From contig NZ_LMUE01000002.1 of assembly GCF_009766065.1 (NCBI RefSeq), forward strand, positions 1,275,740-1,339,739: 64,000 nucleotides of DNA. The letters run 5' to 3'. The notes under the pieces were generated by a model. It did not search any database, was not told where the DNA came from, and saw only the letters and a program-made list of their open reading frames with translations. The DNA is from Dyella sp. S184 (lineage in GTDB: Bacteria; Pseudomonadota; Gammaproteobacteria; Xanthomonadales; Rhodanobacteraceae). The position numbers were made by a program, and so were the translations under genes. This document shows, in pieces, positions 1 through 64,000 of the stretch (within the stretch, counting starts at the first letter, position 1; each line of letters starts with the position of its first letter).

Positions 1-3000
1 AGGGCGACGGTAATGTCGTTGGCGGTCGTGGAGATACCCGTGGCGGTCGCCATGCCGGGCGATGTGGCGGTGGCGTAAATCCCACCGGTGTTGCGCACAT
101 TGACGAAGCCGGCGGGCGAGCCGTTGATCGCGGAAATGCCGGTGGCATTGGCCAAGCCAGTCGGATCGTTGGCAATCAGCGCCGTCGCCGACACGATGCC
201 TGCATTGTTGATCGTAATGCCGTGGCCAGCGCTCACGAGCGAGGAGCCGTAACTACCGACCGAGACATGTGCAGAGATACCGCTGGCCATCGCCGTGTCG
301 CCGGAAGCATCGCTGGACTCGGCGGTGGCCGCGATCGTGCCAGCGGCACTGTTCGTCACCGCGATATTGCCGGCCGTAAAGGCGTTGCCGTAGTAGTTTT
401 TGAAGTCGCCGACAAAACTGACGGCCGAGATGCCGTTGGCCACGGTGATACCGTTGTCGGTGCCGCCACCCGCATAGTGGTCAGACCGAGCGCTGGCGTT
501 GATTGTACCGGCATTGGTGATGGTCACATCGCCATACGTGTTCGCGGCAAGGATGCCCGTGGAGGTGTTGGAGGGGCCAAAATAAATCGGACCGACGTAA
601 CCCGACCTGGCGGCGTGCGACGCGTTACTGGATATCAGTGAGGCATTGATCGAACCGGTATTACTAAGCACGGTATTGCCATAGATCGGATGATAGGCAT
701 TGCTATACCCGTTATCCAAGAAGACACCAGACGCCGAGCCAGGGGCCTGGCTATTCTCCTGTGTCACCGCCGTGATGCTGCCGGAGTTGGTCACGGTGGA
801 GTCTCCAGCATAGGTGGAGGTATGGATTCCTGCGGCGCTACCGCGGGCCCCTTGATATTGAGACTGCCGAGTATTGATGGGCGCGTTGGCGTAGATCGAG
901 CCGCTGTTGTCGATCATCAACGTGTCGGCGTTTTGTACGACTGCATTCACGCCTTGTGCTCTGACCTGGGCCGTAGCCGTGATATCGCCCGAGTTGATGA
1001 TCTCAAAAGGCACACTCCCCACCGAATTGCCGCGGGAATAAGCGCGCAAGCCAATGGCGATATTGGTGCCCGTAGCGGAGATGGCGCCGCTGTTGTCGGC
1101 GATGGCGCCGAGGCCTGTGTCGGGTGCAATGGTATTGCCGGCACTCACCGAGATGCCTACGGAGCTGAAGCCATTCAGCGTGATATCGCCGGCGTTGGTA
1201 GCCATCGCCGTCTCATATTCGGAGAGCGCTTCCATGCCATAGCTGAAATTGGAGCTGACCGTTATGTGACCCGTGTTCAGAAGAATGGCACCGCCGCCGC
1301 CGGGGGCATTGGGACTCCCCTCGCGTCCCGCAAGGCCCTGCATGCCAGAGCTAATGTCGGTCCCGGAATAAACGGTGTAGCTCCCCAGGACGGGGAGCGT
1401 GGTGATCGTGATGTCACCGGCGTTGACGAGATTGACGCTCCCGTAGGCTGACTTCCCGTATTCGCCGAACAGTCGACTGTGAACACCGCTGCCGCTGAGG
1501 GCGATGCTGCCGGAATTAGTCTCCGACACCTGACCGAGAAATCCGTACGCCCTGATGCCCGCTCCGCCTTGCGTCGTATCGACCCCGATGCTCCCCGAAT
1601 TCGTGACCGAAATGGCGCCGCCGAAGGAAGACAATACACTGATGCCCGTACCATATTGAAGAAAGCGAGGTCCGCTGAAAGCCTCAAAGTAGCCTGTCTG
1701 GGTGACCGCGATGCTGCCGGCATTGTTGACGGTAATGGCGCCGAGGCCGTAACTCGCCGACGACGGAGCCGTTTCTATCGCATAGATGCCTTTAGCCACT
1801 ACGCCAGAGACAAGAATTCTTCCGCCCTGGCTATTGGTGATCGTTGATCCGCCATCTGATAACGTATAGATACCGTTGGCATACCATGGGCCGTGCGCGA
1901 TGATGTAGCCGCTGCCCATATTTGCCACCGTAACACCCGTGACACCCTGGGCTTCGATGCCGGCCACGTGGCTAATGTCTTGAGTGGTCCCTTGGTCATC
2001 AATCGCAAAAGCGCGAATGCGGCCGCTGTTGACGATCGCCACCGATCCAGCTGTCGAACTCGCATCAATGCCAATCCCGCTCCCGTAAATGGCACCGAAG
2101 GCACTGATATACGAGTAAGCGGCATTGTTGACGGAGACGTTGCCACCCGCCTGCGCGCGAATGCCTATGCCCACCCCATGGAGAGATGCCCCATAGACAG
2201 TACCGGCATTGCTAACGCTGACATTGCCATGGGTGGATTCGGCCGAGATGCCGATGCCGTAGGAGCCTGCACCGTAGGCGACCGAGACACCCGTCGTGGC
2301 GACCGCACGAATGTAGGCCCCGACATTATTGGTAACACTGACATCCCCGTAGACGCTATTGGCCAGGAGACCGGTCGCGCTACCCACCGCGGAGGCCGCG
2401 AGCACATAGCCTGAATTGATGATGCTGCTGTTGCCGTGCTCGGAGTACGTCTCCAGACCGACCGCCAAACCGGGCGCGTTGTTCGCACGAACATAGCCGT
2501 TGTTGGTGATCGTAGCTGGACCGTTGATGGAAGAAGCCAACACACCGATCGCGGCTTGGTATGGGCTACTACTGGAGCTTATGATCGTGCCGCTGTTGGT
2601 GACACTGGCACCGCCTCTATAAGCCTGGGCCTCCACACCGATGGCCTCGCCATAAGTCGACGTGGCGGTGACGTGGCCATAGTTTTGGACCGTCGCACCC
2701 ATGGCACCGTACGCCGTGATGCCGATCGTCTCTTCCTGGCCGCCGGCCGCCGTCACAGTGCCGGAGTTGGTGACCGTGGCGTAACCCGTGTTGGAGGTGG
2801 CCAGGATGCCGACGGCCTGATAGTTGGTGGACGTCGCCGTGATGCTGCCGGTGTTGGTCACGCTGACGCTGCCGCCGACGGCCTGAGCAAGGACACCCAC
2901 GGTGATGCCATAGACCGAGCTGGCGCTGATCGTGCCTTCATTGGTGATGGTGACCGCACCGATCGTGGCGTAAGCATTGACCGCGACGGCGTTGCCATCC

Positions 3001-3632
3001 TGCGCGGTGGCGGTGATCGTGCCAGCCGCCTGGTTGTCGACCGAGACATTTCCGTTGGACGAGTAGGCATTGACTGCCGTCACGTCGTAGACGCCGGTGC
3101 TGTAGGCGTTGATCGGGCCGTTGTTGACCACGCTCACGTCGCCGTACGCATTGACGTCCATCGCCTTGGCACCGGCGGCCGTGACGTTGGTAGTGATGCT
3201 GCCCTGATTGTTCACCGTTGCCGTGGTCGCGCTGTCGGCAAAGATGCCGGTGGCGCCCCCGGTCGTGATGTCCGCGTAGCTGGTCACGCCCACGCTGCCA
3301 CCCCAGTTGGCATCGATCCCCATCAGGCCCGCAGCGGGAGTCACACTGGTCGGCACGCTGTTCGTGCTGTCGCCCAGCACCAGGGTGAGATCCGTGACGG
3401 GGGTGAAGAGGGAAGGGTCAGGCAAGGTATTTGTGAAAACGCCCTCGCACGACACCGAGGTCGGTGTTGTGAAGGTGCAGTTGCCCTGCGCGATCGCCGT
3501 GCCACAGCCGCCCAACGCCAGCAGGGTGGCCGAGATGGCCAAAGCCGCGCGGATGGCGCGGGTGACGGGCGCGACCGGGAGGGTCGGGGTGAGGTGCGTC
3601 TTGTTCAGACGGCCATTTGTATGTGTGTGCAT
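1..3632 (-). CDS. Giant repeat-rich surface protein, N-terminal part (autotransporter/adhesin-like)
   Basis: The frame is open from an ATG at 3632 to the left edge (about 1,210 residues), so the C-terminus lies outside the window. The N-terminus is an extended signal peptide: a basic/polar stretch, then a hydrophobic core ending LLALGGCGTAIAQ at about residues 33-49. The rest is a low-complexity array of some 25 or more degenerate repeats of about 40-50 residues, built on patterns such as VTNSGTI, VNNAGT and GISA, rich in Gly, Ala, Ser, Thr, Asn and poor in Lys and Cys. Such arrays form beta-helical passenger stalks in type V secreted proteins; a C-terminal beta-barrel would be expected but cannot be seen. 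In-frame ATGs at 3644 and 3647 are alternative starts. Surface location is inferred. Confidence 0.8.
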   Translation of the reverse strand, partial: MHTHTNGRLNKTHLTPTLPVAPVTRAIRAALAISATLLALGGCGTAIAQGNCTFTTPTSVSCEGVFTNTLPDPSLFTPVTDLTLVLGDSTNSVPTSVTPAAGLMGIDANWGGSVGVTSYADITTGGATGIFADSATTATVNNQGSITTNVTAAGAKAMDVNAYGDVSVVNNGPINAYSTGVYDVTAVNAYSSNGNVSVDNQAAGTITATAQDGNAVAVNAYATIGAVTITNEGTISASSVYGITVGVLAQAVGGSVSVTNTGSITATSTNYQAVGILATSNTGYATVTNSGTVTAAGGQEETIGITAYGAMGATVQNYGHVTATSTYGEAIGVEAQAYRGGASVTNSGTIISSSSSPYQAAIGVLASSINGPATITNNGYVRANNAPGLAVGLETYSEHGNSSIINSGYVLAASAVGSATGLLANSVYGDVSVTNNVGAYIRAVATTGVSVAYGAGSYGIGISAESTHGNVSVSNAGTVYGASLHGVGIGIRAQAGGNVSVNNAAYSYISAFGAIYGSGIGIDASSTAGSVAIVNSGRIRAFAIDDQGTTQDISHVAGIEAQGVTGVTVANMGSGYIIAHGPWYANGIYTLSDGGSTITNSQGGRILVSGVVAKGIYAIETAPSSASYGLGAITVNNAGSIAVTQTGYFEAFSGPRFLQYGTGISVLSSFGGAISVTNSGSIGVDTTQGGAGIRAYGFLGQVSETNSGSIALSGSGVHSRLFGEYGKSAYGSVNLVNAGDITITTLPVLGSYTVYSGTDISSGMQGLAGREGSPNAPGGGGAILLNTGHITVSSNFSYGMEALSEYETAMATNAGDITLNGFSSVGISVSAGNTIAPDTGLGAIADNSGAISATGTNIAIGLRAYSRGNSVGSVPFEIINSGDITATAQVRAQGVNAVVQNADTLMIDNSGSIYANAPINTRQSQYQGARGSAAGIHTSTYAGDSTVTNSGSITAVTQENSQAPGSASGVFLDNGYSNAYHPIYGNTVLSNTGSINASLISSNASHAARSGYVGPIYFGPSNTSTGILAANTYGDVTITNAGTINASARSDHYAGGGTDNGITVANGISAVSFVGDFKNYYGNAFTAGNIAVTNSAAGTIAATAESSDASGDTAMASGISAHVSVGSYGSSLVSAGHGITINNAGIVSATALIANDPTGLANATGISAINGSPAGFVNVRNTGGIYATATSPGMATATGISTTANDITVA

Positions 3633-3867
3633 GTCCAACCCCATCATGAAATGAAACCCCCAAGTCGTGTCATCGGTGATGGCGTGCCCCGGTGTCCGGA
3701 ATCGCCATGTGTTTTGTCTTTGGACATCTCGTACGAAAAGCCATGTTTCAGGAAACGGCCTCGAACCCACTCGCGTATTCCGCGTGGGTCAGTTCGAGGT
3801 CAATGTCGGTCATCCCGCAGTCGGATCCGCGATTCGCCGCCGTCGTGGCGACGAACCGCGATCGTGG

Positions 3868-5718
3868 CTACTTGATCGTCACGTTCGAGGTCTCCAGAGC
3901 GGAATAACCGGCGCTATCGCTCACCGTCTCTGTGACGCTAAAGGTGCCTGCCTTGACATAGAGGTGGCTCGGATTCGTGGCGGTAGAGGTGCCGCCGCCG
4001 TCACCGAAGTTCCACGCATGCGAGGTGATCGTGTCGAGGCTGTCGGTGGAAAGGTCCGTGAATTTGGCGATCAGACCGCTGCTGGTCTCGCTGAAGTTGG
4101 CGACCAGCGGGTTGGGCTTGCCGGCCGCAGCCGCCAAGGTGCTGAGGATCATGCTGCCGCGACCGCTGGCGAAGTCGTAACCCACCTTGGCGGTCTCGCC
4201 ACCGTTGTTGCCTACGGTGATGTCATGGAAGACGGGCTTCGGCAACAGGTACAGCTGCGGGGCGGCAAAGCCGACGGCGGTCCCCTTGCTCGCGATCACG
4301 CGTGCCCACTCGGCCGAGAAGATCGGCGCCGCGAGGCTGGTGCCGCCATACTGCTGGAGTGTTCCATAGACGTAAATGATCGAGCCGGAGTTTGGGTCGC
4401 CGTCGAAGGCGACATCGGGCAGGCCGCGCGTGGTGCCGGGAACACCGAAGGCTTTCTGCCAGCTCGGCATCGGCTCGAAGTTACTCGGGCTGCCACCAGA
4501 AAGGTTCCAGACGGTTTCGTTGCTCCACGTCGTCGTCGAGGCGGTGAGTGTGGTGCCGCTAACGGCGACGACATACGGTGAGTCGGCGGGCCAGCTGGCA
4601 CCAGCTTCGGCTTCGCCCGCGCATTCGTTGGAACCCGAGTCGCCGGTTGCGATCGAGAACGTCTGGCCTTGCGCGTCCGCGATCTGGAAGATCTGATCCG
4701 ACGCGGCGGCCGTGCCGTCGAGCTTCTCGTCGGTTTCGCATCCGCCGATCGACACGTTGATGATCTTGGCGACGTTGTCCGTCACCGCCGTGTTGAAGTC
4801 GGCAAGCAAATCGGCGTCTGAAAAAGACGGTGTGGCATAGAAGATGATCTGACCGACCGCACCACCGCCCGCGCCGTCGATATCCTGGCTATCGAGGCTC
4901 CATTCGGCCGCACCAGTGGTTGTGCCGGGATCTGCGCCGGTATAGATCACCTGGGTAGTGACCGGCGCCAGTTTGTTGTTGGTCGTGAAAGTAGTCAGGT
5001 CAGCAAGAGCTGAGCTCATGTCACCCACGGTAATGATGCCAACAGTGACGCCCGCGGCGGTCGGCACGCCAGTGCCACCGTAGATCGACGAAAACTGCGT
5101 CGGGTTATGGCCGGTGATGGTCGCCGCGCCGCCACTGGCCGCCCGTAGCGCGAACGCGTGCGCGTGGTAAACATTCTGCAGGCCGATCACTGACAGGACG
5201 CTGCCCTGCAAATTAGCAGGAACGTGCGCGTCGCTGTTGTTCGCAAACGCTACGCGACCGTCTTGCGTCTGTACCCGCGAGAACGAGGTCTGGAATGCGG
5301 CCTGCGCGTTATCGGCCGTACCATCCGCCGATACCAGAAGGCGATTGGGCGCGATCACCACGTTGGTGAAGCCCATCTGTCGCAGATACGTCGCGACCGC
5401 ATGGCCCTGCGACACCGTTGGCGCATAGTTCGCCGAGAATTCTTCTGGCTTCAGCATCTGGTGCGCGGCGACGAGGCTGTTGAGCTGATCGCGGTTCTGC
5501 ACCTTGAGCGCGACCACAATATGCATCGGCTGTGTGTGCGGCAGCACGCCCGTGAAAACATCACCTGGGTGCAGCGCGGTACTACGCGCAACCGCGATAC
5601 CCAAGCCAGCAGGGATATCGCTGGCTCGCGCCGACATGATGGTGGTGGCAGCGAGCGCAAGCGAAATCGTCATGGCCAGCGCAGGCACGGGAGAGTTACG
5701 AAGCGTCGTTGGTTTCAT
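3868..5718 (-). CDS. Secreted sedolisin (S53, pro-kumamolisin type) serine peptidase with C-terminal PKD domain
   Basis: A 616-residue protein from the ATG at 5718, chosen because the signal peptide (about residues 1-32, ending in ARA) begins there. Order: activation prodomain (about 45-190), S53 catalytic domain (about 205-530), PKD domain (about 538-616, with FGDGG). Catalytic residues are visible: E272 and D276 in AAEWSLD, D360 in ATGDSG as oxyanion Asp, and S461 in GGTSLAAP. The Ca site HDITVGNNGG...GYDFASG follows. Sedolisins are acid-active endopeptidases secreted as zymogens; the prodomain is autocatalytically removed. PKD domains usually aid substrate binding. It lies upstream of and parallel to the adhesin gene and divergent from the sensor kinase, from which it is separated by a palindrome-containing gap. 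Confidence 0.93.
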   Translation of the reverse strand: MKPTTLRNSPVPALAMTISLALAATTIMSARASDIPAGLGIAVARSTALHPGDVFTGVLPHTQPMHIVVALKVQNRDQLNSLVAAHQMLKPEEFSANYAPTVSQGHAVATYLRQMGFTNVVIAPNRLLVSADGTADNAQAAFQTSFSRVQTQDGRVAFANNSDAHVPANLQGSVLSVIGLQNVYHAHAFALRAASGGAATITGHNPTQFSSIYGGTGVPTAAGVTVGIITVGDMSSALADLTTFTTNNKLAPVTTQVIYTGADPGTTTGAAEWSLDSQDIDGAGGGAVGQIIFYATPSFSDADLLADFNTAVTDNVAKIINVSIGGCETDEKLDGTAAASDQIFQIADAQGQTFSIATGDSGSNECAGEAEAGASWPADSPYVVAVSGTTLTASTTTWSNETVWNLSGGSPSNFEPMPSWQKAFGVPGTTRGLPDVAFDGDPNSGSIIYVYGTLQQYGGTSLAAPIFSAEWARVIASKGTAVGFAAPQLYLLPKPVFHDITVGNNGGETAKVGYDFASGRGSMILSTLAAAAGKPNPLVANFSETSSGLIAKFTDLSTDSLDTITSHAWNFGDGGGTSTATNPSHLYVKAGTFSVTETVSDSAGYSALETSNVTIK

Positions 5719-6162
5719 TTGATCCACACTGGGTTGGTGGTTTGCGGAAGCAAGATAGGTTCTGTTAAAGCCATGGCGTGTCAGGTGTGCTGCTATCTCA
5801 AAGGTGAGCAGCGGCGACACCGCGATACTTCAAGCTGTCGCCTACTCTCGACTAGCTGCGGGCCTTGACGGCTAACCTCGCCCCGCACTCGACCAATGAT
5901 CGGACGGTTCGCGGTGACTCGAAACCGTAATAGGAGTAGGTATGTACCTACTCGAAGGAGTAGGTTGCGGTTCGGCACATCGCTGTAGCCTGTGATGCAG
6001 CCCATCACGTCCGCGAGATCCTCACTCAGAGGTGCATCGCCGTTACTGCCCTTTCGGTCTGCTTTGTCGAACTCCTGCAGATTGGGCGAGAGTTGACTGT
6101 TGTGATGATGTCGTGAACGAAACCATACGAGGATTGCGGTGCGTACCGGTGCAGGACTAACT
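5719..6162. other. Divergent intergenic region between sedolisin and sensor kinase genes
   Basis: This 444-bp gap holds no credible gene. It must carry the divergent promoters of the sedolisin (leftward) and the sensor kinase (rightward). The notable content is a perfect palindrome at 5934-5953 and a third copy of its half-site at 5957-5965, almost midway between the two start codons. A TTGACT at about 6092-6097 could be a -35 element for the kinase, but no good -10 follows at the usual distance. Confidence 0.6.
5934..5965. promoter_or_regulatory. Perfect 20-bp palindrome plus third half-site; candidate operator
   Basis: GAGTAGGTA (5934-5942), TG spacer, TACCTACTC (5945-5953) is a perfect inverted repeat. 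GGAGTAGGT occurs at 5933-5941 and again at 5957-5965, 24 bp apart. The site lies about 210 bp from both the kinase ATG (6163) and the sedolisin ATG (5718). The half-site resembles the TACYYMT heptamers bound by NarL-type regulators (6 of 7 positions), and a NarL-family regulator is encoded at 9174-9800. Assigning this site to that regulator is inference. Confidence 0.55.
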
Positions 6163-9100
6163 ATGGAATGGCTATCCAGGCGTTTAGCGCCACTGACGCT
6201 CGGACTGCTTTGCCTGATGTTTGCATTGCAACCTGCGAGAGCACTCGATCCTGCAAAAGCCATCACCCAATACGTGCACTCAACGTGGCGCGTCGAGGAC
6301 GGCCTTCCCCAGAATGGCATCACCAAAATCCTGGAAACCAGGGACGGTTATCTGTGGGTGGGTACGCAAGCGGGTCTCGCCCGGTTTGACGGCGTCAGCT
6401 TTACGACCTTTGATCACACAAACACCCCGTCACTTCACCGCGACTACATTTCGGATCTTGTGGAAGACAACCAAGGCACGCTGTGGATAGCTACTACGAC
6501 CGGCGGTGTCGCGTCATTTCACGACGGGCTCTTTTCCCACGTGAACGCCGTCGATCCGCGTGGTGGATCGGTTCTTGCCCCCGACCCTGATGGCAGCCTC
6601 TGGATAGGCGGCTATGGCGGTTTGAAGCACTTCAAAAACGGAGTGTTGATCAAGGCTTACACAACGGCCAACGGATTATCGGGTGATCCGGTCAGGAGCC
6701 TTATTGTCGATAAGGACCGGGCCGTGTGGATCGGCTCCTCTGGGGGACTGAATCGCCTGGCCAACGGCAAGATGCAAGCCTATTCCGTTCAGGACGGCTT
6801 GCCTAACAAGGACGTGGCCGCACTACGTCTCGTTGCCGACGGCACGTTGCTCGTCAAGACCCAAAACTCGGAGTTCGTACGTTTTGCCGACGGCCGTTTC
6901 GTGCCATGGCCTATCCCGGGTGTAGTCGGCAGTAACGTTCGTGATGTGATCCGGGACCACGACGGAAACTACTGGCTGGCCAGCGGCACCGAAGGGCTTC
7001 TGAGAGTCAGCGGAGCCCAACTTAGTCAATTCACAACGAGAGATGGGCTGGCAAGCGATGCGGTAGCCCATGTGTACGAAGATCACGATGGCAACCTTTG
7101 GGTAGGCACATTGAGCGGTCTGGAGCGCTTCCGGGACGGAAGTTTTACGACGTTCGCAAAAGCAGAAGGTCTTTCCGACAATGAAGCCTATTCAGTCATC
7201 GAGGACAGCAAGGGCGACATCTGGACGACAGGTCCTGACGGCCTCCATCAGCTGCACGGGGGCGAAATACGCGTCTACAAGACTGCAGACAAGATGCTCG
7301 ACCCGTGGTCGTTGTGGGTAGATCACTCATCGAATCTTCTGGTAGGTACTTCCAAAACATTGATGCAGATGATTCATGGCTCGCTGATGCCCTCCCCTGC
7401 AGGGTGCGCTGACATTCCTCCTTATTTGATGACAGCCATCCTCGAAGGCAGCGGCCATCAACTCTGGGTGGCGACGCTTGGCGGCGGGTTGGCTCGCTGT
7501 GTTGATGGCAAGGCCGCCGGTCACTACACCACGTCGACGGGGCTGCTCAGCAACGCGCTCTATGCTCTCGCACAAGGTCCCGATGGCACCATCTGGACAG
7601 GTGGCGACAACGGACTCAATAACATCAAGGACGGCCACATTGCGAGCTATCCAATGTTGAATGGCCCATCCAACGCTTGGGTAGTCTCGCTGTATTTCGA
7701 CAGCAAAAGCATTCTTTGGATCGGCACTTTCGGACAAGGATTATTTCGACTGGAAGACGGCCACTTCACGCAGTACACCACCCACCAGGGGCTACAGAGC
7801 GATACGGTCTACGGCATTGTAGAAGACACCGCCAATAACCTGTGGATTGGGTCGGACAAAGGTATTTTCCGCATCACCCGCCAGGATCTGGACGCCGTTG
7901 CCGCAGGTTCTCGTGGAACCGTCACGCCCGAAGTCTTCGGCAAAGCCGATGGCATGAAGAGCAGTTCCCTGAGCGGCGGCACGCAACCCAATGTCTGGCG
8001 CGCGCATGATGGGCGACTCTGGTTTCCAACAGAAAGCGGTGTTGTCGTGGTCGATCCGTCGCGACTGAAACTCAACGATCAAGCACCAACCACACGCATT
8101 GAACAGATGATCGCCGACGAGATGCACATTGATCTCGCCTCCCCCGTCCGGCTGCAGCCTGGAACGCGTCGGCTGGAAATCCGATACACGGCCCCGAACC
8201 TTTCTTCACCGGAGCGCACGCAATTTCGCTACCGGCTGGATGGTTTCGACGAACAATGGATCCCGGGCGGACCCCAACGCGTTGCGCTCTACACAAATCT
8301 CTCACCAGGGCACTACACGTTCCACGTGGCTGCCAGAATCGAGACGGGACAATGGAGCACGCAGGAAGCCGCTCTTGCATTCGATCTGCGCCCCCAGTTT
8401 TACCAGACCGTTTGGTTTCGACTGTTGTGTGTCCTCGCGGGAATCTCTCTGTTGTGGGGCGCCTACCGACTGCGCGTCAGCTTCCTGCATGCGCGCGCCG
8501 CGGTCCTGGAAGAGCGCCAGCGCATCGCCCGCGAAATTCACGACAGCCTGGCGCAAAGCCTGAGCGGCATACTTTTTCAGACGGAGGCAGCGCTCATCAG
8601 CATGACGCGTGCGCCGACCATGACTTCGATCCACTTGATCTCGGCGCGCGATCTTGCCAAAAGTAGTCTGGATGACGCGCGCTACTCCGTCTGGAACCTT
8701 AGCCCGCCAGTGCTTGATCAGAAGAACCTGTCCGAATCGCTCTCATCCATGGCCCGACAGCTTGCACATGGACGCGTGGAGGAGTTGGACATCCAGTCGA
8801 CAGGGACGGCGTGGGACATGCAGCCTGAGGCAAAGCATCATGTGGTCATGATTGCGCAGGAGGCGATATCCAATGCCATACAACATGGTGAGGCGCACAC
8901 GATTTCGGTCAGCCTGACGTTCGACGACGACGCCTTGAGCCTCGCTGTGTCAGATGACGGTGGAGGTTTCTCCCAGCTGGTAGACGTGCATGTGCCCGCA
9001 CGGGGTTATGGGTTAAGGAATATGCGCCATCGTGCGAACTGCCTGGGAGCAAGGCTTGCAGTGACGAGTCAGATCGGCAGTGGCACGCGAGTAATGCTCT

Positions 9101-9177
9101 TCATCCCTCGCCTGGGCAAGGTGGCCAATTTCTGGCGCCGGCTGAGCGGCAACCCCACTGCGAGAATTGATCCATGA
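6163..9177 (+). CDS. Two-component sensor histidine kinase with periplasmic beta-propeller (Reg_prop, Y_Y_Y) sensor
   Basis: A 1,004-residue inner-membrane sensor. A signal sequence (about 1-27, ending in ARA) is followed by at least 13 propeller repeats of the LWVGT..GL.RF..G type, enough for two seven-bladed propellers, then a Y_Y_Y domain (about 660-740), one transmembrane helix (about 755-775), a HisKA_3 dimerisation/phosphoacceptor box (ERQRIAREIHDSLAQ, H793) and a HATPase_c domain (N box EAISNAIQHG; DDGGGF; GYGLRNMRHR). No receiver domain is fused, unlike Bacteroides hybrid versions. ATG 6163 has AGGA 7 nt upstream; a GTG at 6139 is an alternative start. It overlaps the regulator gene by 4 bp (ATGA). 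The ligand is unknown; in Bacteroidetes such propellers sense oligosaccharides, but that does not transfer automatically. Confidence 0.94.
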   Translation: MEWLSRRLAPLTLGLLCLMFALQPARALDPAKAITQYVHSTWRVEDGLPQNGITKILETRDGYLWVGTQAGLARFDGVSFTTFDHTNTPSLHRDYISDLVEDNQGTLWIATTTGGVASFHDGLFSHVNAVDPRGGSVLAPDPDGSLWIGGYGGLKHFKNGVLIKAYTTANGLSGDPVRSLIVDKDRAVWIGSSGGLNRLANGKMQAYSVQDGLPNKDVAALRLVADGTLLVKTQNSEFVRFADGRFVPWPIPGVVGSNVRDVIRDHDGNYWLASGTEGLLRVSGAQLSQFTTRDGLASDAVAHVYEDHDGNLWVGTLSGLERFRDGSFTTFAKAEGLSDNEAYSVIEDSKGDIWTTGPDGLHQLHGGEIRVYKTADKMLDPWSLWVDHSSNLLVGTSKTLMQMIHGSLMPSPAGCADIPPYLMTAILEGSGHQLWVATLGGGLARCVDGKAAGHYTTSTGLLSNALYALAQGPDGTIWTGGDNGLNNIKDGHIASYPMLNGPSNAWVVSLYFDSKSILWIGTFGQGLFRLEDGHFTQYTTHQGLQSDTVYGIVEDTANNLWIGSDKGIFRITRQDLDAVAAGSRGTVTPEVFGKADGMKSSSLSGGTQPNVWRAHDGRLWFPTESGVVVVDPSRLKLNDQAPTTRIEQMIADEMHIDLASPVRLQPGTRRLEIRYTAPNLSSPERTQFRYRLDGFDEQWIPGGPQRVALYTNLSPGHYTFHVAARIETGQWSTQEAALAFDLRPQFYQTVWFRLLCVLAGISLLWGAYRLRVSFLHARAAVLEERQRIAREIHDSLAQSLSGILFQTEAALISMTRAPTMTSIHLISARDLAKSSLDDARYSVWNLSPPVLDQKNLSESLSSMARQLAHGRVEELDIQSTGTAWDMQPEAKHHVVMIAQEAISNAIQHGEAHTISVSLTFDDDALSLAVSDDGGGFSQLVDVHVPARGYGLRNMRHRANCLGARLAVTSQIGSGTRVMLFIPRLGKVANFWRRLSGNPTARIDP

Positions 9178-9800
9178 ATGTGCAACCTGAAATCAAAGTG
9201 CTGGTAGTAGACGATCATCCCGTTGTGCGGGCCGGACTTTGCGCGATCGTTGCTTACCAGGAGGATTTGGAGCTGGTTGGTGAGGCTGCAAACGCGGCGG
9301 AGGCCATTGAGCTGTTCATGCTACGCCAGCCGGATATCACCCTGGTGGACTTGTCGCTTCCGGATATGGGCGGCATCGAATTGATTTCGGTCTTGCACAC
9401 GAAGTCATCCACCGCGCAGTTCATCGTCCTTACGGCGAATGCCGGCGGCAGTGAGATTGGGAAGGCGCTGCACGCGGGTGCGCGTGCTTACTTGTTCAAG
9501 AACGCACCTTCCGATGAACTTCTTAGCGCCATTCGCACGGTGCACCGCGGCGGTCGGTACATGTCGCCCACGGTGGGGCGAATGGCTGACGAGATTTCAA
9601 GTCACCCCGACCTGACCGCTCGCGAATTGGAAGTACTGCAGTGGCTGGCCCGCGGACATAGCAATCTTCAGATTGCCAAGGAAATGGGGGTCACTGAAGA
9701 CACGGCAAAATTCCACGTTGGAAACATCCTCGGCAAGCTGGGCGTTCCCTCCAGGAGCAAAGCGGTTGCTCTGAGTCAGAAGCTTGGCTTGGTGCATTAA
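9174..9800 (+). CDS. NarL/FixJ-family response regulator (REC + LuxR-type HTH)
   Basis: A 208-residue cytoplasmic regulator. The receiver domain (about 7-125) has the acidic pair DD at 13-14, phosphoacceptor D59 in LVDLSLPDM, a conserved T in LTAN and K in FKNAP. The C-terminal LuxR/GerE helix-turn-helix (about 143-205) reads LTARELEVLQWLARGHSN...VTEDTAKFHVGNILGKL. Its start overlaps the kinase stop, so the two are translationally coupled and form a cognate pair. Targets are unknown; the palindrome at 5934-5953 upstream of its own operon and of the sedolisin gene is the obvious candidate site. Confidence 0.94.
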   Translation: MNVQPEIKVLVVDDHPVVRAGLCAIVAYQEDLELVGEAANAAEAIELFMLRQPDITLVDLSLPDMGGIELISVLHTKSSTAQFIVLTANAGGSEIGKALHAGARAYLFKNAPSDELLSAIRTVHRGGRYMSPTVGRMADEISSHPDLTARELEVLQWLARGHSNLQIAKEMGVTEDTAKFHVGNILGKLGVPSRSKAVALSQKLGLVH

Positions 9801-9994
9801 ATGGAGCATGCACCTACCCCCTCTGACCACTGACTCTCTGCCAGGCTGTCGGGCTCATGTTGCGAAGTCGCCTGAAGAATCGGTTGCACGCGACTCGCGT
9901 GGCAGTCCTTTCACTGGCACAAAACGTATCCCTTTCCGCGTGACTCAATCCACTCAAAGAGAAGCATTAAAATCTCACGATCCCTCACGGGTAT

Positions 9995-10022
9995 GCGGGT
10001 TCGATGCCAGCCCTGGGCGCCA
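9995..10022 (+). other. tRNA 3'-end-like fragment (T-arm, acceptor 3' strand, CCA)
   Basis: GCGGG (9995-9999), TTCGATG (10000-10006) and CCAGC (10007-10011) can fold as a T-arm with 4 of 5 stem pairs. It is followed by a 7-nt acceptor strand (10012-10018), a discriminator G and CCA (10020-10022). No matching 5' acceptor strand or anticodon arm lies upstream, so this is not a functional tRNA. Such fragments can be left by element integration at a tRNA gene, but 28 bp could also match by chance. Confidence 0.3.
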
Positions 10023-10081
10023 TACCTTGCTCCTTATTGCCATAACCCCAGTTGGCACGAATAGCAGGCTTGTACGCATGA

Positions 10082-10561
10082 TCAATCGTTGGCGCTGGTA
10101 CAGGCGGCATGGCGCTTGCCTTCGACACGTACGACCTCTCCACGATCCTGCAGCACGATACTGGCGGTGTAATGTTCCGCTGAATCGAAATCCACGCGAC
10201 CGCGACCATGCGCCGGTGGATGATCAGAGCAACTCAGGGTCCACGCCAATGCCGTACTGCTGCGATGCATGTCGCTGCGCTGGCACTGTGAATCTCCCGG
10301 AACGGAAAAATTCGCGAACGCGACCCACGGGTCTGCGCCTTCGTCGATGCAATGCCACAGGATCGACGGCGGACTGGATTTGCCATGATCGAGCTTGCGT
10401 ACCGTGATCTTCCATAACCCCGGCATCGCCTGGAAATCGGCGGGGTCGGCATGGCTTGTCGAGCTGCCGAACCCGGCCATGACGATTAGTAAGAGGCCAA
10501 GGCCAAGGCGAACCGCAGAACTACGGCACAGACACCAGGCATTCTTGATTGAATGGTTCAT
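10082..10561 (-). CDS. DUF3617 domain-containing exported protein
   Basis: A 159-residue protein from the ATG at 10561, where a signal peptide begins (basic N-terminus, hydrophobic core LGLGLLLIVMAGFG, cleavage near SHA-DP). The mature part shows the DUF3617 pattern: PGLWKITVRK near the start of the domain, paired Cys residues (HCIDEG, SQCQ, LSCSDH) and a final strand before HAACTS. The function of DUF3617 proteins is unknown; they are small periplasmic or surface proteins common in Xanthomonadales. A GTG-type start further upstream would add 11 residues before the signal peptide and is less likely. It lies downstream of the phosphoesterase gene on the same strand, separated by a strong hairpin. 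Confidence 0.75.
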   Translation of the reverse strand: MNHSIKNAWCLCRSSAVRLGLGLLLIVMAGFGSSTSHADPADFQAMPGLWKITVRKLDHGKSSPPSILWHCIDEGADPWVAFANFSVPGDSQCQRSDMHRSSTALAWTLSCSDHPPAHGRGRVDFDSAEHYTASIVLQDRGEVVRVEGKRHAACTSAND

Positions 10562-10605
10562 TGCTTGGGCTTTCTCCGTGGAATGGACTGGCACAGATAC
10601 GCGAA

Positions 10606-10633
10606 TGCCCTGCCTGCTGATGCAGGCAGGGCA
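10606..10633 (-). terminator. 12-bp perfect hairpin downstream of the phosphoesterase gene
   Basis: TGCCCTGCCTGC (10606-10617) and GCAGGCAGGGCA (10622-10633) form a perfect 12-bp stem with a 4-nt loop, 15 bp after the phosphoesterase stop. There is no clear U tract on either strand, so it may be a weak terminator or an mRNA-stabilising hairpin between that gene and DUF3617. Confidence 0.5.
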
Positions 10634-10647
10634 CCTTTACGCGTTGA

Positions 10648-12702
10648 TCAGTCCTGCACAGCAGCCGTGCCCTCGTTCGAGGAGCCAGCTTGGTTGAAAT
10701 CGAACATGTCCATCAGGTTGCCGATCGCCGGCGAATTGACCGGTACATAGGGGTCGCTCGATCGTGCGATCGGATTGGGCAGGTTGTCGCGGCTACGCGG
10801 CGAGATCGTCTCGCCCAGGCCCCAGTTGGCCTCGACGAATTTGTCGAAGGAGACATGGTCGTAGTAGGTGTGCACTACATGGCCGCCTTGCGAGTACCGC
10901 GAGACCACCAGCAGCGGGATGCGCGTGCCGTCGCCGAAGAAGTCGATCGGTTGCACATAGCCCGAATCGTAATAGCCACCACCCTCGTCGAACGTCACCA
11001 TGATGACGGTGTCGTTCCACACCTGCGGGTTGGCTTGGGCCATCTGGACGATTTTCTGCACGTAGCCCTCGAACAGCTCGAGCTTGGACGAGGATGGGTG
11101 GCCGTCCAGAAGTCCATCCGGCTTGGCAATCGAAACGGCCGGCAGCGTGTTGTTCTGGATATCGGAATAAAGGTTGTTGATGTCCTGGTTGTTCGCACGC
11201 AGTGCCGGATTGGTCATGACCTGCGTGGAATACAGGAACGGGTCGCAGATATTGCAGAAGGTACCCGCCTCACCGTCTTCCGTACCGTTGGCAAACCCCT
11301 CGCCGTAGTACTTCCAGCTGACATGATGACGGTTCAGCAATAGCGCAAGGTTGTCCTGCGTCGTGGGCGGCACGGTGTACTGGTCCGTACCCAGCGGTGC
11401 AGGCGTGCCATCGCCGAGGTAGCCCGGGTTGTAGTTGTTCACCAGGTAATAAGCGCCCTGCTTGCAATCCGTGCCGCGGAAAGTGCGGTATGGCAACGAA
11501 CGCAGGTATCCCTTCACCGATGCCACACCTGGCTGAGTGTCGTCGGCACAGTTGACGTAGGAACCGCCACTGTAACCATCCTGCACGTACCAGTTGTTGG
11601 TGCCGGACTGTGCGTTGGGATTCTCGATCTGATTGGCTGGTGGTACAGCCGGATTGCCATTGGCATCGGCGTAATAGATCGGGCTGCCGAAGCCCAGCAT
11701 GATGTGGTTGGCACCGGTGCCGCCCATCACCGACTGATGGAAGTTGTCGCTCAACGCGTAGGTGCTGGCCAGCTGTGCGAAATACGGCGCATCGCCCTTC
11801 GCGATGTTGAGGAACTGCATCGAGGTGGAACCCTCGCCAGTGGACTCATTCGTGAAACCGGCAGGTTGCGCCACACCGTTGTTGCCGGCACCGATGGTCG
11901 TCTCGACCCACGGGAACAGATCGTTGCGGCAACCGCTCGGATTCTTCGATGTAGCCGCCTGCGTACTGCAGTCGAGTTGCTGCCACATCTGGAAGAAGCG
12001 GTGCACCGGGCTATTGGCATAATCGTTGTAGCTGATCGATGCATTCATATCGACCGGCGCGTTCGGCAATTGCGTGGGAAAACGTGTATCGACGACGTCA
12101 TTGGGTAGGCCGGTGCCACCCTCGGTGAGTTCGACGTAGTCATCCGTCGGCAATGCCGGTTCGATGGCTTCCGCTTCCGCTACCGAGGAGAGATACGGCT
12201 GGGTCGGTGCGCCACCGGTGTTCATTGCCGGCAGTTGCGTGAACGGCGAGGTGTGCGTGGGCGCATTCGAGTAGGCACCGGTATTCGATGCCTGCCACTG
12301 CTGTGCCGCGGCGACATTCGGGCCTGGCGTGCCGTCGGCGTTGACGATGCCTTCCGACAGCAGGTTGTGCACGCTCTGACCCGCTGGCGGCGTATAGGTG
12401 GCAAAGACGTGGTCGAACGTGCGGTTCTCACCGATCAGCAGGATGACGTGCTTGATCGGCGTACGCGTCTGGTCGCTGCGATCCTCACCGCTGCCGGGGG
12501 TGTGAAGCACCACGATGCCACCGGGCAGAGTGGTGCGATTGCTGGTGCCGGAAGTCGGCACGTTCTGACGGAAGGTGGCGTCCTTGTCGGGGGGTGTGGT
12601 GCTCTGTGCGCTCACGACGCCGGCAAGTCCGGCAGCGAGCACGCCTATGGCGAACGATCTGATTCGCTTATTACCTGGCGTATTACCTGAATGCTTTGAC
12701 AT
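10648..12702 (-). CDS. Secreted phosphoesterase (phospholipase C / acid phosphatase AcpA superfamily)
   Basis: A 684-residue protein with an N-terminal Sec-type signal peptide (basic KRIRSF then FAIGVLAAGLAGVVSA). The diagnostic start of the catalytic domain, IKHVILLIGENRTFDHVFATY, lies at about residues 82-102. Later conserved elements include MGGTGANHIMLGFGSP, the metal-binding region VTFDEGGGYYDSGYV and the C-terminal DHVSFDKFVEANWGL. This superfamily hydrolyses phosphodiesters or monophosphates of phospholipids and related substrates outside the cytoplasm; exact substrate cannot be told from sequence. It has an upstream gap (12703-12912) for its own promoter. It may contribute to phosphate or choline scavenging. 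Confidence 0.88.
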   Translation of the reverse strand: MSKHSGNTPGNKRIRSFAIGVLAAGLAGVVSAQSTTPPDKDATFRQNVPTSGTSNRTTLPGGIVVLHTPGSGEDRSDQTRTPIKHVILLIGENRTFDHVFATYTPPAGQSVHNLLSEGIVNADGTPGPNVAAAQQWQASNTGAYSNAPTHTSPFTQLPAMNTGGAPTQPYLSSVAEAEAIEPALPTDDYVELTEGGTGLPNDVVDTRFPTQLPNAPVDMNASISYNDYANSPVHRFFQMWQQLDCSTQAATSKNPSGCRNDLFPWVETTIGAGNNGVAQPAGFTNESTGEGSTSMQFLNIAKGDAPYFAQLASTYALSDNFHQSVMGGTGANHIMLGFGSPIYYADANGNPAVPPANQIENPNAQSGTNNWYVQDGYSGGSYVNCADDTQPGVASVKGYLRSLPYRTFRGTDCKQGAYYLVNNYNPGYLGDGTPAPLGTDQYTVPPTTQDNLALLLNRHHVSWKYYGEGFANGTEDGEAGTFCNICDPFLYSTQVMTNPALRANNQDINNLYSDIQNNTLPAVSIAKPDGLLDGHPSSSKLELFEGYVQKIVQMAQANPQVWNDTVIMVTFDEGGGYYDSGYVQPIDFFGDGTRIPLLVVSRYSQGGHVVHTYYDHVSFDKFVEANWGLGETISPRSRDNLPNPIARSSDPYVPVNSPAIGNLMDMFDFNQAGSSNEGTAAVQD

Positions 12703-12912
12703 GACTGGATCTCCTGCAGAAATCAGCTGAAGGCTGCAATCGAGTGTTCCCCCTGATTCTTGGCCTGCAGGCGACTGGGTCCAGCAGGCTGCCGGCAGTC
12801 TGGTCCGCGCAGATGACGCTACGTTGGCACCAACGCGACAGTGCGTGAGCGCGCGATGACAGTGATGCGACAGCGCGCAATCTCGTGCGTCCGATCACAA
12901 AATGCTTCGACC

Positions 12913-14574
12913 TCAGACCTTCGCCGGCAGCAACTGATACGGGCGCATCATTTCGTTGTCCTCATGCTCGAGGAAGTGGCAGTGCCACACGTAGCGTCCC
13001 GGCTCGCCATCGAAACGCATCGCGATGCGCGTGACCATGCCCGCATCGGCGCGCACGGTATCCTTCCAGCCTGCTTCGTGTGGCGGCGGCAGCTGTGCGG
13101 GTCCGGTGTACTTGAGCGTGCGGCTCGCGTTCCATGCGAACAGGTCGAACGGCCGCCGATCGATCACCTGGAAGCGCACCAGATGCAGATGGATCGGATG
13201 TGCATCGCCGGTGAGGTTGACGAAGCTCCAGGTCTCGGTGCTGTGCTGCCGTGGATTTTCCGTGATCGGATCGGACCAGCGCTTGCCGTCGAGCAGCATC
13301 GTCATCGCATTGCCGCCGGCATCATCCATTTCTTCCAGCGTCAACACGCGATCACGCACTGCGCTGGCCGGGTCGATGCGTGTGACCGGACGCAGGCTGG
13401 CCGGTAACGCCGACGCCTCGCGATTACTGCGCTCGCTTGCGCGCGCGCCTACGCGAAATTCCAGGATGCCCTCGCCGTGCTGGCGTAACTGCACGGACAG
13501 TCCTGCGAGGGCGGAGAAGTCGACCACCACATCGGCACGCTCGGCCGGATACAGCTCGATGCGCGTGCGCTCAAGCGGTGCGGACAACAGGCCCTGATCG
13601 CTGCCGATCTGCTGGAAGGGCTGGCTGTGCGACAACGACAGATCGAAGAAACTCGTATTCGCCACATTGATCAGACGCAGCCGGTAGCGCCGCGGCTCGA
13701 CTTCGAAATACGGAAACAGCTTGCCGTTGCACAGGGTGAGGTTGCCATTGCACTGCATGACCCACGGCGCCGACGGGTCGTCGGAAACCGGGTAGTAAAG
13801 CTGGCCGTCCTTGCCGATCAGCCGATCGCACAGGATCAGCGGCAGATCGAACTCTCCCGACGGCAGGCCCAGCGCCTGCTCATCGCTATCGCGAACGTTG
13901 AACGCGCCGAACAAGCCGGCATAGATGTTGAGCCGGGTGATACCCATCGCGTGATCGTGGTACCAGAGCGTCGCCGCATCCTGTCCGTTCGGATAGTGAT
14001 AGAGCGCCGAATGACCGGAAGCGTACCAATCCTCAGGATAGCCATCGCTGCCAGCCGGTACCCGCGCACCATGGACATGCGTCACGGTGCGCACGGCCGG
14101 CTTGGCGCGCTCGGCGCCATGGATATTGTGATCGATCGGCAGAAAGTGCCGGGTCGGCAATGCATTGACCCATTCGACCAGCAGAGGTTGCCCCCGCACT
14201 GCTTCGAAGGTCGGCCCGGGTGAGCGGCCGTCGTAACCCCACAGCGGTGTTGGCGGCAAGTCGCGATGAAGACGTGCGCTGAATGCACGCATCTCCATCC
14301 GGTAATACGGCAGCGTCTGGCCAGGATAGGCGGGGTGCGCACGCTGCCCCGCAGGACGCGCAATCGGCGGCACCGGCAGCGGATCGACGAAACGGGCCAG
14401 TGAGGTGGGATTGATCAGCGGAACCTTCGGTGCTGCCAGTACCGGCATCGCCATGCGTGCCGGCATCACCATGGGCGATGTGGCGGCCGATGCCACGTGG
14501 AGTGCATCGGCGAAGGCGTACGCACCCAGGAGACCGCTGGCACCACACAGAAAGCGACGGCGCGAGAGCGTCAT
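12913..14574 (-). CDS. Tat-exported multicopper oxidase (CotA/bilirubin-oxidase-like)
   Basis: A 553-residue protein. ATG 14574 was chosen because it opens a twin-arginine signal (LSRRRFLCGASG, ending near ASA at about 30). Copper ligands are visible: HVHG (166-169), WYHDH (204-208), HPIHLH near the C-terminus and HCHFLEHEDNEM, which supplies the type 1 Cys and axial Met. Three cupredoxin domains are implied by length and motif spacing. The PIDHNIHGA element and the overall arrangement suit the CotA/bilirubin oxidase branch rather than CueO, because no Met-rich insert is seen. These enzymes couple one-electron oxidation of phenols, bilirubin or metal ions to reduction of oxygen to water in the periplasm. 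AGAGG lies about 10 nt upstream. Monocistronic by context. Confidence 0.92.
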   Translation of the reverse strand: MTLSRRRFLCGASGLLGAYAFADALHVASAATSPMVMPARMAMPVLAAPKVPLINPTSLARFVDPLPVPPIARPAGQRAHPAYPGQTLPYYRMEMRAFSARLHRDLPPTPLWGYDGRSPGPTFEAVRGQPLLVEWVNALPTRHFLPIDHNIHGAERAKPAVRTVTHVHGARVPAGSDGYPEDWYASGHSALYHYPNGQDAATLWYHDHAMGITRLNIYAGLFGAFNVRDSDEQALGLPSGEFDLPLILCDRLIGKDGQLYYPVSDDPSAPWVMQCNGNLTLCNGKLFPYFEVEPRRYRLRLINVANTSFFDLSLSHSQPFQQIGSDQGLLSAPLERTRIELYPAERADVVVDFSALAGLSVQLRQHGEGILEFRVGARASERSNREASALPASLRPVTRIDPASAVRDRVLTLEEMDDAGGNAMTMLLDGKRWSDPITENPRQHSTETWSFVNLTGDAHPIHLHLVRFQVIDRRPFDLFAWNASRTLKYTGPAQLPPPHEAGWKDTVRADAGMVTRIAMRFDGEPGRYVWHCHFLEHEDNEMMRPYQLLPAKV

Positions 14575-14829
14575 GGCCGGGCGCCTCTTTGGAAACGAAA
14601 TGCGCTTGTCATCAAGCCACCCTAGACAGTCCAGATGACAGATCAATGGCAGACGCAGGGGCTATCGCTTCGATGATGAAGGGCGTTCATCTACAACTGA
14701 ACCGGCCTGGGCACGTTGCCCGTCACAGCGAGATTACAGTCATATGTTGCATTGCAGCGAAATTCATGACAATACTTTTGCCATCTATCGTTCTATACGT
14801 CCGAACAAACGGAACAACCTGGGGGACTG

Positions 14830-15285
14830 ATGAGAAATTGCCGTCTGCTGCCTGTCGTACTGCTGGCCGTCTATCTCGCCGGCTGCGCGACCTCGCCTTC
14901 CCCACCGTCTGCCGTGGCGACGCTGCAAGGTGATACGGCGCATCCCGGGCAGACGCAAAACTGGGTGGACACCAGGCTCTACTTTGGATTGGGGCCAGCC
15001 GAACAACCGCAACAAGGTGTAAGCGAGGCTGTCTGGCGTGGCTTCCTGGACAAGGAGGTGACGCCGCGTTTCCCGGATGGCCTCAGCGTCATCGACGTCT
15101 ACGGGCAATGGCAAGGCAAGCAGGAGGCAGCGCCGGAGCGCCTGCGTTCCAAGCTGCTGGTGATCGACTATCCCGATACAGCGGACAACCGCGCCAAGGT
15201 GGAGGCGATCCGCGCTGCGTGGAAACAGCGCACCGGCGATCAGTCGGTATTGCGCATTACCCAGCCCGCCGACGTCTCGTTCTGA
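14830..15285 (+). CDS. DUF3574 lipoprotein
   Basis: A 151-residue lipoprotein: signal peptide with lipobox YLAGC (acylated Cys at about 19), a short Ser/Pro/Thr linker, then a DUF3574 domain (about 43-150) with the typical WVDTRLYFGLG start and TPRFPDGLSVIDVYGQW motif. The start has a strong GGGGGA Shine-Dalgarno sequence just upstream. No function is known for the family. It is followed by an NCS2-like permease after 39 bp, so the two may be co-transcribed. Confidence 0.85.
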   Translation: MRNCRLLPVVLLAVYLAGCATSPSPPSAVATLQGDTAHPGQTQNWVDTRLYFGLGPAEQPQQGVSEAVWRGFLDKEVTPRFPDGLSVIDVYGQWQGKQEAAPERLRSKLLVIDYPDTADNRAKVEAIRAAWKQRTGDQSVLRITQPADVSF

Positions 15286-15324
15286 GCCGCCTGCATCGCC
15301 CCGCAGCACGAACAGGGACATCGC

Positions 15325-16920
15325 TTGAACGCACAACCCAGAGGTAACTGGTTCGCCGCCGGCGACCTCAACGGCTTCCTTGGCCTGGTGGTGGATAACC
15401 TGTCCATCATGGCCTTCCTGGCCACGGCGCTGATCGGCATCTTCGGCTTCCCCGCCGACATCGTGTACTCGAGAATGTTTCCCGGCACCGCGTTCGGCGT
15501 CCTGCTTGGCAACGTGGCCTATACCGTGATGGCGCGGCGACTGGCGCAACGCAGCGGACGCCAGGATGTAACCGCGATGCCGCTCGGCCTCGATGCGCCT
15601 ACCAGTATCGGCATGGCGCTGCTGGTGCTCGGGCCGGCCTTTGTCCACTACAAGCAGAGCGGTATGAACGAACACGCTGCCGCGATCGCCACCTGGCAAT
15701 TGGGCATGGCATCGCTGGTGGTGATGGGCGTACTGAAAGTGGTGCTTTCGTTCTTCGGCGCATGGGTACAGCGAAATGTGCCGCGAGCAGGCCTGCTCGG
15801 TTCGATCGCCGGCATCGCGCTGGTCTTGATGGGATTCCTGCCTTTGCTGGAAATCCTGAAGATGCCGGTGGTCGGTTTCGCCGGCCTTGGCATCGTGCTG
15901 TACGCGCTGGTGGCACGCGGGCGCCTGCCATGGGGGCTGCCGGGCGTCCTGGTTGCGTTTGTCGTCGGCTTGCTGCTGTATGAGGTACTCGGCCCGTTCG
16001 GCTGGCTGGGCCATGGTTATCACACACCGCCGGCGTGGCAGTGGCGTCTTGCCCTGCCCTGGCCGACCTTGCAATGGATCAATGGCCTGGTGCGCACGGT
16101 GCCGTACTTGCCGTTGATCCTGCCGTTCGGCCTGCTGATGGTGGTAGGCGGCATCAACGTCAGCGAGAGTGCGCGTGCAGCGGGCGATGATTATTCGACC
16201 CGCGACATCCTGCTGGTCGAAGCGCTCGCCACGCTCGTGGCCGGATTCTGCGGTGGGGTGGCGCAGACAACGCCGTACATCGGCCAGCCCGCGTACAAGG
16301 CGATGGGCGCTCGCAGCGGCTATACCTTGCTGACCGGTATCGTGATCGGCCTCGGTGGCATGCTTGGCTATCTTTCCAACCTGGTGCAATGGCTGCCGAT
16401 CGCGGTACTCGCGCCGATCCTCGTATTCGTCGCGATCAGCATTACCACCCAGGCTTTCGAAGCGACGCCTGCACGCTACGCCGCCGCCGTGGTTTTCAGC
16501 TTCTTCCCCGCCATTGCGCGGATGCTGGCGATCAAGCTGGGCGATCCGGGTTATATCGCGCCGGAGCACTTTGCCAGCCTGTTCAACGATACCTCGCAAG
16601 GCATTTCGGAACTGGCGGTGATCACCGTGCTTGGCAACGGCTTCATCATCACCTCGATGATCTGGGCCAGCTTCGTGGTGGCGATGATCGATGGTCGCCT
16701 GCGTCGCGCCGCAGGGATCATATTGCTGGGCGGCGCGCTCACCCTGTTCGGCATCATCCACTCGGTGGAGCCCGCCGGCGGCTTGTACCTGCCATGGACA
16801 CTCGATCCGGTCTCACAGGCGATCGCCTGGCAGTTCGCCGGTGCCTATCTCGCGCTCGCCGTGGTGCTTCTGCTGCTGTCGCTGCAACGGCAGCGGCAGG
16901 GCGCGACGCCGGCGCACTAG
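15325..16920 (+). CDS. NCS2-type permease (xanthine/uracil/AzgA-like transporter)
   Basis: A 531-residue polytopic inner-membrane protein with about 12-14 predicted helices (for example 29-46, 120-140, 152-175, 186-200, 204-223, 260-276, 301-318, 338-352, 360-375). The DLNGFLGLVVDNLSIMAFL start, the QDVTAMPLGLDAPT segment and a C-terminal half with GGVAQTTPYIGQPAYKAMGARSGYT resemble NCS2/AzgA permeases, in which the latter region carries substrate-binding residues. The substrate cannot be assigned; nucleobases are the family norm. It starts with TTG (15325) preceded by AGGGA with 7-nt spacing. Neighbours are a lipoprotein upstream and a TonB receptor downstream. Confidence 0.75.
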   Translation: MNAQPRGNWFAAGDLNGFLGLVVDNLSIMAFLATALIGIFGFPADIVYSRMFPGTAFGVLLGNVAYTVMARRLAQRSGRQDVTAMPLGLDAPTSIGMALLVLGPAFVHYKQSGMNEHAAAIATWQLGMASLVVMGVLKVVLSFFGAWVQRNVPRAGLLGSIAGIALVLMGFLPLLEILKMPVVGFAGLGIVLYALVARGRLPWGLPGVLVAFVVGLLLYEVLGPFGWLGHGYHTPPAWQWRLALPWPTLQWINGLVRTVPYLPLILPFGLLMVVGGINVSESARAAGDDYSTRDILLVEALATLVAGFCGGVAQTTPYIGQPAYKAMGARSGYTLLTGIVIGLGGMLGYLSNLVQWLPIAVLAPILVFVAISITTQAFEATPARYAAAVVFSFFPAIARMLAIKLGDPGYIAPEHFASLFNDTSQGISELAVITVLGNGFIITSMIWASFVVAMIDGRLRRAAGIILLGGALTLFGIIHSVEPAGGLYLPWTLDPVSQAIAWQFAGAYLALAVVLLLLSLQRQRQGATPAH

Positions 16921-17088
16921 CTGATACGCCGATGCGAACACAGCACTCCACTACTTGTATCCGTAGTTGTTTACATAGCTGAAAGAGTTATTTCTACGGC
17001 CAAAAGGACACGGCTATAAAAATGGTCCATGGCGCCATGACACATGATGATGTCGAACGCCTTTACATATTCCGGGAGCTAACCAGGC

Positions 17089-19509
17089 ATGAGCGTACTT
17101 ACAGGCGGGCAAAACAAGAAAACCCTGTGGCTGGCCTTGGCCATGGCATTGAGTGCAGGAACCCTCAGTGCCGCTTATGCCGCCGACCCGGCAACACCCG
17201 CTGCGTCCCCGACGCCAGGCGACCAGGCGGAAGCCAATGGCAACACCGTGCCGACTGACAAGGCACGCAAGGGCACGACCCTGTCCACCGTCAACGTCAA
17301 TGCCCAAACACTCGCTGGCGGCTTGATGGCCAACCAGGACCAGCCCAAGCAGGTCTCGACGATCTCCGCGCAGGCGATCGCACAATTACCGATCACCGCG
17401 GACTACACCCAGATCATCGACAGCGCACCCGGCGTCAACTCCGCCTCCAGCGACGGCTTTGGCCTCACCGATTCGAGCAGCTATACGATCCGCGGTTTCA
17501 ACGCCAGCGAAATCGGCGTCACTCTTGATGGCGTTCCAGTCAACGATGTTGGCAATTACGTTCCCTATGCCTCGGAATACGGCGAGGCACGCAACTACGA
17601 GGCGGTGACGGTTTCGCAGGGCTCCGCCGATCTCGACATGCCCGACCTGGGCGCCGTGGGTGGGCATATCAGCTTCACCACCAAGGCGCCCACGCATGAT
17701 TTCAATATCTATGCCGGACAAACCATAGGCAGCAATGACGCGCGCAGCACGTATCTGCGCCTGAATACCGGCGATACCGGCCCGGTTCGCAGCTGGATCT
17801 CGATATCGCGCAACTCCGACGACAAGTGGCGCGGAGGCGGCAAGGACGACATCGACCGCATCCAGGCCAAATCGGTCTGGACCATCGACGAAAACAACAG
17901 CCTCACCGCCAACTTCAATTACAACCACGAGGAAAACTATTTCTACATGCCGCTGACCAAGGCGCAGGCGGCGCAATACGGCTACAGCTACGACTACGGC
18001 ACCACCTGGTTGCCGACACCGACCGGCGGCTTCCCGGCCAGCCAGTTGTACGGCAACGACCCGACGTACCTGGCTCAGTCCAGCTACTACAGGCTTAACC
18101 AGAATCCGTTCAAGTCGTGGGTAGCCAGCCTGGATGGGGAATTCAAGCTCAGCGACAACTTGTCGCTCTCGGTCATTCCCTATTTCCAGTTCGGCAACGG
18201 CAATGGCAGCTTCCCTGGATTCCTGCCGCTGCAGCCCGGCGCGAACGGCCAGCCGGTCGTGCAGTCCAATCTATATGCCGATGGCCAGTACGCCGTACTC
18301 GAAACCTATCAGGCGATTACATATCGCCCCGGCATCAATGCCAAGTTCACGCTGAACCTGGGGCTGGACAATACGCTCGACTGGGGCCTGTGGTACGAGC
18401 GCTCGCGCCAGCTTGAATTCATCAAGGCCTCCTACGTCGATCCGAATACCGGCGTGCCGATATCGGTCTGGGGTGATCGTAACTTACTCGCTTATAGCAA
18501 TGGATTGCCGTGGGTCAACTATTCCGAATACGACCTCACCACGGTGAAGAAAGTCTTCGTGGAGGATGCCTGGACGCCAAACGAGCAGTGGACCGTCGAC
18601 GCCGGTGTCAGCTACCTCTACACCGAACGCGACAACCAGTTCGTGCTCTATCCCAACAACCCAGATCCGGCAGACTGGACGTCGTCGCAGAACAGCGACG
18701 AGCGCTACCACAAGTTCCTGCCGATGCTTGGCGCGTCCTGGCGCCCGGACGACAACAACCAGATCTATTACAGCATCACACGTACCTTCCGCGCGCCGGA
18801 AGACGCCGCGACGTACGGCAACAGCCGCCTTGGCCTGCCCGCCCCCGAACCGGAAAGCGCCTGGTCAAACGAACTGGGCTGGCGTTTCAACGACGGTCCG
18901 CTCACCCTGCATACCGATCTCTACCTGGCCAACATGAGCAACCGCACGGCGGTCGGCCTGGATACTGACACCTACATCAATTACTACATCAACGCCGGCC
19001 CGGTGCGGATGGCGGGCCTGAATGCGGAAGGCAACCTCGACCTCGGGCACGGCTTCAGCCTCTACAGCTCCTACACCTATACGCAGTCCAGGGTGAAATC
19101 GGACCTCGACCTGCCGGCTACCGAGGATACCGATAGCGCGTTCTACGCCACCAAGGGCAAGCAGTTCCCCGGCACGCCGCGCAACATGGCCTATCTCGGC
19201 GCGCGCTATGCGCAGGATGCGTGGACCTTGAACCTCAACGGCAAATTCACCGGCAGCGAATACGGAGACTTCATGAACACCGATCGCGTGGCATCGAACG
19301 TCACCGTGAACGGCAGCGCCAGCTACCGACTTCCCGACTTCGGCGTGCTGCATGCACCCACCATCGCGCTCAACGCACTCAACCTGTTCAACCGGCGCTA
19401 CCTGGCGCTCCCTGCCAGTCCGACGATTTCCGCCGCCGATTCGGCGCCAACCTACTTCGTCGGCGCGCCGCGCCAGTGGTACCTCACCATCAGCTCGACG
19501 TTTTTCTAA
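17089..19509 (+). CDS. TonB-dependent outer-membrane receptor
   Basis: An 806-residue receptor. The signal peptide ends near YAA-DP (about residue 31). A linker rich in Pro/Ala/Thr precedes a TonB-box-like VNVNA stretch (about 68-72), the plug domain (about 85-200; YTIRGFNASEIGVTLDGVPVND, and GAVGGHISFTTKAP) and a 22-strand barrel ending in aromatic F at residue 806 (WYLTISSTFF). It imports an unknown substrate, driven by TonB-ExbBD. The plug motifs are of the CirA/Fiu-like general type, so siderophore uptake is possible but not shown. A 168-bp gap separates it from the permease, with a TATAAA at about 17015 and a palindrome CATGGCGCCATG at 17028-17039 before the start. Confidence 0.92.
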   Translation: MSVLTGGQNKKTLWLALAMALSAGTLSAAYAADPATPAASPTPGDQAEANGNTVPTDKARKGTTLSTVNVNAQTLAGGLMANQDQPKQVSTISAQAIAQLPITADYTQIIDSAPGVNSASSDGFGLTDSSSYTIRGFNASEIGVTLDGVPVNDVGNYVPYASEYGEARNYEAVTVSQGSADLDMPDLGAVGGHISFTTKAPTHDFNIYAGQTIGSNDARSTYLRLNTGDTGPVRSWISISRNSDDKWRGGGKDDIDRIQAKSVWTIDENNSLTANFNYNHEENYFYMPLTKAQAAQYGYSYDYGTTWLPTPTGGFPASQLYGNDPTYLAQSSYYRLNQNPFKSWVASLDGEFKLSDNLSLSVIPYFQFGNGNGSFPGFLPLQPGANGQPVVQSNLYADGQYAVLETYQAITYRPGINAKFTLNLGLDNTLDWGLWYERSRQLEFIKASYVDPNTGVPISVWGDRNLLAYSNGLPWVNYSEYDLTTVKKVFVEDAWTPNEQWTVDAGVSYLYTERDNQFVLYPNNPDPADWTSSQNSDERYHKFLPMLGASWRPDDNNQIYYSITRTFRAPEDAATYGNSRLGLPAPEPESAWSNELGWRFNDGPLTLHTDLYLANMSNRTAVGLDTDTYINYYINAGPVRMAGLNAEGNLDLGHGFSLYSSYTYTQSRVKSDLDLPATEDTDSAFYATKGKQFPGTPRNMAYLGARYAQDAWTLNLNGKFTGSEYGDFMNTDRVASNVTVNGSASYRLPDFGVLHAPTIALNALNLFNRRYLALPASPTISAADSAPTYFVGAPRQWYLTISSTFF

Positions 19510-19539
19510 GTCATCCTTGTTTCATCGCCCCATGGGCAG

Positions 19540-19560
19540 GCCGCTGGGGCCAGCGGCGTT
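19540..19560 (+). terminator. Hairpin downstream of TonB receptor gene
   Basis: GCCGCTGG (19540-19547), GG loop, CCAGCGGC (19550-19557) is a perfect 8-bp stem 30 bp after the receptor stop and in the convergent gap before the DUF4105 gene. The T tract is weak (GTTAT). Confidence 0.4.
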
Positions 19561-19621
19561 ATCGCTTGATGATGCGAAACGCCGTGCTGGATCGCCTGCG
19601 GCGGCTTTTATGCGCAGCGCT

Positions 19622-20656
19622 TCAATGGTGTGCATCCGGGGCGTCCTCTGGCTCAACGATGCCCACTCGAATCACTCGGGAGAAATCGTCTCCGGGCTTG
19701 CTGTTCCTGGCCCGTTCGGTGATGCGGCCGCGTTGACGCAGTTCGGCGATCGGCACGCGGCGATCCAGCGCGCCCACCTTGTAGAGGTATTCCGGCAGAT
19801 AGCCGGTCAGCAACAAACGGACATCCCAAGGCAGCCCGGGATCGATCTGTCTGGCCATGCGGTAGACGATGGTTGTGCAGTTTGACGTGATCGTGTTGTA
19901 GAACGCCGGGGTGACGGCCAGCCTGTTCGCGGCATGCACGTAGGAGAGGAACAGCGCGCGCATCGCAGCCCTGTCCATGCGCAGGGGATACAGGTAATCG
20001 TCCTCGCCGCGCACATTGGTGCGTACACGGATGATGTCGCGCTCGTCAGCGGCGGTCAGGATCGTTTCGAACTGCTTGAAGAAGCCGCCGATGGCCGAGT
20101 ACTGCTGGCCGCGTTTCTTGCGGATCTCCACCGAAAAGACCACGTGGCTGCCGTCGTCGAAGCCAAAGGAGATCATCGCGTGCGCGATAGCCGCGCTGCC
20201 CCAATAGGACAACACGGCATCGGCCGAGGCCAGGTGATCCAGGTCGTAGTGACGGGTTTCCCAGCGGGCATCGTAGTCGTCGTCGGTGCGCCAGCTGAAG
20301 TCGCGCACGTTGTTCAGGGTGACCTGGCTGCCTTCCACGTTACCGGTGAGCAGGCGGGATGTGTCGCCGGCCCAGATCCGGTTATTGGATGGCGCTATGC
20401 TCACCCACCAGAACATCAGAACGGCATAGCTCAAGACGTAGATGCCAAATGGCAACCAGCTACGCCGGTTGATCGCAAGGATGACCAGCGCGATCACGCC
20501 GATCACCCAGATAGCACTGCCGATCGTGCGGGTGGCCAGGTTGCCCGGCAATTGGTACCACAGCGCAAGAGCGCCCCACGCGCCCGAACAAAACGTGACC
20601 AGCGCCATCACCGCGATGAGTACCATCCGGCCGATCATCCAGAGCTTCTTCGCCAT
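19622..20656 (-). CDS. DUF4105 (Lnb N-terminal periplasmic domain) membrane protein
   Basis: A 344-residue protein with three N-terminal transmembrane helices (about 8-34, 46-62, 66-88) followed by a soluble DUF4105 domain (about 110-330). Conserved features include HAMISFGFDDGSHVVFSVEIRKK, the YNTITSNCTTIVYRM segment with a candidate catalytic-looking Cys, and the PGLPWDVRLLLTGYLPEYLYK segment. DUF4105 forms the N-terminal periplasmic part of Lnb-like proteins; biochemical function is not established. It is divergent from the hydrolase lipoprotein at 20834, with which it shares a 177-bp intergenic region. Confidence 0.88.
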   Translation of the reverse strand: MAKKLWMIGRMVLIAVMALVTFCSGAWGALALWYQLPGNLATRTIGSAIWVIGVIALVILAINRRSWLPFGIYVLSYAVLMFWWVSIAPSNNRIWAGDTSRLLTGNVEGSQVTLNNVRDFSWRTDDDYDARWETRHYDLDHLASADAVLSYWGSAAIAHAMISFGFDDGSHVVFSVEIRKKRGQQYSAIGGFFKQFETILTAADERDIIRVRTNVRGEDDYLYPLRMDRAAMRALFLSYVHAANRLAVTPAFYNTITSNCTTIVYRMARQIDPGLPWDVRLLLTGYLPEYLYKVGALDRRVPIAELRQRGRITERARNSKPGDDFSRVIRVGIVEPEDAPDAHH

Positions 20657-20833
20657 CTCGTTTCCGCCAGGTCAGCCAATGATCCAAGCGTGCCGCTTTG
20701 GCCGCACGAAGACAACGCACAGCCGAGGCATGCTCCGGAGCCCGCAGCCGGCTTCGGTCACCGTGGGAGTCGTCGTGATGATCCGCCATGGCTACAATCC
20801 GGCAACCGCCCGGCTGAATGGACACGACGCAGC

Positions 20834-22729
20834 ATGAAACGTGGAACGCGCGCCCGGATCACGCGATGCGTCGCCCTCGCCGTGCTGCTTTGCCTCAACG
20901 CCTGCGCGATGGTCGGAGTGAGTCGCGTCAAGACGCACGACTATGTCAACGAACGGCGTGCCGACGTGATCGGCGCCAACCGGTTGAGTGATCGTACGGT
21001 ACAGGCACTCAACGTGGTGGCGCTGACCGTCGACAGTTGCCAGCATGAATTCACCACCTGCACGGATACCGTTGCGCACTCGCCAGGGTTGAATGACGAA
21101 CAGCGACTGTCCGCGCTGGCCGAGCTGTGGCTGGGCAAGGCGATCAGGACCGATCGGGCCAAAGCAGGCACGGCGATGGAAGACCGGACCCTTGACGCGT
21201 TCCTGCAGTCCGCACGCTATGCCTATGCCTATCTGTTCTATACCGCGCGATCGCCCGCCGATCGCGCCTTCGCCCTGCGTCAGGTGCAGGTGATCGGGTT
21301 CTACAACTTTGCCGTGCAACGCACGGTGAGCCGCTTCTTCCAGGAGCTGCCGCAGTTGGGTGCGCAGTGGACGCAGACCTCGCTGGCCGGTTGGGCCGTG
21401 ATGCGCCCGCAGACTGATCTGCGGCTGGCCGACAACGCACGCGTACCGACCGAGCTGATTCCCGCAGCCGACCTGCGTTTCAAAGGGTTGCGCAACGTCT
21501 ACCAGCGCGATGGTTTTGGCTCGGACTTCGTCGCCGTGACGCCACCCGAAGCACCCAACGACGACGTGCCATGGCGAGAGCCCGACTACGCGTCGATGAC
21601 CGGTGCGCTGGTCTTCGATGGCAACACGCTGGACCAGGTGCTGTCGGCAAAGCGGGTGCAGTTGCTGGTCCGGGACCCCTATCGCGACGACACCATCACG
21701 ATTGGCGGCCGCACCGTGCCGCTGGGTGCGAACTTCACCGCCGCCTATGGCATCTGGCTGGCCCGCTCCGGCTTCGCCAGCCAGTCGATCCGTTCCCTGC
21801 TGGGCCGCGAGGGCGGCATCACGACACCGCGTGTGCTGATGATGCAGCCGTACGATCCCAATCGCCTGACCGTGGTCATGCTGCATGGGCTAGGCAGCAG
21901 CCCGGAAGCGTGGATCAACGTGGCGAACGAAGTCATGGGCGACGAGGAGCTACGCCGCAATTACCAAGTGTGGGAGATCTATTACCCCACCAACGCGCCA
22001 GTCGCGGTCAATCTCGCCAATATCCGCAAGGCACTCGATGCGACGCTGCAGCACTTCGACCCCTCCGGCCACGCACGCGCGTCGCAGAACATGGTGCTGA
22101 TAGGGCACAGCATGGGTGGCCTCATCGCACGCCTGCTGGTGTCATCGAGTGGCGACAAGCTGTGGAGCCTCGTGCCGGAGCGTGCCGATCTGTCGCCGGC
22201 AAAACGGGCCATGCTGCACGAACGCCTCGCGCCCTATCTGCAGTTCACGCCGATGCCGCAGGTGACCCGTGCCGTCTTCCTGGCCACCCCGCATCGCGGC
22301 ACGCCTTACGCCCAGCACCGGCTGGCACGCTGGATCGGCAACCTGGTCCGCCTGCCCCTCAGCGTGCTGAAGGAAGTGGCGAGCCTGTCCGACCTGCTGA
22401 AGGACGACACCAACACGGGTTCGCCCCTGCGCATACCCAACGGCATCGACAACCTAAGCGATACCGATCCTTTCATCGTCGCCGCCGCGAACCTGCCGAT
22501 CTCGCCGCACGTGCGCTATCACACGATTGTCGGCGTCTACAAATCTAAAGGCCCGTTGCAGTACAGCGACGACGGCCTGGTGCCCTACAAGAGCTCGCAC
22601 CTGGACGGCGCTGACTCCGAACTCGCCGTTCCCTCATGGCACAGCGTGCAGGAAACGCCTGCGGCGATCCTGGAATTGCGCAGAATTCTCAGGCTTCATG
22701 TAGCGGCGCTCGACGAAGCGCGGCCATAG
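20834..22729 (+). CDS. Lipoprotein alpha/beta hydrolase (PGAP1/lipase-like)
   Basis: A 631-residue lipoprotein. The ATG at 20834 opens a lipoprotein signal with lipobox LNAC (Cys about 23). An N-terminal helical region (about 30-340) precedes an alpha/beta hydrolase domain: TVVMLHGLGSSPEAW (oxyanion HG), nucleophile elbow GHSMGG with S426, and FLATPHRGTP. A candidate acid lies in SDDGLVPYKSSH and a His in SWHSVQETP. It is probably an envelope-anchored esterase or lipase; substrate unknown. A longer open frame upstream is antisense to DUF4105 and was not used. Confidence 0.9.
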   Translation: MKRGTRARITRCVALAVLLCLNACAMVGVSRVKTHDYVNERRADVIGANRLSDRTVQALNVVALTVDSCQHEFTTCTDTVAHSPGLNDEQRLSALAELWLGKAIRTDRAKAGTAMEDRTLDAFLQSARYAYAYLFYTARSPADRAFALRQVQVIGFYNFAVQRTVSRFFQELPQLGAQWTQTSLAGWAVMRPQTDLRLADNARVPTELIPAADLRFKGLRNVYQRDGFGSDFVAVTPPEAPNDDVPWREPDYASMTGALVFDGNTLDQVLSAKRVQLLVRDPYRDDTITIGGRTVPLGANFTAAYGIWLARSGFASQSIRSLLGREGGITTPRVLMMQPYDPNRLTVVMLHGLGSSPEAWINVANEVMGDEELRRNYQVWEIYYPTNAPVAVNLANIRKALDATLQHFDPSGHARASQNMVLIGHSMGGLIARLLVSSSGDKLWSLVPERADLSPAKRAMLHERLAPYLQFTPMPQVTRAVFLATPHRGTPYAQHRLARWIGNLVRLPLSVLKEVASLSDLLKDDTNTGSPLRIPNGIDNLSDTDPFIVAAANLPISPHVRYHTIVGVYKSKGPLQYSDDGLVPYKSSHLDGADSELAVPSWHSVQETPAAILELRRILRLHVAALDEARP

Positions 22730-22759
22730 CTTGCTATTGCCGATGCGACAAGATTCTGT

Positions 22760-22788
22760 AACTCCGCCGTGCCAGCTGATGCGGAGTT
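22760..22788 (+). terminator. Candidate terminator after the hydrolase gene
   Basis: AACTCCGC (22760-22767) pairs with GCGGAGTT (22781-22788) across a 13-nt loop, 31 bp after the hydrolase stop, followed by GCTTTC. Moderate stem, short T run. Confidence 0.4.
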
Positions 22789-22871
22789 GCTTTCAGACTG
22801 GCTCGAATCCATCGCCTTATCTGCAGCTAATATGGCCATCCATTGGCTGATGCCTGACGGAGACGAATCTC

Positions 22872-24332
22872 ATGACGACGTCCTCCCACCTGCAAGTTGC
22901 CCGTTCCCGAACCGGCAGCCGGACGACTAGCGGGCAAAAGGTATCCAACACAGTTGAGGCGCATCTACCAAAGCAGACGCATATTCAGTCGATTGAGGAA
23001 CGGTTGAAGCTTGCGCGGTCCCTGCGATCCGATTGTCCGCGCAAGTCACATGCGGGTTGGAAACCTCCGAGGAATCGACATGACCCTGTTGACACACTGA
23101 TTGCCAGTTCCGAGGGACGCGTTCCCCATCTTGTACCCATACGTTATGGCCGCATGATGGAATCGCCATTCGCTTTCTATCGTGGTGGCGCAGCCATCAT
23201 GGCGGGGGACCTGGCGCATACACCCTCAACGGGTGTGCCTCTGCAGATCTGTGGTGATTGTCATCTATTGAACTTCGGTGGATTTGCCACACCCGAGCGC
23301 CGACTGGTTTTCGATATCAATGATTTTGATGAAACCAGCGTTGGCCCATGGGAGTGGGATATCAAGCGGCTTGCGGCAAGCTTCTTCATCGCGGCACAGG
23401 CCAACGGATTTTCCAGGGATGTAGGACGGGATGCTGCCTGGTACGCGACCAGCGCTTATCGCGATCGCCTGATCGAGTACGGAGAAATGCCGCTGCTCGA
23501 AGCCTGGTATGACTACCTCGATCTCCACAAGATCATTGATCAAATCGCCGATCCGACGATGAAGAAGCTCGCGACATCGCGGCTGAGAAAAGCCACCGAA
23601 TATACGGTGCACACCAAGGAATTCGTGAAATTCGCCGTGGCGGATGGCCTGCCTCCACGTATTCGCGATGAACCACCGCTCATCTACCATGACGATGCAA
23701 GCGACGCGGTCAAGAACCGCAAGGTGGTCGATCGCGCCTTCGCGCATTATCGCCTCACGCTTCAGCCGCAAAGGCGGCTTCTGCTGGATCGTTTCAAGAT
23801 TGTCGATGTGGCGATGAAAGTGGTGGGTGTCGGCAGTGTGGGGACGTATTGCGGCATCCTGCTCATGGTCTCCGGCTCGGGGGACCCGTTGTTCCTGCAG
23901 TTCAAGGAGGCGCGAACCTCGGTCATCGAACCCTACGCCGGCGCGAGTATCTACAAGCATCACGGCCAGCGCGTGGTCGTCGGACAGCGCATGATGCAGT
24001 CGGCAAGCGACATTTTTCTTGGGTGGACCCGGGGTGGTACACGCCAGTTCTATGTTCGCCAACTTCGCGATGCCAAGATCTCTCCTGACACCACCGTCAT
24101 GAAGCCGACGAATCTTCGCAACTATGCAAAGCTCTGTGGGCGGGCCTTGGCGCGTGCGCATGCGCGAACCGGCGACGCGGTAATGCTGGGCGCATATCTA
24201 GGGAAAGGCGATGCCTTTCCGGATGCCATTGCATCGTTCGCTGCTGGCTACGCCAATCAAAATGAACGTGATCACCAGGCGCTCGTACGTGCCGTGCGCC
24301 AGGGGCGTGTCGAGGCACGCGTCATTGGTTGA
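22872..24332 (+). CDS. DUF2252 domain-containing protein
   Basis: A 486-residue cytoplasmic protein matching DUF2252 over nearly its whole length: RYGRMMESPFAFYRGGAAIMAGDLA at about 92-116, then ICGDCHLLNFGGFATPERRLVFDINDFDET, which resembles the catalytic loop and DFD motif of aminoglycoside-phosphotransferase-like kinases, then EWDIKRLAAS. A later GDPLFLQFKEARTSV and QRMMQSASDIFLGW are also typical. The family is uncharacterised; the kinase-like resemblance suggests phosphotransfer but this is inference. The N-terminal 45 residues are Ser/Thr/Arg-rich and less conserved. Flanking genes are not obviously related. Confidence 0.88.
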   Translation: MTTSSHLQVARSRTGSRTTSGQKVSNTVEAHLPKQTHIQSIEERLKLARSLRSDCPRKSHAGWKPPRNRHDPVDTLIASSEGRVPHLVPIRYGRMMESPFAFYRGGAAIMAGDLAHTPSTGVPLQICGDCHLLNFGGFATPERRLVFDINDFDETSVGPWEWDIKRLAASFFIAAQANGFSRDVGRDAAWYATSAYRDRLIEYGEMPLLEAWYDYLDLHKIIDQIADPTMKKLATSRLRKATEYTVHTKEFVKFAVADGLPPRIRDEPPLIYHDDASDAVKNRKVVDRAFAHYRLTLQPQRRLLLDRFKIVDVAMKVVGVGSVGTYCGILLMVSGSGDPLFLQFKEARTSVIEPYAGASIYKHHGQRVVVGQRMMQSASDIFLGWTRGGTRQFYVRQLRDAKISPDTTVMKPTNLRNYAKLCGRALARAHARTGDAVMLGAYLGKGDAFPDAIASFAAGYANQNERDHQALVRAVRQGRVEARVIG

Positions 24333-24373
24333 CCGCGGCATGTAACGATCGCCTTCGGCCCCTGTTCTTCAGG

Positions 24374-26620
24374 TCAAGGCAACATGCGGCATGCATTGGT
24401 CGCGCACTGACCCGCCTGCAGCTCGATGCTGCTGTTTCCTTCAAACGACGAAGACGAATGCCCCAGCTGCAGCTGGTAATGCCCCGCTGAACGCAGCCAC
24501 AAATGCGTTGTCGCGTCATAGTTGGCGAGGATGCGCGGATCGGCCGTGATCTCCAAATGCCGCGTCTCGCCAGCTTTCAGCGCGATGCGGCTCCAGCCGG
24601 CGAGACGACGCACCTGCCCACTTCCCGGTAGCGTCACATAAAGCTGCGGCACATCGACACCGTCGCGCTTGCCTTGATTGCTCACGTCAAAGCTGGCGAC
24701 CAGCCGCCCGCTCTTCCACTGCACCTGCAACTTGTCGTAGCCGAAGTGGGTATAGCTCAACCCATAGCCGAAGGCGAACAGCGGTTCGATGCCACGACGC
24801 TGGAACCAGCGATAACCGACGTCCGCACCCTCGATGTTGTAATCGACCGAGTCGGCTGGCTGGCCTTGAGGCATCAGCCCGATCGGGGTGAAGCCGGCGC
24901 CGGGAATCTGCGGACGTGGCAACTGCGATTCGTCGCGCGGCCAGCTCATCGGCAGACGACCTGAGGGCGCCACCTCGCCAAACAGCAGCCGCGTGATCGC
25001 TTCGCCACCGCGGGCGCCCGGATACCAGGCCTCGAGTACCGCACCCACCTGCCCCAGCCACGGCATGCTCAACGGCCCGTTGTTCTCGAGCACCACGATG
25101 GTGTGCGGGTTGGCCTTGGCCACCGCCGCAACGAGCGCGTCCTGGTTGTCAGGCACCGTCATATGGGGCCAGTCGAACGATTCGGCCGACCACTGCTCGA
25201 CGAACACCACGGCGACGTCCGAGTGAGCAGCCAGCTGCGCCGCCGCCGCGATGTCGCGGCCATCGTTGTACTGCACCTTTCCGTGCACACGGCGGCTGAT
25301 CGCTGCCAGCGGTGGCGACGGTTGATAGAAGCGTGGGCCCGGCCACTCTTGCGGCGGCGGCAGCTCGTTGGTCGCATTGCCATCGGGTGGAGTGACCGCC
25401 GAGGAGCCGCCGCCGCTCAGCACGCCAAGGTCAGCGTGCCCGCCGATCACTGCGATGGATGCCAGCCTCGGCGACAGCGGCAGCAGATCATCCTCGTTGC
25501 GCAGGAGCACGGCACCGGCTTCCTCCGCCCGTTGTGCCACCGAACCATCGGCAGCGTAATCGAGCGATCCCTGCTTTGATGGGTGATCAATCACGCCGAC
25601 CGCGAACATGCTGCGCAGGATGCGCCGCACCATGTCGTCGATACGCGCCTGCGGCACTTCGCCGGACGCGACAGCCGCGCGCAGCGGTTTGTCGAAATAC
25701 ACCGTCTGGTCGAAAGACTCGCCGGCCGATTCCTGGTCCAGCCCGGCCAGCACTGCCTTTCCCGCGCTGTACACGGCGCCCCAGTCGGACATCACGAAGC
25801 CCGGATAGGCCCAGTCGTGTTTCAGCACCTGATTGAGCAGCCAATCGTTCTCACAGGCATACACCGCATTGACGCGGTTGTAAGCACACATCACCGCACC
25901 AGGATGACCGATGCCGATGGCGATCTCGAAAGCGAGCAGGTCCGATTCATGGGCCGCTTTCGGGTCGATCTGCGCGCTGAGCGTGTGGCGCCCGGTTTCC
26001 AGCGCATTCAGCGCAAAGTGCTTGACGGTGGCGATGACCTGCTGGCTCTGCACACCCTGCACGGCGTGGCCGACGATAATGCCGGCCAGCAGCGGGTCTT
26101 CGCCGGCGTATTCGAAGTTGCGCCCGTTGCGAGGATCGCGCTCCAGATCGAGGCCACCCGCAAGCAGCACATTGAAACCCCTGCGCCTCGCCTCGCCACC
26201 TATCATCGCTCCACCGGCGTACGCCAGCTGCGGGTCAAAGCTCGCCGCCGTCGCCAGTCCCGAAGGCAATGAGGTGGCACCCTTGCCGTTCAAATCAGGA
26301 CGCGCGATGCCCAGCCCCGCATCGCTCTCCTGCAAGGCTGGCAGACCCAGCCGCGATATCGCAGGCACGTACCCGGCCGAATTCAGTGCACCGACGGGCA
26401 TGGGCCGGCCGTTATTGGCTTCGCCGAAATCGGAACGGATCAAGCGGAACTTCTCGTCCTGCGTCATCGCCTTGAGCACCAGCTCAGCACGCTGGTCGGG
26501 CGACAGCGACGTATTCATCCACGGTCGTTCCGGCGCTTGCGCAGCTGTGGCCGCCATCGACGCCATGCCGATGGCGCAGGCGAGGGTCAGGCAATGGTCC
26601 AGACGACAACGCAAGTTCAT
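24374..26620 (-). CDS. Exported glycoside hydrolase family 3 beta-glucosidase-like enzyme
   Basis: A 748-residue protein from ATG 26620, with GGAG 7 nt upstream and a signal peptide ending near AAQA (about 29). GH3 N-domain (about 40-340): KHFALNALETGRHTL (K200-H201), and nucleophile D279 in VMSDWG. C-domain (about 365-600): AVIGGHADLGVLSGGGSSAV and the region LENNGPLSMPW...VLEAWYPGARGGEAITRLLFGEVAPSGRLPMSW. A fibronectin-III-like end (about 655-740) has QLYVTLPGSG and RLAGWSRIALKAGE. It hydrolyses terminal beta-glycosidic bonds in the periplasm; exact glycoside unknown. It lies 62 bp downstream of DUF2894 on the same strand, which may be read-through but is not evidence of shared function. 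Confidence 0.93.
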   Translation of the reverse strand: MNLRCRLDHCLTLACAIGMASMAATAAQAPERPWMNTSLSPDQRAELVLKAMTQDEKFRLIRSDFGEANNGRPMPVGALNSAGYVPAISRLGLPALQESDAGLGIARPDLNGKGATSLPSGLATAASFDPQLAYAGGAMIGGEARRRGFNVLLAGGLDLERDPRNGRNFEYAGEDPLLAGIIVGHAVQGVQSQQVIATVKHFALNALETGRHTLSAQIDPKAAHESDLLAFEIAIGIGHPGAVMCAYNRVNAVYACENDWLLNQVLKHDWAYPGFVMSDWGAVYSAGKAVLAGLDQESAGESFDQTVYFDKPLRAAVASGEVPQARIDDMVRRILRSMFAVGVIDHPSKQGSLDYAADGSVAQRAEEAGAVLLRNEDDLLPLSPRLASIAVIGGHADLGVLSGGGSSAVTPPDGNATNELPPPQEWPGPRFYQPSPPLAAISRRVHGKVQYNDGRDIAAAAQLAAHSDVAVVFVEQWSAESFDWPHMTVPDNQDALVAAVAKANPHTIVVLENNGPLSMPWLGQVGAVLEAWYPGARGGEAITRLLFGEVAPSGRLPMSWPRDESQLPRPQIPGAGFTPIGLMPQGQPADSVDYNIEGADVGYRWFQRRGIEPLFAFGYGLSYTHFGYDKLQVQWKSGRLVASFDVSNQGKRDGVDVPQLYVTLPGSGQVRRLAGWSRIALKAGETRHLEITADPRILANYDATTHLWLRSAGHYQLQLGHSSSSFEGNSSIELQAGQCATNACRMLP

Positions 26621-26682
26621 GGCAGCTCTCCGGATTCGCTCATCCGCAAGGATGCCATGTCGGAAGGCCAACTTCACTCACG

Positions 26683-27339
26683 TTACCCGCGCGGTTTACC
26701 CCGAGCACGTTTTCTGGCACTCACGGCTCGAGGCCCATCCTTGGCTGCCAGGGCCCCACCGTCGCTCATCTGTTCCATCCACGACATGGTGTCGACGTAC
26801 GACAGGAACTGCTGGAGATACCCTGGCGAAAGCTCGCGCATGAGGGTGAGCGACCGGTGTACGAGGCTGCCCGAGTTGAGGGGGCCAGCATTGGCAGGCA
26901 CCTGCTCCAGCGACTGCCGAACCTGGCTTTTCGTGCGGACCTCGGACCAGGTTTTTCTGAACTCATCGAGCGCCTCCAATTTTGGAAAAATGGAGACCTG
27001 AGAAGATGCGTCACTCGCGGCGAGATCGTCGTCGCGCGTCGACGCGTAGTTGGCGATGTGATCGATCAGTCCGCCCAGCGCCCCACGAGCAGGTGTGCAT
27101 GACGTTGTCGCGTTGTTGGCATGGCCTGGGTTTGATGCCGCGATTTCGAGATCGTCGGCGTAGGCATCGATAAGCTTGGACAGTCTGTCGTCCAGAATTC
27201 GTCGCGCCTCGCCATCGTGACCCGTCGCGCGCCGCTCCAGCGCTTCAATGAAATGAAATTGCAGGGGATTCAGGCGATCGGCGTCCTGCTCGCGCCACGC
27301 GTCGAGTATTGCCCGGGCGCGTGTTTCGCTATTACTCAT
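26683..27339 (-). CDS. DUF2894 protein, last gene of motor-like operon
   Basis: A 218-residue soluble protein of the DUF2894 family. The N-terminal 70 residues are predicted helical (RARAILDAWREQDADRLNPLQFHFIEALERRA), the middle is a variable linker, and the C-terminal half holds LNSGSLVHRSLTLMRELSPGYLQQFLSYVDTMSWME, the family signature. It ends in a basic tail (ARKRARGKPRG). No enzyme motif or membrane segment is visible. Its ATG overlaps the OmpA-protein stop by 8 bp, so expression is coupled to the ZorB/MotB-like gene. Role unknown; by position it may be a cytoplasmic partner of the motor complex. Confidence 0.85.
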   Translation of the reverse strand: MSNSETRARAILDAWREQDADRLNPLQFHFIEALERRATGHDGEARRILDDRLSKLIDAYADDLEIAASNPGHANNATTSCTPARGALGGLIDHIANYASTRDDDLAASDASSQVSIFPKLEALDEFRKTWSEVRTKSQVRQSLEQVPANAGPLNSGSLVHRSLTLMRELSPGYLQQFLSYVDTMSWMEQMSDGGALAAKDGPRAVSARKRARGKPRG

Positions 27340-27979
27340 GAGGCGTCACGGTCGCCGTCGGCTGCTTCGGGATGGGTGAAATTTCCACACGCCGGTTCCG
27401 CGCCCGCCCCTCGTCATCGGCATTCGAACTCGCCGGCTGCTCGGCACCGAACGCGGCAGCAAATACCGAGGAGGCCGGGAGGCCATCGACGATCAAGGCA
27501 CGGGTCACGGTCAACGCGCGCTCGGCGGACAACTCCCAGTTGTCGGCAAACTGCCGATTGCCATCGCGTACTTGCCGGTCGTCAGTGAAGCCGCTCACCA
27601 TCAGGATTTCGTCGCGAGACTTGAGGTAGTCGGAAAGCGGGGCCGCCAGACTCTTCAATACCTCTCGCCCTTCCGGCTGAAGCTGATCGGAGTTCAGCGC
27701 GAACAACACACTGCCGCGAATACCGATGCGCCCATTGACGAGCGTCACCCGGCCAGCGGCCAGCGGAACCGCCAACGCCTGCTCCAACGTCATTCGGCGT
27801 TGCGCCTCGGTCTGTCGCTGTTTGACTGCTTCATCCAGCTTGTTCGAGAGTTGCAGCTGCACGCCGATCACGCCTACCAGGATCAGCACGAACACACCCA
27901 GCAGCACCGACATCAGGTCGCCGAAGGCAGCCCAGATCGGTGCTGTCGACTCCTCGACGCCATCAAGTTCGTCGCTCAT
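27332..27979 (-). CDS. MotB/ZorB-like OmpA-domain protein
   Basis: A 215-residue protein with one N-terminal transmembrane helix (about 17-39) and a periplasmic OmpA/MotB peptidoglycan-binding domain (about 80-200; FTDDRQV, NWELSAERALTVTRAL, NRRVEI). The segment WAAFGDLMSVLLGVFVLIL places Asp21 at the start of the helix, as in MotB D32 and ZorB, where it carries protons. The region between is a short helical linker (about 42-75). It overlaps the DUF802 gene by 4 bp (ATGA) and DUF2894 by 8 bp. Stator-like role with the DUF802 protein is inferred from fold, charge and operon. Confidence 0.9.
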   Translation of the reverse strand: MSDELDGVEESTAPIWAAFGDLMSVLLGVFVLILVGVIGVQLQLSNKLDEAVKQRQTEAQRRMTLEQALAVPLAAGRVTLVNGRIGIRGSVLFALNSDQLQPEGREVLKSLAAPLSDYLKSRDEILMVSGFTDDRQVRDGNRQFADNWELSAERALTVTRALIVDGLPASSVFAAAFGAEQPASSNADDEGRARNRRVEISPIPKQPTATVTPHE

Positions 27980-30072
27980 GCCATTTCGGCCCCGGCGAGC
28001 GCCCGTTGGCTGGTGAGCTGCTGCATTTCCTCGATGATCTGCTGCTGCGACAGCATGCTCAGGTCGATCACTTCCCTGGCCTGCGCCACGTAATAGGCCA
28101 GCTGTTCGTCACTGCGCGAGAGAGATTTGTCCAGCGCGGTTTCGATGCGCTGCAGGTGCTCCATCAACATGCCGTTCGACTCGCCGAACGTCTGTACGGC
28201 CAGGCCGAATACTTCGCCCAGACTGGCCACTTCGACGGCACTGCCGGTGACTTGCGCAGCCACCGCGCCAAGCTTGCCGGTTTCGGCCTCGATATGGTCG
28301 GTGAACCGGATGCTGACACGGTCCAGCAGATCCGCCGACGTGGCAACCAGCGTATCGACGGCCAATCGTTGCTCGGTGGACGCGTGGTTCACGGCATCGA
28401 GCAGGGTATCGAGCGTGGCCATCAGACGGCTGCGTTCCTCCAGCATGGCGGTATCGCGGACCATGCTGTCGGAGAGTTTCTGGCGCAGTTCGGCGACGAC
28501 TTCGGCCGCCGCCTTGGGCGCTTCGGACGCGGCTTCCACGAGCCGGGAAATCTCGGCGATCGTGTTGCTGGCGTGTGCCTGTGTCTGTGCCGAAATATCG
28601 CACGCGGTCTTCGCCAGGGTGTCGCAGATCTCCTGCTGCCGGCTCGCGGTGTGCGCGCTCGTCTGCTCCCAGTGCTTGCTCAACGCAGCGCTCATCGAAC
28701 CAAACGCATCTGTCCAGGTCGTCAAGCGTTCCTGATCCCGCGATTCCAGCACCGCCTGCAAGTCCGCATGCGACTTGTGCACGCTGCGGACCAGCGACGT
28801 CGCGTACTCCTCGAGCGTAGTCACTGCGACGGTCAACGCTTGCTGATTGCGTGCCGCCAGATCCTCGTTGACGGCTTCTTGCCGCGACAGCGCGTTGTTC
28901 CACGCGCTCGCCGCGTTGCCCGCCGTGGCGTCGAGGCGTGCAGCGACACCTTCCAATAGAGCGGCCGAGCGTTGCTCGAAGGTTTCGGTGTATCGCTGCA
29001 GTGAGCTGCGCATGTCTTGAACAAGCGCCTCGTTCGATCGCTGCTGCTCCGCCAGTGCATCGTTCCAGATCGCCGCCATGGTCGTGGTGGTCGTCTCGAG
29101 GCCGGTCGACAGTCCCCCCAGCTGACGCTGCACGGCGTGTGTAACGGTGTCGTGGAACGATGCTGCTTCGCGTGCAAGACCGGCCATCGTGGCCTCCATC
29201 GCCGGTTGCAGTGCTGCCCCGACAGCGAGGGCACTCTCGGCGACGCTCTCCTTCAACGACGCCTCCACGGAGGAGGCAAGGCGTGTATAGGTTGCCTCGG
29301 TCTTCGCGTGGAAGGTTTCATGCCTGGCCATCTGCCGTTCGCTGGTGGCCATGCTCTGTTGTTCGATCGTCACCATCATCATCTGCAGACGATCGACCAG
29401 GGTAGGCATCAATTCGGTCTGCTGCTGCAGGAGCTTGAACGATTCCTCGCGCTGATGGCTTTGCGAATAGATGCGCAACGTCGTCGCGATTTTCACGTCC
29501 AGCAGCTGCACCGCCTGCAGCCGCTCGCGCCGGCAAAGCGCAGAAAGCAGCCCGAGCATCGCCGAACTGGCCACACCTGCGATCGAGGTACCGAACGCAA
29601 ACCCCAGACCCTTGACCGGTGCGGCGAGAGAGCCTCGGATCGCCTGCAGATCTGTCGCGCTTTCCAGCGCCATCCCGGTGCCGCGAAGAGTCGCCATCAT
29701 GCCCAGCAGCGTACCCAGCATGCCCAGCAAGACGAGCAAGCCAACCAGATACGGCGTCAGCGCCGGCAGAGGCAACGCTGCGCGCTCACCCTCGATGCGG
29801 AGGCGTGTCGCGTTGCGCAGGCTGGGATGCAAGCGGCCGAGCCAGTCACTCAAGCTGGTCGGCGCTGCGCACAAATCCGTAACGACGCGCGTCAGCGAGA
29901 ACGTGGCTTGCCGGTAGCGGTGCAGCTCAAGTGCGCCTGCCAGGTAGCACGCGCCAATCAACATCGTGACGGCCGTCGCCAGCGGATTGGATCCGATGTA
30001 GCCGGCACCGATCCAGCACACAGCGGCAAGGCCTATAAAGAACACGGCGAGATTTAGAAGATTTCTGAACAT
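27976..30072 (-). CDS. DUF802 protein: MotA/ExbB/ZorA-like membrane head with ~520-residue helical tail
   Basis: A 698-residue protein from ATG 30072, 10 bp after the DUF3348 stop. Four transmembrane helices are seen: about 5-27, 31-49, 106-128 and 155-179. The third (LVGLLVLLGMLGTLLGMMATL) and fourth (KGLGFAFGTSIAGVASSAMLGLL) match the two pore-lining helices of the MotA/TolQ/ExbB family. Residues 180-698 form a long Ala/Glu/Gln/Ser-rich helical or coiled-coil tail with degenerate DUF802 repeats, marked by WNDAL, WNNAL and WTDAF spaced by about 55-62 residues. A cytoplasmic tail of this size on a MotA-like head recalls Zorya ZorA. No motif suggests chemotaxis or flagellar linkage. Confidence 0.9.
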   Translation of the reverse strand: MFRNLLNLAVFFIGLAAVCWIGAGYIGSNPLATAVTMLIGACYLAGALELHRYRQATFSLTRVVTDLCAAPTSLSDWLGRLHPSLRNATRLRIEGERAALPLPALTPYLVGLLVLLGMLGTLLGMMATLRGTGMALESATDLQAIRGSLAAPVKGLGFAFGTSIAGVASSAMLGLLSALCRRERLQAVQLLDVKIATTLRIYSQSHQREESFKLLQQQTELMPTLVDRLQMMMVTIEQQSMATSERQMARHETFHAKTEATYTRLASSVEASLKESVAESALAVGAALQPAMEATMAGLAREAASFHDTVTHAVQRQLGGLSTGLETTTTTMAAIWNDALAEQQRSNEALVQDMRSSLQRYTETFEQRSAALLEGVAARLDATAGNAASAWNNALSRQEAVNEDLAARNQQALTVAVTTLEEYATSLVRSVHKSHADLQAVLESRDQERLTTWTDAFGSMSAALSKHWEQTSAHTASRQQEICDTLAKTACDISAQTQAHASNTIAEISRLVEAASEAPKAAAEVVAELRQKLSDSMVRDTAMLEERSRLMATLDTLLDAVNHASTEQRLAVDTLVATSADLLDRVSIRFTDHIEAETGKLGAVAAQVTGSAVEVASLGEVFGLAVQTFGESNGMLMEHLQRIETALDKSLSRSDEQLAYYVAQAREVIDLSMLSQQQIIEEMQQLTSQRALAGAEMA

Positions 30073-30082
30073 GACGTCCCAG

Positions 30083-30790
30083 TTAGTTGGTGCGAAGCGC
30101 TGCGAGCAGGCCTTCGACCGGGTGAAAACGAACGTCCAGTTCGGCGAGCAGCACGCTCTGCACATCCTTGCGAAACACATCCAGCCATGCCCCAGGCGCT
30201 ATCGCCGGGGCGCCCTCCGATACTTGCGCGTCGGCCAACGCCTTCTGCTCGGTCTGACGCAACCGTTCGAAGTGTTCCCCAAGTAACGCGGGCACGTGGT
30301 CCAATAGAGTCTGCTCGCGCGGGCTCAGTGCACGCTCCATGACGGCATCCACTGCCGCCAGCCGCGCCATGTCGGCCGTCCTCTGGGCAAGCATGTCCCG
30401 CAGACGGCCTCGCAGGTTGCCGGTGGCCGCCTGCATCGACCGCTGGATGGCGAGATAGCGCTGACGAAACACCGAGTAATCGACCGCCTCATTCGCGCCA
30501 CCCTCCTTGGCGAATGCGCGATCGCCAGCAATGGTACTGACCAACGAGGCACGCACACGGGCGCACTCGTTCTCTTCAGCGCTGCCAAAGGTCGGCACGT
30601 CGAAGCCCACCGCAGATGGCTTGCCGTCAAGCGATGTGGACAGCGCAACGGCGTGAGTCCAGTCGAGCCATTGGCCCAGCCGGTCCGAGAGCGATTGTCT
30701 GGATGGGGAAACGTCGACGTCCGTCAGGCGAGCAAGCAAGCGAATGAACGTCGGGCCACGGACACTCGTCCGTTGAGGAGCTTGCACCAT
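30083..30790 (-). CDS. DUF3348 protein, first gene of motor-like operon
   Basis: A 235-residue protein of the DUF3348 family, from ATG 30790; a TTG at 30805 is an alternative. It is soluble and mostly helical: RGPTFIRLLARLTDVDV near the N-terminus, then LSDRLGQWLDWTHAVALS, a VFRQRYLAIQRSMQAATGNLRGRLRDML segment, and a C-terminal ERLRQTEQKALADAQ...WLDVFRKDVQSVLLAELDVRFHPVEGLLAALR. No catalytic motif is seen. It opens the four-gene operon and is always found, to my knowledge, with DUF802/OmpA partners. Its role is unknown; a regulatory or adaptor role to the motor is possible. Confidence 0.85.
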   Translation of the reverse strand: MVQAPQRTSVRGPTFIRLLARLTDVDVSPSRQSLSDRLGQWLDWTHAVALSTSLDGKPSAVGFDVPTFGSAEENECARVRASLVSTIAGDRAFAKEGGANEAVDYSVFRQRYLAIQRSMQAATGNLRGRLRDMLAQRTADMARLAAVDAVMERALSPREQTLLDHVPALLGEHFERLRQTEQKALADAQVSEGAPAIAPGAWLDVFRKDVQSVLLAELDVRFHPVEGLLAALRTN

Positions 30791-30985
30791 ATTTCTTGCT
30801 GGCAAACGGCCATTTTACACGCTAACCGGGTGGAGGCTGCTGTCTGTCGAACAGAGGGTAAGCGGTCGATTTGGCCGTCTGATCGTGCAGCGAAAGCGAG
30901 CGCGTTTTATGCGCTTATCGCCGCTGAAAACTCACGTCAACGGCAATCAGTGTTGCTTGTGCCAGTTCGCCACCCGGAAAAGCAA

Positions 30986-31008
30986 AGAAAAAGGCGCCCG
31001 GGGGCGCC
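30986..31008 (-). terminator. Rho-independent terminator after tRNA-Cys
   Basis: On the minus strand GGCGCC...GGGCGCC forms a stem (30993-30999 with 31002-31008) followed by TTTTTCTTT (to about 30984), 18 bp after the tRNA-Cys 3' end. Confidence 0.85.
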
Positions 31009-31025
31009 TAAGTCTTTGATCGCAA

Positions 31026-31099
31026 TGGAGGCCTAGGTCGGAATCGAACCGGCGTACGCGGCTTTGCAGGCCGCTGCATGACCACTCTGCCACCAGGCC
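31026..31099 (-). tRNA. tRNA-Cys (GCA)
   Basis: A 74-nt minus-strand gene with encoded CCA (31026-31028). The acceptor 5' strand GGCCTGG pairs with CTAGGCC, discriminator T. The anticodon loop reads CTGCAAA, anticodon GCA, and the T-loop is TTCGATT. It follows tRNA-Gly copy A, but a terminator lies between, so it may have a separate weak promoter or depend on read-through. Confidence 0.95.
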
Positions 31100-31142
31100 A
31101 TTGCTCAGTGCATCGCGACGATGATGATCGCAGGTGCTTTTA

Positions 31143-31172
31143 AAAAACAAAACCCCGGTGGGCCGAGGCTTT
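31143..31172 (-). terminator. Rho-independent terminator after tRNA-Gly copy A
   Basis: On the minus strand AAGCCTCGG, a 4-nt CCCA loop, then CCGGGGTT forms a stem (31163-31171 with 31151-31158) with G-T pairs, followed by TTGTTTTTT. It lies 10 bp after the tRNA-Gly CCA end. Confidence 0.75.
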
Positions 31173-31181
31173 GCATGAAAC

Positions 31182-31257
<76 letters not shown>

Positions 31258-31270
31258 ATCTGAGCAGCGA

Positions 31271-31298
31271 ATGATAACAGAACGATGACGGTTGTGAA
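31271..31298 (-). promoter_or_regulatory. Candidate promoter of tRNA-Gly copy A
   Basis: On the minus strand TTCACA (31293-31298) and TATCAT (31271-31276) are separated by 16 bp, with the tRNA 5' end 13 bp after the -10. The -35 is only a partial match. Confidence 0.5.
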
Positions 31299-31365
31299 TA
31301 GCCGTGACCGTCTTTTATCGACCCGATTCGCCGCCCGCGCGAACCGGCCCAAGCACTGAAACAAC

Positions 31366-31390
31366 AAAGCCCCGAACAGGTCAGGGCTTT
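31366..31390 (-). terminator. Terminator-like hairpin after tRNA-Gly copy B
   Basis: AAAGCCC (31366-31372) pairs with GGGCTTT (31384-31390). On the minus strand the stem is followed by GTTGTTT, 10 bp after the tRNA-Gly CCA end. Confidence 0.65.
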
Positions 31391-31400
31391 GCAGAAAAAC

Positions 31401-31476
<76 letters not shown>

Positions 31477-31489
31477 ATTGGAGCCGCGC

Positions 31490-31517
31490 ATTCTAATACG
31501 TGAATGCAGATCGTCAA
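31490..31517 (-). promoter_or_regulatory. Sigma-70 promoter of tRNA-Gly copy B
   Basis: On the minus strand TTGACG (31512-31517), a 16-bp spacer and TAGAAT (31490-31495). The 13 bp from -10 to the tRNA 5' end are GC-rich (GCGCGGC), as in stringently controlled stable-RNA promoters. It sits just beyond the pgsA stop (31534). Confidence 0.8.
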
Positions 31518-31533
31518 GCCCGTGCCGCGCTGG

Positions 31534-32145
31534 TCAGGTGCCGCTGCCGCCCGGCGGTTGCTGTGGCATGTCGCCGCGCAGGGTCGGCCATGCCGCGCGC
31601 AGGTAGTACACGCCGGACCAGATCGTCAGGATGCCTGCGATCACCAGCAACCCTTCGCCGATGTGGTACAGACGCAGGGCCGTGGCTTCCTTCTCGTGCT
31701 GCACGATCAACACGACCAGCGCGACCATCTGCATGACGGTCTTGAGCTTGCCGATGAAGGCGACCTTGATGGTGGCGCTCATGCCGACTTCAGCCATCCA
31801 TTCACGCAGAGCCGAGACGCTGATCTCGCGCCCGACGATCACCGCTGCGGTCACCGCCATCAGGATGCCGGACCAACCACTGTTGGGATGCGACTGCACC
31901 AGCAGGAAGAGCGTGACTGCCACCATCAGCTTGTCGGCGACCGGATCGAGAAACGCACCGAACGCCGAGGTCAGGTTCATCCGGCGAGCCAGGTAGCCAT
32001 CCAGCCAATCCGTGAACGCCGCCAGCACGAACACGATTGCCGCGGTGATGTTGTGACCGCGAAATGGCGCATAGAAAACCACCACCATGACCGGCAGCAG
32101 TGCGACGCGAAACAGGGTCAGCCAGGTTGGCAGGTTGATACGCAT
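31534..32145 (-). CDS. pgsA: CDP-diacylglycerol--glycerol-3-phosphate 3-phosphatidyltransferase
   Basis: A 203-residue inner-membrane enzyme that makes phosphatidylglycerol-phosphate from CDP-diacylglycerol and glycerol-3-phosphate, the committed step to acidic phospholipids. The CDP-alcohol phosphotransferase motif is complete in DWLDGYLARR...GAFLDPVADK (D-x2-DG-x2-AR-x8-G-x3-D-x3-D). About five transmembrane helices. ATG 32145 starts MRINLPTWLTLFR, the usual PgsA beginning. It lies 72 bp after uvrC, an arrangement (uvrC-pgsA-tRNA) common in gammaproteobacteria. A Pro/Gly-rich C-terminal tail follows the last helix. Confidence 0.97.
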   Translation of the reverse strand: MRINLPTWLTLFRVALLPVMVVVFYAPFRGHNITAAIVFVLAAFTDWLDGYLARRMNLTSAFGAFLDPVADKLMVAVTLFLLVQSHPNSGWSGILMAVTAAVIVGREISVSALREWMAEVGMSATIKVAFIGKLKTVMQMVALVVLIVQHEKEATALRLYHIGEGLLVIAGILTIWSGVYYLRAAWPTLRGDMPQQPPGGSGT

Positions 32146-32217
32146 GAGTTGTTCCGAAGAGTTGCCACAGTGTCGCATGCCATCGCGCAACGAATGAATG
32201 ATTTACATCCGATTCGT

Positions 32218-34044
32218 TCAGCCATGCAGGCTGGCATAGATGCGCTCGGCCAAGCCGCGATCGATGCCCTTGACCTGCATCAGTTCCTCGACCCCTGCGC
32301 TCTCCACGCCGGCGAGGCCACCAAATGCCTTGAGCAGTGCCGAGCGGCGACGTGCGCCGATGCCCTGCACCTCTTCCAGCACGCTGCGCTCACGCGCCTT
32401 CTCGCGCCGCTTGCGATGACCGCTGATGGCGAAGCGGTGGGCTTCGTCGCGTACGGCGGCAACCAGGTGCAATGCAGGTGATGAGGAGCCCGGATGCAGC
32501 TCGCGGCCGGAGTCAGCCAGGACCAGCGTTTCCTCGCCTGCGCGCCGCCCCGGCCCCTTGGCCACGCCGACCACTTCGATGCCGGTGACACCAAGTTCTT
32601 TCAGCACATCCAGCGCCTGCGCCACCTGCCCGCTGCCGCCGTCGATCAGCAGGATGTCCGGGCGCACGCCCTCGCCTTCGGCGACCTTGCGAAAGCGTCG
32701 GGTGAGCGCCTGATGCATGGCAGCGTAATCATCACCGGGCGTGATGCCGGCGATATTGAAGCGCCGGTAGTGCGATTTCTCCGGCCCTTCCGGCCCGAAC
32801 ACCACGCACGAGGCGACGGTCGCCTCACCCATGGTATGGCTGATGTCGAAACATTCGATGCGGCGTGGCGATGTGGCCAGCTCGAGTATTTTCTGCAGGT
32901 CGTCGAAGCGCGCACCCAGGGTCTGCCGGCTCGCCAGACGGGCGGTCAGTGAAGCCTGCGCATTGCGCTCGGCCATCTGCAGGAATTGCGCGCGATCGCC
33001 GCGCACGCTGGATTTAAGTTCGACCACATGACCGGATTGCTGGGCCAGCAGTTCCGCCAGGATCTCCTGGTCGGCAACCGGTTCACAGAGGATCAGTTCG
33101 CGCGGCACCGGCCGGTCGAGGTAATACTGCGCGATGAATTGGGCCAGCACGTCGGCAGGCTCGGCATCCAGTGGCAGGCGCGGAAAGAAATCGCGCGTGC
33201 CGAGACTGATGCCATTGCGGAAGAACAGCACGCTGATGCAGGCCATGCCCGACTCGATGCGGCAGGCGATCACGTCCATGTCGGCGCTGGCGCCTTGCAC
33301 GTGATGCTGCGCCTGCAGCTGGCGCAATGCCGCCACCTGGTCGCGCAGGGTCGCCGCCCGCTCGAATTGCAGCGACTTGCTGGCACGTTCCATCGCCTCG
33401 GCCAGTTCGTCGATCACCGCGTTACTGCGCCCCTCCAGGAACATCTCGGCGTGGCGCACATCGCTGCGGTAATCCTCGGTGCTGATCAGCTGCACGCACG
33501 GCGCAGTGCAGCGGCCGATCTGGTGCTGCAGGCACGGCCGCGAGCGGTTGCGAAAATAGCTGTCCTCACACTGGCGCACCTTGAACAGCTTCTGCATCAG
33601 GCTGAGGCTTTCGCGCACCGCGTAGGTACTCGGATACGGCCCGAAATAGCGCCCCGGCAAGTTGCGGGCGCCGCGATGGAATGCCAGCCGTGGATAGTCC
33701 TCGCCACCGGACAGGTAAATATATGGGTAGCTTTTGTCGTCGCGCAGAAGAATGTTGTAGCGCGGCTTCAGCGACTTGATCAGCTGCGACTCCAGCAGCA
33801 GCGCCTCGCCCTCGGTGCGCGTCACGGTGATATCGACACGGGCGATCTGCGCCACCATCGCGGCGATGCGCGGCTCCATCCGCGGCTTCAGGAAATAGCT
33901 GCCGACGCGCTTCTTGAGATTGCCGGCCTTGCCGACATACAACAACTCACCGGCCGCGTCGAAATGACGATAGACGCCGGGTGAAGAGGTGAGCGTGCTG
34001 ACGAAGGCCTTGCCGTCGAAGGGTGGCGGTTGCGCGGGCTGCAT
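32218..34044 (-). CDS. uvrC: Excinuclease ABC subunit C
   Basis: A 608-residue subunit of UvrABC nucleotide excision repair, which makes both incisions around a lesion. Domains: GIY-YIG nuclease (about 16-95; SSPGVYRHF and ELLYVGKAGNLKKRVGSYF), a Cys-containing region (CEDSYFRNRSRPCLQHQIGRCTAPC), UVR motif (about 200-235), RNase H-like 5' nuclease domain (about 385-530; FDISHTMGEATVASCVVF and LLIDGGSGQV) and C-terminal helix-hairpin-helix (about 555-605). Length is standard. Lies 64 bp after kdsB on the same strand. Confidence 0.98.
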   Translation of the reverse strand: MQPAQPPPFDGKAFVSTLTSSPGVYRHFDAAGELLYVGKAGNLKKRVGSYFLKPRMEPRIAAMVAQIARVDITVTRTEGEALLLESQLIKSLKPRYNILLRDDKSYPYIYLSGGEDYPRLAFHRGARNLPGRYFGPYPSTYAVRESLSLMQKLFKVRQCEDSYFRNRSRPCLQHQIGRCTAPCVQLISTEDYRSDVRHAEMFLEGRSNAVIDELAEAMERASKSLQFERAATLRDQVAALRQLQAQHHVQGASADMDVIACRIESGMACISVLFFRNGISLGTRDFFPRLPLDAEPADVLAQFIAQYYLDRPVPRELILCEPVADQEILAELLAQQSGHVVELKSSVRGDRAQFLQMAERNAQASLTARLASRQTLGARFDDLQKILELATSPRRIECFDISHTMGEATVASCVVFGPEGPEKSHYRRFNIAGITPGDDYAAMHQALTRRFRKVAEGEGVRPDILLIDGGSGQVAQALDVLKELGVTGIEVVGVAKGPGRRAGEETLVLADSGRELHPGSSSPALHLVAAVRDEAHRFAISGHRKRREKARERSVLEEVQGIGARRRSALLKAFGGLAGVESAGVEELMQVKGIDRGLAERIYASLHG

Positions 34045-34108
34045 GCGGGCATTCTAGCGGGTGTGGATAGTGGCCGGAGGCGCTGGCATTCCCACCCGAA
34101 GTGGTGGC

Positions 34109-34888
34109 TCAATGATGCGTACGCAACCACTGTTCGGCGCGATCGAGATCGGCCTCGGTATCGATGCCCGGCGGGAACGGCTCGGGGGTCAGGCGTACCG
34201 CGATCGCATGGCCGTGTTCGAGCACACGCAGCTGCTCCAGCGATTCGGTCTGTTCCAGCGGCGTGCGCGAAAGGCGCGCGTAACGCGCCAGGAATCCGGC
34301 ACGGTACGCATAGATGCCGATATGCCGAAGGAACGGCGAGCCGGACGGCAACGCATCCCGATTCATGGCAAATGCATCGCGTGCCCATGGCAACGGTGCC
34401 CGGCTGAAGTACAGCGCCCGCCCGTTCGCCGTGCGTACAAGCTTCACCACGTTCGGATCGAACAGTTCCTCGGCATCAATGATCGGCGTAGCCAGGGTCG
34501 CCATGGGCGCATCGTCACCGGCGAGCGCCTTGGCCACCGCGCGGATGCCTGCAGCCGGCGCAAATGGCTCGTCACCCTGCAGGTTCACCACGATGCTGTC
34601 GTCAGCCCAGCCGTAGTGTGCCGCGCACTCGGCCAGCCGGTCGCTGCCTGATGCGTGATCGTTGCGGGTCATGCAGATTTGCACCCCTTCTTGTCCGGCG
34701 AGTGCATCGGCGATTCGCTGATCGTCCACCGCTACCACGACCTGGCGCGCGCCGGCCTGCAGCGCACGCTGCGCCACCCGCACCACCATCGGCACGCCGC
34801 CAATCTCCCGCAGCGGCTTGGCCGGCAGGCGGGTCGAGCCGTAACGAGCGGGAATGGCGACGATGAACGGAGGCACGGCGTTGGACAT
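34109..34888 (-). CDS. kdsB: 3-deoxy-manno-octulosonate cytidylyltransferase
   Basis: A 259-residue cytoplasmic enzyme that activates Kdo with CTP to CMP-Kdo for lipopolysaccharide inner core. Nucleotide-binding start [15 protein letters not shown] at 11-25, [12 protein letters not shown] and NLQGDEPF are diagnostic. Length matches the family. It lies 62 bp downstream of aroA, in the serC-pheA-aroA-kdsB-uvrC-pgsA series. Confidence 0.97.
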
Positions 34889-34950
34889 GGGTAACCCTTC
34901 AACTAGAGCGCAAGCCTAGCCGCAACCTTGCACGCAGGCGAGCGGACGGT

Positions 34951-36273
34951 TCAGACGGCAGCCTGCAGTGCGAAGCCACAACCATTGGCCAGCTCCAGAA
35001 AGCCCGGAAAAGAGGTGGCAACGTGGCGACAGTCATTGATCTGCACCGGCCCCGTCGCAACCAGCCCGGCCACCGCGAAGCTCATCGCGATGCGATGGTC
35101 GAGATGGCTTTCCACGGTGCCAGCACCGAGCCGGCCACCATGGATGATCGCGCCATCCGGGGTCTCCTCGATCATGGCGCCAAGCGCACGCAGGCCCGTA
35201 GCCATCGTGGCAATGCGATCGGACTCCTTCACGCGCAATTCGGCAGCACCGCGGATGACCGTACGGCCGCCGGCGACGGCTGCCGCGATGAACAGCGCGG
35301 GAAACTCGTCGATCATGTCGGGCACCAGTGCCTCAGGCAACTCGACACCATGCAGCGGCGCATGGCGCACGACCAGATCGCCCACCGGCTCACCGCCGGC
35401 CTCGCGTTCCTGTTCGACCGTGATGTCCGCGCCCATCAGGCGCAGTGCCTGCAGCAAGCCGGTGCGACGCGGATTGAGACCCACCGCCGGCAGGCGCAAC
35501 TCGGAGCCCGGCGCGATGCTGGCGGCGACCAGGAAGAATGCCGCCGAGGAAAAGTCGGCCGGCACGTCGACATCGGTTGCACGCAGGACATGGCCACCGG
35601 CGAGTCGGGCGTGGCCGGGCGAAAAGGTGATCGGCCAGCCGAACGCCGCCAGCATGCGCTCGGTGTAGTCGCGGGTCGGATGCGGCTCGACGATTTGGGT
35701 CTCGCCCGCGGCGTACAGGCCAGCCAGCAGCAGCGCGGACTTCACCTGTGCACTGGCAACCGGCAGCTCGTAATGGATCCCGCGCAATGGCTGGCCGCCA
35801 TGCACGTGCAACGGCGGCAAGCCATCGCGCGTGTCGATGCGCGCGCCCATGGACGCCAGCGGATCAGTCACCCGGCGCATCGGCCGCTTCGAGAGCGAGT
35901 CATCGCCGACCAGAGTGCTGTCGAAGGCCTGCCCGGCCAGCAAGCCGGTCAGCAGGCGCATGCCGGTACCGGCGTTGCCACAATCGAGTGGCTGCGACGA
36001 GCCGCGCAGGCCATGCAGGCCAACGCCGTGCACCACGCGCTCACCTGCCGACGGTGTCTCGATGCGTACGCCGAGCTGTGACAGCACGGCCGCGGTGGCG
36101 CGGGTATCTTCGCCCTCGAGGAAGCCGCGGATGCGCGAGTCCCCTTCGGCGATGGCGGCCAGCATCAGCGCACGATGCGATACCGACTTGTCGCCAGGCA
36201 CTCGCACGCTGCCACGCAAAGGTCGGCCCGGTTGACTGCTCCAGTCGAGACTGTTCTGGTCGACATGATTCAA
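34951..36273 (-). CDS. aroA: 3-phosphoshikimate 1-carboxyvinyltransferase (EPSP synthase)
   Basis: A 440-residue enzyme of the shikimate pathway that transfers enolpyruvyl from PEP to shikimate-3-phosphate. Motifs: GDKSVSHRALMLAA (PEP/S3P-binding Lys), GNAGTGMRLLTGLLAG (PEP loop), and C-terminal RVKESDRIATMATGL and DHRIAMSFAVAGL. The start is taken as TTG at 36273, because GGAG lies 8 nt upstream and the length then fits the family; the long open frame upstream overlaps pheA. A 7-codon ORF (ATG 36293) stops in the TTGA that overlaps this start. Stop of pheA is 28 bp upstream. Confidence 0.94.
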   Translation of the reverse strand: MNHVDQNSLDWSSQPGRPLRGSVRVPGDKSVSHRALMLAAIAEGDSRIRGFLEGEDTRATAAVLSQLGVRIETPSAGERVVHGVGLHGLRGSSQPLDCGNAGTGMRLLTGLLAGQAFDSTLVGDDSLSKRPMRRVTDPLASMGARIDTRDGLPPLHVHGGQPLRGIHYELPVASAQVKSALLLAGLYAAGETQIVEPHPTRDYTERMLAAFGWPITFSPGHARLAGGHVLRATDVDVPADFSSAAFFLVAASIAPGSELRLPAVGLNPRRTGLLQALRLMGADITVEQEREAGGEPVGDLVVRHAPLHGVELPEALVPDMIDEFPALFIAAAVAGGRTVIRGAAELRVKESDRIATMATGLRALGAMIEETPDGAIIHGGRLGAGTVESHLDHRIAMSFAVAGLVATGPVQINDCRHVATSFPGFLELANGCGFALQAAV

Positions 36274-36301
36274 GCGAAATTCTCCATGCCCATCGCGTGG
36301 A

Positions 36302-37390
36302 TCAGGGCAGTGCCACCGGGTAGGAACCCAGCACGCGTATCGTCGCTGCCGACTCGCCGATATCGTGTACTGCAGCTTGCAACGCGTCATCGTCGATATG
36401 GCCGGAGACGTCGATGAAGAATGCGTACTGCCACTTGCCAGTATGTGCCGGCCGCGACTCGATCCGGTTCAGGCTGATGCCGTGCTTGGCGAACGGGCTG
36501 AGCACGTCGTAGAGCGCGCCTGGCTTGTCGTTCACGGTGATCAGCAGCGAGGTGCGATCGTTGCCGGATGGCGGGAACAGCGAACGGCCGATCACCAGGA
36601 AGCGCGTGGTGTTGTCGGCGCGATCCTCGATGCCCTGCGCCACGGTCTTGAGACCGTAGATTTTGCCGGCCGTCTCACCCGCGATCGCTGCCGCATCATC
36701 GGCGTGCCGTGCCAGCCGCGCGGCCTCGGCATTGCTGCCCACCGCGATGCATTCGACGCCAGGCAGGTTGATCCGCAACCAGGTCTTGCACTGCTGCAGC
36801 GACTGCGCATGTGCGTAGACACGCTTGACGTCCTCCAGCTTGCCCAGCTGCGAATGCAGGCACTGGTGCACGCGCAGCTCCACTTCGCCGCAGATGGTGG
36901 CTTCGGAAGTGAGGAACATGTCCAGCGTGACCTGGATCATGCCCTGCCCGGAGTTCTCCACCGGTACTACGCCGAAATCGGCATGGCCGGCAGCGACTTC
37001 CTGGAACACTTCCTCGATGCTGCCCAAGGGCAGGCCGTAGGCGGCATGGCCGAAATGCTTGCGCACCGCCTGCTCGCTGAACGTGCCTTCGGGCCCTAGG
37101 AAACCGATCTTCAGCGGATCTTCCTGTGCCAGGCAGGAGGACATGATCTCGCGGAACAGCCGCACCATTTCGGTATCGGACAGCGGGCCGTCGTTGCGGT
37201 CCACCACCATGCGCAGCACATGGGCTTCGCGTTCCGGACGGTAATAGTCGATCGCCGAAAGCCCCGAACCCTTCACTTTCGCCACCGTCTGCGCGTGGTT
37301 GGCGCGCTCGGAAATCAGCTGCTGGATCTGTCGGTCGATGCTGTCGATGCGCTCGCGCATCTCGTTCAGCGGTGTCTTTTTATCGGTCAT
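36302..37390 (-). CDS. pheA: Bifunctional chorismate mutase/prephenate dehydratase (P-protein)
   Basis: A 362-residue enzyme for the two steps from chorismate to phenylpyruvate. Order: AroQ chorismate mutase (about 4-92; LNEMRERIDSIDRQIQQLISER), prephenate dehydratase (about 96-275; GFLGPEGTFSEQA, VPVENSGQGM, DNTTRFLVIG) and ACT regulatory domain (about 285-358; KPGALYDVLSPFAKHGISLNRIESRP), which binds phenylalanine for feedback inhibition. ATG 37390 is the only start that agrees with the AroQ N-terminus. It is 89 bp downstream of serC, as in many proteobacteria. Confidence 0.97.
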   Translation of the reverse strand: MTDKKTPLNEMRERIDSIDRQIQQLISERANHAQTVAKVKGSGLSAIDYYRPEREAHVLRMVVDRNDGPLSDTEMVRLFREIMSSCLAQEDPLKIGFLGPEGTFSEQAVRKHFGHAAYGLPLGSIEEVFQEVAAGHADFGVVPVENSGQGMIQVTLDMFLTSEATICGEVELRVHQCLHSQLGKLEDVKRVYAHAQSLQQCKTWLRINLPGVECIAVGSNAEAARLARHADDAAAIAGETAGKIYGLKTVAQGIEDRADNTTRFLVIGRSLFPPSGNDRTSLLITVNDKPGALYDVLSPFAKHGISLNRIESRPAHTGKWQYAFFIDVSGHIDDDALQAAVHDIGESAATIRVLGSYPVALP

Positions 37391-37479
37391 GCCTTTAGCC
37401 GCCTGGATGTATAGAAGTCCAAATCGTGGATTGGCATCATGCCTGAAAACTGCTGCTTTCGGCCAACATTTCCGGCCAA

Positions 37480-38577
37480 TCAGCCATGCCGCGCGGCAAA
37501 ATCCTGCATGAAGGCCGTCAGCGCCTGCACAGCCTCCAGCGGCACCGCGTTGTACAGCGACGCGCGCATGCCGCCGATCGCCTTGTGCCCTTTCAGCGCC
37601 AGCAGGCCAGCAGCTTCGGACTCCTTGAGAAAGGCTGCATCCAGCGCGCTGTCGTGCAGGGTAAACGGCACATTCATGCGCGAACGTGCGGATGGATCGA
37701 TCGGGTTGCGGTAATAGCCGCCCGAACCGTCGATGGACTGGTACAGCAATGCAGCCTTGGCGCGATTGCGCTCGCCGATCACGGCGACACCGCCCTGCTC
37801 CTTCAGCCACTGGAAGGTCAGCCCGGCCAGGTACCAGCCCCAGGTGTTCGGCGTGTTGAGCATCGAGTCGTTCGCGGCCTGCTCCGCGAAGCGGAAGATC
37901 TTCGCCATCGGCCGGCCGGCCCGCTGCAGCAGGTCGCACCGGATGATCATCACCACCAGCCCGGACGGACCGATGTTCTTCTGCGCACCGGCGTAGATCA
38001 GCCCGAAGCGCGAGATGTCGAGCGGCTCGGACAGGATATTCGACGACATGTCGGCCACGAGCGGCACCGCACCCACCGCGGGAATGTCGTGGAATTCCAC
38101 GCCGTGGATCGTCTCGTTCGGCGTGTAGTGCACATAGGCGGCCCGCGGATCGAGCTGCCAGCTGTCGCGCGATGGCAGCTTCAGGTAATCGTCGGCCTTG
38201 CCGCTGGCGGCCACGTTGGCGCGCACATACGGCGCCGCCTCACTGATCGCTTTCGAACTCCAGTGGCCGCTGTCGATGTAATCGGCGCAGTCGCCCTCAC
38301 CGGCGAGATTCATCGGGATCTGCGCGAACAGCTGGGTGGCGCCGCCCTGCAGGAATAGCACGGCGTAGTCGGTGGGAATCGCCAGCAAAGCGCGCAGATC
38401 GGCTTCAGCCTGTGCAGCCATCTCGATGAAGCGCTTGCCGCGATGGGACTGCTCCATCACCGAGGCACCGCTGCCGTTCCAGTCCAGCAATTCGCGCTGG
38501 GCGCGTTCGAGTACCGCCAGTGGCAGCGCCGCCGGACCGGCGCTGAAATTCCAGACTCTGCTCACTTGCCGCTGCAT
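37480..38577 (-). CDS. serC: Phosphoserine transaminase
   Basis: A PLP-dependent aminotransferase of serine and pyridoxine biosynthesis, converting 3-phosphohydroxypyruvate and glutamate to phosphoserine. About 365 residues. Motifs: [11 protein letters not shown] at the N-terminus, [17 protein letters not shown], and [19 protein letters not shown] with the PLP-binding Lys. The start is uncertain: ATG 38577 was used, with GTG at 38595 or GTG near 38565 (giving [11 protein letters not shown]) as alternatives; none has a strong Shine-Dalgarno. It heads the serC-pheA-aroA series. Confidence 0.95.
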
Positions 38578-38643
38578 CCCATCGTGGTGTTTCACGCATT
38601 ATGGCGCGGCGCAGCATGGAGTGGTCAACTAAAGGCGATCGAC

Positions 38644-39411
38644 TCAGAAGCGGATCAACAGCACCAGTGCAATGCCTAGTGCCAGCACGGCAGCGGTCAC
38701 GATCAGCCACCAGACTTCACCCGTCGGGCCGGCCGCTTCTTCGGGTAGGTGCTCCGGTGGCGGCTCGGGCATCACGATCTCAGGTTCCGGCTCCATCCCC
38801 GGTGCTTCGACGATGAAGCGATGCATCGCCAGGCCGATCTGATCACCAGGCTGCAAGGCCAGCTTCTGCACCGTGACGCCATTGACCCGCAGCGGATGGC
38901 GCCCGGATGGCTGGGTGGTTTCCAGCAACAGCTGACCTTCCTGCCAGGAAATGCGCAAGGCGACGACGTCACCCTGCGGCAGCTCCAGCGGACAATTCCC
39001 CTGCGGTCCCAATTCCAGGCTGCCCTGCAGCGGCAATACCCGACCGGACAGCGGGCCGGCCACGGCACGCAAGGCTACCGTGCAGCGCCCCTGCTCGGGC
39101 ACGCTGAGCGGTGGGCGCAAGGACGGATCCTGATCGGCGCGCAGCAACATGCGGCAGTCGCCCACGCTGACCACGTCACCCAGGCGCAGCAACGCACGTT
39201 CGCGCACCGGTCGCGCATTGACGTAGATGCGATCGGCCGACGGCATGACCTGCAACACCCATCCCCGACGATCCTGCTGGATCCGTAGGTGCTGGGGCGC
39301 AGCCTGGGTTGCAGCCAGCACCAGGTCGTTGTCGGACGCGCTGCCGATGCGCAACTGCGCCTGCGTCCAGTGAAAGTCCTCACGAGCCGCATTGGGGAAT
39401 TCGATACGCAT
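38644..39411 (-). CDS. FHA-domain protein with C-terminal membrane anchor
   Basis: A 255-residue protein. An N-terminal FHA domain (about 1-92) shows RIGSASDNDLVL, HLRIQ and IYVNARPV; a second FHA-like half (about 105-205) is more divergent with LELGPQGNCPLEL and LRVNGVTVQKLALQPGDQI. A Pro/Glu-rich linker (about 205-228) leads to one transmembrane helix (about 232-253). FHA domains bind phosphothreonine. No Ser/Thr kinase or type VI secretion gene is near, so the partner is unknown. It is upstream of serC on the same strand with a 66-bp gap. Confidence 0.85.
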   Translation of the reverse strand: MRIEFPNAAREDFHWTQAQLRIGSASDNDLVLAATQAAPQHLRIQQDRRGWVLQVMPSADRIYVNARPVRERALLRLGDVVSVGDCRMLLRADQDPSLRPPLSVPEQGRCTVALRAVAGPLSGRVLPLQGSLELGPQGNCPLELPQGDVVALRISWQEGQLLLETTQPSGRHPLRVNGVTVQKLALQPGDQIGLAMHRFIVEAPGMEPEPEIVMPEPPPEHLPEEAAGPTGEVWWLIVTAAVLALGIALVLLIRF

Positions 39412-39490
39412 GGATCAACCGCCGGAAAGACCGCGAAACTCTAGCATGCAGACGCATGCCATTAAGATGTGCGTTTACCTGGAGCCTGTC

Positions 39491-39766
39491 ATGCCAAAAA
39501 TCGATATCCGCCGCGCGCATCAGCTGTCGATTGCCGAGGCCCGTGCCGTGGTCGACAAGGTGGCCGCGCGGATGCACGAAAAGCTTGGCGTGGACGGACA
39601 ATGGGATGGCGACACGTTGCGTTTTTCACGACCCGGCGTGAAAGGCACGATCGCCGTCAGCAGCGATGCGATCCAGGTCAATGCCGAACTCGGGCTGATG
39701 TTCTCCCCGCTGAAGGGCATGGTCGAGCAGGAGATCCGGCGCAAGCTGGACGAACATTTCGCCTGA
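39491..39766 (+). CDS. Polyhydroxyalkanoic acid system family small protein
   Basis: A 91-residue cytoplasmic protein from ATG 39491, with GGAG 6 nt upstream. The whole length fits the PHA granule-region family (MPKIDIRRAHQLSIAEARAVVDKVAARM..., ending MVEQEIRRKLDEHF). The family was named for location near PHA genes; no PHA synthase is present in this window and its biochemical role is unclear. Confidence 0.85.
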   Translation: MPKIDIRRAHQLSIAEARAVVDKVAARMHEKLGVDGQWDGDTLRFSRPGVKGTIAVSSDAIQVNAELGLMFSPLKGMVEQEIRRKLDEHFA

Positions 39767-39814
39767 TCGTCACCGGGACGCGCTGAATGGTCCCAGGGTG
39801 CCGCTTGATGTTTC

Positions 39815-39844
39815 TTTAACCAGAACCACAATCCATGGCATAAT
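39815..39844 (+). promoter_or_regulatory. Candidate sigma-70 promoter of infA
   Basis: TTTAAC (39815-39820) and CATAAT (39839-39844) are separated by 18 bp, 46 bp before the infA ATG. Both are partial matches to consensus. Confidence 0.5.
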
Positions 39845-39890
39845 CGACGGCTTACGCAGCCATGACGGCTGTGCGTGAACCCCGGAACAC

Positions 39891-40109
39891 ATGGCTAAAG
39901 ACGACGTCATCGAAATGGAAGGCACGGTCCAGGAGACCTTGCCCAACACCATGTTTCGTGTGCAATTGGAGAATGGGCACGTGATCATCGCCCACATTTC
40001 CGGCCGCATGCGCAAGCACTACATCCGCATCCTCACCGGCGACAAGGTCAAGATCGAAATGACCCCGTACGACCTGAGCAAGGGTCGTATCACGTATCGC
40101 ATGAAGTAA
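39891..40109 (+). CDS. infA: Translation initiation factor IF-1
   Basis: A 72-residue OB-fold protein that binds the ribosomal A site during initiation. Full-length and nearly invariant family sequence: [19 protein letters not shown], then [22 protein letters not shown] and a C-terminal [10 protein letters not shown]. Convergent with clpA, separated by a strong bidirectional hairpin. Confidence 0.98.
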
Positions 40110-40188
40110 GGCGGGTCATTCCTGATGCGCTGATGCGCAGCGGGACAGACTCCATACGACGCGATTCGATCCGAAGGTGCTGGAAACG

Positions 40189-40213
40189 AAAGGCGGCGCA
40201 ATGCGCCGCCTTT
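40189..40213. terminator. Bidirectional terminator between infA and clpA
   Basis: AAAGGCGGCGC (40189-40199), AAT loop, GCGCCGCCTTT (40203-40213): a perfect 11-bp stem flanked by A and T runs, serving both convergent genes. Confidence 0.85.
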
Positions 40214-40240
40214 GCTTTGCCCATCATTCCACGAAACGGC

Positions 40241-42520
40241 TCAGCCCGGCTCGACCACCGCTGGCAATTTTTCAATAGCCTCGCAGTCGACCCGCAGCTC
40301 GCCATCGCGCACGCTCAGGCGGACCCTGCCACCGTCGGCCAGCTTGCCGAACAGCAGTTCATCGGCCAGCGCACGCTTCACCTTTTCCTGGATCACCCGC
40401 GACATCGGCCGTGCGCCCATCTGCGGATCGAAACCATGCTCGGCCAGCCAGCGGCGGGCCTCTCCATCCACGTCCAGGCTCACCTGTTTCTCGGTCAACT
40501 GGCTTTCAAGCTCGATCAGGAACTTGTCGACCACGCGCAGGATGTGCTCGAAGTCGAGCGCACTGAACTGGATGATCGCGTCCAGCCGGTTGCGGAATTC
40601 CGGCGTGAAGATGCGGCGAATCACTTCCATCGCGTCCGACTCGTGCCTCTGCTCGACGAAACCCATGCTGCGCCGTGAAGCCAGCGCCGCGCCCGCGTTG
40701 GTGGTCATCACCACCACCACGTTCTTGAAGTTCGCCTCGCGGCCGTTGGTGTCGGTCAGTACGCCACGATCCATCACCTGCAACAGGATGTTGAACACAT
40801 CCGGATGCGCCTTCTCGATCTCGTCCAGCAGCAGTACCGCATGCGGATGCTTGGTCACCGCCTCGGTCAGCAGGCCACCCTGGTCGAAACCGACATAGCC
40901 CGGAGGCGCGCCGACCAGCCGCGACACCGAATGACCTTCCATGTACTCGGACATGTCGAAGCGGATCATCTCGATGCCCAGCTGCATCGCCAGCTGCTTG
41001 GTCACTTCGGTCTTGCCCACGCCGGTGGGGCCGGCGAGCAGGAAGCACCCGATCGGCTTGGACGGATCGGCCAGCCCCGAACGGGCCATCTTGATCGACG
41101 CGGCCAGCGCCTCGATCGCCGGATCCTGGCCGAACACCACCATCTTGAGGTTGCGTTCCAGGTTGCGCAGTACGTCGCGATCCGACGCAGACACCTGCTT
41201 GGCCGGAATCCGCGCCATCTTGGCGATGATGTATTCGACCTCGCTCACATCGACCTTGCCGGTGCGCTGATCCAGCGGCAACAGTCGCTGGCGTGCACCC
41301 GCCTCGTCGATCACGTCGATCGCCTTGTCCGGCAGCAGGCGATCGGGAATGTGCTTCACCGACAGGTCCACCGCCGCCTTCAGCGCCTCATTGGTATAGG
41401 CGACGTGATGGTGCTCCTCGAAACGCGAGCGCAAGCCCTTGAGGATCTCGATGCTGTCGGCCACGGTCGGCTCGACCACGTCGATCTTCTGGAAACGGCG
41501 GGCCAGCGCGCGATCCTTCTCGAACACGCCACGGTATTCCTGGAATGTGGTGGAACCGATGCAGCGCAGTTCGCCCGAAGCCAGCATCGGCTTGATCAGG
41601 TTGCTGGCGTCCATGGTGCCACCCGACGCCGAACCGGCACCGATGATGGTGTGGATCTCGTCGATGAACAGAATCGAGCCCGGCTGCTTCTTCAGCTGTG
41701 CGATCACGCCCTTCAGGCGCTTCTCGAAATCGCCGCGGTACTTGGTGCCGGCGACCAGCGCACCCAGGTCCAGCGACCAGATCGTGGCGCTTTCCAGCAC
41801 CTCCGGCACCTCGCCGTCGACGATGCGCTTGGCCAGACCCTCGGCCAGTGCTGTCTTGCCCACGCCGGCTTCGCCGACATACAGCGGGTTGTTCTTGCGC
41901 CGGCGGCACAGCACCTGGATCGTGCGCTCGATCTCGTCGGCGCGCCCGATCAGCGGGTCGATCTTGCCTTCCAGCGCCAACTCGTTGAGGTTGCTGGCGA
42001 ACTCGTGCAGCGGATTGCCCTTCGGCTCACCGCCCTCCTCGCCTTCACGCTCGCTGCCACCGGACACGCCGGCCGCTGGCTCGTCGCCGATCTTGGCGAT
42101 GCCGTGCGAGATGTAATTGACCACGTCGAGCCGGGTGATTTCCTGCTGGTGCATGAAATACACAGCGTGCGAGTCCTTCTCGCCGAAGATCGCCACCAGC
42201 ACATTGGCGCCGGTGACCTCTTTCCGCCCGGAAGACTGCACGTGGTACACCGCGCGCTGCAGCACCCGCTGGAAGCCCAGCGTGGGCTGCGTATCGCGCT
42301 CGTCGCCGTGCGGCAGCACCGGCACGGTCTCGGTGATGATGCGTTCGAGTTCGGTCGACAGGCGTGGCAGATCCACGCCGCAGGCGCGCAGGGCGCCCAC
42401 CGCCGACTGGTTTTCGGTCAGTGCCAGCAGCAGGTGCTCCACCGTCATGAACTCATGGCGCTGTTCGCGGGCCTGCTTGTAGCAATGGCCGATGGTGACT
42501 TCAAGATCCTTGCTGAACAT
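40241..42520 (-). CDS. clpA: ATP-dependent Clp protease ATP-binding subunit ClpA
   Basis: A 759-residue AAA+ unfoldase that feeds substrates to ClpP. N-domain (about 1-140; MFSKDLEVTIGHCYKQARE, which binds ClpS), D1 AAA module with Walker A GEAGVGKTALAE and Walker B ILFIDEIHTI, D2 module with Walker A GPTGVGKTEVTK and VLLLDEIEKAH. The D2 portion carries the ClpP-binding IGF-type loop region near MGFVEQ. ATG 42520 was chosen as it gives the canonical N-terminus, with GGAG 9 nt upstream. It lies 66 bp downstream of clpS. Confidence 0.98.
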   Translation of the reverse strand: MFSKDLEVTIGHCYKQAREQRHEFMTVEHLLLALTENQSAVGALRACGVDLPRLSTELERIITETVPVLPHGDERDTQPTLGFQRVLQRAVYHVQSSGRKEVTGANVLVAIFGEKDSHAVYFMHQQEITRLDVVNYISHGIAKIGDEPAAGVSGGSEREGEEGGEPKGNPLHEFASNLNELALEGKIDPLIGRADEIERTIQVLCRRRKNNPLYVGEAGVGKTALAEGLAKRIVDGEVPEVLESATIWSLDLGALVAGTKYRGDFEKRLKGVIAQLKKQPGSILFIDEIHTIIGAGSASGGTMDASNLIKPMLASGELRCIGSTTFQEYRGVFEKDRALARRFQKIDVVEPTVADSIEILKGLRSRFEEHHHVAYTNEALKAAVDLSVKHIPDRLLPDKAIDVIDEAGARQRLLPLDQRTGKVDVSEVEYIIAKMARIPAKQVSASDRDVLRNLERNLKMVVFGQDPAIEALAASIKMARSGLADPSKPIGCFLLAGPTGVGKTEVTKQLAMQLGIEMIRFDMSEYMEGHSVSRLVGAPPGYVGFDQGGLLTEAVTKHPHAVLLLDEIEKAHPDVFNILLQVMDRGVLTDTNGREANFKNVVVVMTTNAGAALASRRSMGFVEQRHESDAMEVIRRIFTPEFRNRLDAIIQFSALDFEHILRVVDKFLIELESQLTEKQVSLDVDGEARRWLAEHGFDPQMGARPMSRVIQEKVKRALADELLFGKLADGGRVRLSVRDGELRVDCEAIEKLPAVVEPG

Positions 42521-42586
42521 TCGGATCGTCTCCGCTTGCAATGTTGAGCGGCCTTCAGCGCCGCGATGAGCACGAAATGGGGTCGC

Positions 42587-42913
42587 TCAGAGCTTTTCCA
42601 TAGTGCACAACAATGGGTGCTGATGGGAACGTGAATATTCGTTTACATGGGTTACCTTGGTTTCGGCTACCTCGCGGGTAAATACACCACATACGCCCTT
42701 GCCGCGCGTATGTACATGCAACATCACCTGCACTGCCTGCTCCTGGTCCAGGTTGAAAAAGCCGCGTAGCACCTCGACCACGAAATCCATCGGGGTGAAG
42801 TCATCATTCAGCAGCAGCACCTGAAAAAGCGGTGGTCGCGCCACTTCAGGCTTGGCGGTTTCCAGCGCCAGTCCGCGGCCGCTGTCGTGCTCATGTTCGG
42901 ATTCGTGGGCCAT
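42587..42913 (-). CDS. clpS: ATP-dependent Clp protease adaptor ClpS
   Basis: A 108-residue adaptor that delivers N-degron substrates to ClpA. After a charged, flexible N-terminal tail (His/Glu-rich), the core [21 protein letters not shown] forms the N-end-rule pocket; [24 protein letters not shown] follows. ATG 42913 fits the family; longer frames are unlikely. Directly upstream of clpA on the same strand, the usual order. Confidence 0.97.
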
Positions 42914-43036
42914 GGTTTCTTGGGTATTCGATCTCTGATACGAAGTATACGCCGCAGGGGATGCACCACCGCAGCGATGGCTCCGCATGAGGTAATGGCA
43001 CAATGGCCGCTTTTCCAGTGCCTTGCTGAACACTAA

Positions 43037-43522
43037 ATGGCTGATTCCCCATCCACCACCGAGATCTGGCGCCCGCATGTGACCGTGGCCTGCGTGGTAG
43101 CCGACGGCGACCGCTACCTTATGGTCGAGGAAGAGGTCAACGGCAGGCTTGCCTACAACCAGCCCGCCGGCCATCTGGACGACGGTGAAAGTCTGCTTGC
43201 CGCCGCCGTGCGCGAAACGCTGGAGGAAACCGGTTGGACGGTGGCACTGCAGCACCTGATCGGCGTGCATCAGTGGCGCAGCACCGAGCATGGCGATGCG
43301 GTGATCCGTTTCAGCTTTGCCGCGCGGGCCATGAGCCATGATCCGGCGCGTCCACTGGACACTGGCATAAGTCGGGCGTTGTGGCTGACCCGTGCCGAAA
43401 TCGCCGCCCTGGGTGTGCGCCTGCGCAGCCCGCTGGTGTTGCTCAGTATCGATGCGTGGCTGGCCGGGCAGCGACTGCCGCTGGACACCTTGGACTATGT
43501 CTCCGCGGATGGCAACGCATGA
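43037..43522 (+). CDS. nudJ: NUDIX hydrolase, NudJ-like phosphatase
   Basis: A 161-residue enzyme with a complete NUDIX box [22 protein letters not shown] (G-x5-E-x7-RE-x2-EE-x-G) at about 45-66. The YNQPAGHLD context matches NudJ, which dephosphorylates thiamine pyrophosphate precursor (HMP-PP) and nucleoside tri/diphosphates. Its TGA overlaps the mnmA start (ATGA), and nudJ-mnmA-hflD is a known gammaproteobacterial order. Divergent from clpS. Confidence 0.93.
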
Positions 43523-44667
43523 AGGTGATGCTCGGCATCTCCGGCGGCGTCGACTCTTCGGTCGCGGCCCTGCTGCTGCAACAGGCCAGCCATGAGGTCG
43601 AAGGCCTGTTCATGCAGAACTGGGAGGAAGACGAGCGCAGCGGCCCGTGCACTACTGACGCCGATCGCAAGGACGCTGTAGCCGTCTGCGGCCGGCTCGG
43701 CATTCCGTTCCACGCACGCAATTTCGCCGCCGAGTACTGGGACGGTGTATTCGAGCACTTCCTCGCCGAATATCGCGTCGGGCGCACGCCGAATCCCGAC
43801 GTGCTGTGCAACCGCGAGATCAAGTTCAAGACCTTTCTGGACGAAGCCCACGCACTGGGTGCCGAGAAGATCGCCACCGGCCACTATGCCCGCGTCGATT
43901 TTCACGAAGGTCGTTATCGCCTGCTGCGTGCCGTCGACGCCGCCAAGGACCAGAGCTATTTCCTGCATGCGCTGGGCCAGCAGCAACTGGGCGCCACGCT
44001 GTTTCCGCTTGGCGAGATCGAGAAGCCCCGCGTGCGCGAACTGGCGCGCGAGGCGGCACTGCCTACACATGCCAAGAAGGACTCCACCGGCATCTGCTTC
44101 ATCGGCGAGCGCGATTTCCGCAGCTTCCTCGCCCAGTACATCCCGGCCCGCTCCGGCGAGATGCGCACGCCCACTGGCGAGCTGATCGGGGAGCACCAGG
44201 GCGTGATGTATTACACGCTGGGCCAGCGCAACGGGCTGGGCATCGGCGGCCGCCATGGTGCCAGTGGTGAGGCTTGGTACGTGGTCGGCAAGGATGTGGC
44301 GGCGAATGTGCTGTACGTCGCCCAGGGCGGCGAGAATCACTGGCTGTATTCCCGGCGGCTGCTGACCGAAACACCCAGCTGGGTCGCCGGTACCGCGCCA
44401 TCCGACCACTTCCGTTGCACCGCCCGCACCCGTTATCGCCAGTCGGACCAGGCTTGCGTCGTCAGCGTTCGCGATGACGGCCTCGAGGTGTGCTTCGACG
44501 AACCGCAGCGGGCAGTCACCCCGGGACAATCCGTGGTCCTCTATGATGGTGATGCCTGTCTCGGCGGCGCGGTGATCGCCGCCACCGATGCACCTTACGG
44601 TGGCTTGCTGCCAGCGTTCACTCCTTCCACGACACCTACTGCAAGAGAACCGCAACCCCGTGCTTGA
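43519..44667 (+). CDS. mnmA: tRNA 2-thiouridine(34) synthase MnmA
   Basis: A 382-residue tRNA-modifying enzyme that thiolates U34 of Glu, Gln and Lys tRNAs. PP-loop [10 protein letters not shown] at 8-17. Catalytic Cys residues are in [12 protein letters not shown] and [12 protein letters not shown]. The central part has ATGHYAR and DQSYFLHAL; a C-terminal beta-barrel ends the protein. The ATG overlaps the nudJ stop. Long antisense frames here were ignored. Confidence 0.97.
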
Positions 44668-44677
44668 AATTTTTTCC

Positions 44678-45301
44678 ATGAATGAAGAGCGCGTGCTCTC
44701 CCTCGCCGGCCTGTTCCAGGCCTGTGCACTAGCGCAGCAACTGGCCAACGAGGGGCGTTGCGACGAAGGTGCGATGGAAGCCAGCGTGGCCAGCGTGTTC
44801 CGCATCGACGCGCCGTCGGTCGTCGGCGTGTACGGCAATATCTCCAACGTGCGGATCGGACTGCGCAACCTGATCGCGCAGCTCGACGAGAGCGACCGCG
44901 ACATGTCGGTTACCCGGATGGTAGTTACCGTGATGCGGCTGGAGCGCAGCCTGACCAGCCGGCCGGAACTGCTCGAGAAGTTGCAGCAGGGCATTGTCGC
45001 TGCGCAACGGCAGGTCGAGCATTTCGGCCAGGATTCGGCGCAGGTCACCAGCCGGCTGGCCGAGTTGTACGCGTCCACCCTGTCCACGCTGAAACCGCGG
45101 GTGATGGTCAGCGGCAATCCGCAGCTGTTGCAGCAATCTGCTGTAGTGGAAAAGGTACGCGCCAACCTGCTGGCTGCGGTACGTTCGGCGGTGCTGTGGC
45201 GACAGGTTGGTGGTCGCCAGTGGCAACTGCTGCTGTACCGGCGTCGGTGCAGCATGCTGGCGCGTGGCCTGCTGACCGGGGCGACGCTGGATAACGGCTG
45301 A
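44678..45301 (+). CDS. hflD: High frequency lysogenization protein HflD
   Basis: A 207-residue all-helical, membrane-associated protein. In E. coli it interacts with lambda CII; its housekeeping role is poorly known. Conserved stretches: VLSLAGLFQACALAQQLA near the N-terminus, VYGNISNVRIGLRNLIAQL, and RYVMTV-like TRMVVTVMRLERSL. Start uncertain: ATG 44678 lacks a good Shine-Dalgarno, and GTG 44660, overlapping the mnmA stop, is an alternative that would couple translation. Confidence 0.9.
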   Translation: MNEERVLSLAGLFQACALAQQLANEGRCDEGAMEASVASVFRIDAPSVVGVYGNISNVRIGLRNLIAQLDESDRDMSVTRMVVTVMRLERSLTSRPELLEKLQQGIVAAQRQVEHFGQDSAQVTSRLAELYASTLSTLKPRVMVSGNPQLLQQSAVVEKVRANLLAAVRSAVLWRQVGGRQWQLLLYRRRCSMLARGLLTGATLDNG

Positions 45302-45416
45302 CTTGTGGATGACCTGCTATCGACCAGGGCGTCCTTGAAAAGGTACTCACAAGCTTGGTTGTCCAGAATGTGCCGGAATTGCCCAAAAACAGAGCCGTGG
45401 CTCGCAGGTAACCGAC

Positions 45417-46082
45417 GTGCACATACTGCTTGTGGAAGACGACAACCAGCTGGGTGAAGCGATCCGGCATGCACTGGTACAGCAGTCCTATGCGGTGACT
45501 TGGCTGCGTGACGGCAAGGAGGCCGCGCGCGCATTGCGCGATCCCACCGCGGACCTCGTGCTGCTTGATCTCGGCCTGCCCGGTATGGACGGCATGGACG
45601 TACTGCTCGAGGCACGCCGGGATGGCGTGAAGACGCCCATCCTCGTGATGACCGCCCGGGATGCCCTGGAAACACGCATCCGCGGTCTGGATATCGGCGC
45701 CGACGACTACCTGGTCAAGCCCTTTCACGTCGGCGAACTGGTGGCACGTATCCGTTCGCTCACGCGGCGCGTGCGTGGCCTTGCCGAAAACCTGATCGAA
45801 GCCGGCGGCATGCGGCTGAACCTGGCCTCGGCCGAGGTGGAGTTCCGTGGCAACCAGATCAGCCTGACCCGGCGCGAATTCGCGCTGCTGCAGACCCTGA
45901 TGGAGCATGCTGGCCACATCGTCCGGCGCGAAGCGCTGGAGAACTCGGTCTACGGGCTGGACACCGTGGTGGAACGCAATGCGATCGAGGTCCAGGTGCA
46001 CTGGCTGCGCCGCAAACTGTGTCCCGAAGCGATCCGTACCGTACGCGGCATTGGCTACATGATTCCACGCGAACCCAAATGA
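45417..46082 (+). CDS. OmpR-family response regulator (QseB/PmrA-like)
   Basis: A 221-residue regulator starting with GTG 45417. Receiver domain (about 1-115): acidic LVEDDN, phosphoacceptor D51 in LLDLGLPGMD, T in MTAR, K in YLVKPF. Winged-helix DNA-binding domain (about 125-218): LTRREFALLQTLMEHAG, and VVERNAIEVQVHWLRRKL with the typical terminal IRTVRGIGYMI. It is 10 bp upstream of its cognate kinase. QseB/PmrA-type systems answer to cations, low pH or other envelope signals; the signal here is not known. Confidence 0.93.
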   Translation: MHILLVEDDNQLGEAIRHALVQQSYAVTWLRDGKEAARALRDPTADLVLLDLGLPGMDGMDVLLEARRDGVKTPILVMTARDALETRIRGLDIGADDYLVKPFHVGELVARIRSLTRRVRGLAENLIEAGGMRLNLASAEVEFRGNQISLTRREFALLQTLMEHAGHIVRREALENSVYGLDTVVERNAIEVQVHWLRRKLCPEAIRTVRGIGYMIPREPK

Positions 46083-46092
46083 ACGAACCCCA

Positions 46093-47484
46093 ATGAGAAC
46101 GGCAAGCCTGCGCACGCGACTGACCTGGCTGATCATCGCCGTGCAGGTAGGCGTGCTGATTCCGCTGGGGGTGTTGAGCTACCAGCGCGAACTGCGTGAG
46201 ATGGGTTACCTGCTTGACGGACGCTTGGCGCAGGCTGGCCGCACGGTGGGATCGCTGCTCGAACACCTGCCGTCATCCACCATGCCGGGCTCGCCGGATA
46301 TCGCGTTGAGTGCGGAGAACCTGCACAACGCCGTGATGGTGCGGGTCCACCAGCGCAACTACGAACCCGAAGTGGGTTTCCAGGCCTATAGCGCCAGCGG
46401 CAAGCTGCTGGCCGCCACGACCAATTTTGTCGCCCTGCCGGCGCCGACGACCGCAGAGCGCGGTTTCCATGACCTCCAGATTGAAGACCGGGCATGGCGC
46501 ACCTTCACGCTGCAGAACCACTCCGGGCTGGTCATACGCATCGGCGAACGCTATGACAACCGCAATGAAATCACCCGCGCGCTGGTCATGGAGCACAGTC
46601 TTCCGCTGCTGATCGGCCTGCCGCTGCTCGCGCTGCTGGCGGGCCTGGCCGTCAAGCGCGGCTTGCGCCCGCTGGCCTTGCTCACGGAACAGCTGGCAAC
46701 GCGTACGCCGGGAAGCCGTCAGCCGGTCGCAGTCGATCACACGCCACGCGAGATCACACCACTCGTGGTGACGCTGAACCAGCAGCTCGAGCGTCTGGAA
46801 GACACGATCGAACGCGAACACCGGTTCGCCAGCGACGTGGCGCATGAGCTGCGCACGCCACTGACCGCCTCGATGATCCACATTGAAAACGCCCTGATCG
46901 CCAAGGGCCCCGCTGAGATCGAATTCACACTGCACAGCGCACAACAAAGCCTGACCCGGCTGGCGCGCAGGATCGAGCAGATCCTGGCACTCGCCCGACT
47001 GGAAGCAGGTGCCGCCTCACAACAGCGGGTACGCCTCAACCTAATCGCCCTGGCCACCGAAGTCATCGAAGAACTGGCCCCCGTGATCGCCGAGAAGGAC
47101 ATCGCATTCAGCCTCAATCACGACGTGGATGCGTTGTGGGTGCAGGGTCACGAAGCCGCGCTGACGGCAATGTTCCGCAACCTGATCGAGAATGCCCTGC
47201 GCTATACCGGCCAGGAAGGCCGCGTCGAGGTATCGATCGATATCGTGGACCATGAGACGGTGATCAGCATCTGCGATGACGGCCCGGGCATTCCCGCCGA
47301 GCGCAGGGACGTGGTCTTCGAACGCTTCCACCGCGCCACCGAGACCGAATCCCGTGGCTATGGCCTGGGACTCAGCATCGTCCAGCGTGCGATCGAACTG
47401 CATGGCGCCCGTATCGAACTGCTTGCCTCGCCTTTCGGCCATGGGCTGCAGGTGCGCATCCATATGGCTGCGGCGACGGCATAG
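46093..47484 (+). CDS. Sensor histidine kinase (QseC/PmrB-like)
   Basis: A 463-residue inner-membrane kinase. Transmembrane helices at about 10-30 and 172-190 frame a periplasmic sensor domain of about 140 residues. A short HAMP-like region precedes the HisKA box FASDVAHELRTPLTAS with H251. HATPase_c has N box FRNLIENALRYT, G1 DDGPGIP and GYGLGLSIV. The sensor domain has no Glu-rich ExxE metal motif. Upstream of an RND efflux operon in the same direction. Confidence 0.93.
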   Translation: MRTASLRTRLTWLIIAVQVGVLIPLGVLSYQRELREMGYLLDGRLAQAGRTVGSLLEHLPSSTMPGSPDIALSAENLHNAVMVRVHQRNYEPEVGFQAYSASGKLLAATTNFVALPAPTTAERGFHDLQIEDRAWRTFTLQNHSGLVIRIGERYDNRNEITRALVMEHSLPLLIGLPLLALLAGLAVKRGLRPLALLTEQLATRTPGSRQPVAVDHTPREITPLVVTLNQQLERLEDTIEREHRFASDVAHELRTPLTASMIHIENALIAKGPAEIEFTLHSAQQSLTRLARRIEQILALARLEAGAASQQRVRLNLIALATEVIEELAPVIAEKDIAFSLNHDVDALWVQGHEAALTAMFRNLIENALRYTGQEGRVEVSIDIVDHETVISICDDGPGIPAERRDVVFERFHRATETESRGYGLGLSIVQRAIELHGARIELLASPFGHGLQVRIHMAAATA

Positions 47485-47771
47485 CCGTCACTTTAGGCTG
47501 CGTCCAAACCGAATGCCGCATGACTGCGCCGGCGTTCGCGGGGTTGGCAAAAGGTTGCCACAAGGCTGGCTTGCGATCATGCATGGCGTCAGTTTGATGC
47601 TGCCCCAGCAACGTTCCAAGTCATCCCTATGAAACAAACCTGTCGAGTGAATGCGCCCAGTCTTCCCTGACCCGGCACCCCGTCCCCGCACTCCATCCGC
47701 GACGGAATGATGCAAAGCGTTTTCGTCACGTATTAAGTGCCCGTCACACCGATGCTTCCGGAAACATACCC

Positions 47772-50700
47772 ATGCTTGGTCTAGTTCGCCTGGCGCTGTC
47801 ACGGCCCTACACCTTCATCGTGCTGGCGCTGCTCATCCTGATCGCCGGGCCGCTGGCCGCGCTGCGTACCCCCACCGACATCTTCCCGAACATCGGCATC
47901 CCGGTGATCAGCGTGGTGTGGACCTACAAGGGCATGCCACCGGACCAGATGTCCGGCCGCATCATCTATTACTACGAGCGCACGCTGACCACCTCGGTCA
48001 ACAACATCGAGCACATCGAGTCGCAGTCGCTGCCTGGTGCCGGCGTGGTGAAGATCTTCTTCCAGCCCGGGACCGACATCCGCACCGCGACCGCGCAAGT
48101 CACCTCGATCTCGCAGACGGTGGTGAAACAGATGCCACCCGGCATCACGCCACCACTGATCCTCAACTACAACGCCTCGACCGTGCCGGTGCTGCAGATG
48201 GCACTGTCGAGCAAGACATTGTCCGAATCGAAGATCCGTGACATCGCACAGAACGATGTGCGCACCGTGCTGACCTCGGTGGATGGCGTGGCGATCCCGA
48301 CGCCTTACGGCGGCAAGCAGCGCCAGATCACGCTGGATCTTGACCCGCAGGCGCTCGATGCCAAGGGGCTGTCGGCACAGGACGTTGCCAGTGCACTGGC
48401 CGCGCAAAACCAGATCGTCCCGGTCGGTACCGCCAAGATCGGAACTTACGAATACAACGTAAAGCTCAACAACAGCCCGACCGCGTTCGCTGCGCTGAAC
48501 AACCTGCCGATCAAGACGGTCGACGGCGCGACCATCACGATCGGTGAGGTAGCCCATGTGCGCGACGGCTCGCCACCACAGAACAACGTGGTGCGCGTGG
48601 ATGGCAAGCGTGCAGTACTTATGCCCATCCTGAAAACCGGCAGCGCATCGACGCTGTCCGTGGTTGCCGGCGTCAAGAAGTTGATGCCGCTGATCGAGGA
48701 GACGATGCCGCCGTCGCTGAAAATCTCGATGCTCGACGACCAGTCGGTCTTCGTGAAATCGGCGATTGTCTCGGTGGCGCGCGAAGGCATCATCGCGGCG
48801 TTGCTGACCTCGGTGATGATTTTGGTCTTTCTGGGTAGCTGGCGCTCCACCGTCATCATCGCGGTCTCGATCCCGCTGTCGATCCTGTCCTCGATCGCTC
48901 TGCTCTCGTTGACCGGGCAAACCCTCAACATCATGACACTTGGTGGCCTGGCGCTCGCGGTGGGTATCCTGGTCGACGATGCCACGGTGACCATCGAGAA
49001 CATCAACTGGCATCTCGAACAGGGCAAGGATGTGCACTCGGCGATCATGGATGGCGCCAGGCAGATCGTCACGCCCGCGTTCGTGTCGCTGTTGTGTATC
49101 TGCATCGTGTTCGTGCCGATGTTCATGCTCAATGGCATCGCCGGCTTCCTGTTCCGCCCGATGGCGCTGGCGGTGATCTTCGCGATGGCCTCATCGTTCG
49201 TACTGTCGCGCACGCTGGTGCCGACGATGGCGATGTACCTGCTCAAGCCGCACGACACCGAGAAGGGGGTTGGCGATCACCCCGAGGACACTTACATCAA
49301 CCACCACGAGGGCGACCAGCATCACGCTACCCGGCACGTAATCGTGCGCAAGATGATCGCCTTCCAGCTCGCCTTCGAACATCGCTTCACAATGATTCGC
49401 GATGTTTACTACGCCACTCTCAGCGCAGCGATGGCGCGGCAGAAGCTCTTCATCATCGGTTTCCTGGCATTCGTGCTGGTGTCATTCGCGCTGGTGCCGT
49501 TCCTCGGCCGCGACTTTTTCCCGGATGTCGACGCCGGCTCGATCGCACTGCATGTGCGTGCGCCGATGGGCACCCGCATCGAAGAAACCGCCGCCGAGTT
49601 CGATCGCATCGAAGCTGCGATCCGCAAGGTGATTCCGCCCAATCAGCTGGACAGCGTGATCGACAACATTGGCCTGCCCTTGAGCAGCGTCAACCTGGTC
49701 TACAGCAACACCGGCACCATCGGGCCGGAGGACGGCGACATCCAGGTCGCGCTGAAGGAAGGCCACCAGCCCACCGCCGAATTCGTGAAGAAACTGCGCG
49801 CCGTGCTGCCGAAGGAATTCCCTGGCAGCCAGTTTGCGTTCCTGCCGGCCGACATGACCAGCCAGATCCTTAACTTCGGTGCACCAGCACCGCTGGACGT
49901 ATCGATCGCCGGCCGCAACAGCGCCGCGAATGAAGCCTATGCAATGCAGATCATGACGCGTCTCAAGGCGGTGCCTGGCATTGCCGACGTGCGCCTGCAA
50001 CAGAGCACCAGCTACCCGCAGTTGAACGTGCATGTCGATCGGACCCGCGCCGATGCGCTGGGCATCACCGAAGGCGACGTCACCAACAGCATGGTCTCTA
50101 CGCTGGCCGGCAGTGGTCAGGTGGCACCCGCGTTCTGGCTGGATCCAAAGAATGGCGTTTCCTACGCCATCGTGGCAGCTACACCGCAGTACAAGATGGA
50201 TTCGATGGCCGACCTGGCGCGGTTGCCGGTGACCTCATCCGGCAACAAGGGTAGCCAGATGCTGGGCGGTATCGCCAGCTTCACACGGGAACCCAGTGCA
50301 GCGGTGGTATCGCATTACAACATCCTGCCTGTTTTCGATATCTACGCATCCGTGCAGGACCGCGATCTCGGCGCGGTCGCCGCCGGCGTGAACAAGGTAC
50401 TGGCCGACTTCGCCAAGACCCGGCCCAAGGGCACCATGGTGACCCTGCGTGGCCAGGTCGGCACGATGAACGAGGCTTTCAGCGGACTGCTGTTCGGCCT
50501 GCTCGGTGCGGTGGTGATGATCTACCTGCTGATCGTGGTGAACTTCCAGTCGTGGCTCGATCCCTTCGTGATCATCACCGCCCTGCCCGCGGCGCTGGCC
50601 GGCATTGTCTGGATGCTGTTCGCCAGCCACACCACATTGTCGGTTCCAGCACTGACCGGTGCCATCATGTGCATGGGCGTTGCTACGGCAAACTCGATCC

Positions 50701-51011
50701 TGGTGGTGAGCTTCTGCCGCGAGCGGCTGGAGGTGCATGGCGATCCGATCAAGGCAGCGCTTGAAGCCGGCTTCACCCGTTTCCGCCCGGTCTGCATGAC
50801 CGCACTGGCGATGATCATCGGCATGCTGCCGATGGCGCTGAGCCATGAACAGAACTCGCCACTGGGCCGTGCCGTCATCGGCGGCCTGCTGTTCGCCACG
50901 TTCGCCACGCTGCTGTTCGTGCCGGTGATTTTCAGCATCGTGCATGCCAACGATGAGCAACGCTCACCTTCCGCCGTACCCATGCTTGGAGAAGATCCCC
51001 ATGTCGCATAA
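47772..51011 (+). CDS. RND-family efflux pump, inner-membrane permease
   Basis: A 1,079-residue transporter with 12 transmembrane helices and two large periplasmic loops. The proton-relay Asp pair is in GILVDDATVTIEN (TM4). Porter-domain start TPTDIFPNIGIPVISVVW is typical. A cytoplasmic stretch after TM6 (about residues 495-530) is His-rich: HPEDTYINHHEGDQHHATRH, unusual for drug exporters. It exports substrates across both membranes by H+ antiport with the adaptor and channel that follow. The ATG at 47772 is preceded by a purine-rich GGAAA. Order permease-adaptor-channel differs from the usual adaptor-first arrangement. Confidence 0.93.
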   Translation: MLGLVRLALSRPYTFIVLALLILIAGPLAALRTPTDIFPNIGIPVISVVWTYKGMPPDQMSGRIIYYYERTLTTSVNNIEHIESQSLPGAGVVKIFFQPGTDIRTATAQVTSISQTVVKQMPPGITPPLILNYNASTVPVLQMALSSKTLSESKIRDIAQNDVRTVLTSVDGVAIPTPYGGKQRQITLDLDPQALDAKGLSAQDVASALAAQNQIVPVGTAKIGTYEYNVKLNNSPTAFAALNNLPIKTVDGATITIGEVAHVRDGSPPQNNVVRVDGKRAVLMPILKTGSASTLSVVAGVKKLMPLIEETMPPSLKISMLDDQSVFVKSAIVSVAREGIIAALLTSVMILVFLGSWRSTVIIAVSIPLSILSSIALLSLTGQTLNIMTLGGLALAVGILVDDATVTIENINWHLEQGKDVHSAIMDGARQIVTPAFVSLLCICIVFVPMFMLNGIAGFLFRPMALAVIFAMASSFVLSRTLVPTMAMYLLKPHDTEKGVGDHPEDTYINHHEGDQHHATRHVIVRKMIAFQLAFEHRFTMIRDVYYATLSAAMARQKLFIIGFLAFVLVSFALVPFLGRDFFPDVDAGSIALHVRAPMGTRIEETAAEFDRIEAAIRKVIPPNQLDSVIDNIGLPLSSVNLVYSNTGTIGPEDGDIQVALKEGHQPTAEFVKKLRAVLPKEFPGSQFAFLPADMTSQILNFGAPAPLDVSIAGRNSAANEAYAMQIMTRLKAVPGIADVRLQQSTSYPQLNVHVDRTRADALGITEGDVTNSMVSTLAGSGQVAPAFWLDPKNGVSYAIVAATPQYKMDSMADLARLPVTSSGNKGSQMLGGIASFTREPSAAVVSHYNILPVFDIYASVQDRDLGAVAAGVNKVLADFAKTRPKGTMVTLRGQVGTMNEAFSGLLFGLLGAVVMIYLLIVVNFQSWLDPFVIITALPAALAGIVWMLFASHTTLSVPALTGAIMCMGVATANSILVVSFCRERLEVHGDPIKAALEAGFTRFRPVCMTALAMIIGMLPMALSHEQNSPLGRAVIGGLLFATFATLLFVPVIFSIVHANDEQRSPSAVPMLGEDPHVA

Positions 51012-52206
51012 CGCCGCGCCGCATAACGTCGGCGAGTCGGGAAAGCGCCCGCCGCGTCTCAAACTCGCCATCATCGTCTTCCTCTGCGTGGCCGTGCTGG
51101 TGACGATGATCGGACTCGTTGTGCGCGCCTACGATTACCACCGACTGGCGAAGTGGACCGATGCGCAGGAGCTGCCCACCGTACAGCTGGCTGCGCCATT
51201 GGGCTCGGCGGACACACATCAGACGACGCTGCCCGGCCATGTCGAGGCCTGGATCAGCGCACCGATCTATGCCCGCGTCAGCGGCTATCTGAAGAGCTGG
51301 AGCAAGGACATAGGCAGCACGGTCAAGGCCGGCGACACGTTGGGCATCATCGATACGCCCGAACTGGATCAGCAATTCGATCAGGCCCAGGCCGAGCTGG
51401 TTCGCGCCAAGGCGGACGAACGGCTGGCACAAGTCACCAGCAAGCGCTGGCAGCATCTGCTGACATCCAACTCGGTATCCAAGCAGGAAGCCGATGAAAA
51501 GAGTGGCCAGGCCGAGGTTGCTGCCGCGAATGTGCTCTCGGCCCAGGCCGATGTCGATCGGCTGGCCGCACTGGAAGGATTCAAGCACATCACTGCGCCG
51601 TTCAACGGCACGGTCACCAGCCGCAATACGGACATTGGCGACCTGATCTCCGCCACCAGCGAGAACAGCCCGGCATTGTTCACCGTGGCCGATACCAGCA
51701 AGATGCGCCTCTATGTGCGCGTTCCACAGGGCTATGCATCGTCGATCAAACCCGGCATGAAGGTCACCTTGAACGTGCTCGAACACCCCGGCGTGACCTA
51801 TACGGGCACGCTGATCGGATCATCCGGCTCGGTCAACCAGGCATCGGGTTCGCTGCTGGCGCAGTTCGAGATACGGAATCAGGATGCCGCGCTGCTGCCA
51901 GGCGACTATGCGGAAGTGCATCTGCCGATTGCGATCAGCAGCCGGATGATCACGGTGCCATCGACCGTGCTGATCTTCCGCGCCGCGGGACCGCAGGTGG
52001 CCGTACTCGGACCGGATGATCGCGTGCAGCTGCACGATGTGCATATCGCGATGGATCTGGGCGATGCGCTGGAAATCGACCAGGGCCTGCTGCCGTCGGA
52101 CAAGATCATCGATCATCCGCCGGATTCATTGATGCAGGGCGACCAGGTACATGTCGCCGCCATGGCGAAGGAGAACGTCGCGCATGAACAGCCCAAGGCA
52201 GAATGA
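51001..52206 (+). CDS. RND efflux pump, periplasmic adaptor (membrane fusion protein)
   Basis: A 401-residue adaptor from ATG 51001, preceded by GGAG with 9-nt spacing; it overlaps the permease gene by 11 bp. A membrane anchor (about 20-45), barrel-sandwich/lipoyl halves (about 83-120 and 195-230; VSGYLKSWSKDIGSTVKAGD, ITAPFNGTVTSRNTDIGDLI), a coiled-coil hairpin between them, then beta-barrel and membrane-proximal domains. It links the RND permease to the outer-membrane channel. Confidence 0.93.
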   Translation: MSHNAAPHNVGESGKRPPRLKLAIIVFLCVAVLVTMIGLVVRAYDYHRLAKWTDAQELPTVQLAAPLGSADTHQTTLPGHVEAWISAPIYARVSGYLKSWSKDIGSTVKAGDTLGIIDTPELDQQFDQAQAELVRAKADERLAQVTSKRWQHLLTSNSVSKQEADEKSGQAEVAAANVLSAQADVDRLAALEGFKHITAPFNGTVTSRNTDIGDLISATSENSPALFTVADTSKMRLYVRVPQGYASSIKPGMKVTLNVLEHPGVTYTGTLIGSSGSVNQASGSLLAQFEIRNQDAALLPGDYAEVHLPIAISSRMITVPSTVLIFRAAGPQVAVLGPDDRVQLHDVHIAMDLGDALEIDQGLLPSDKIIDHPPDSLMQGDQVHVAAMAKENVAHEQPKAE

Positions 52207-53710
52207 CTCCATGCTGAGCAAGCCTCCAGTCAACCGCCACACGGCCGCCTGGCGGACCTGTTGCCGCCGTATCCTGCCCGGTTGCCTGATGCTGGCTTTG
52301 GCCGGCTGTTCACTGGCGCCGACGTACCAGCGCCCGGCGATGGCCATCCCGGCGGCCTACAAGGATCACTCGGGACTGTGGACGCAGGCCACGCCGGGCG
52401 ACATGCAGTCGCGCGGCGACTGGTGGAAGATCTTCGGTGATTCCACCCTGGATGGGTTGGAGACCCGCCTCGACCAGGCCAACCCGTCACTGGCGGTCGC
52501 GCTGGCGCGCTATGACATCGCCACCGCCTATGAGGGCGAAGTCCGTTCGCAACTGTTCCCCCAAATCGGCGCGGAGGCCAGTCCGACCAATAACCGCCAG
52601 TCCAACAACCGGCCCTTGCGCGGCAGTAACCAACCCGATGAATACGAGGCCAACACGGCGCAGCTCTCTGCGGGCTACGATCTGGATCTGTGGGGCCGCA
52701 TCCGCAACGAAGTCGCCGCCGGCAACGCGCAGGCCCAGGCCGCCGATGCGGATCTCGCCTCGGCGAAACTGAGCCTGGAATCGCAGCTTGCTGATCAGTA
52801 CATACTTCTGCGCGGCTATGACATCCAGGCGCATATCATCGATGGTTCGCTCGATGAGTACCGCAAAGGGCTGACGACGACCGAGAACCGTTTTGCCGGC
52901 GGTATTGCCTCCGGCCTGTCGGTTTCCCGCGCAAAAACCCAGTTGTCCGATGCGATGGCCCAGGCCGCCGAGGTGACCGCGCAACGTGCCCTCGCCGAAC
53001 ATGCCATCGCCAGCCTGGTCGGCGAACCGGCATCCAGCTTTTCCCTGCCCGCATCGGATGTCCAGATCGGCCTGCCGGAGATTCCGGTGGGCATCCCGTC
53101 AACACTGCTCGAGCGTCGGCCGGATATCGCCGCTGCGGAACGTCGCACTTTTGCCGCGAATGCGGATATCGGCGTGGCGCGCGCCGCCTTCTATCCCGAT
53201 TTCAGCCTTTCCGCGATCCTGGGTTGGCAGAACACCGGCAATGGCAGCCTGCTGAGCGCCGGCAACCGCATGTGGGCGCTGGGCCCGCTGGCCTCGCTGA
53301 ACCTCTTCGACGGTGGCCTGCTGCGAGCCAAGGAACGCAAAGCGCAGGCCGAATTCGATGAAGCTGCGGGGCAATATCGCGCAACCGTACTGAATGCCTT
53401 TCAGCAGGTGGAAGACAACCTGTCGCTGCTCACGAACCTGAGTCGCGAAGCCCATGATGAAGACGCTGCTGCCGACGCTGCCAAGGATTCTGCACAGATC
53501 GCCACCAACCGCTACAGCGAAGGCATCGTCAATTATCTGGACGTCGTCACTGCGCAGACCAGCTACCTTCAGGCCGCGCGCAATGCCGAACAAGTGCGCA
53601 TGCGCCGGTTGCAGGCCAGTGTGGACCTGATCCGTGCCTTGGGCGGTGGCTGGACCAGCGCGCAGATGAAGGACTCGCCCCACGGCCACGCGGTGGCCGC
53701 GGCGCGTTGA
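52184..53710 (+). CDS. RND efflux outer-membrane channel lipoprotein (NodT family)
   Basis: A 508-residue TolC-like channel. ATG 52184 has AAGGAG upstream; an ATG at 52211 is an alternative. It has a lipoprotein signal ending LALAGC, then SLAPTYQRP typical of NodT/OprM proteins. Two OEP repeat halves are present: about 95-290 and 310-495. Barrel and coiled-coil positions agree with the family. Overlaps the adaptor gene by 23 bp, so the three genes form one operon. Confidence 0.93.
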   Translation: MNSPRQNDSMLSKPPVNRHTAAWRTCCRRILPGCLMLALAGCSLAPTYQRPAMAIPAAYKDHSGLWTQATPGDMQSRGDWWKIFGDSTLDGLETRLDQANPSLAVALARYDIATAYEGEVRSQLFPQIGAEASPTNNRQSNNRPLRGSNQPDEYEANTAQLSAGYDLDLWGRIRNEVAAGNAQAQAADADLASAKLSLESQLADQYILLRGYDIQAHIIDGSLDEYRKGLTTTENRFAGGIASGLSVSRAKTQLSDAMAQAAEVTAQRALAEHAIASLVGEPASSFSLPASDVQIGLPEIPVGIPSTLLERRPDIAAAERRTFAANADIGVARAAFYPDFSLSAILGWQNTGNGSLLSAGNRMWALGPLASLNLFDGGLLRAKERKAQAEFDEAAGQYRATVLNAFQQVEDNLSLLTNLSREAHDEDAAADAAKDSAQIATNRYSEGIVNYLDVVTAQTSYLQAARNAEQVRMRRLQASVDLIRALGGGWTSAQMKDSPHGHAVAAAR

Positions 53711-53776
53711 CGGACCGGAGGCCCGGCTTGATGCCGGTCTCGCTGCCACGCGCTTGTCTCCATCTAGCGCAAAAGC

Positions 53777-53802
53777 AAACGGCGGCCCATGGCCGCCGTT
53801 TT
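53777..53802 (+). terminator. Terminator of the RND efflux operon
   Basis: AAACGGCGGCC, CAT loop, GGCCGCCGTTTT: a perfect stem (53779-53787 with 53791-53799) with A and T flanks, 67 bp after the channel gene stop. It may also serve the convergent porin gene. Confidence 0.8.
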
Positions 53803-53921
53803 CCATCCCTGGGTCAAACTCCCTTGCGATAACTCTAGATAAGTTCAGTCTCGATGGGTTCAGCTTGCCATGCCGCTGTGACTGTTTCCGGTCAGCGGCA
53901 TGACAGATATGTCGCCGTCGA

Positions 53922-55268
53922 TCAGAACTTGTAGGTGAGCATCACGCGGTTGTAGGTGAACGACTGGTTGCCCGGATTCAGGTTGTTGATGCCGCCCGAG
54001 GATTTTTCCCAGCGATCGCGGATCTGGAAACCTTTGAGGAAGCCGCTGAAGTTGTAGATGATGTCAAAGTAGGTGTCGTGGAAGTTGCCATTCAGATCGG
54101 TGGTGTATTTGGCGTAAGCACCAACCAACTGCAGACTGTTGTCGAAGAAGCCGTAGGTCATCTTGGCCTTCCACGCGTGACCCGGGCCAGCTTCCACCAG
54201 ACCACGAATCATCGAGGTGGTGTACAGCGGATCCGTGGCGTAATTGGCGGTGAACGGCGAGATGATCGAACCGTCGCCGATAACCGAGCCGGTCTCCTGC
54301 TCTACCTTGTTGTAGAACACATCGAAGCGGCCGTTCGGGATCACGACGCCAAGGTCGGCGCCCCAGGCACGGCTCTGCACGTCGGTACCGGCAATGCCGT
54401 TGATCTTGAGCTTGTTTGCCACCAGCACATTGTCGGAACCGCCGCCATTCTCGGTCAGGCCCTGAAAGCCAATGACCGGATCGAAGCCCGTATCGGTTTT
54501 GAAGACATAGCTGCCGTCGGCGTAGCCCATGCGCGCAAAATCGAGGAAGTCGTAGTACCAGCCCTGCGCCTTCAGGCCGCCGTTGACGTACGTGCTACCC
54601 AAAGCCCACGTGCCGCTGGTCTGTTTCGCCGTCAGCGGCAAGCCCTGGTTACCGCCGTAAAGCGTGTCGCCCTGATAGGCACTGTTGTAGTAGTTGTTGT
54701 CATTGAAATAGTCATCGGACGTGCGGCTCTTGTAGCTGAGTTCACGGATACCGATGATGTTCCAGCCGGCCACCGGCGTGAAAACAGCGCTCAGGGCTTC
54801 GTACGAGTTCGGCAGCAGGCGGCCATCGCTGTTGCCCATCCACGGCGTATTCAGATACTGATAACCAGCCTTCACGTTGACCCAGCTGTTCGCGTACTGC
54901 AGGTACGCCTGGCTCAGCGCCGTCAACGAGTCGCTGGCACCCATCAGCGTGGTATCGACCCGCTTCGGATTGTCGGCAAGCGAGCCCAACGCATTCGCGC
55001 TGACCAGCGACGCGCCGGCACTGAAGCCATCCAGCGAGGCGGTCTGCGCATTGAGCAGGATCGAGCCACCAAAGGCCCGGGCACTCGGCTTCGCAGCAAC
55101 ATCGTAGTCATAGCTACGGTTGAAGTCGTACAGACGAAGCTCACCATCCACATGACCCTGAGTGAAAAGGTCACTGGCGGAATTGATAGTGCTGTCATCG
55201 GCGTGCGCGCTGACACTGAGTGTGCCGAGCACGGCAGCGATGGCTACGGCGACGAGTTTGTTACGCAT
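53922..55268 (-). CDS. OprD-like outer-membrane porin
   Basis: A 448-residue porin. The signal peptide ends SAHA-DD (about residue 23). Mature N-terminus HVDGELRLYDFNRSYD matches OprD-family porins, with repeated amphipathic strands and a C-terminal Phe in RVMLTYKF, as needed for BamA recognition. OprD porins take up small anions, amino acids or peptides; the substrate is not clear. ATG 55268 is preceded by GGAG with 9-nt spacing. Its upstream region holds a series of Pho-box-like repeats. Confidence 0.85.
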   Translation of the reverse strand: MRNKLVAVAIAAVLGTLSVSAHADDSTINSASDLFTQGHVDGELRLYDFNRSYDYDVAAKPSARAFGGSILLNAQTASLDGFSAGASLVSANALGSLADNPKRVDTTLMGASDSLTALSQAYLQYANSWVNVKAGYQYLNTPWMGNSDGRLLPNSYEALSAVFTPVAGWNIIGIRELSYKSRTSDDYFNDNNYYNSAYQGDTLYGGNQGLPLTAKQTSGTWALGSTYVNGGLKAQGWYYDFLDFARMGYADGSYVFKTDTGFDPVIGFQGLTENGGGSDNVLVANKLKINGIAGTDVQSRAWGADLGVVIPNGRFDVFYNKVEQETGSVIGDGSIISPFTANYATDPLYTTSMIRGLVEAGPGHAWKAKMTYGFFDNSLQLVGAYAKYTTDLNGNFHDTYFDIIYNFSGFLKGFQIRDRWEKSSGGINNLNPGNQSFTYNRVMLTYKF

Positions 55269-55622
55269 GATCTGAAGCTCCGCATCGGGGACAAGAATGT
55301 CGTTCTACGGCGCTTTACCCATGGCTGTTACGAGCCATAGGCGGCTCAGCTGCACCGCTCTTGTATTAAGTTTGTGTGATGAATGTGACACTCACGTAAA
55401 TCGCAAATGACAATCGGATTACAGTGCGGCAGCGCATGTCATAACGAAAACTCTTGCGCCAGATCAGCCCATGTTCGTGTGGCCGCCGTCGGCCAGCCCC
55501 AGATAATCCTCACGAAATCCCTAACCCAGCAAAGAGCCGAAGGGTGAGCACCCACGCAACGCACCTCATTAGAAGATAGGGCCAGCGCATGAGGGCCTGG
55601 AAGCTGCTGTTATGCTTGCTCG
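55269..55622. other. Intergenic region between porin and rnt genes
   Basis: This 354-bp divergent gap holds no gene. Its porin-side half contains TGTCAT/TGTCAC-like elements in an 11-bp register (55374-55413), listed separately. I see nothing else of note in it. Confidence 0.6.
55374..55413 (-). promoter_or_regulatory. Pho-box-like repeats upstream of the porin gene
   Basis: On the minus strand TTGTCAT (55407-55413) and GTGTCAC (55385-55391) are 22 bp apart. With the intervening GATTTAC and following ATCACAC they form four 7-bp units spaced by 4 bp, the PhoB half-site register (consensus CTGTCAT). Two of four units match well. Candidate only. Confidence 0.35.
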
Positions 55623-56285
55623 ATGCCTGATTCCTCTTACCGTCCCCCCGTGCGCATGGCCGAGCGTTTCCGCGGCTTTCTCCCCGTCGTGGTTGATGTC
55701 GAAACCGGCGGTTTCGATGCCGAACATGACGCCCTGCTGGAAATCGCCGCTATCCCGTTGACGATGGACGCAGACGGCTGCATGCGCCTGCAACCGGTAG
55801 TGTCGACGCACGTGGAACCGTTTCCCGGCGCGAACCTGGACCCGCGCTCGCTGGAAATTACCGGCATCGATCCTTACAACCCATTGCGTGGCGCACTCGC
55901 CGAGCGGCTGGCGCTGGATCACATCTTCCATGTGGTGCGCGAGGCGGTACGCGAGGCCGGTTGCCAGCGCGCCATCCTGGTGGGCCACAATGCCGCATTC
56001 GACCTGGGATTCCTCAACCAGGCGGTACGTCGCACCGGCCACAAGCGCAATCCGTTTCACCCGTTCAGCTGCTTCGACACGGTCAGTTTCGGCGGCCTTG
56101 CCTATGGACAGACCGTACTCAGCAAGGCGGTACTGGCGGCTGGCTTGTCGTTTGACAGCCGCGAGGCACACTCAGCTGTCTATGACGCGGAACGTACCGC
56201 CGAACTTTTTTGCGAAGTAGTCAATCGCTGGCGCCAACTGGAGCTGCTTGATCAAGCCCGCGGGAGCGGGCTTGATGCCGCCTGA
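55623..56285 (+). CDS. rnt: Ribonuclease T
   Basis: A 220-residue DEDDh 3'-5' exoribonuclease that trims tRNA and other stable RNA 3' ends. Exo [10 protein letters not shown], Exo [13 protein letters not shown] and Exo [17 protein letters not shown] are all present with the expected D-E-D-D and H. Length fits the family. It lies before pstS on the same strand with a 164-bp gap containing a possible promoter for the pst operon. Confidence 0.97.
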
Positions 56286-56358
56286 AATGAGGCGCAGGCT
56301 GGGGTTTCAGGGTTAGTCGGATGCATTCCACGAAGTTACTGTGACAATCCGTCGACAG

Positions 56359-56376
56359 CTGTCATCTGAATGAAAC
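56359..56376 (+). promoter_or_regulatory. Weak Pho-box candidate upstream of pstS
   Basis: CTGTCAT (56359-56365), ctga, ATGAAAC (56370-56376). The first half-site is perfect, the second a 3/7 match. The location, 74 bp before pstS, suits PhoB control, which is the rule for pst operons. Confidence 0.35.
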
Positions 56377-56449
56377 ATTGATTACATCCAATGGCAACAC
56401 CAAGGGCCTGAAATGGCGGGGTCTCATCCGACTTCCCCAAGGAGCTACC

Positions 56450-57484
56450 GTGTTGAACTCCAGCAAATTTCCGATTCGCATCGCTGCCATTGCTGCGCTT
56501 GCTGTGACCTCGAGCTTCGGCATGGCCGCGCAGGCCACCGACATCACCGGTGCCGGCTCCAGCTTCGTCTATCCGGTCATGTCCAAGTGGTCGGCCGCCT
56601 ATGCCGAGAAGACCGGCAACCACCTCAACTACCAGTCGGTCGGCTCCGGCGCCGGTATTGCACAGATCAAGGAAGGCACCATCGACTTCGGCGCCTCCGA
56701 CGCCCCGATGAAGGCGGAAGACCTGCAGACGCTCGGCCTCGGCCAGTTCCCGATCGTGGTCGGCGGCATCGTGCCGGTGGTCCACATCGCCGGCGTGCAG
56801 GCTGACCAGATCAAGCTGGACGGCGCCACCCTGGCCGACATCTTCCTCGGCAAGATCAACAACTGGAACGATCCGAAGATCGCCGCGTTGAACGCCGGCT
56901 TGAAGATTCCGGCCGGCAAGATCACCGTCGTGCATCGTTCGGACGGTTCGGGCACTTCGTTCAACTTCACCAACTTCCTGTCCAAGGTCAGCCCGGAGTG
57001 GGCCGCCAAGGTGAAGTTCGGCACCGCCGTGGAATGGCCGGCCGGCGTGGGCGGCAAGGGCAATGAAGGCGTGTCGCAGTACGTGAACCAGATTCCGGGC
57101 GCGATCGGCTACGTCGAATACGCCTACGCCGTGAAGAACAAGATCGCCTGGGTCGACATGAAGAATGCCGCTGGCAACTTCATCAAGCCGAATGCCGATG
57201 CGTTCGCTGCCGCAGCCGCCACCGCGGATTGGGCTTCAGCCAAGGACTTCAACCTGATCATGACCAATGCACCGGGCGCCAAGGCGTGGCCGATCACCGC
57301 CACTACCTGGATGATCATGTACAAGACGCCGAAGAATCCGATCAACACCAAGGTCGCGTTCGACTTCTTCAAGTGGTCGCTTGAGCATGGCCAGCCGGAT
57401 GCCGTAGCACTGGACTATGTGCCGCTGCCGGCTGCCCTGGTCAGCAAGATCGAGGCTTACTGGGCTTCCGATTTCAAACATTGA
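56450..57484 (+). CDS. pstS: Phosphate ABC transporter substrate-binding protein PstS
   Basis: A 344-residue periplasmic phosphate-binding protein. The signal peptide ends near AAQA, after which TDITGAGSSFVYPVMSKW starts the mature domain. Phosphate-contacting loops GSGAGI and RSDGSGTSFNFTNFL are clear. Start: GTG 56450, 5 nt after GGAG; TTG 56453 is a close alternative. First gene of pstSCAB-phoU. Confidence 0.97.
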   Translation: MLNSSKFPIRIAAIAALAVTSSFGMAAQATDITGAGSSFVYPVMSKWSAAYAEKTGNHLNYQSVGSGAGIAQIKEGTIDFGASDAPMKAEDLQTLGLGQFPIVVGGIVPVVHIAGVQADQIKLDGATLADIFLGKINNWNDPKIAALNAGLKIPAGKITVVHRSDGSGTSFNFTNFLSKVSPEWAAKVKFGTAVEWPAGVGGKGNEGVSQYVNQIPGAIGYVEYAYAVKNKIAWVDMKNAAGNFIKPNADAFAAAAATADWASAKDFNLIMTNAPGAKAWPITATTWMIMYKTPKNPINTKVAFDFFKWSLEHGQPDAVALDYVPLPAALVSKIEAYWASDFKH

Positions 57485-57630
57485 GCCACGCCGGGATGGC
57501 CTGGATGACCAGGCCATCCCAGTCAGCCGTACCAGTGCGAGGCCGTCCTCTCCGGAGGGCGGCTTTCCGCTGAAATGAATCATCTACAGCGCATGCCGTA
57601 TTGAACGCTTCACCGAGGACTGCATCGCAC

Positions 57631-58650
57631 ATGTCAGCTCAACCCGGCACCATCGCGCCTTCGCTCATCCAGGAGCAGCGCAGTCGCCGCGACGCCCGTC
57701 ACGAGCGGTTGTTCCGCTGGCTGCTGAAGGGCTGCGCCCTGCTGGTGCTGGCCTCCCTGCTCGGCGCCGCCGGTGCCACGCTATGGGGCGGCCGCAGTGC
57801 CTTTGCCACGTTCGGCTGGCACTTCCTGGTCAGTACGACGTGGGATCCAGGCAATGATGTCTACGGTGCGCTGGTGCCGGTGTACGGCACCATCGCCACG
57901 TCCCTGATCGCGTTGCTGATCGCCGTGCCGGTGAGCTTCGGCATCGCTCTCTATCTTTCCGAGGTGGCGCCCGCCTGGTTGCGCACGCCAGTGGCTTCAG
58001 CGATCGAACTGTTGGCCGGCATCCCCTCGATCATCTACGGCATGTGGGGCCTGTTCATCTTCGCCCCGTTCTTTGCCAACCACATCAAGCCTTGGTTGAC
58101 CAACAACCTTGGCGACCAGCCCGATGACGGAAAGCTGTCGTGGGTGGCCCAGCATGTACCGTTCGTAGGCAAGCTGTTCGGCAGCAGCTATCCGTTCGGC
58201 GCCAGCATCCTGGTTGCGGGCATCGTGCTGGCGATCATGATCATCCCGTTCATTTCCTCGGTGATGCGCGAGGTGTTCCAGACCGTACCGACCCGGCTCA
58301 AGGAATCAGCCTATGCGCTCGGTTCCAGCACCTGGGAAGTCTCGTGGGACATCGTGCTGCCGTATACGCGCTCGGCGGTGATCGGTGGCATCTTCCTCGG
58401 CCTCGGCCGCGCGCTGGGCGAAACGATGGCGGTGACCTTCGTGCTCGGCAACGCCATGCAGTTGTCGGCCTCGCTGCTCGATCCCGGCACGTCGATCGCC
58501 TCGACCATCGCGAACCAGTTCAGCGAAGCCTCGGGCCTGCAGAAATCCTCGCTGATGGCGCTGGCCTTCCTGCTGTTCGTGGTCACCTTCTTCGTACTGC
58601 TGATCGCCCGGTTCATGCTGCGCCAGCTGGCCAAAAAGGAAGGTAGCTGA
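57631..58650 (+). CDS. pstC: Phosphate ABC transporter permease PstC
   Basis: A 339-residue inner-membrane permease with about six helices and a large periplasmic loop (about 150-195). The ABC permease EAA-type loop reads KESAYALGSSTWEVSWDIVLPYTRSAVIGG, and GRALGETMAV is typical of PstC. Start taken at ATG 57631; TTG 57601 is an alternative without Shine-Dalgarno. Its stop overlaps the pstA start. A 146-bp gap after pstS is usual for higher PstS expression. Confidence 0.96.
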   Translation: MSAQPGTIAPSLIQEQRSRRDARHERLFRWLLKGCALLVLASLLGAAGATLWGGRSAFATFGWHFLVSTTWDPGNDVYGALVPVYGTIATSLIALLIAVPVSFGIALYLSEVAPAWLRTPVASAIELLAGIPSIIYGMWGLFIFAPFFANHIKPWLTNNLGDQPDDGKLSWVAQHVPFVGKLFGSSYPFGASILVAGIVLAIMIIPFISSVMREVFQTVPTRLKESAYALGSSTWEVSWDIVLPYTRSAVIGGIFLGLGRALGETMAVTFVLGNAMQLSASLLDPGTSIASTIANQFSEASGLQKSSLMALAFLLFVVTFFVLLIARFMLRQLAKKEGS

Positions 58651-59516
58651 TGAGCACGATCTATCTGCGCCGACGCATCACAAACTGGCTCGCGATGGGG
58701 CTGAGCATGCTGGCCACCCTGATCGGCCTGGCGTTCCTCGCCTGGATCCTGTGGGAAACCCTGCGCCAGGGCATCGGCGCGCTGAATCTGAAGCTGTTCA
58801 CCAGGATCACCGCCAACGGCGGCGATGGCGGCCTCTCCAACGCGATGGTCGGCAGCCTGATCATCAACTTCATCGGCATCGCGATCGCCACGCCGATCGG
58901 CGTGCTCGCCGGCACCTGGCTGGCGGAATATGCCAACCGCACCAAGCTGGGCGAGTCGATCCGTTTTCTCAACGACATCCTGCTGTCGGCACCATCGATC
59001 GTGATGGGCCTGTTCGTCTACACCATCATCGTGCTGCCGACCACGGTGCTCACCCACGGATCGACCACCTTCTCCGGCTTTGCCGGCGGCGTGGCGCTGG
59101 CGCTGATTGCCTTGCCCGTGATCGTGCGCACCACCGACGAGATGCTGCGGCTGGTGCCCTCCACCTTGCGCGAAGCGGCGCTGTCACTCGGCGTACCGCA
59201 GTGGAAGCTGACCTTGCAGATCCTGATTCGCGCGGCGCGCTCCGGCATCATCACCGGCGTGCTGCTGGCGCTGGCGCGGATCAGCGGCGAGACTGCACCG
59301 CTGCTGTTCACCGCGTTCGGCAACAACTACATGACGGTCAATCCGATCGACAAGATGTCCAGCCTGCCGCAGATCATCTACCAGTACGCCAACGATCCAG
59401 GCGATGACATGCATGCCCTTGCCTGGGCCGGCGCCTTTGTGGTCACCATGTTCGTGCTGCTGCTCAGCCTTTCCTCCCGCCTGGTCCTTTCCCGCAACAA
59501 GGTGTCCCATGACTGA
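58650..59516 (+). CDS. pstA: Phosphate ABC transporter permease PstA
   Basis: A 288-residue inner-membrane permease paired with PstC. Six helices; EAA-type loop [47 protein letters not shown] is diagnostic of PstA. Its ATG overlaps the pstC TGA, and its stop overlaps pstB by 8 bp. Confidence 0.97.
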
Positions 59517-60318
59517 TTCCACCGTCGCCACGAATCCGGCGCAGGTGGCGGCCACATCGGCTGTCGCGCCCAAGCTCACCGTGCGCGACCTGCACTTCTA
59601 CTACAACGGTTTCCATGCGCTGAAAGGCATCAACATGGACATCCCGGAGAAGAAGGTCACCGCGATCATCGGGCCCTCCGGCTGCGGCAAGTCCACCCTG
59701 CTGCGCATCTTCAACCGCATTTACGCGATCTACCCGAAGCTCGAGGCCAAGGGCGAGATCGTGCTGGATGACGAGAATATCCTCGACCCTGGCTATTCGA
59801 TGAATCGCCTGCGCAGCAAGGTCGGCATGGTGTTCCAGAAACCGGTGCCGTTCCCGATGACGATTTTCGAGAACGTCGCCTATGGCATCCGCCACCACGA
59901 GAAACTGTCCAAGGCCGACATGACGGCCCGCGTCGAGCAGGCGCTGCGCAGCGCCGCGCTGTGGGACGAGGTGAAGGACAAGCTCAAGCAGAACGCACTC
60001 GGACTCTCCGGTGGCCAGCAGCAACGCCTGTGCATCGCCCGCGCGATCGCACTCAAGCCTGAAGTGCTGCTGCTGGACGAGCCCACCTCGGCGCTCGACC
60101 CGATCGCCACCGGCCGCATCGAGCAATTGGTCGAAGAACTGAAGAACGAGTTCACCATCGTCATCGTCACCCACAACATGCAGCAGGCGGCGCGCTGCTC
60201 CGACCTCACTGCATTCATGTACATGGGCGAGCTGATTGAGTTCGACGGCACCGAAAAAATCTTCACCAAGCCGGGCAAGAAGCAGACCGAGGATTACATC
60301 ACCGGCCGCTTCGGCTGA
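59509..60318 (+). CDS. pstB: Phosphate ABC transporter ATP-binding protein PstB
   Basis: A 269-residue ATPase that drives phosphate import. Walker [11 protein letters not shown]-loop [19 protein letters not shown] (the PstB-specific form), signature LSGGQQQRL, Walker [13 protein letters not shown], switch His in [13 protein letters not shown]. The ATG at 59509 fits the family and overlaps pstA. Confidence 0.98.
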
Positions 60319-60335
60319 TCACACAGGACATCACC

Positions 60336-61061
60336 ATGAGCGGCAGCAGCAAAGAACACATCATCAAGAGCTATGACGACGAACTGACCCGGCTCACCGG
60401 CGAGATCGTGCGCATGGGCGAGTTGTCGGTAAGCCAGCTGGAAGCAGCAATCGACGTGGTCGAACGTCGCGACGAGCGTGCTGCCCAGCGCGTGGTCGGC
60501 AACGACGATGCGATCGATCTGCTCGAGCAGGAAATCAGCCACGACGTGGTACGTCTGTTGGCGCTGCGCGCTCCGATGGCCGGCGACTTGCGCAACGTGT
60601 TTGCCGCGCTGCGCATCGCCGCCGACATCGAGCGCATCGGCGACTACGCCGCCAACGTGGCCAAGCGTTCGATCCCGCTATCGATGGTCGCTCCGGTAGG
60701 CCCTGTCGGTGGCCTGGGCTATCTGGCTGAGCTGGCCGCTACCGAAGTACGCGAGGTGCTGGAGGCCTATCGCGATCGCGATGCCGAGCGCGCTTACCAG
60801 GTGTGGAAAGACGACGTGGTGCTGGACGAGGCCTATACCGGCTACTTCCGCCAGCTGCTCACCTACATGATGGAAGACCCACGCAACATCACGCCGTGTA
60901 CGCATCTGTTGTTCATGGCCAAGAACATCGAGCGCATCGGTGACCATGCCACCAACATCGCCGAGAACGTGTGGTTCCAGGTCACCGGCGAGCCGCTGAA
61001 CAAGCAGCGCAGCAAGGGCGATCTCACCTCGAATCCGGAAATGACCAAGCTGGGCGAATAG
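60336..61061 (+). CDS. phoU: Phosphate signalling protein PhoU
   Basis: A 241-residue helical protein with two PhoU domains (about 10-100 and 120-210), the second with HLLFMAKNIERIGDHATNIAENV, the metal-binding E-x3-D-x2-x2-N-like motif; the first has IAADIERIGDYAANVAKR. It links the Pst transporter to the PhoR kinase. It lies 17 bp after pstB; no phoBR genes are in the window. Confidence 0.97.
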   Translation: MSGSSKEHIIKSYDDELTRLTGEIVRMGELSVSQLEAAIDVVERRDERAAQRVVGNDDAIDLLEQEISHDVVRLLALRAPMAGDLRNVFAALRIAADIERIGDYAANVAKRSIPLSMVAPVGPVGGLGYLAELAATEVREVLEAYRDRDAERAYQVWKDDVVLDEAYTGYFRQLLTYMMEDPRNITPCTHLLFMAKNIERIGDHATNIAENVWFQVTGEPLNKQRSKGDLTSNPEMTKLGE

Positions 61062-61073
61062 CCTGCGCCGCCT

Positions 61074-61355
61074 CTATAAACCGTTTTGCTGCGTCTGACG
61101 CCCCATGCGGCGCAGACGCACGCCGCGTACCACACCGTAGATACCGATCGCTGCCCAAGCCACTTCCATCACGAAGGCAGAGGCATTGAAGCTGCCGAAT
61201 ATCAGCGACAACATCACCCCGAGCGCACCGAAGATGTTCATCAGCTGATAGGTCAGGCCGTTGCCATGCAGCTTGTGCGCCTGCAACAGCAGGAACGCCA
61301 GCAATACCAGCACTACGCCGATATAGCCGGCCCAGTCATGCCAGAACAGGTTCAT
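61074..61355 (-). CDS. CBU_0592-family small membrane protein
   Basis: A 93-residue inner-membrane protein with three predicted helices (about 9-26, 37-54, 60-78) and a basic C-terminal tail. The WAGYIGVVLVLLAFLLLQ start and GALGVMLSLIFGSFNASAFVMEVAWAAIGIYG fit the CBU_0592 family. Function unknown. Its ATG overlaps the rlmB stop by 4 bp, so it is translated with rlmB and rnr; convergent with phoU after only 12 bp. Confidence 0.85.
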   Translation of the reverse strand: MNLFWHDWAGYIGVVLVLLAFLLLQAHKLHGNGLTYQLMNIFGALGVMLSLIFGSFNASAFVMEVAWAAIGIYGVVRGVRLRRMGRQTQQNGL

Positions 61356-62098
61356 CGCTTAGCACTCCGCTGACGCAAGGCCTCGAACAGCACCACGCCG
61401 GTGGCGACCGAGACATTGAGGCTCTCCATCGTGCCCGGCATCGGGATCTTCGCCACGAAATCGCACAGCTCACGGGTCAACCGGCGGATGCCCTCGCCTT
61501 CGCCACCCAGCACCAGCGCCACCGGGCCCTTGAAGTCGACGCCATAGACCGAAGTGTCGGTGTCACCGGCCAAGCCGGTGATCCACACGCCGGCATCCTT
61601 CAGTTCGCGCAACGTGCGCGCCAGGTTGGTCACCGCGACCAGCGGTACCCGGTCGGCACCGCCGGCCGAGGCACGACGCACCACCGGGGTCAGACCCACG
61701 GCGCGATCCTTCGGCACGATCACCGCGGTGACTTTCGCCGCCGCCGCGCTGCGCAAGCAGGCGCCGAGATTGTGCGGATCGGTGACGCCATCGAGCACCA
61801 GCACCAGCGTGTTGCTGCCATCACGCTCCATCAGCGCCGCCAGGTCGTTTTCATGCGCCATCGGCGGCGCTTCATACAGCGCTGCCACGCCCTGGTGGCG
61901 CGCCTCGCCGGCGAGCTTGTCCAACTGCTCGCGCGGACGATGATTCACCGTGATCTTCAGCGCCTTCGCGCGCTCGGCCAGTTCCAGCACCCGCGCATTG
62001 CGCTGGCCCTGTTCGACCACCAGCTCGCGCACGCGCTCGGCGTCGTTGCTCAGTGCACCTTCGACGGGATTGATGCCGACGATCCAACTCTCACTCAT
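61352..62098 (-). CDS. rlmB: 23S rRNA (guanosine(2251)-2'-O)-methyltransferase
   Basis: A 248-residue SpoU-family methyltransferase of the ribosomal P loop. N-terminal substrate-binding domain (about 4-80), catalytic knot domain with motif 1 LDGVTDPHNLGACLRSAAA, motif 2 LVLGGEGEGIRRLT and motif 3 MPGTMESLNVSVATGV. Its ATG overlaps the rnr stop by 4 bp (ATGA), the usual rnr-rlmB order. Confidence 0.97.
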   Translation of the reverse strand: MSESWIVGINPVEGALSNDAERVRELVVEQGQRNARVLELAERAKALKITVNHRPREQLDKLAGEARHQGVAALYEAPPMAHENDLAALMERDGSNTLVLVLDGVTDPHNLGACLRSAAAAKVTAVIVPKDRAVGLTPVVRRASAGGADRVPLVAVTNLARTLRELKDAGVWITGLAGDTDTSVYGVDFKGPVALVLGGEGEGIRRLTRELCDFVAKIPMPGTMESLNVSVATGVVLFEALRQRSAKR

Positions 62099-63999
62099 GG
62101 CTTGCCTTTCGGTTTCGGTTTGCGTCCGCTGCGCTTTTTGCCAGCAGCTGCGGGGTTTGATGCAGGCGGTGCTTTGGCGGCGTGGCCTTGACCCTGCCGT
62201 TTGCCGCGACTCGGCTGGCCATGTGCCGACTTGGCAGGTGCCGAGGCGCGGCGCGGACGATTGCCGCCATCATCATGCGATGCGGAAGCACGCGAGCGCG
62301 GCGGCGGATTATCGCTCAGTACGGGCGTCTCCGGCACCACGGCATCACGCCGGCCGAACGCGCGACCGATTGCCTTCGCTGCCCGCCCGAACATGCCGGA
62401 CGCCTTGGCTGGAGCAGCAGCTTTCTTCGGCAACGAGTAGCGCTCGCCACTTGCGGCGTAGTCGTAAGCTTTGCCGGTTGCAGCCGGCGGTGTAGCCGAG
62501 GCACGTGGCGAAACCAGCCGGAAGTCGATCTTGCGATCTTCCAGGCTGGCACGCAGCACCTGGATGCGCACGTGGTCACCCAGACGGAACTGCGCGCCGG
62601 TGCGCTCACCCTTCAGCAATTTCCTGGTCGCATCGAAGTGGTAGTAATCGTTGGCGAGCTGGCTGATATGCACCAGGCCGGATACCTTCGATTCGTCAAG
62701 CTCCACGAACAGGCCGAACGAGGTGACGCCGGTCACCACGCCCTCGAACTCGCTACCGATATGCTTTTCCATCCACGCACACTTGAAGCGCTCGTCCACA
62801 TCGCGCTCGGCCTCTTCGGCACGGCGCTCGCGCTGCGAACAATGGATCGCCATCGCCGACATCTCGGCAGGGCTGTAGGTGTAGTCGGCCGGCTTGCCGT
62901 TGGTCAACGCGTAGCGAATCGCACGATGCACCAGCAAATCCGGATAACGACGGATTGGCGAGGTGAAATGCGCATACGCCTGTAGCGCCAGACCAAAGTG
63001 GCCGCGGTTGTCCGGCTGGTAGGCCGCCATGCTCTGCGAGCGCAGCAACACATTCTGGATCAGCTCGCGCTCGGGGCGGTCATGCACCATGCGCAGGATT
63101 TCGGAGAAGTCGGCCGGGGTGACATCCTCCACCGGAGGCATGCGCAGTTTGAACTCACGCAGGAACTGCTGCAGGTCTTCGTACTTCTCCGCCGGCGGCG
63201 GCTCATGCGCGCGGAACAGCGCGGGGATCTTTTTCTTCTCCAGGAACAACGCCGCCTGCACGTTGGCGGCGATCATGCATTCCTCGATCAGCTTGTGTGC
63301 GTCGTTACGCTCGGTGGCACCCATCGACTCGACGTTGCCGGTCTGGTCGAGGCGGAACTTCACTTCCGGTGTCTCGAAGTCGATCGCGCCACGGCGCTTG
63401 CGCTGCTGCGCCATCGCCTTGTACAGCGCGTGCAGGTTTTCGAGTTGCGGCAGTACGTCGGCGACTTCATGGCGCGCATCGGCATCATTGAGGCCAACCA
63501 CCTGCCACACCTTCTCGTACGTGAGCCGTGCATGCGACAGCATCACCGCGTCGTAGAACTTCGACTTGGTCACGTTGCCTTCCGCATCGACCACCATGTC
63601 GCAGACCATGCACATCCGCTCGACCTTCGGCATCAGCGAGCAGATACCGTTGGACAGCGTCTCCGGCAGCATCGGCACCACGAAACCGGGAAAATAGGTC
63701 GAGGTGCTGCGCTCGTAGGCTTCGCGGTCCAGCGCGTTGCCGACCTGCACGTAATGCGACACGTCGGCGATCGCCACGATCAGCCGCCAGCCACCGCCAC
63801 GCTTCGGTTCGGCATATACCGCATCATCGAAGTCGCGTGCATCGGCGCCATCGATCGTCACCAGCGGCAGCATGCGAATATCGGTGCGACCTTCGCGCTC
63901 GGCGGCGGTTACCACGGATTCCACTTGCGCTGCATCGCGCAGCACTTCCGGTGGCCACTCGTGCGGCAGGTCGTGGCTGGCAATCGCCATCTCCACCAC
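62095..63999 (-). CDS. rnr: Ribonuclease R, C-terminal part (5' end beyond window)
   Basis: At least 634 residues of a 3'-5' exoribonuclease; the N-terminal cold-shock domains lie past the right edge. RNB catalytic domain: IDGADARDFDDAVYAE with metal-binding Asp residues near the visible start, then YVQVGNALDREAYERSTSTYFPGFVVPMLPETLSNGICSL. The S1 domain (EFEGVVTGVTSFGLFVELDESKVSGLVHISQL) follows. A Lys/Arg/Ala/Pro-rich disordered tail of about 130 residues ends the protein, longer than in E. coli, and probably binds RNA. First visible gene of rnr-rlmB-CBU_0592. Confidence 0.95.
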   Translation of the reverse strand: MVEMAIASHDLPHEWPPEVLRDAAQVESVVTAAEREGRTDIRMLPLVTIDGADARDFDDAVYAEPKRGGGWRLIVAIADVSHYVQVGNALDREAYERSTSTYFPGFVVPMLPETLSNGICSLMPKVERMCMVCDMVVDAEGNVTKSKFYDAVMLSHARLTYEKVWQVVGLNDADARHEVADVLPQLENLHALYKAMAQQRKRRGAIDFETPEVKFRLDQTGNVESMGATERNDAHKLIEECMIAANVQAALFLEKKKIPALFRAHEPPPAEKYEDLQQFLREFKLRMPPVEDVTPADFSEILRMVHDRPERELIQNVLLRSQSMAAYQPDNRGHFGLALQAYAHFTSPIRRYPDLLVHRAIRYALTNGKPADYTYSPAEMSAMAIHCSQRERRAEEAERDVDERFKCAWMEKHIGSEFEGVVTGVTSFGLFVELDESKVSGLVHISQLANDYYHFDATRKLLKGERTGAQFRLGDHVRIQVLRASLEDRKIDFRLVSPRASATPPAATGKAYDYAASGERYSLPKKAAAPAKASGMFGRAAKAIGRAFGRRDAVVPETPVLSDNPPPRSRASASHDDGGNRPRRASAPAKSAHGQPSRGKRQGQGHAAKAPPASNPAAAGKKRSGRKPKPKGKP

Positions 64000-64000
64000 C

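Follow-up and report, generated by a model that had tools for sequence, protein, structure and literature searches.

A probable Zorya type III anti-phage system in Dyella sp. S184 and a near-whole-turn rule for the length of its ZorA tail

A cluster of four genes in Dyella sp. S184 encodes a pair of membrane proteins that look like the core of an ion-driven motor, and beside them two helical proteins of the families DUF3348 and DUF2894. The cluster thus raises the question what the motor is for and what it drives. The DNA analysed here, called the window, is a stretch of 64,000 nucleotides, and an ORF check confirmed all four genes at 26683-30790 on its minus strand. The features of the locus are:

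30083..30790, minus strand: DUF3348 gene (zorG3 in PADLOC; ZorF in Payne 2021 and Mariano 2025); 235 aa, all-helical, soluble
27976..30072, minus strand: zorA3 (DUF802 protein); 698 aa, of which the ~520 beyond the four TM helices form a helical tail
27332..27979, minus strand: zorB3; single-pass protein with Asp21 heading the TM helix and a predicted OmpA-type peptidoglycan-binding domain
26683..27339, minus strand: DUF2894 gene (zorF3 in PADLOC; ZorG in the papers); 218 aa, helical, with a conserved basic C-terminus
30791..30850, minus strand: upstream leader of ~60 bp, conserved with the operon at other sites in the genus; putative promoter/RBS
31026..31099, minus strand: tRNA-Cys (ARAGORN), just upstream of the operon

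Transcription runs from the DUF3348 gene across a 10-bp gap into the DUF802 gene, from there through a 4-bp overlap into the OmpA gene and through an 8-bp overlap into the DUF2894 gene. The tight coupling claimed in an earlier note on this DNA is therefore borne out by the ORF coordinates. The DUF3348 gene starts with the ATG at 30790; the ORF list opens this frame 15 bases earlier at a TTG. The same order and strand of all four ORFs were found in 76 of 80 named loci, and in the remaining four (L044, L049, L057, L062) the set is cut by a contig end. The DUF2894 ORF is short in two Luteibacter loci among the 76 (179 aa in L085 and 126 aa in L089, as called); here the partner gene may have decayed or been misread. 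Between the gene segments of the operon, pairwise distances show correlations of 0.71-0.88, which is expected for a jointly inherited unit, but shared host ancestry alone raises this value too.

According to hydropathy, the DUF802 protein has four TM segments (5-23, 30-48, 109-127 and 158-176). Since TM4 ends at residue 176 of 698, ~520 residues lie beyond it. In the OmpA protein, Asp21 heads the one strong segment (22-40); a second, weak one (161-179; 1.55) falls inside the OmpA domain. The Pfam matches of the pair are DUF802 (1.2e-27, in two stretches) and OmpA (3.4e-18), and together with hydropathy they agree with the earlier description of a four-helix protein with a tail of this length and a single-pass OmpA-domain protein with Asp21 heading its TM helix. 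Conservation of Asp21 across homologues had been proposed as a check. An alignment of 27 ZorB has the residue in every row, and it is an aspartate in 76 of 76 ZorB (75 by pattern and the one misfit by eye, since its printed stretch reads FGDMMS); non-conservation was not seen. In ZorA, T121, T162 and S163 of TM3/TM4 are nearly invariant in 27 aligned rows, which is a lower bound because the rows L050, L101 and L114 begin too far downstream to include the membrane part. In PDB sequences, the OmpA-type domain of ZorB3 matches MotB and PomB chains. Its Asp-bearing helix aligns with FADLMS of the flagellar motor protein 8bri_F, which we take to be PomB; the short piece alone is not significant.

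On the side of the A subunit, the Pfam model MotA_ExbB (PF01618) did not match the DUF802 protein at E<=1, and a search of the organism's own genome with this model found three other genes, ZorA3 not among them. Searches with ZorA3 against PDB sequences found neither a ZorA nor a MotA chain. Because PF01618 does not detect ZorA3, only the Zorya models connect the protein with MotA/ExbB, and the kinship is remote. The missing Pfam match speaks against the earlier wording that TM3 and TM4 match MotA/TolQ/ExbB pore helices; the ZorA1 model does match in this region. A study on MotAB evolution from 2025 regards the homology of ZorAB as remote and omits it from the trees (PMC12505986).

The identity of the cluster emerges from the PADLOC models of Zorya type III, which match all four proteins, each its own model. 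ZorA3 matched the ZorA3 model with E=0 and ZorA1 with 2.1e-8 (best stretch residues 111-195, the TM3/TM4 region), and ZorB3 matched ZorB3 with 6.7e-116, ZorB1 with 8e-19 and ZorB2 with 7.8e-8. By these far stronger E-values, the motor pair belongs to the subfamily of type III and not to I or II. The DUF3348 protein matched PDLC00658 (1.9e-93) and Pfam DUF3348 (2.2e-90), the DUF2894 protein PDLC00652 (5.9e-83) and Pfam DUF2894 (1.5e-63). Payne et al. 2021 counted 6,401 pairs of zor genes with DUF3348 and DUF2894 genes on their flanks and named them Zorya type III (PMC8565338); here, too, zorA and zorB are flanked by genes of these two families. PADLOC matches and the 2021 description together identify DUF3348 and DUF2894 as Zorya partner genes. 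It should be mentioned that the names clash: in PADLOC-DB (PDLC00652-00658) DUF2894 is ZorF and DUF3348 is ZorG, and the papers from 2021 and 2025 reverse them. PADLOC detected no ZorC plus ZorD and no ZorE beside zorAB in ten neighbours at 1e-3, and among 64 proteins, including 33 window genes, there was no Zor match at 1e-10.

The earlier note had seen a motor operon without Zorya effector genes and knew of no function for the DUF set. Both statements are mistaken: it is by its partners DUF3348 and DUF2894 that type III is defined, and type III was described in 2021 with anti-phage activity, the system of Stenotrophomonas nitritireducens having lowered plaquing in E. coli for one phage or more (PMC8565338). 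The reading that followed from them, a motor operon unrelated to Zorya and with a new role, can draw on the failure of PF01618 to detect ZorA3 and the remote kinship to MotA/ExbB. Against four direct type III model matches and the weaker ones to ZorA1, ZorB1 and ZorB2 it is hardly credible; as to identity the PADLOC matches refute it, although a different natural role is possible. A new motor family is ruled out by the same type III matches. Very probably, the four-gene cluster is a complete and typical Zorya type III anti-phage system, for a homologue of which protection has been published. Zorya type III is already a described defence type and the cluster is not new in kind, but what appeared to be an orphan motor becomes a named defence system. 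Of the roles offered before (envelope sensing, protein transport, defence) only defence has published support. The PADLOC ZorA3/ZorB3 matches, the weaker ones to ZorA1 and ZorB1, the invariant Asp21 and the helical tail support the earlier idea of an ion-driven motor that resembles ZorAB and has a long tail.

Does the operon also occur in the way expected from a defence system? It could instead encode a housekeeping envelope machine, a force transducer of the Tol/Ton/Mot kind, and the anti-phage effect in E. coli would then be a side effect of over-expression. DUF3348 is present in only 15 of 45 genomes of the genus, and the operon is patchy more widely (53 of 147 genomes of the family, 8 of 321 of the class); the nearest named relatives are from Rhodanobacter, with 76-87% identity in DUF3348. 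The surroundings of the operon were compared in five of the other 14 carriers in the genus. In three (G425, G436, G372) it lies at another site, as a block of ~4.1-4.2 kb with 84-87% DNA identity that spans window positions 26664-26734 to 30849/30850. In a fourth (G456), again at another site, DNA identity is 75% and the match ends at 30839. The 19-kb stretches of these four genomes contain no further DNA match >80 bp (E<=1e-10). The fifth (G469) has the operon at the window's own tRNA-Cys/pgsA/uvrC site (counterpart L042). From the different sites in the first four we conclude that the operon moved or was rearranged within the genus. Patchiness within the genus and other sites in close relatives speak against a housekeeping machine, and so does the published plaque reduction (PMC8565338).

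The company of the operon speaks for a housekeeping role. On three plasmids that were read, its neighbours are mostly metabolic, though L181 has an AbiEii-type gene, an IS3 transposase and an integron integrase <9 kb from the operon, and in L180 an IS5 transposase adjoins it. The 80 named loci were sampled at 21, with three genes taken per side and ORFs <100 aa and >900 aa excluded; the 121 flanking proteins gave five protein-family matches in PADLOC at 1e-10. In a control, 64 proteins gave 15 matches, so the flanks are no richer; this control is not random, since 33 of its genes come from the window and 31 from the tRNA side in eight genomes of the genus, with some orthologues counted multiply. 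In the window, the neighbours are genes for a GH3 glycosidase, a DUF2252 protein, a hydrolase-like protein, a TonB receptor and a multicopper oxidase, and none of ten neighbours had a PADLOC match at E<=1e-3. The survey for defence-island enrichment that had been suggested thus found none, neither at the window nor at the 21 other loci. Furthermore, a figure legend from 2026 lists the type III Zorya of R. solanacearum among core/quasi-core 'HCADS', an acronym that the legend leaves unexpanded. Taking both sides together, we consider a housekeeping function unlikely and continue with the reading as a defence system.

Among 72,556 plasmid records, 27 have a DUF3348 match, and 20 of these exceed 1 Mb; among 50,697 phage records there was none. 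In a FastTree of 77 operons one branch separates beta- from gammaproteobacteria, and for this reason we do not claim gene transfer between the two groups. A DUF3348 with 67% identity is on a 5.5-kb contig binned as Acidobacteriaceae (L049), possibly by a binning error.

The operon-side DNA of the tRNA-Cys differs from the window in 11 of 12 genomes of the genus that were fetched. Their similarity to the window breaks off close to the 3' end of the tRNA-Cys, at 31021/31022 in eight and at 30982/30983 in three genomes. Among the loci L118-L129 this side (31021-31026) is variable: three have integrase/phage/primase-type genes, six a common other neighbourhood, one the Zorya operon, and two are different again. 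L129 has an integrase, L126 phage capsid and protease genes, and L128 a primase-type gene with neighbours in common with L126. A mobile island at the tRNA-Cys was partly entertained; Pfam revealed no integrase among the six left-hand window genes, and 21 bases from the 3' half of the tRNA-Cys (31030-31050) did not recur elsewhere in the window at <=3 mismatches. The DUF2252 gene (22872-24332), located between the GH3 gene and the gene at 19934-22729, has no DNA match in the similar G469 locus (L121), which suggests a local gain or loss.

A long helical ZorA tail, by which type III is also recognized, is present as judged by sequence periodicity. The tail was compared in 127 ZorA3, made up of the window's protein, 77 from named loci and 49 from a second, partly overlapping genome collection. 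Since loci are shared by both collections (e.g. G425 and L039), the protein counts are not independent; because of this overlap, the tests use distinct lengths and were repeated without multiples and on the named loci alone. The 127 proteins are 555 to 1207 residues long. The exact tail length of the window's protein recurs in 52 of 113 anchored ZorA3, the window included; the other 14 of the 127 were not anchorable and were omitted from the tail-length differences. A tandem repeat (top offset score >=150, identity >=0.35, a cut chosen by us) is present in 52 of 127. The longest ZorA3 here, with ~1200 residues, are those of Achromobacter L092 and L104, which reach this size via tandem units of 131 residues.

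The repeats have 12 distinct unit lengths: 29, 33, 40, 51, 62, 69, 80, 87, 98, 102, 131 and 149 residues. All 12 lie <=0.08 turn from a whole number at 3.633 residues per turn (R=0.966), and 0 of 20,000 random sets were as good under each of two null models, with the best period left free per set. Omission of multiples leaves nine units with R=0.974, and the nine units of the named loci alone gave R=0.965 at 3.632, again with 0 of 20,000 random sets as good. A scan of periods from 2.3 to 6 residues had its best value at 3.636. In 22 chosen tails the hydrophobic stripe has its peak at 3.64, and in the window's own tail at 3.645, with a power of 6.1 compared to <=2.8 in 20 shuffles.

Tail lengths were also compared directly to that of the window. 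Six distinct differences (11, 22, 40, 55, 58, 73), from nine proteins without a repeat except the basal 55, gave a mean cosine of 0.895 (p=0.00015). A looser no-repeat set, which includes two proteins with weak 29-residue repeats that are excluded from the stricter one, gave p=0.00025; in it, a difference of 99 misses the whole turn by 0.25. Total differences of repeat-bearing proteins fit well but imperfectly, with a mean cosine of 0.69 over 20 lengths and several values as much as a third of a turn away from a whole number: 99, 132, 186, 495 and 502 miss by 0.18-0.33, and 174 and 261 by 0.11 and 0.16. Of these, 99, 132 and 186 are multiples of the 33- and 62-residue units, in which small misfits accumulate. 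Altogether, the periodicities support the notion that the ZorA3 tail is a continuous amphipathic helix that would keep register between motor and tip. The phase rule is what a drive shaft requires, but it is equally the requirement of any five-helix bundle; rotation does not follow from it, since any continuous helical bundle would fit. An earlier report of a phase rule for ZorA was not found in the literature searched, which was that outside subscription journals, and the near-whole-turn rule for the tail length is the own addition of this analysis.

What could such a tail act on? For DUF3348, AlphaFold2 gave an all-helical model with eight helices (mean pLDDT 82.7, pTM 0.78); the model of DUF2894 is weak (pLDDT 63.2, pTM 0.35). 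Hydropathy revealed no TM segments in either protein, in line with the earlier view of two soluble proteins. Fold searches with both returned nothing significant, DUF3348 not rising above helical-bundle noise, and neither had a nuclease or helicase match in the profile libraries scanned, including Pfam and PADLOC. All 77 DUF2894 sequences have a net charge of at least +4 in their last 25 residues, and from this composition a contact of the basic C-terminus to nucleic acid or membrane is possible.

Partners with no nuclease or helicase match, an invariant Asp21 and the proposal of Payne et al. 2021 that DUF3348 and DUF2894 regulate ZorAB (PMC8565338) would all suit a gated proton leak. The two proteins would keep the ZorA3B3 channel shut, a phage would open it, and the membrane potential would collapse in an abortive infection. 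However, no Zorya-mediated depolarisation was reported for types I and II, the types tested in that study (PMC11890865), and a simple leak needs no long phase-locked tail. We therefore hold a leak to be rather doubtful.

In a bolder reading, which is possible but less likely than not, the tail is a phase-locked drive shaft. Among gains and losses of 29 to 149 residues, mainly blocks of whole turns of a helix with 3.63 residues per turn would have been kept; the tip would then meet DUF3348 and DUF2894 at a constant rotational angle to the motor, and type III would be a system with no enzyme of its own that stops phages by switching these two small helical proteins mechanically. The main reading, a Zorya type III system, goes less far. 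By analogy to types I/II, in which defence needs the ZorB aspartate, the peptidoglycan-binding residues and the ZorA tail (PMC11890865), five ZorA would surround two ZorB. ZorB would grip peptidoglycan disturbed by phage entry, ion flow past the aspartate would turn or rearrange ZorA, and the five ZorA tails would form a rod that reaches into the cytoplasm. For type III we suggest that the conserved far end of the rod (residues ~486-680) docks or switches DUF3348 and DUF2894. Although no nuclease or helicase can be recognised in them, these two may then attack the invader, perhaps via the basic tail of DUF2894. The tail rule makes the shaft idea testable: changes of nearly equal length in and out of helical phase should differ in effect. 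This matters because type III is the least understood Zorya; its parts have no nuclease or helicase match, and neither a structure nor a mechanism was found in the literature searched.

Among known systems, Zorya type III itself is the closest (Payne et al. 2021, PMC8565338): the genes and their order are the same, the models match all four proteins, and judged by gene order and PADLOC models no distinguishing feature was found. Zorya types I/II (Mariano et al. 2025, PMC11890865) likewise have a ZorA/ZorB core with a critical aspartate, a peptidoglycan-binding domain and a long tail, but they carry ZorC/ZorD or ZorE, of which none was found among the genes scanned here; DUF3348 and DUF2894 take this place. 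The flagellar stators MotAB and PomAB likewise have an OmpA-type domain and an Asp-bearing helix that aligns, the latter below significance when taken alone; in contrast to them, the A subunit of the Dyella system has no Pfam MotA_ExbB match and extends into a long cytoplasmic tail.
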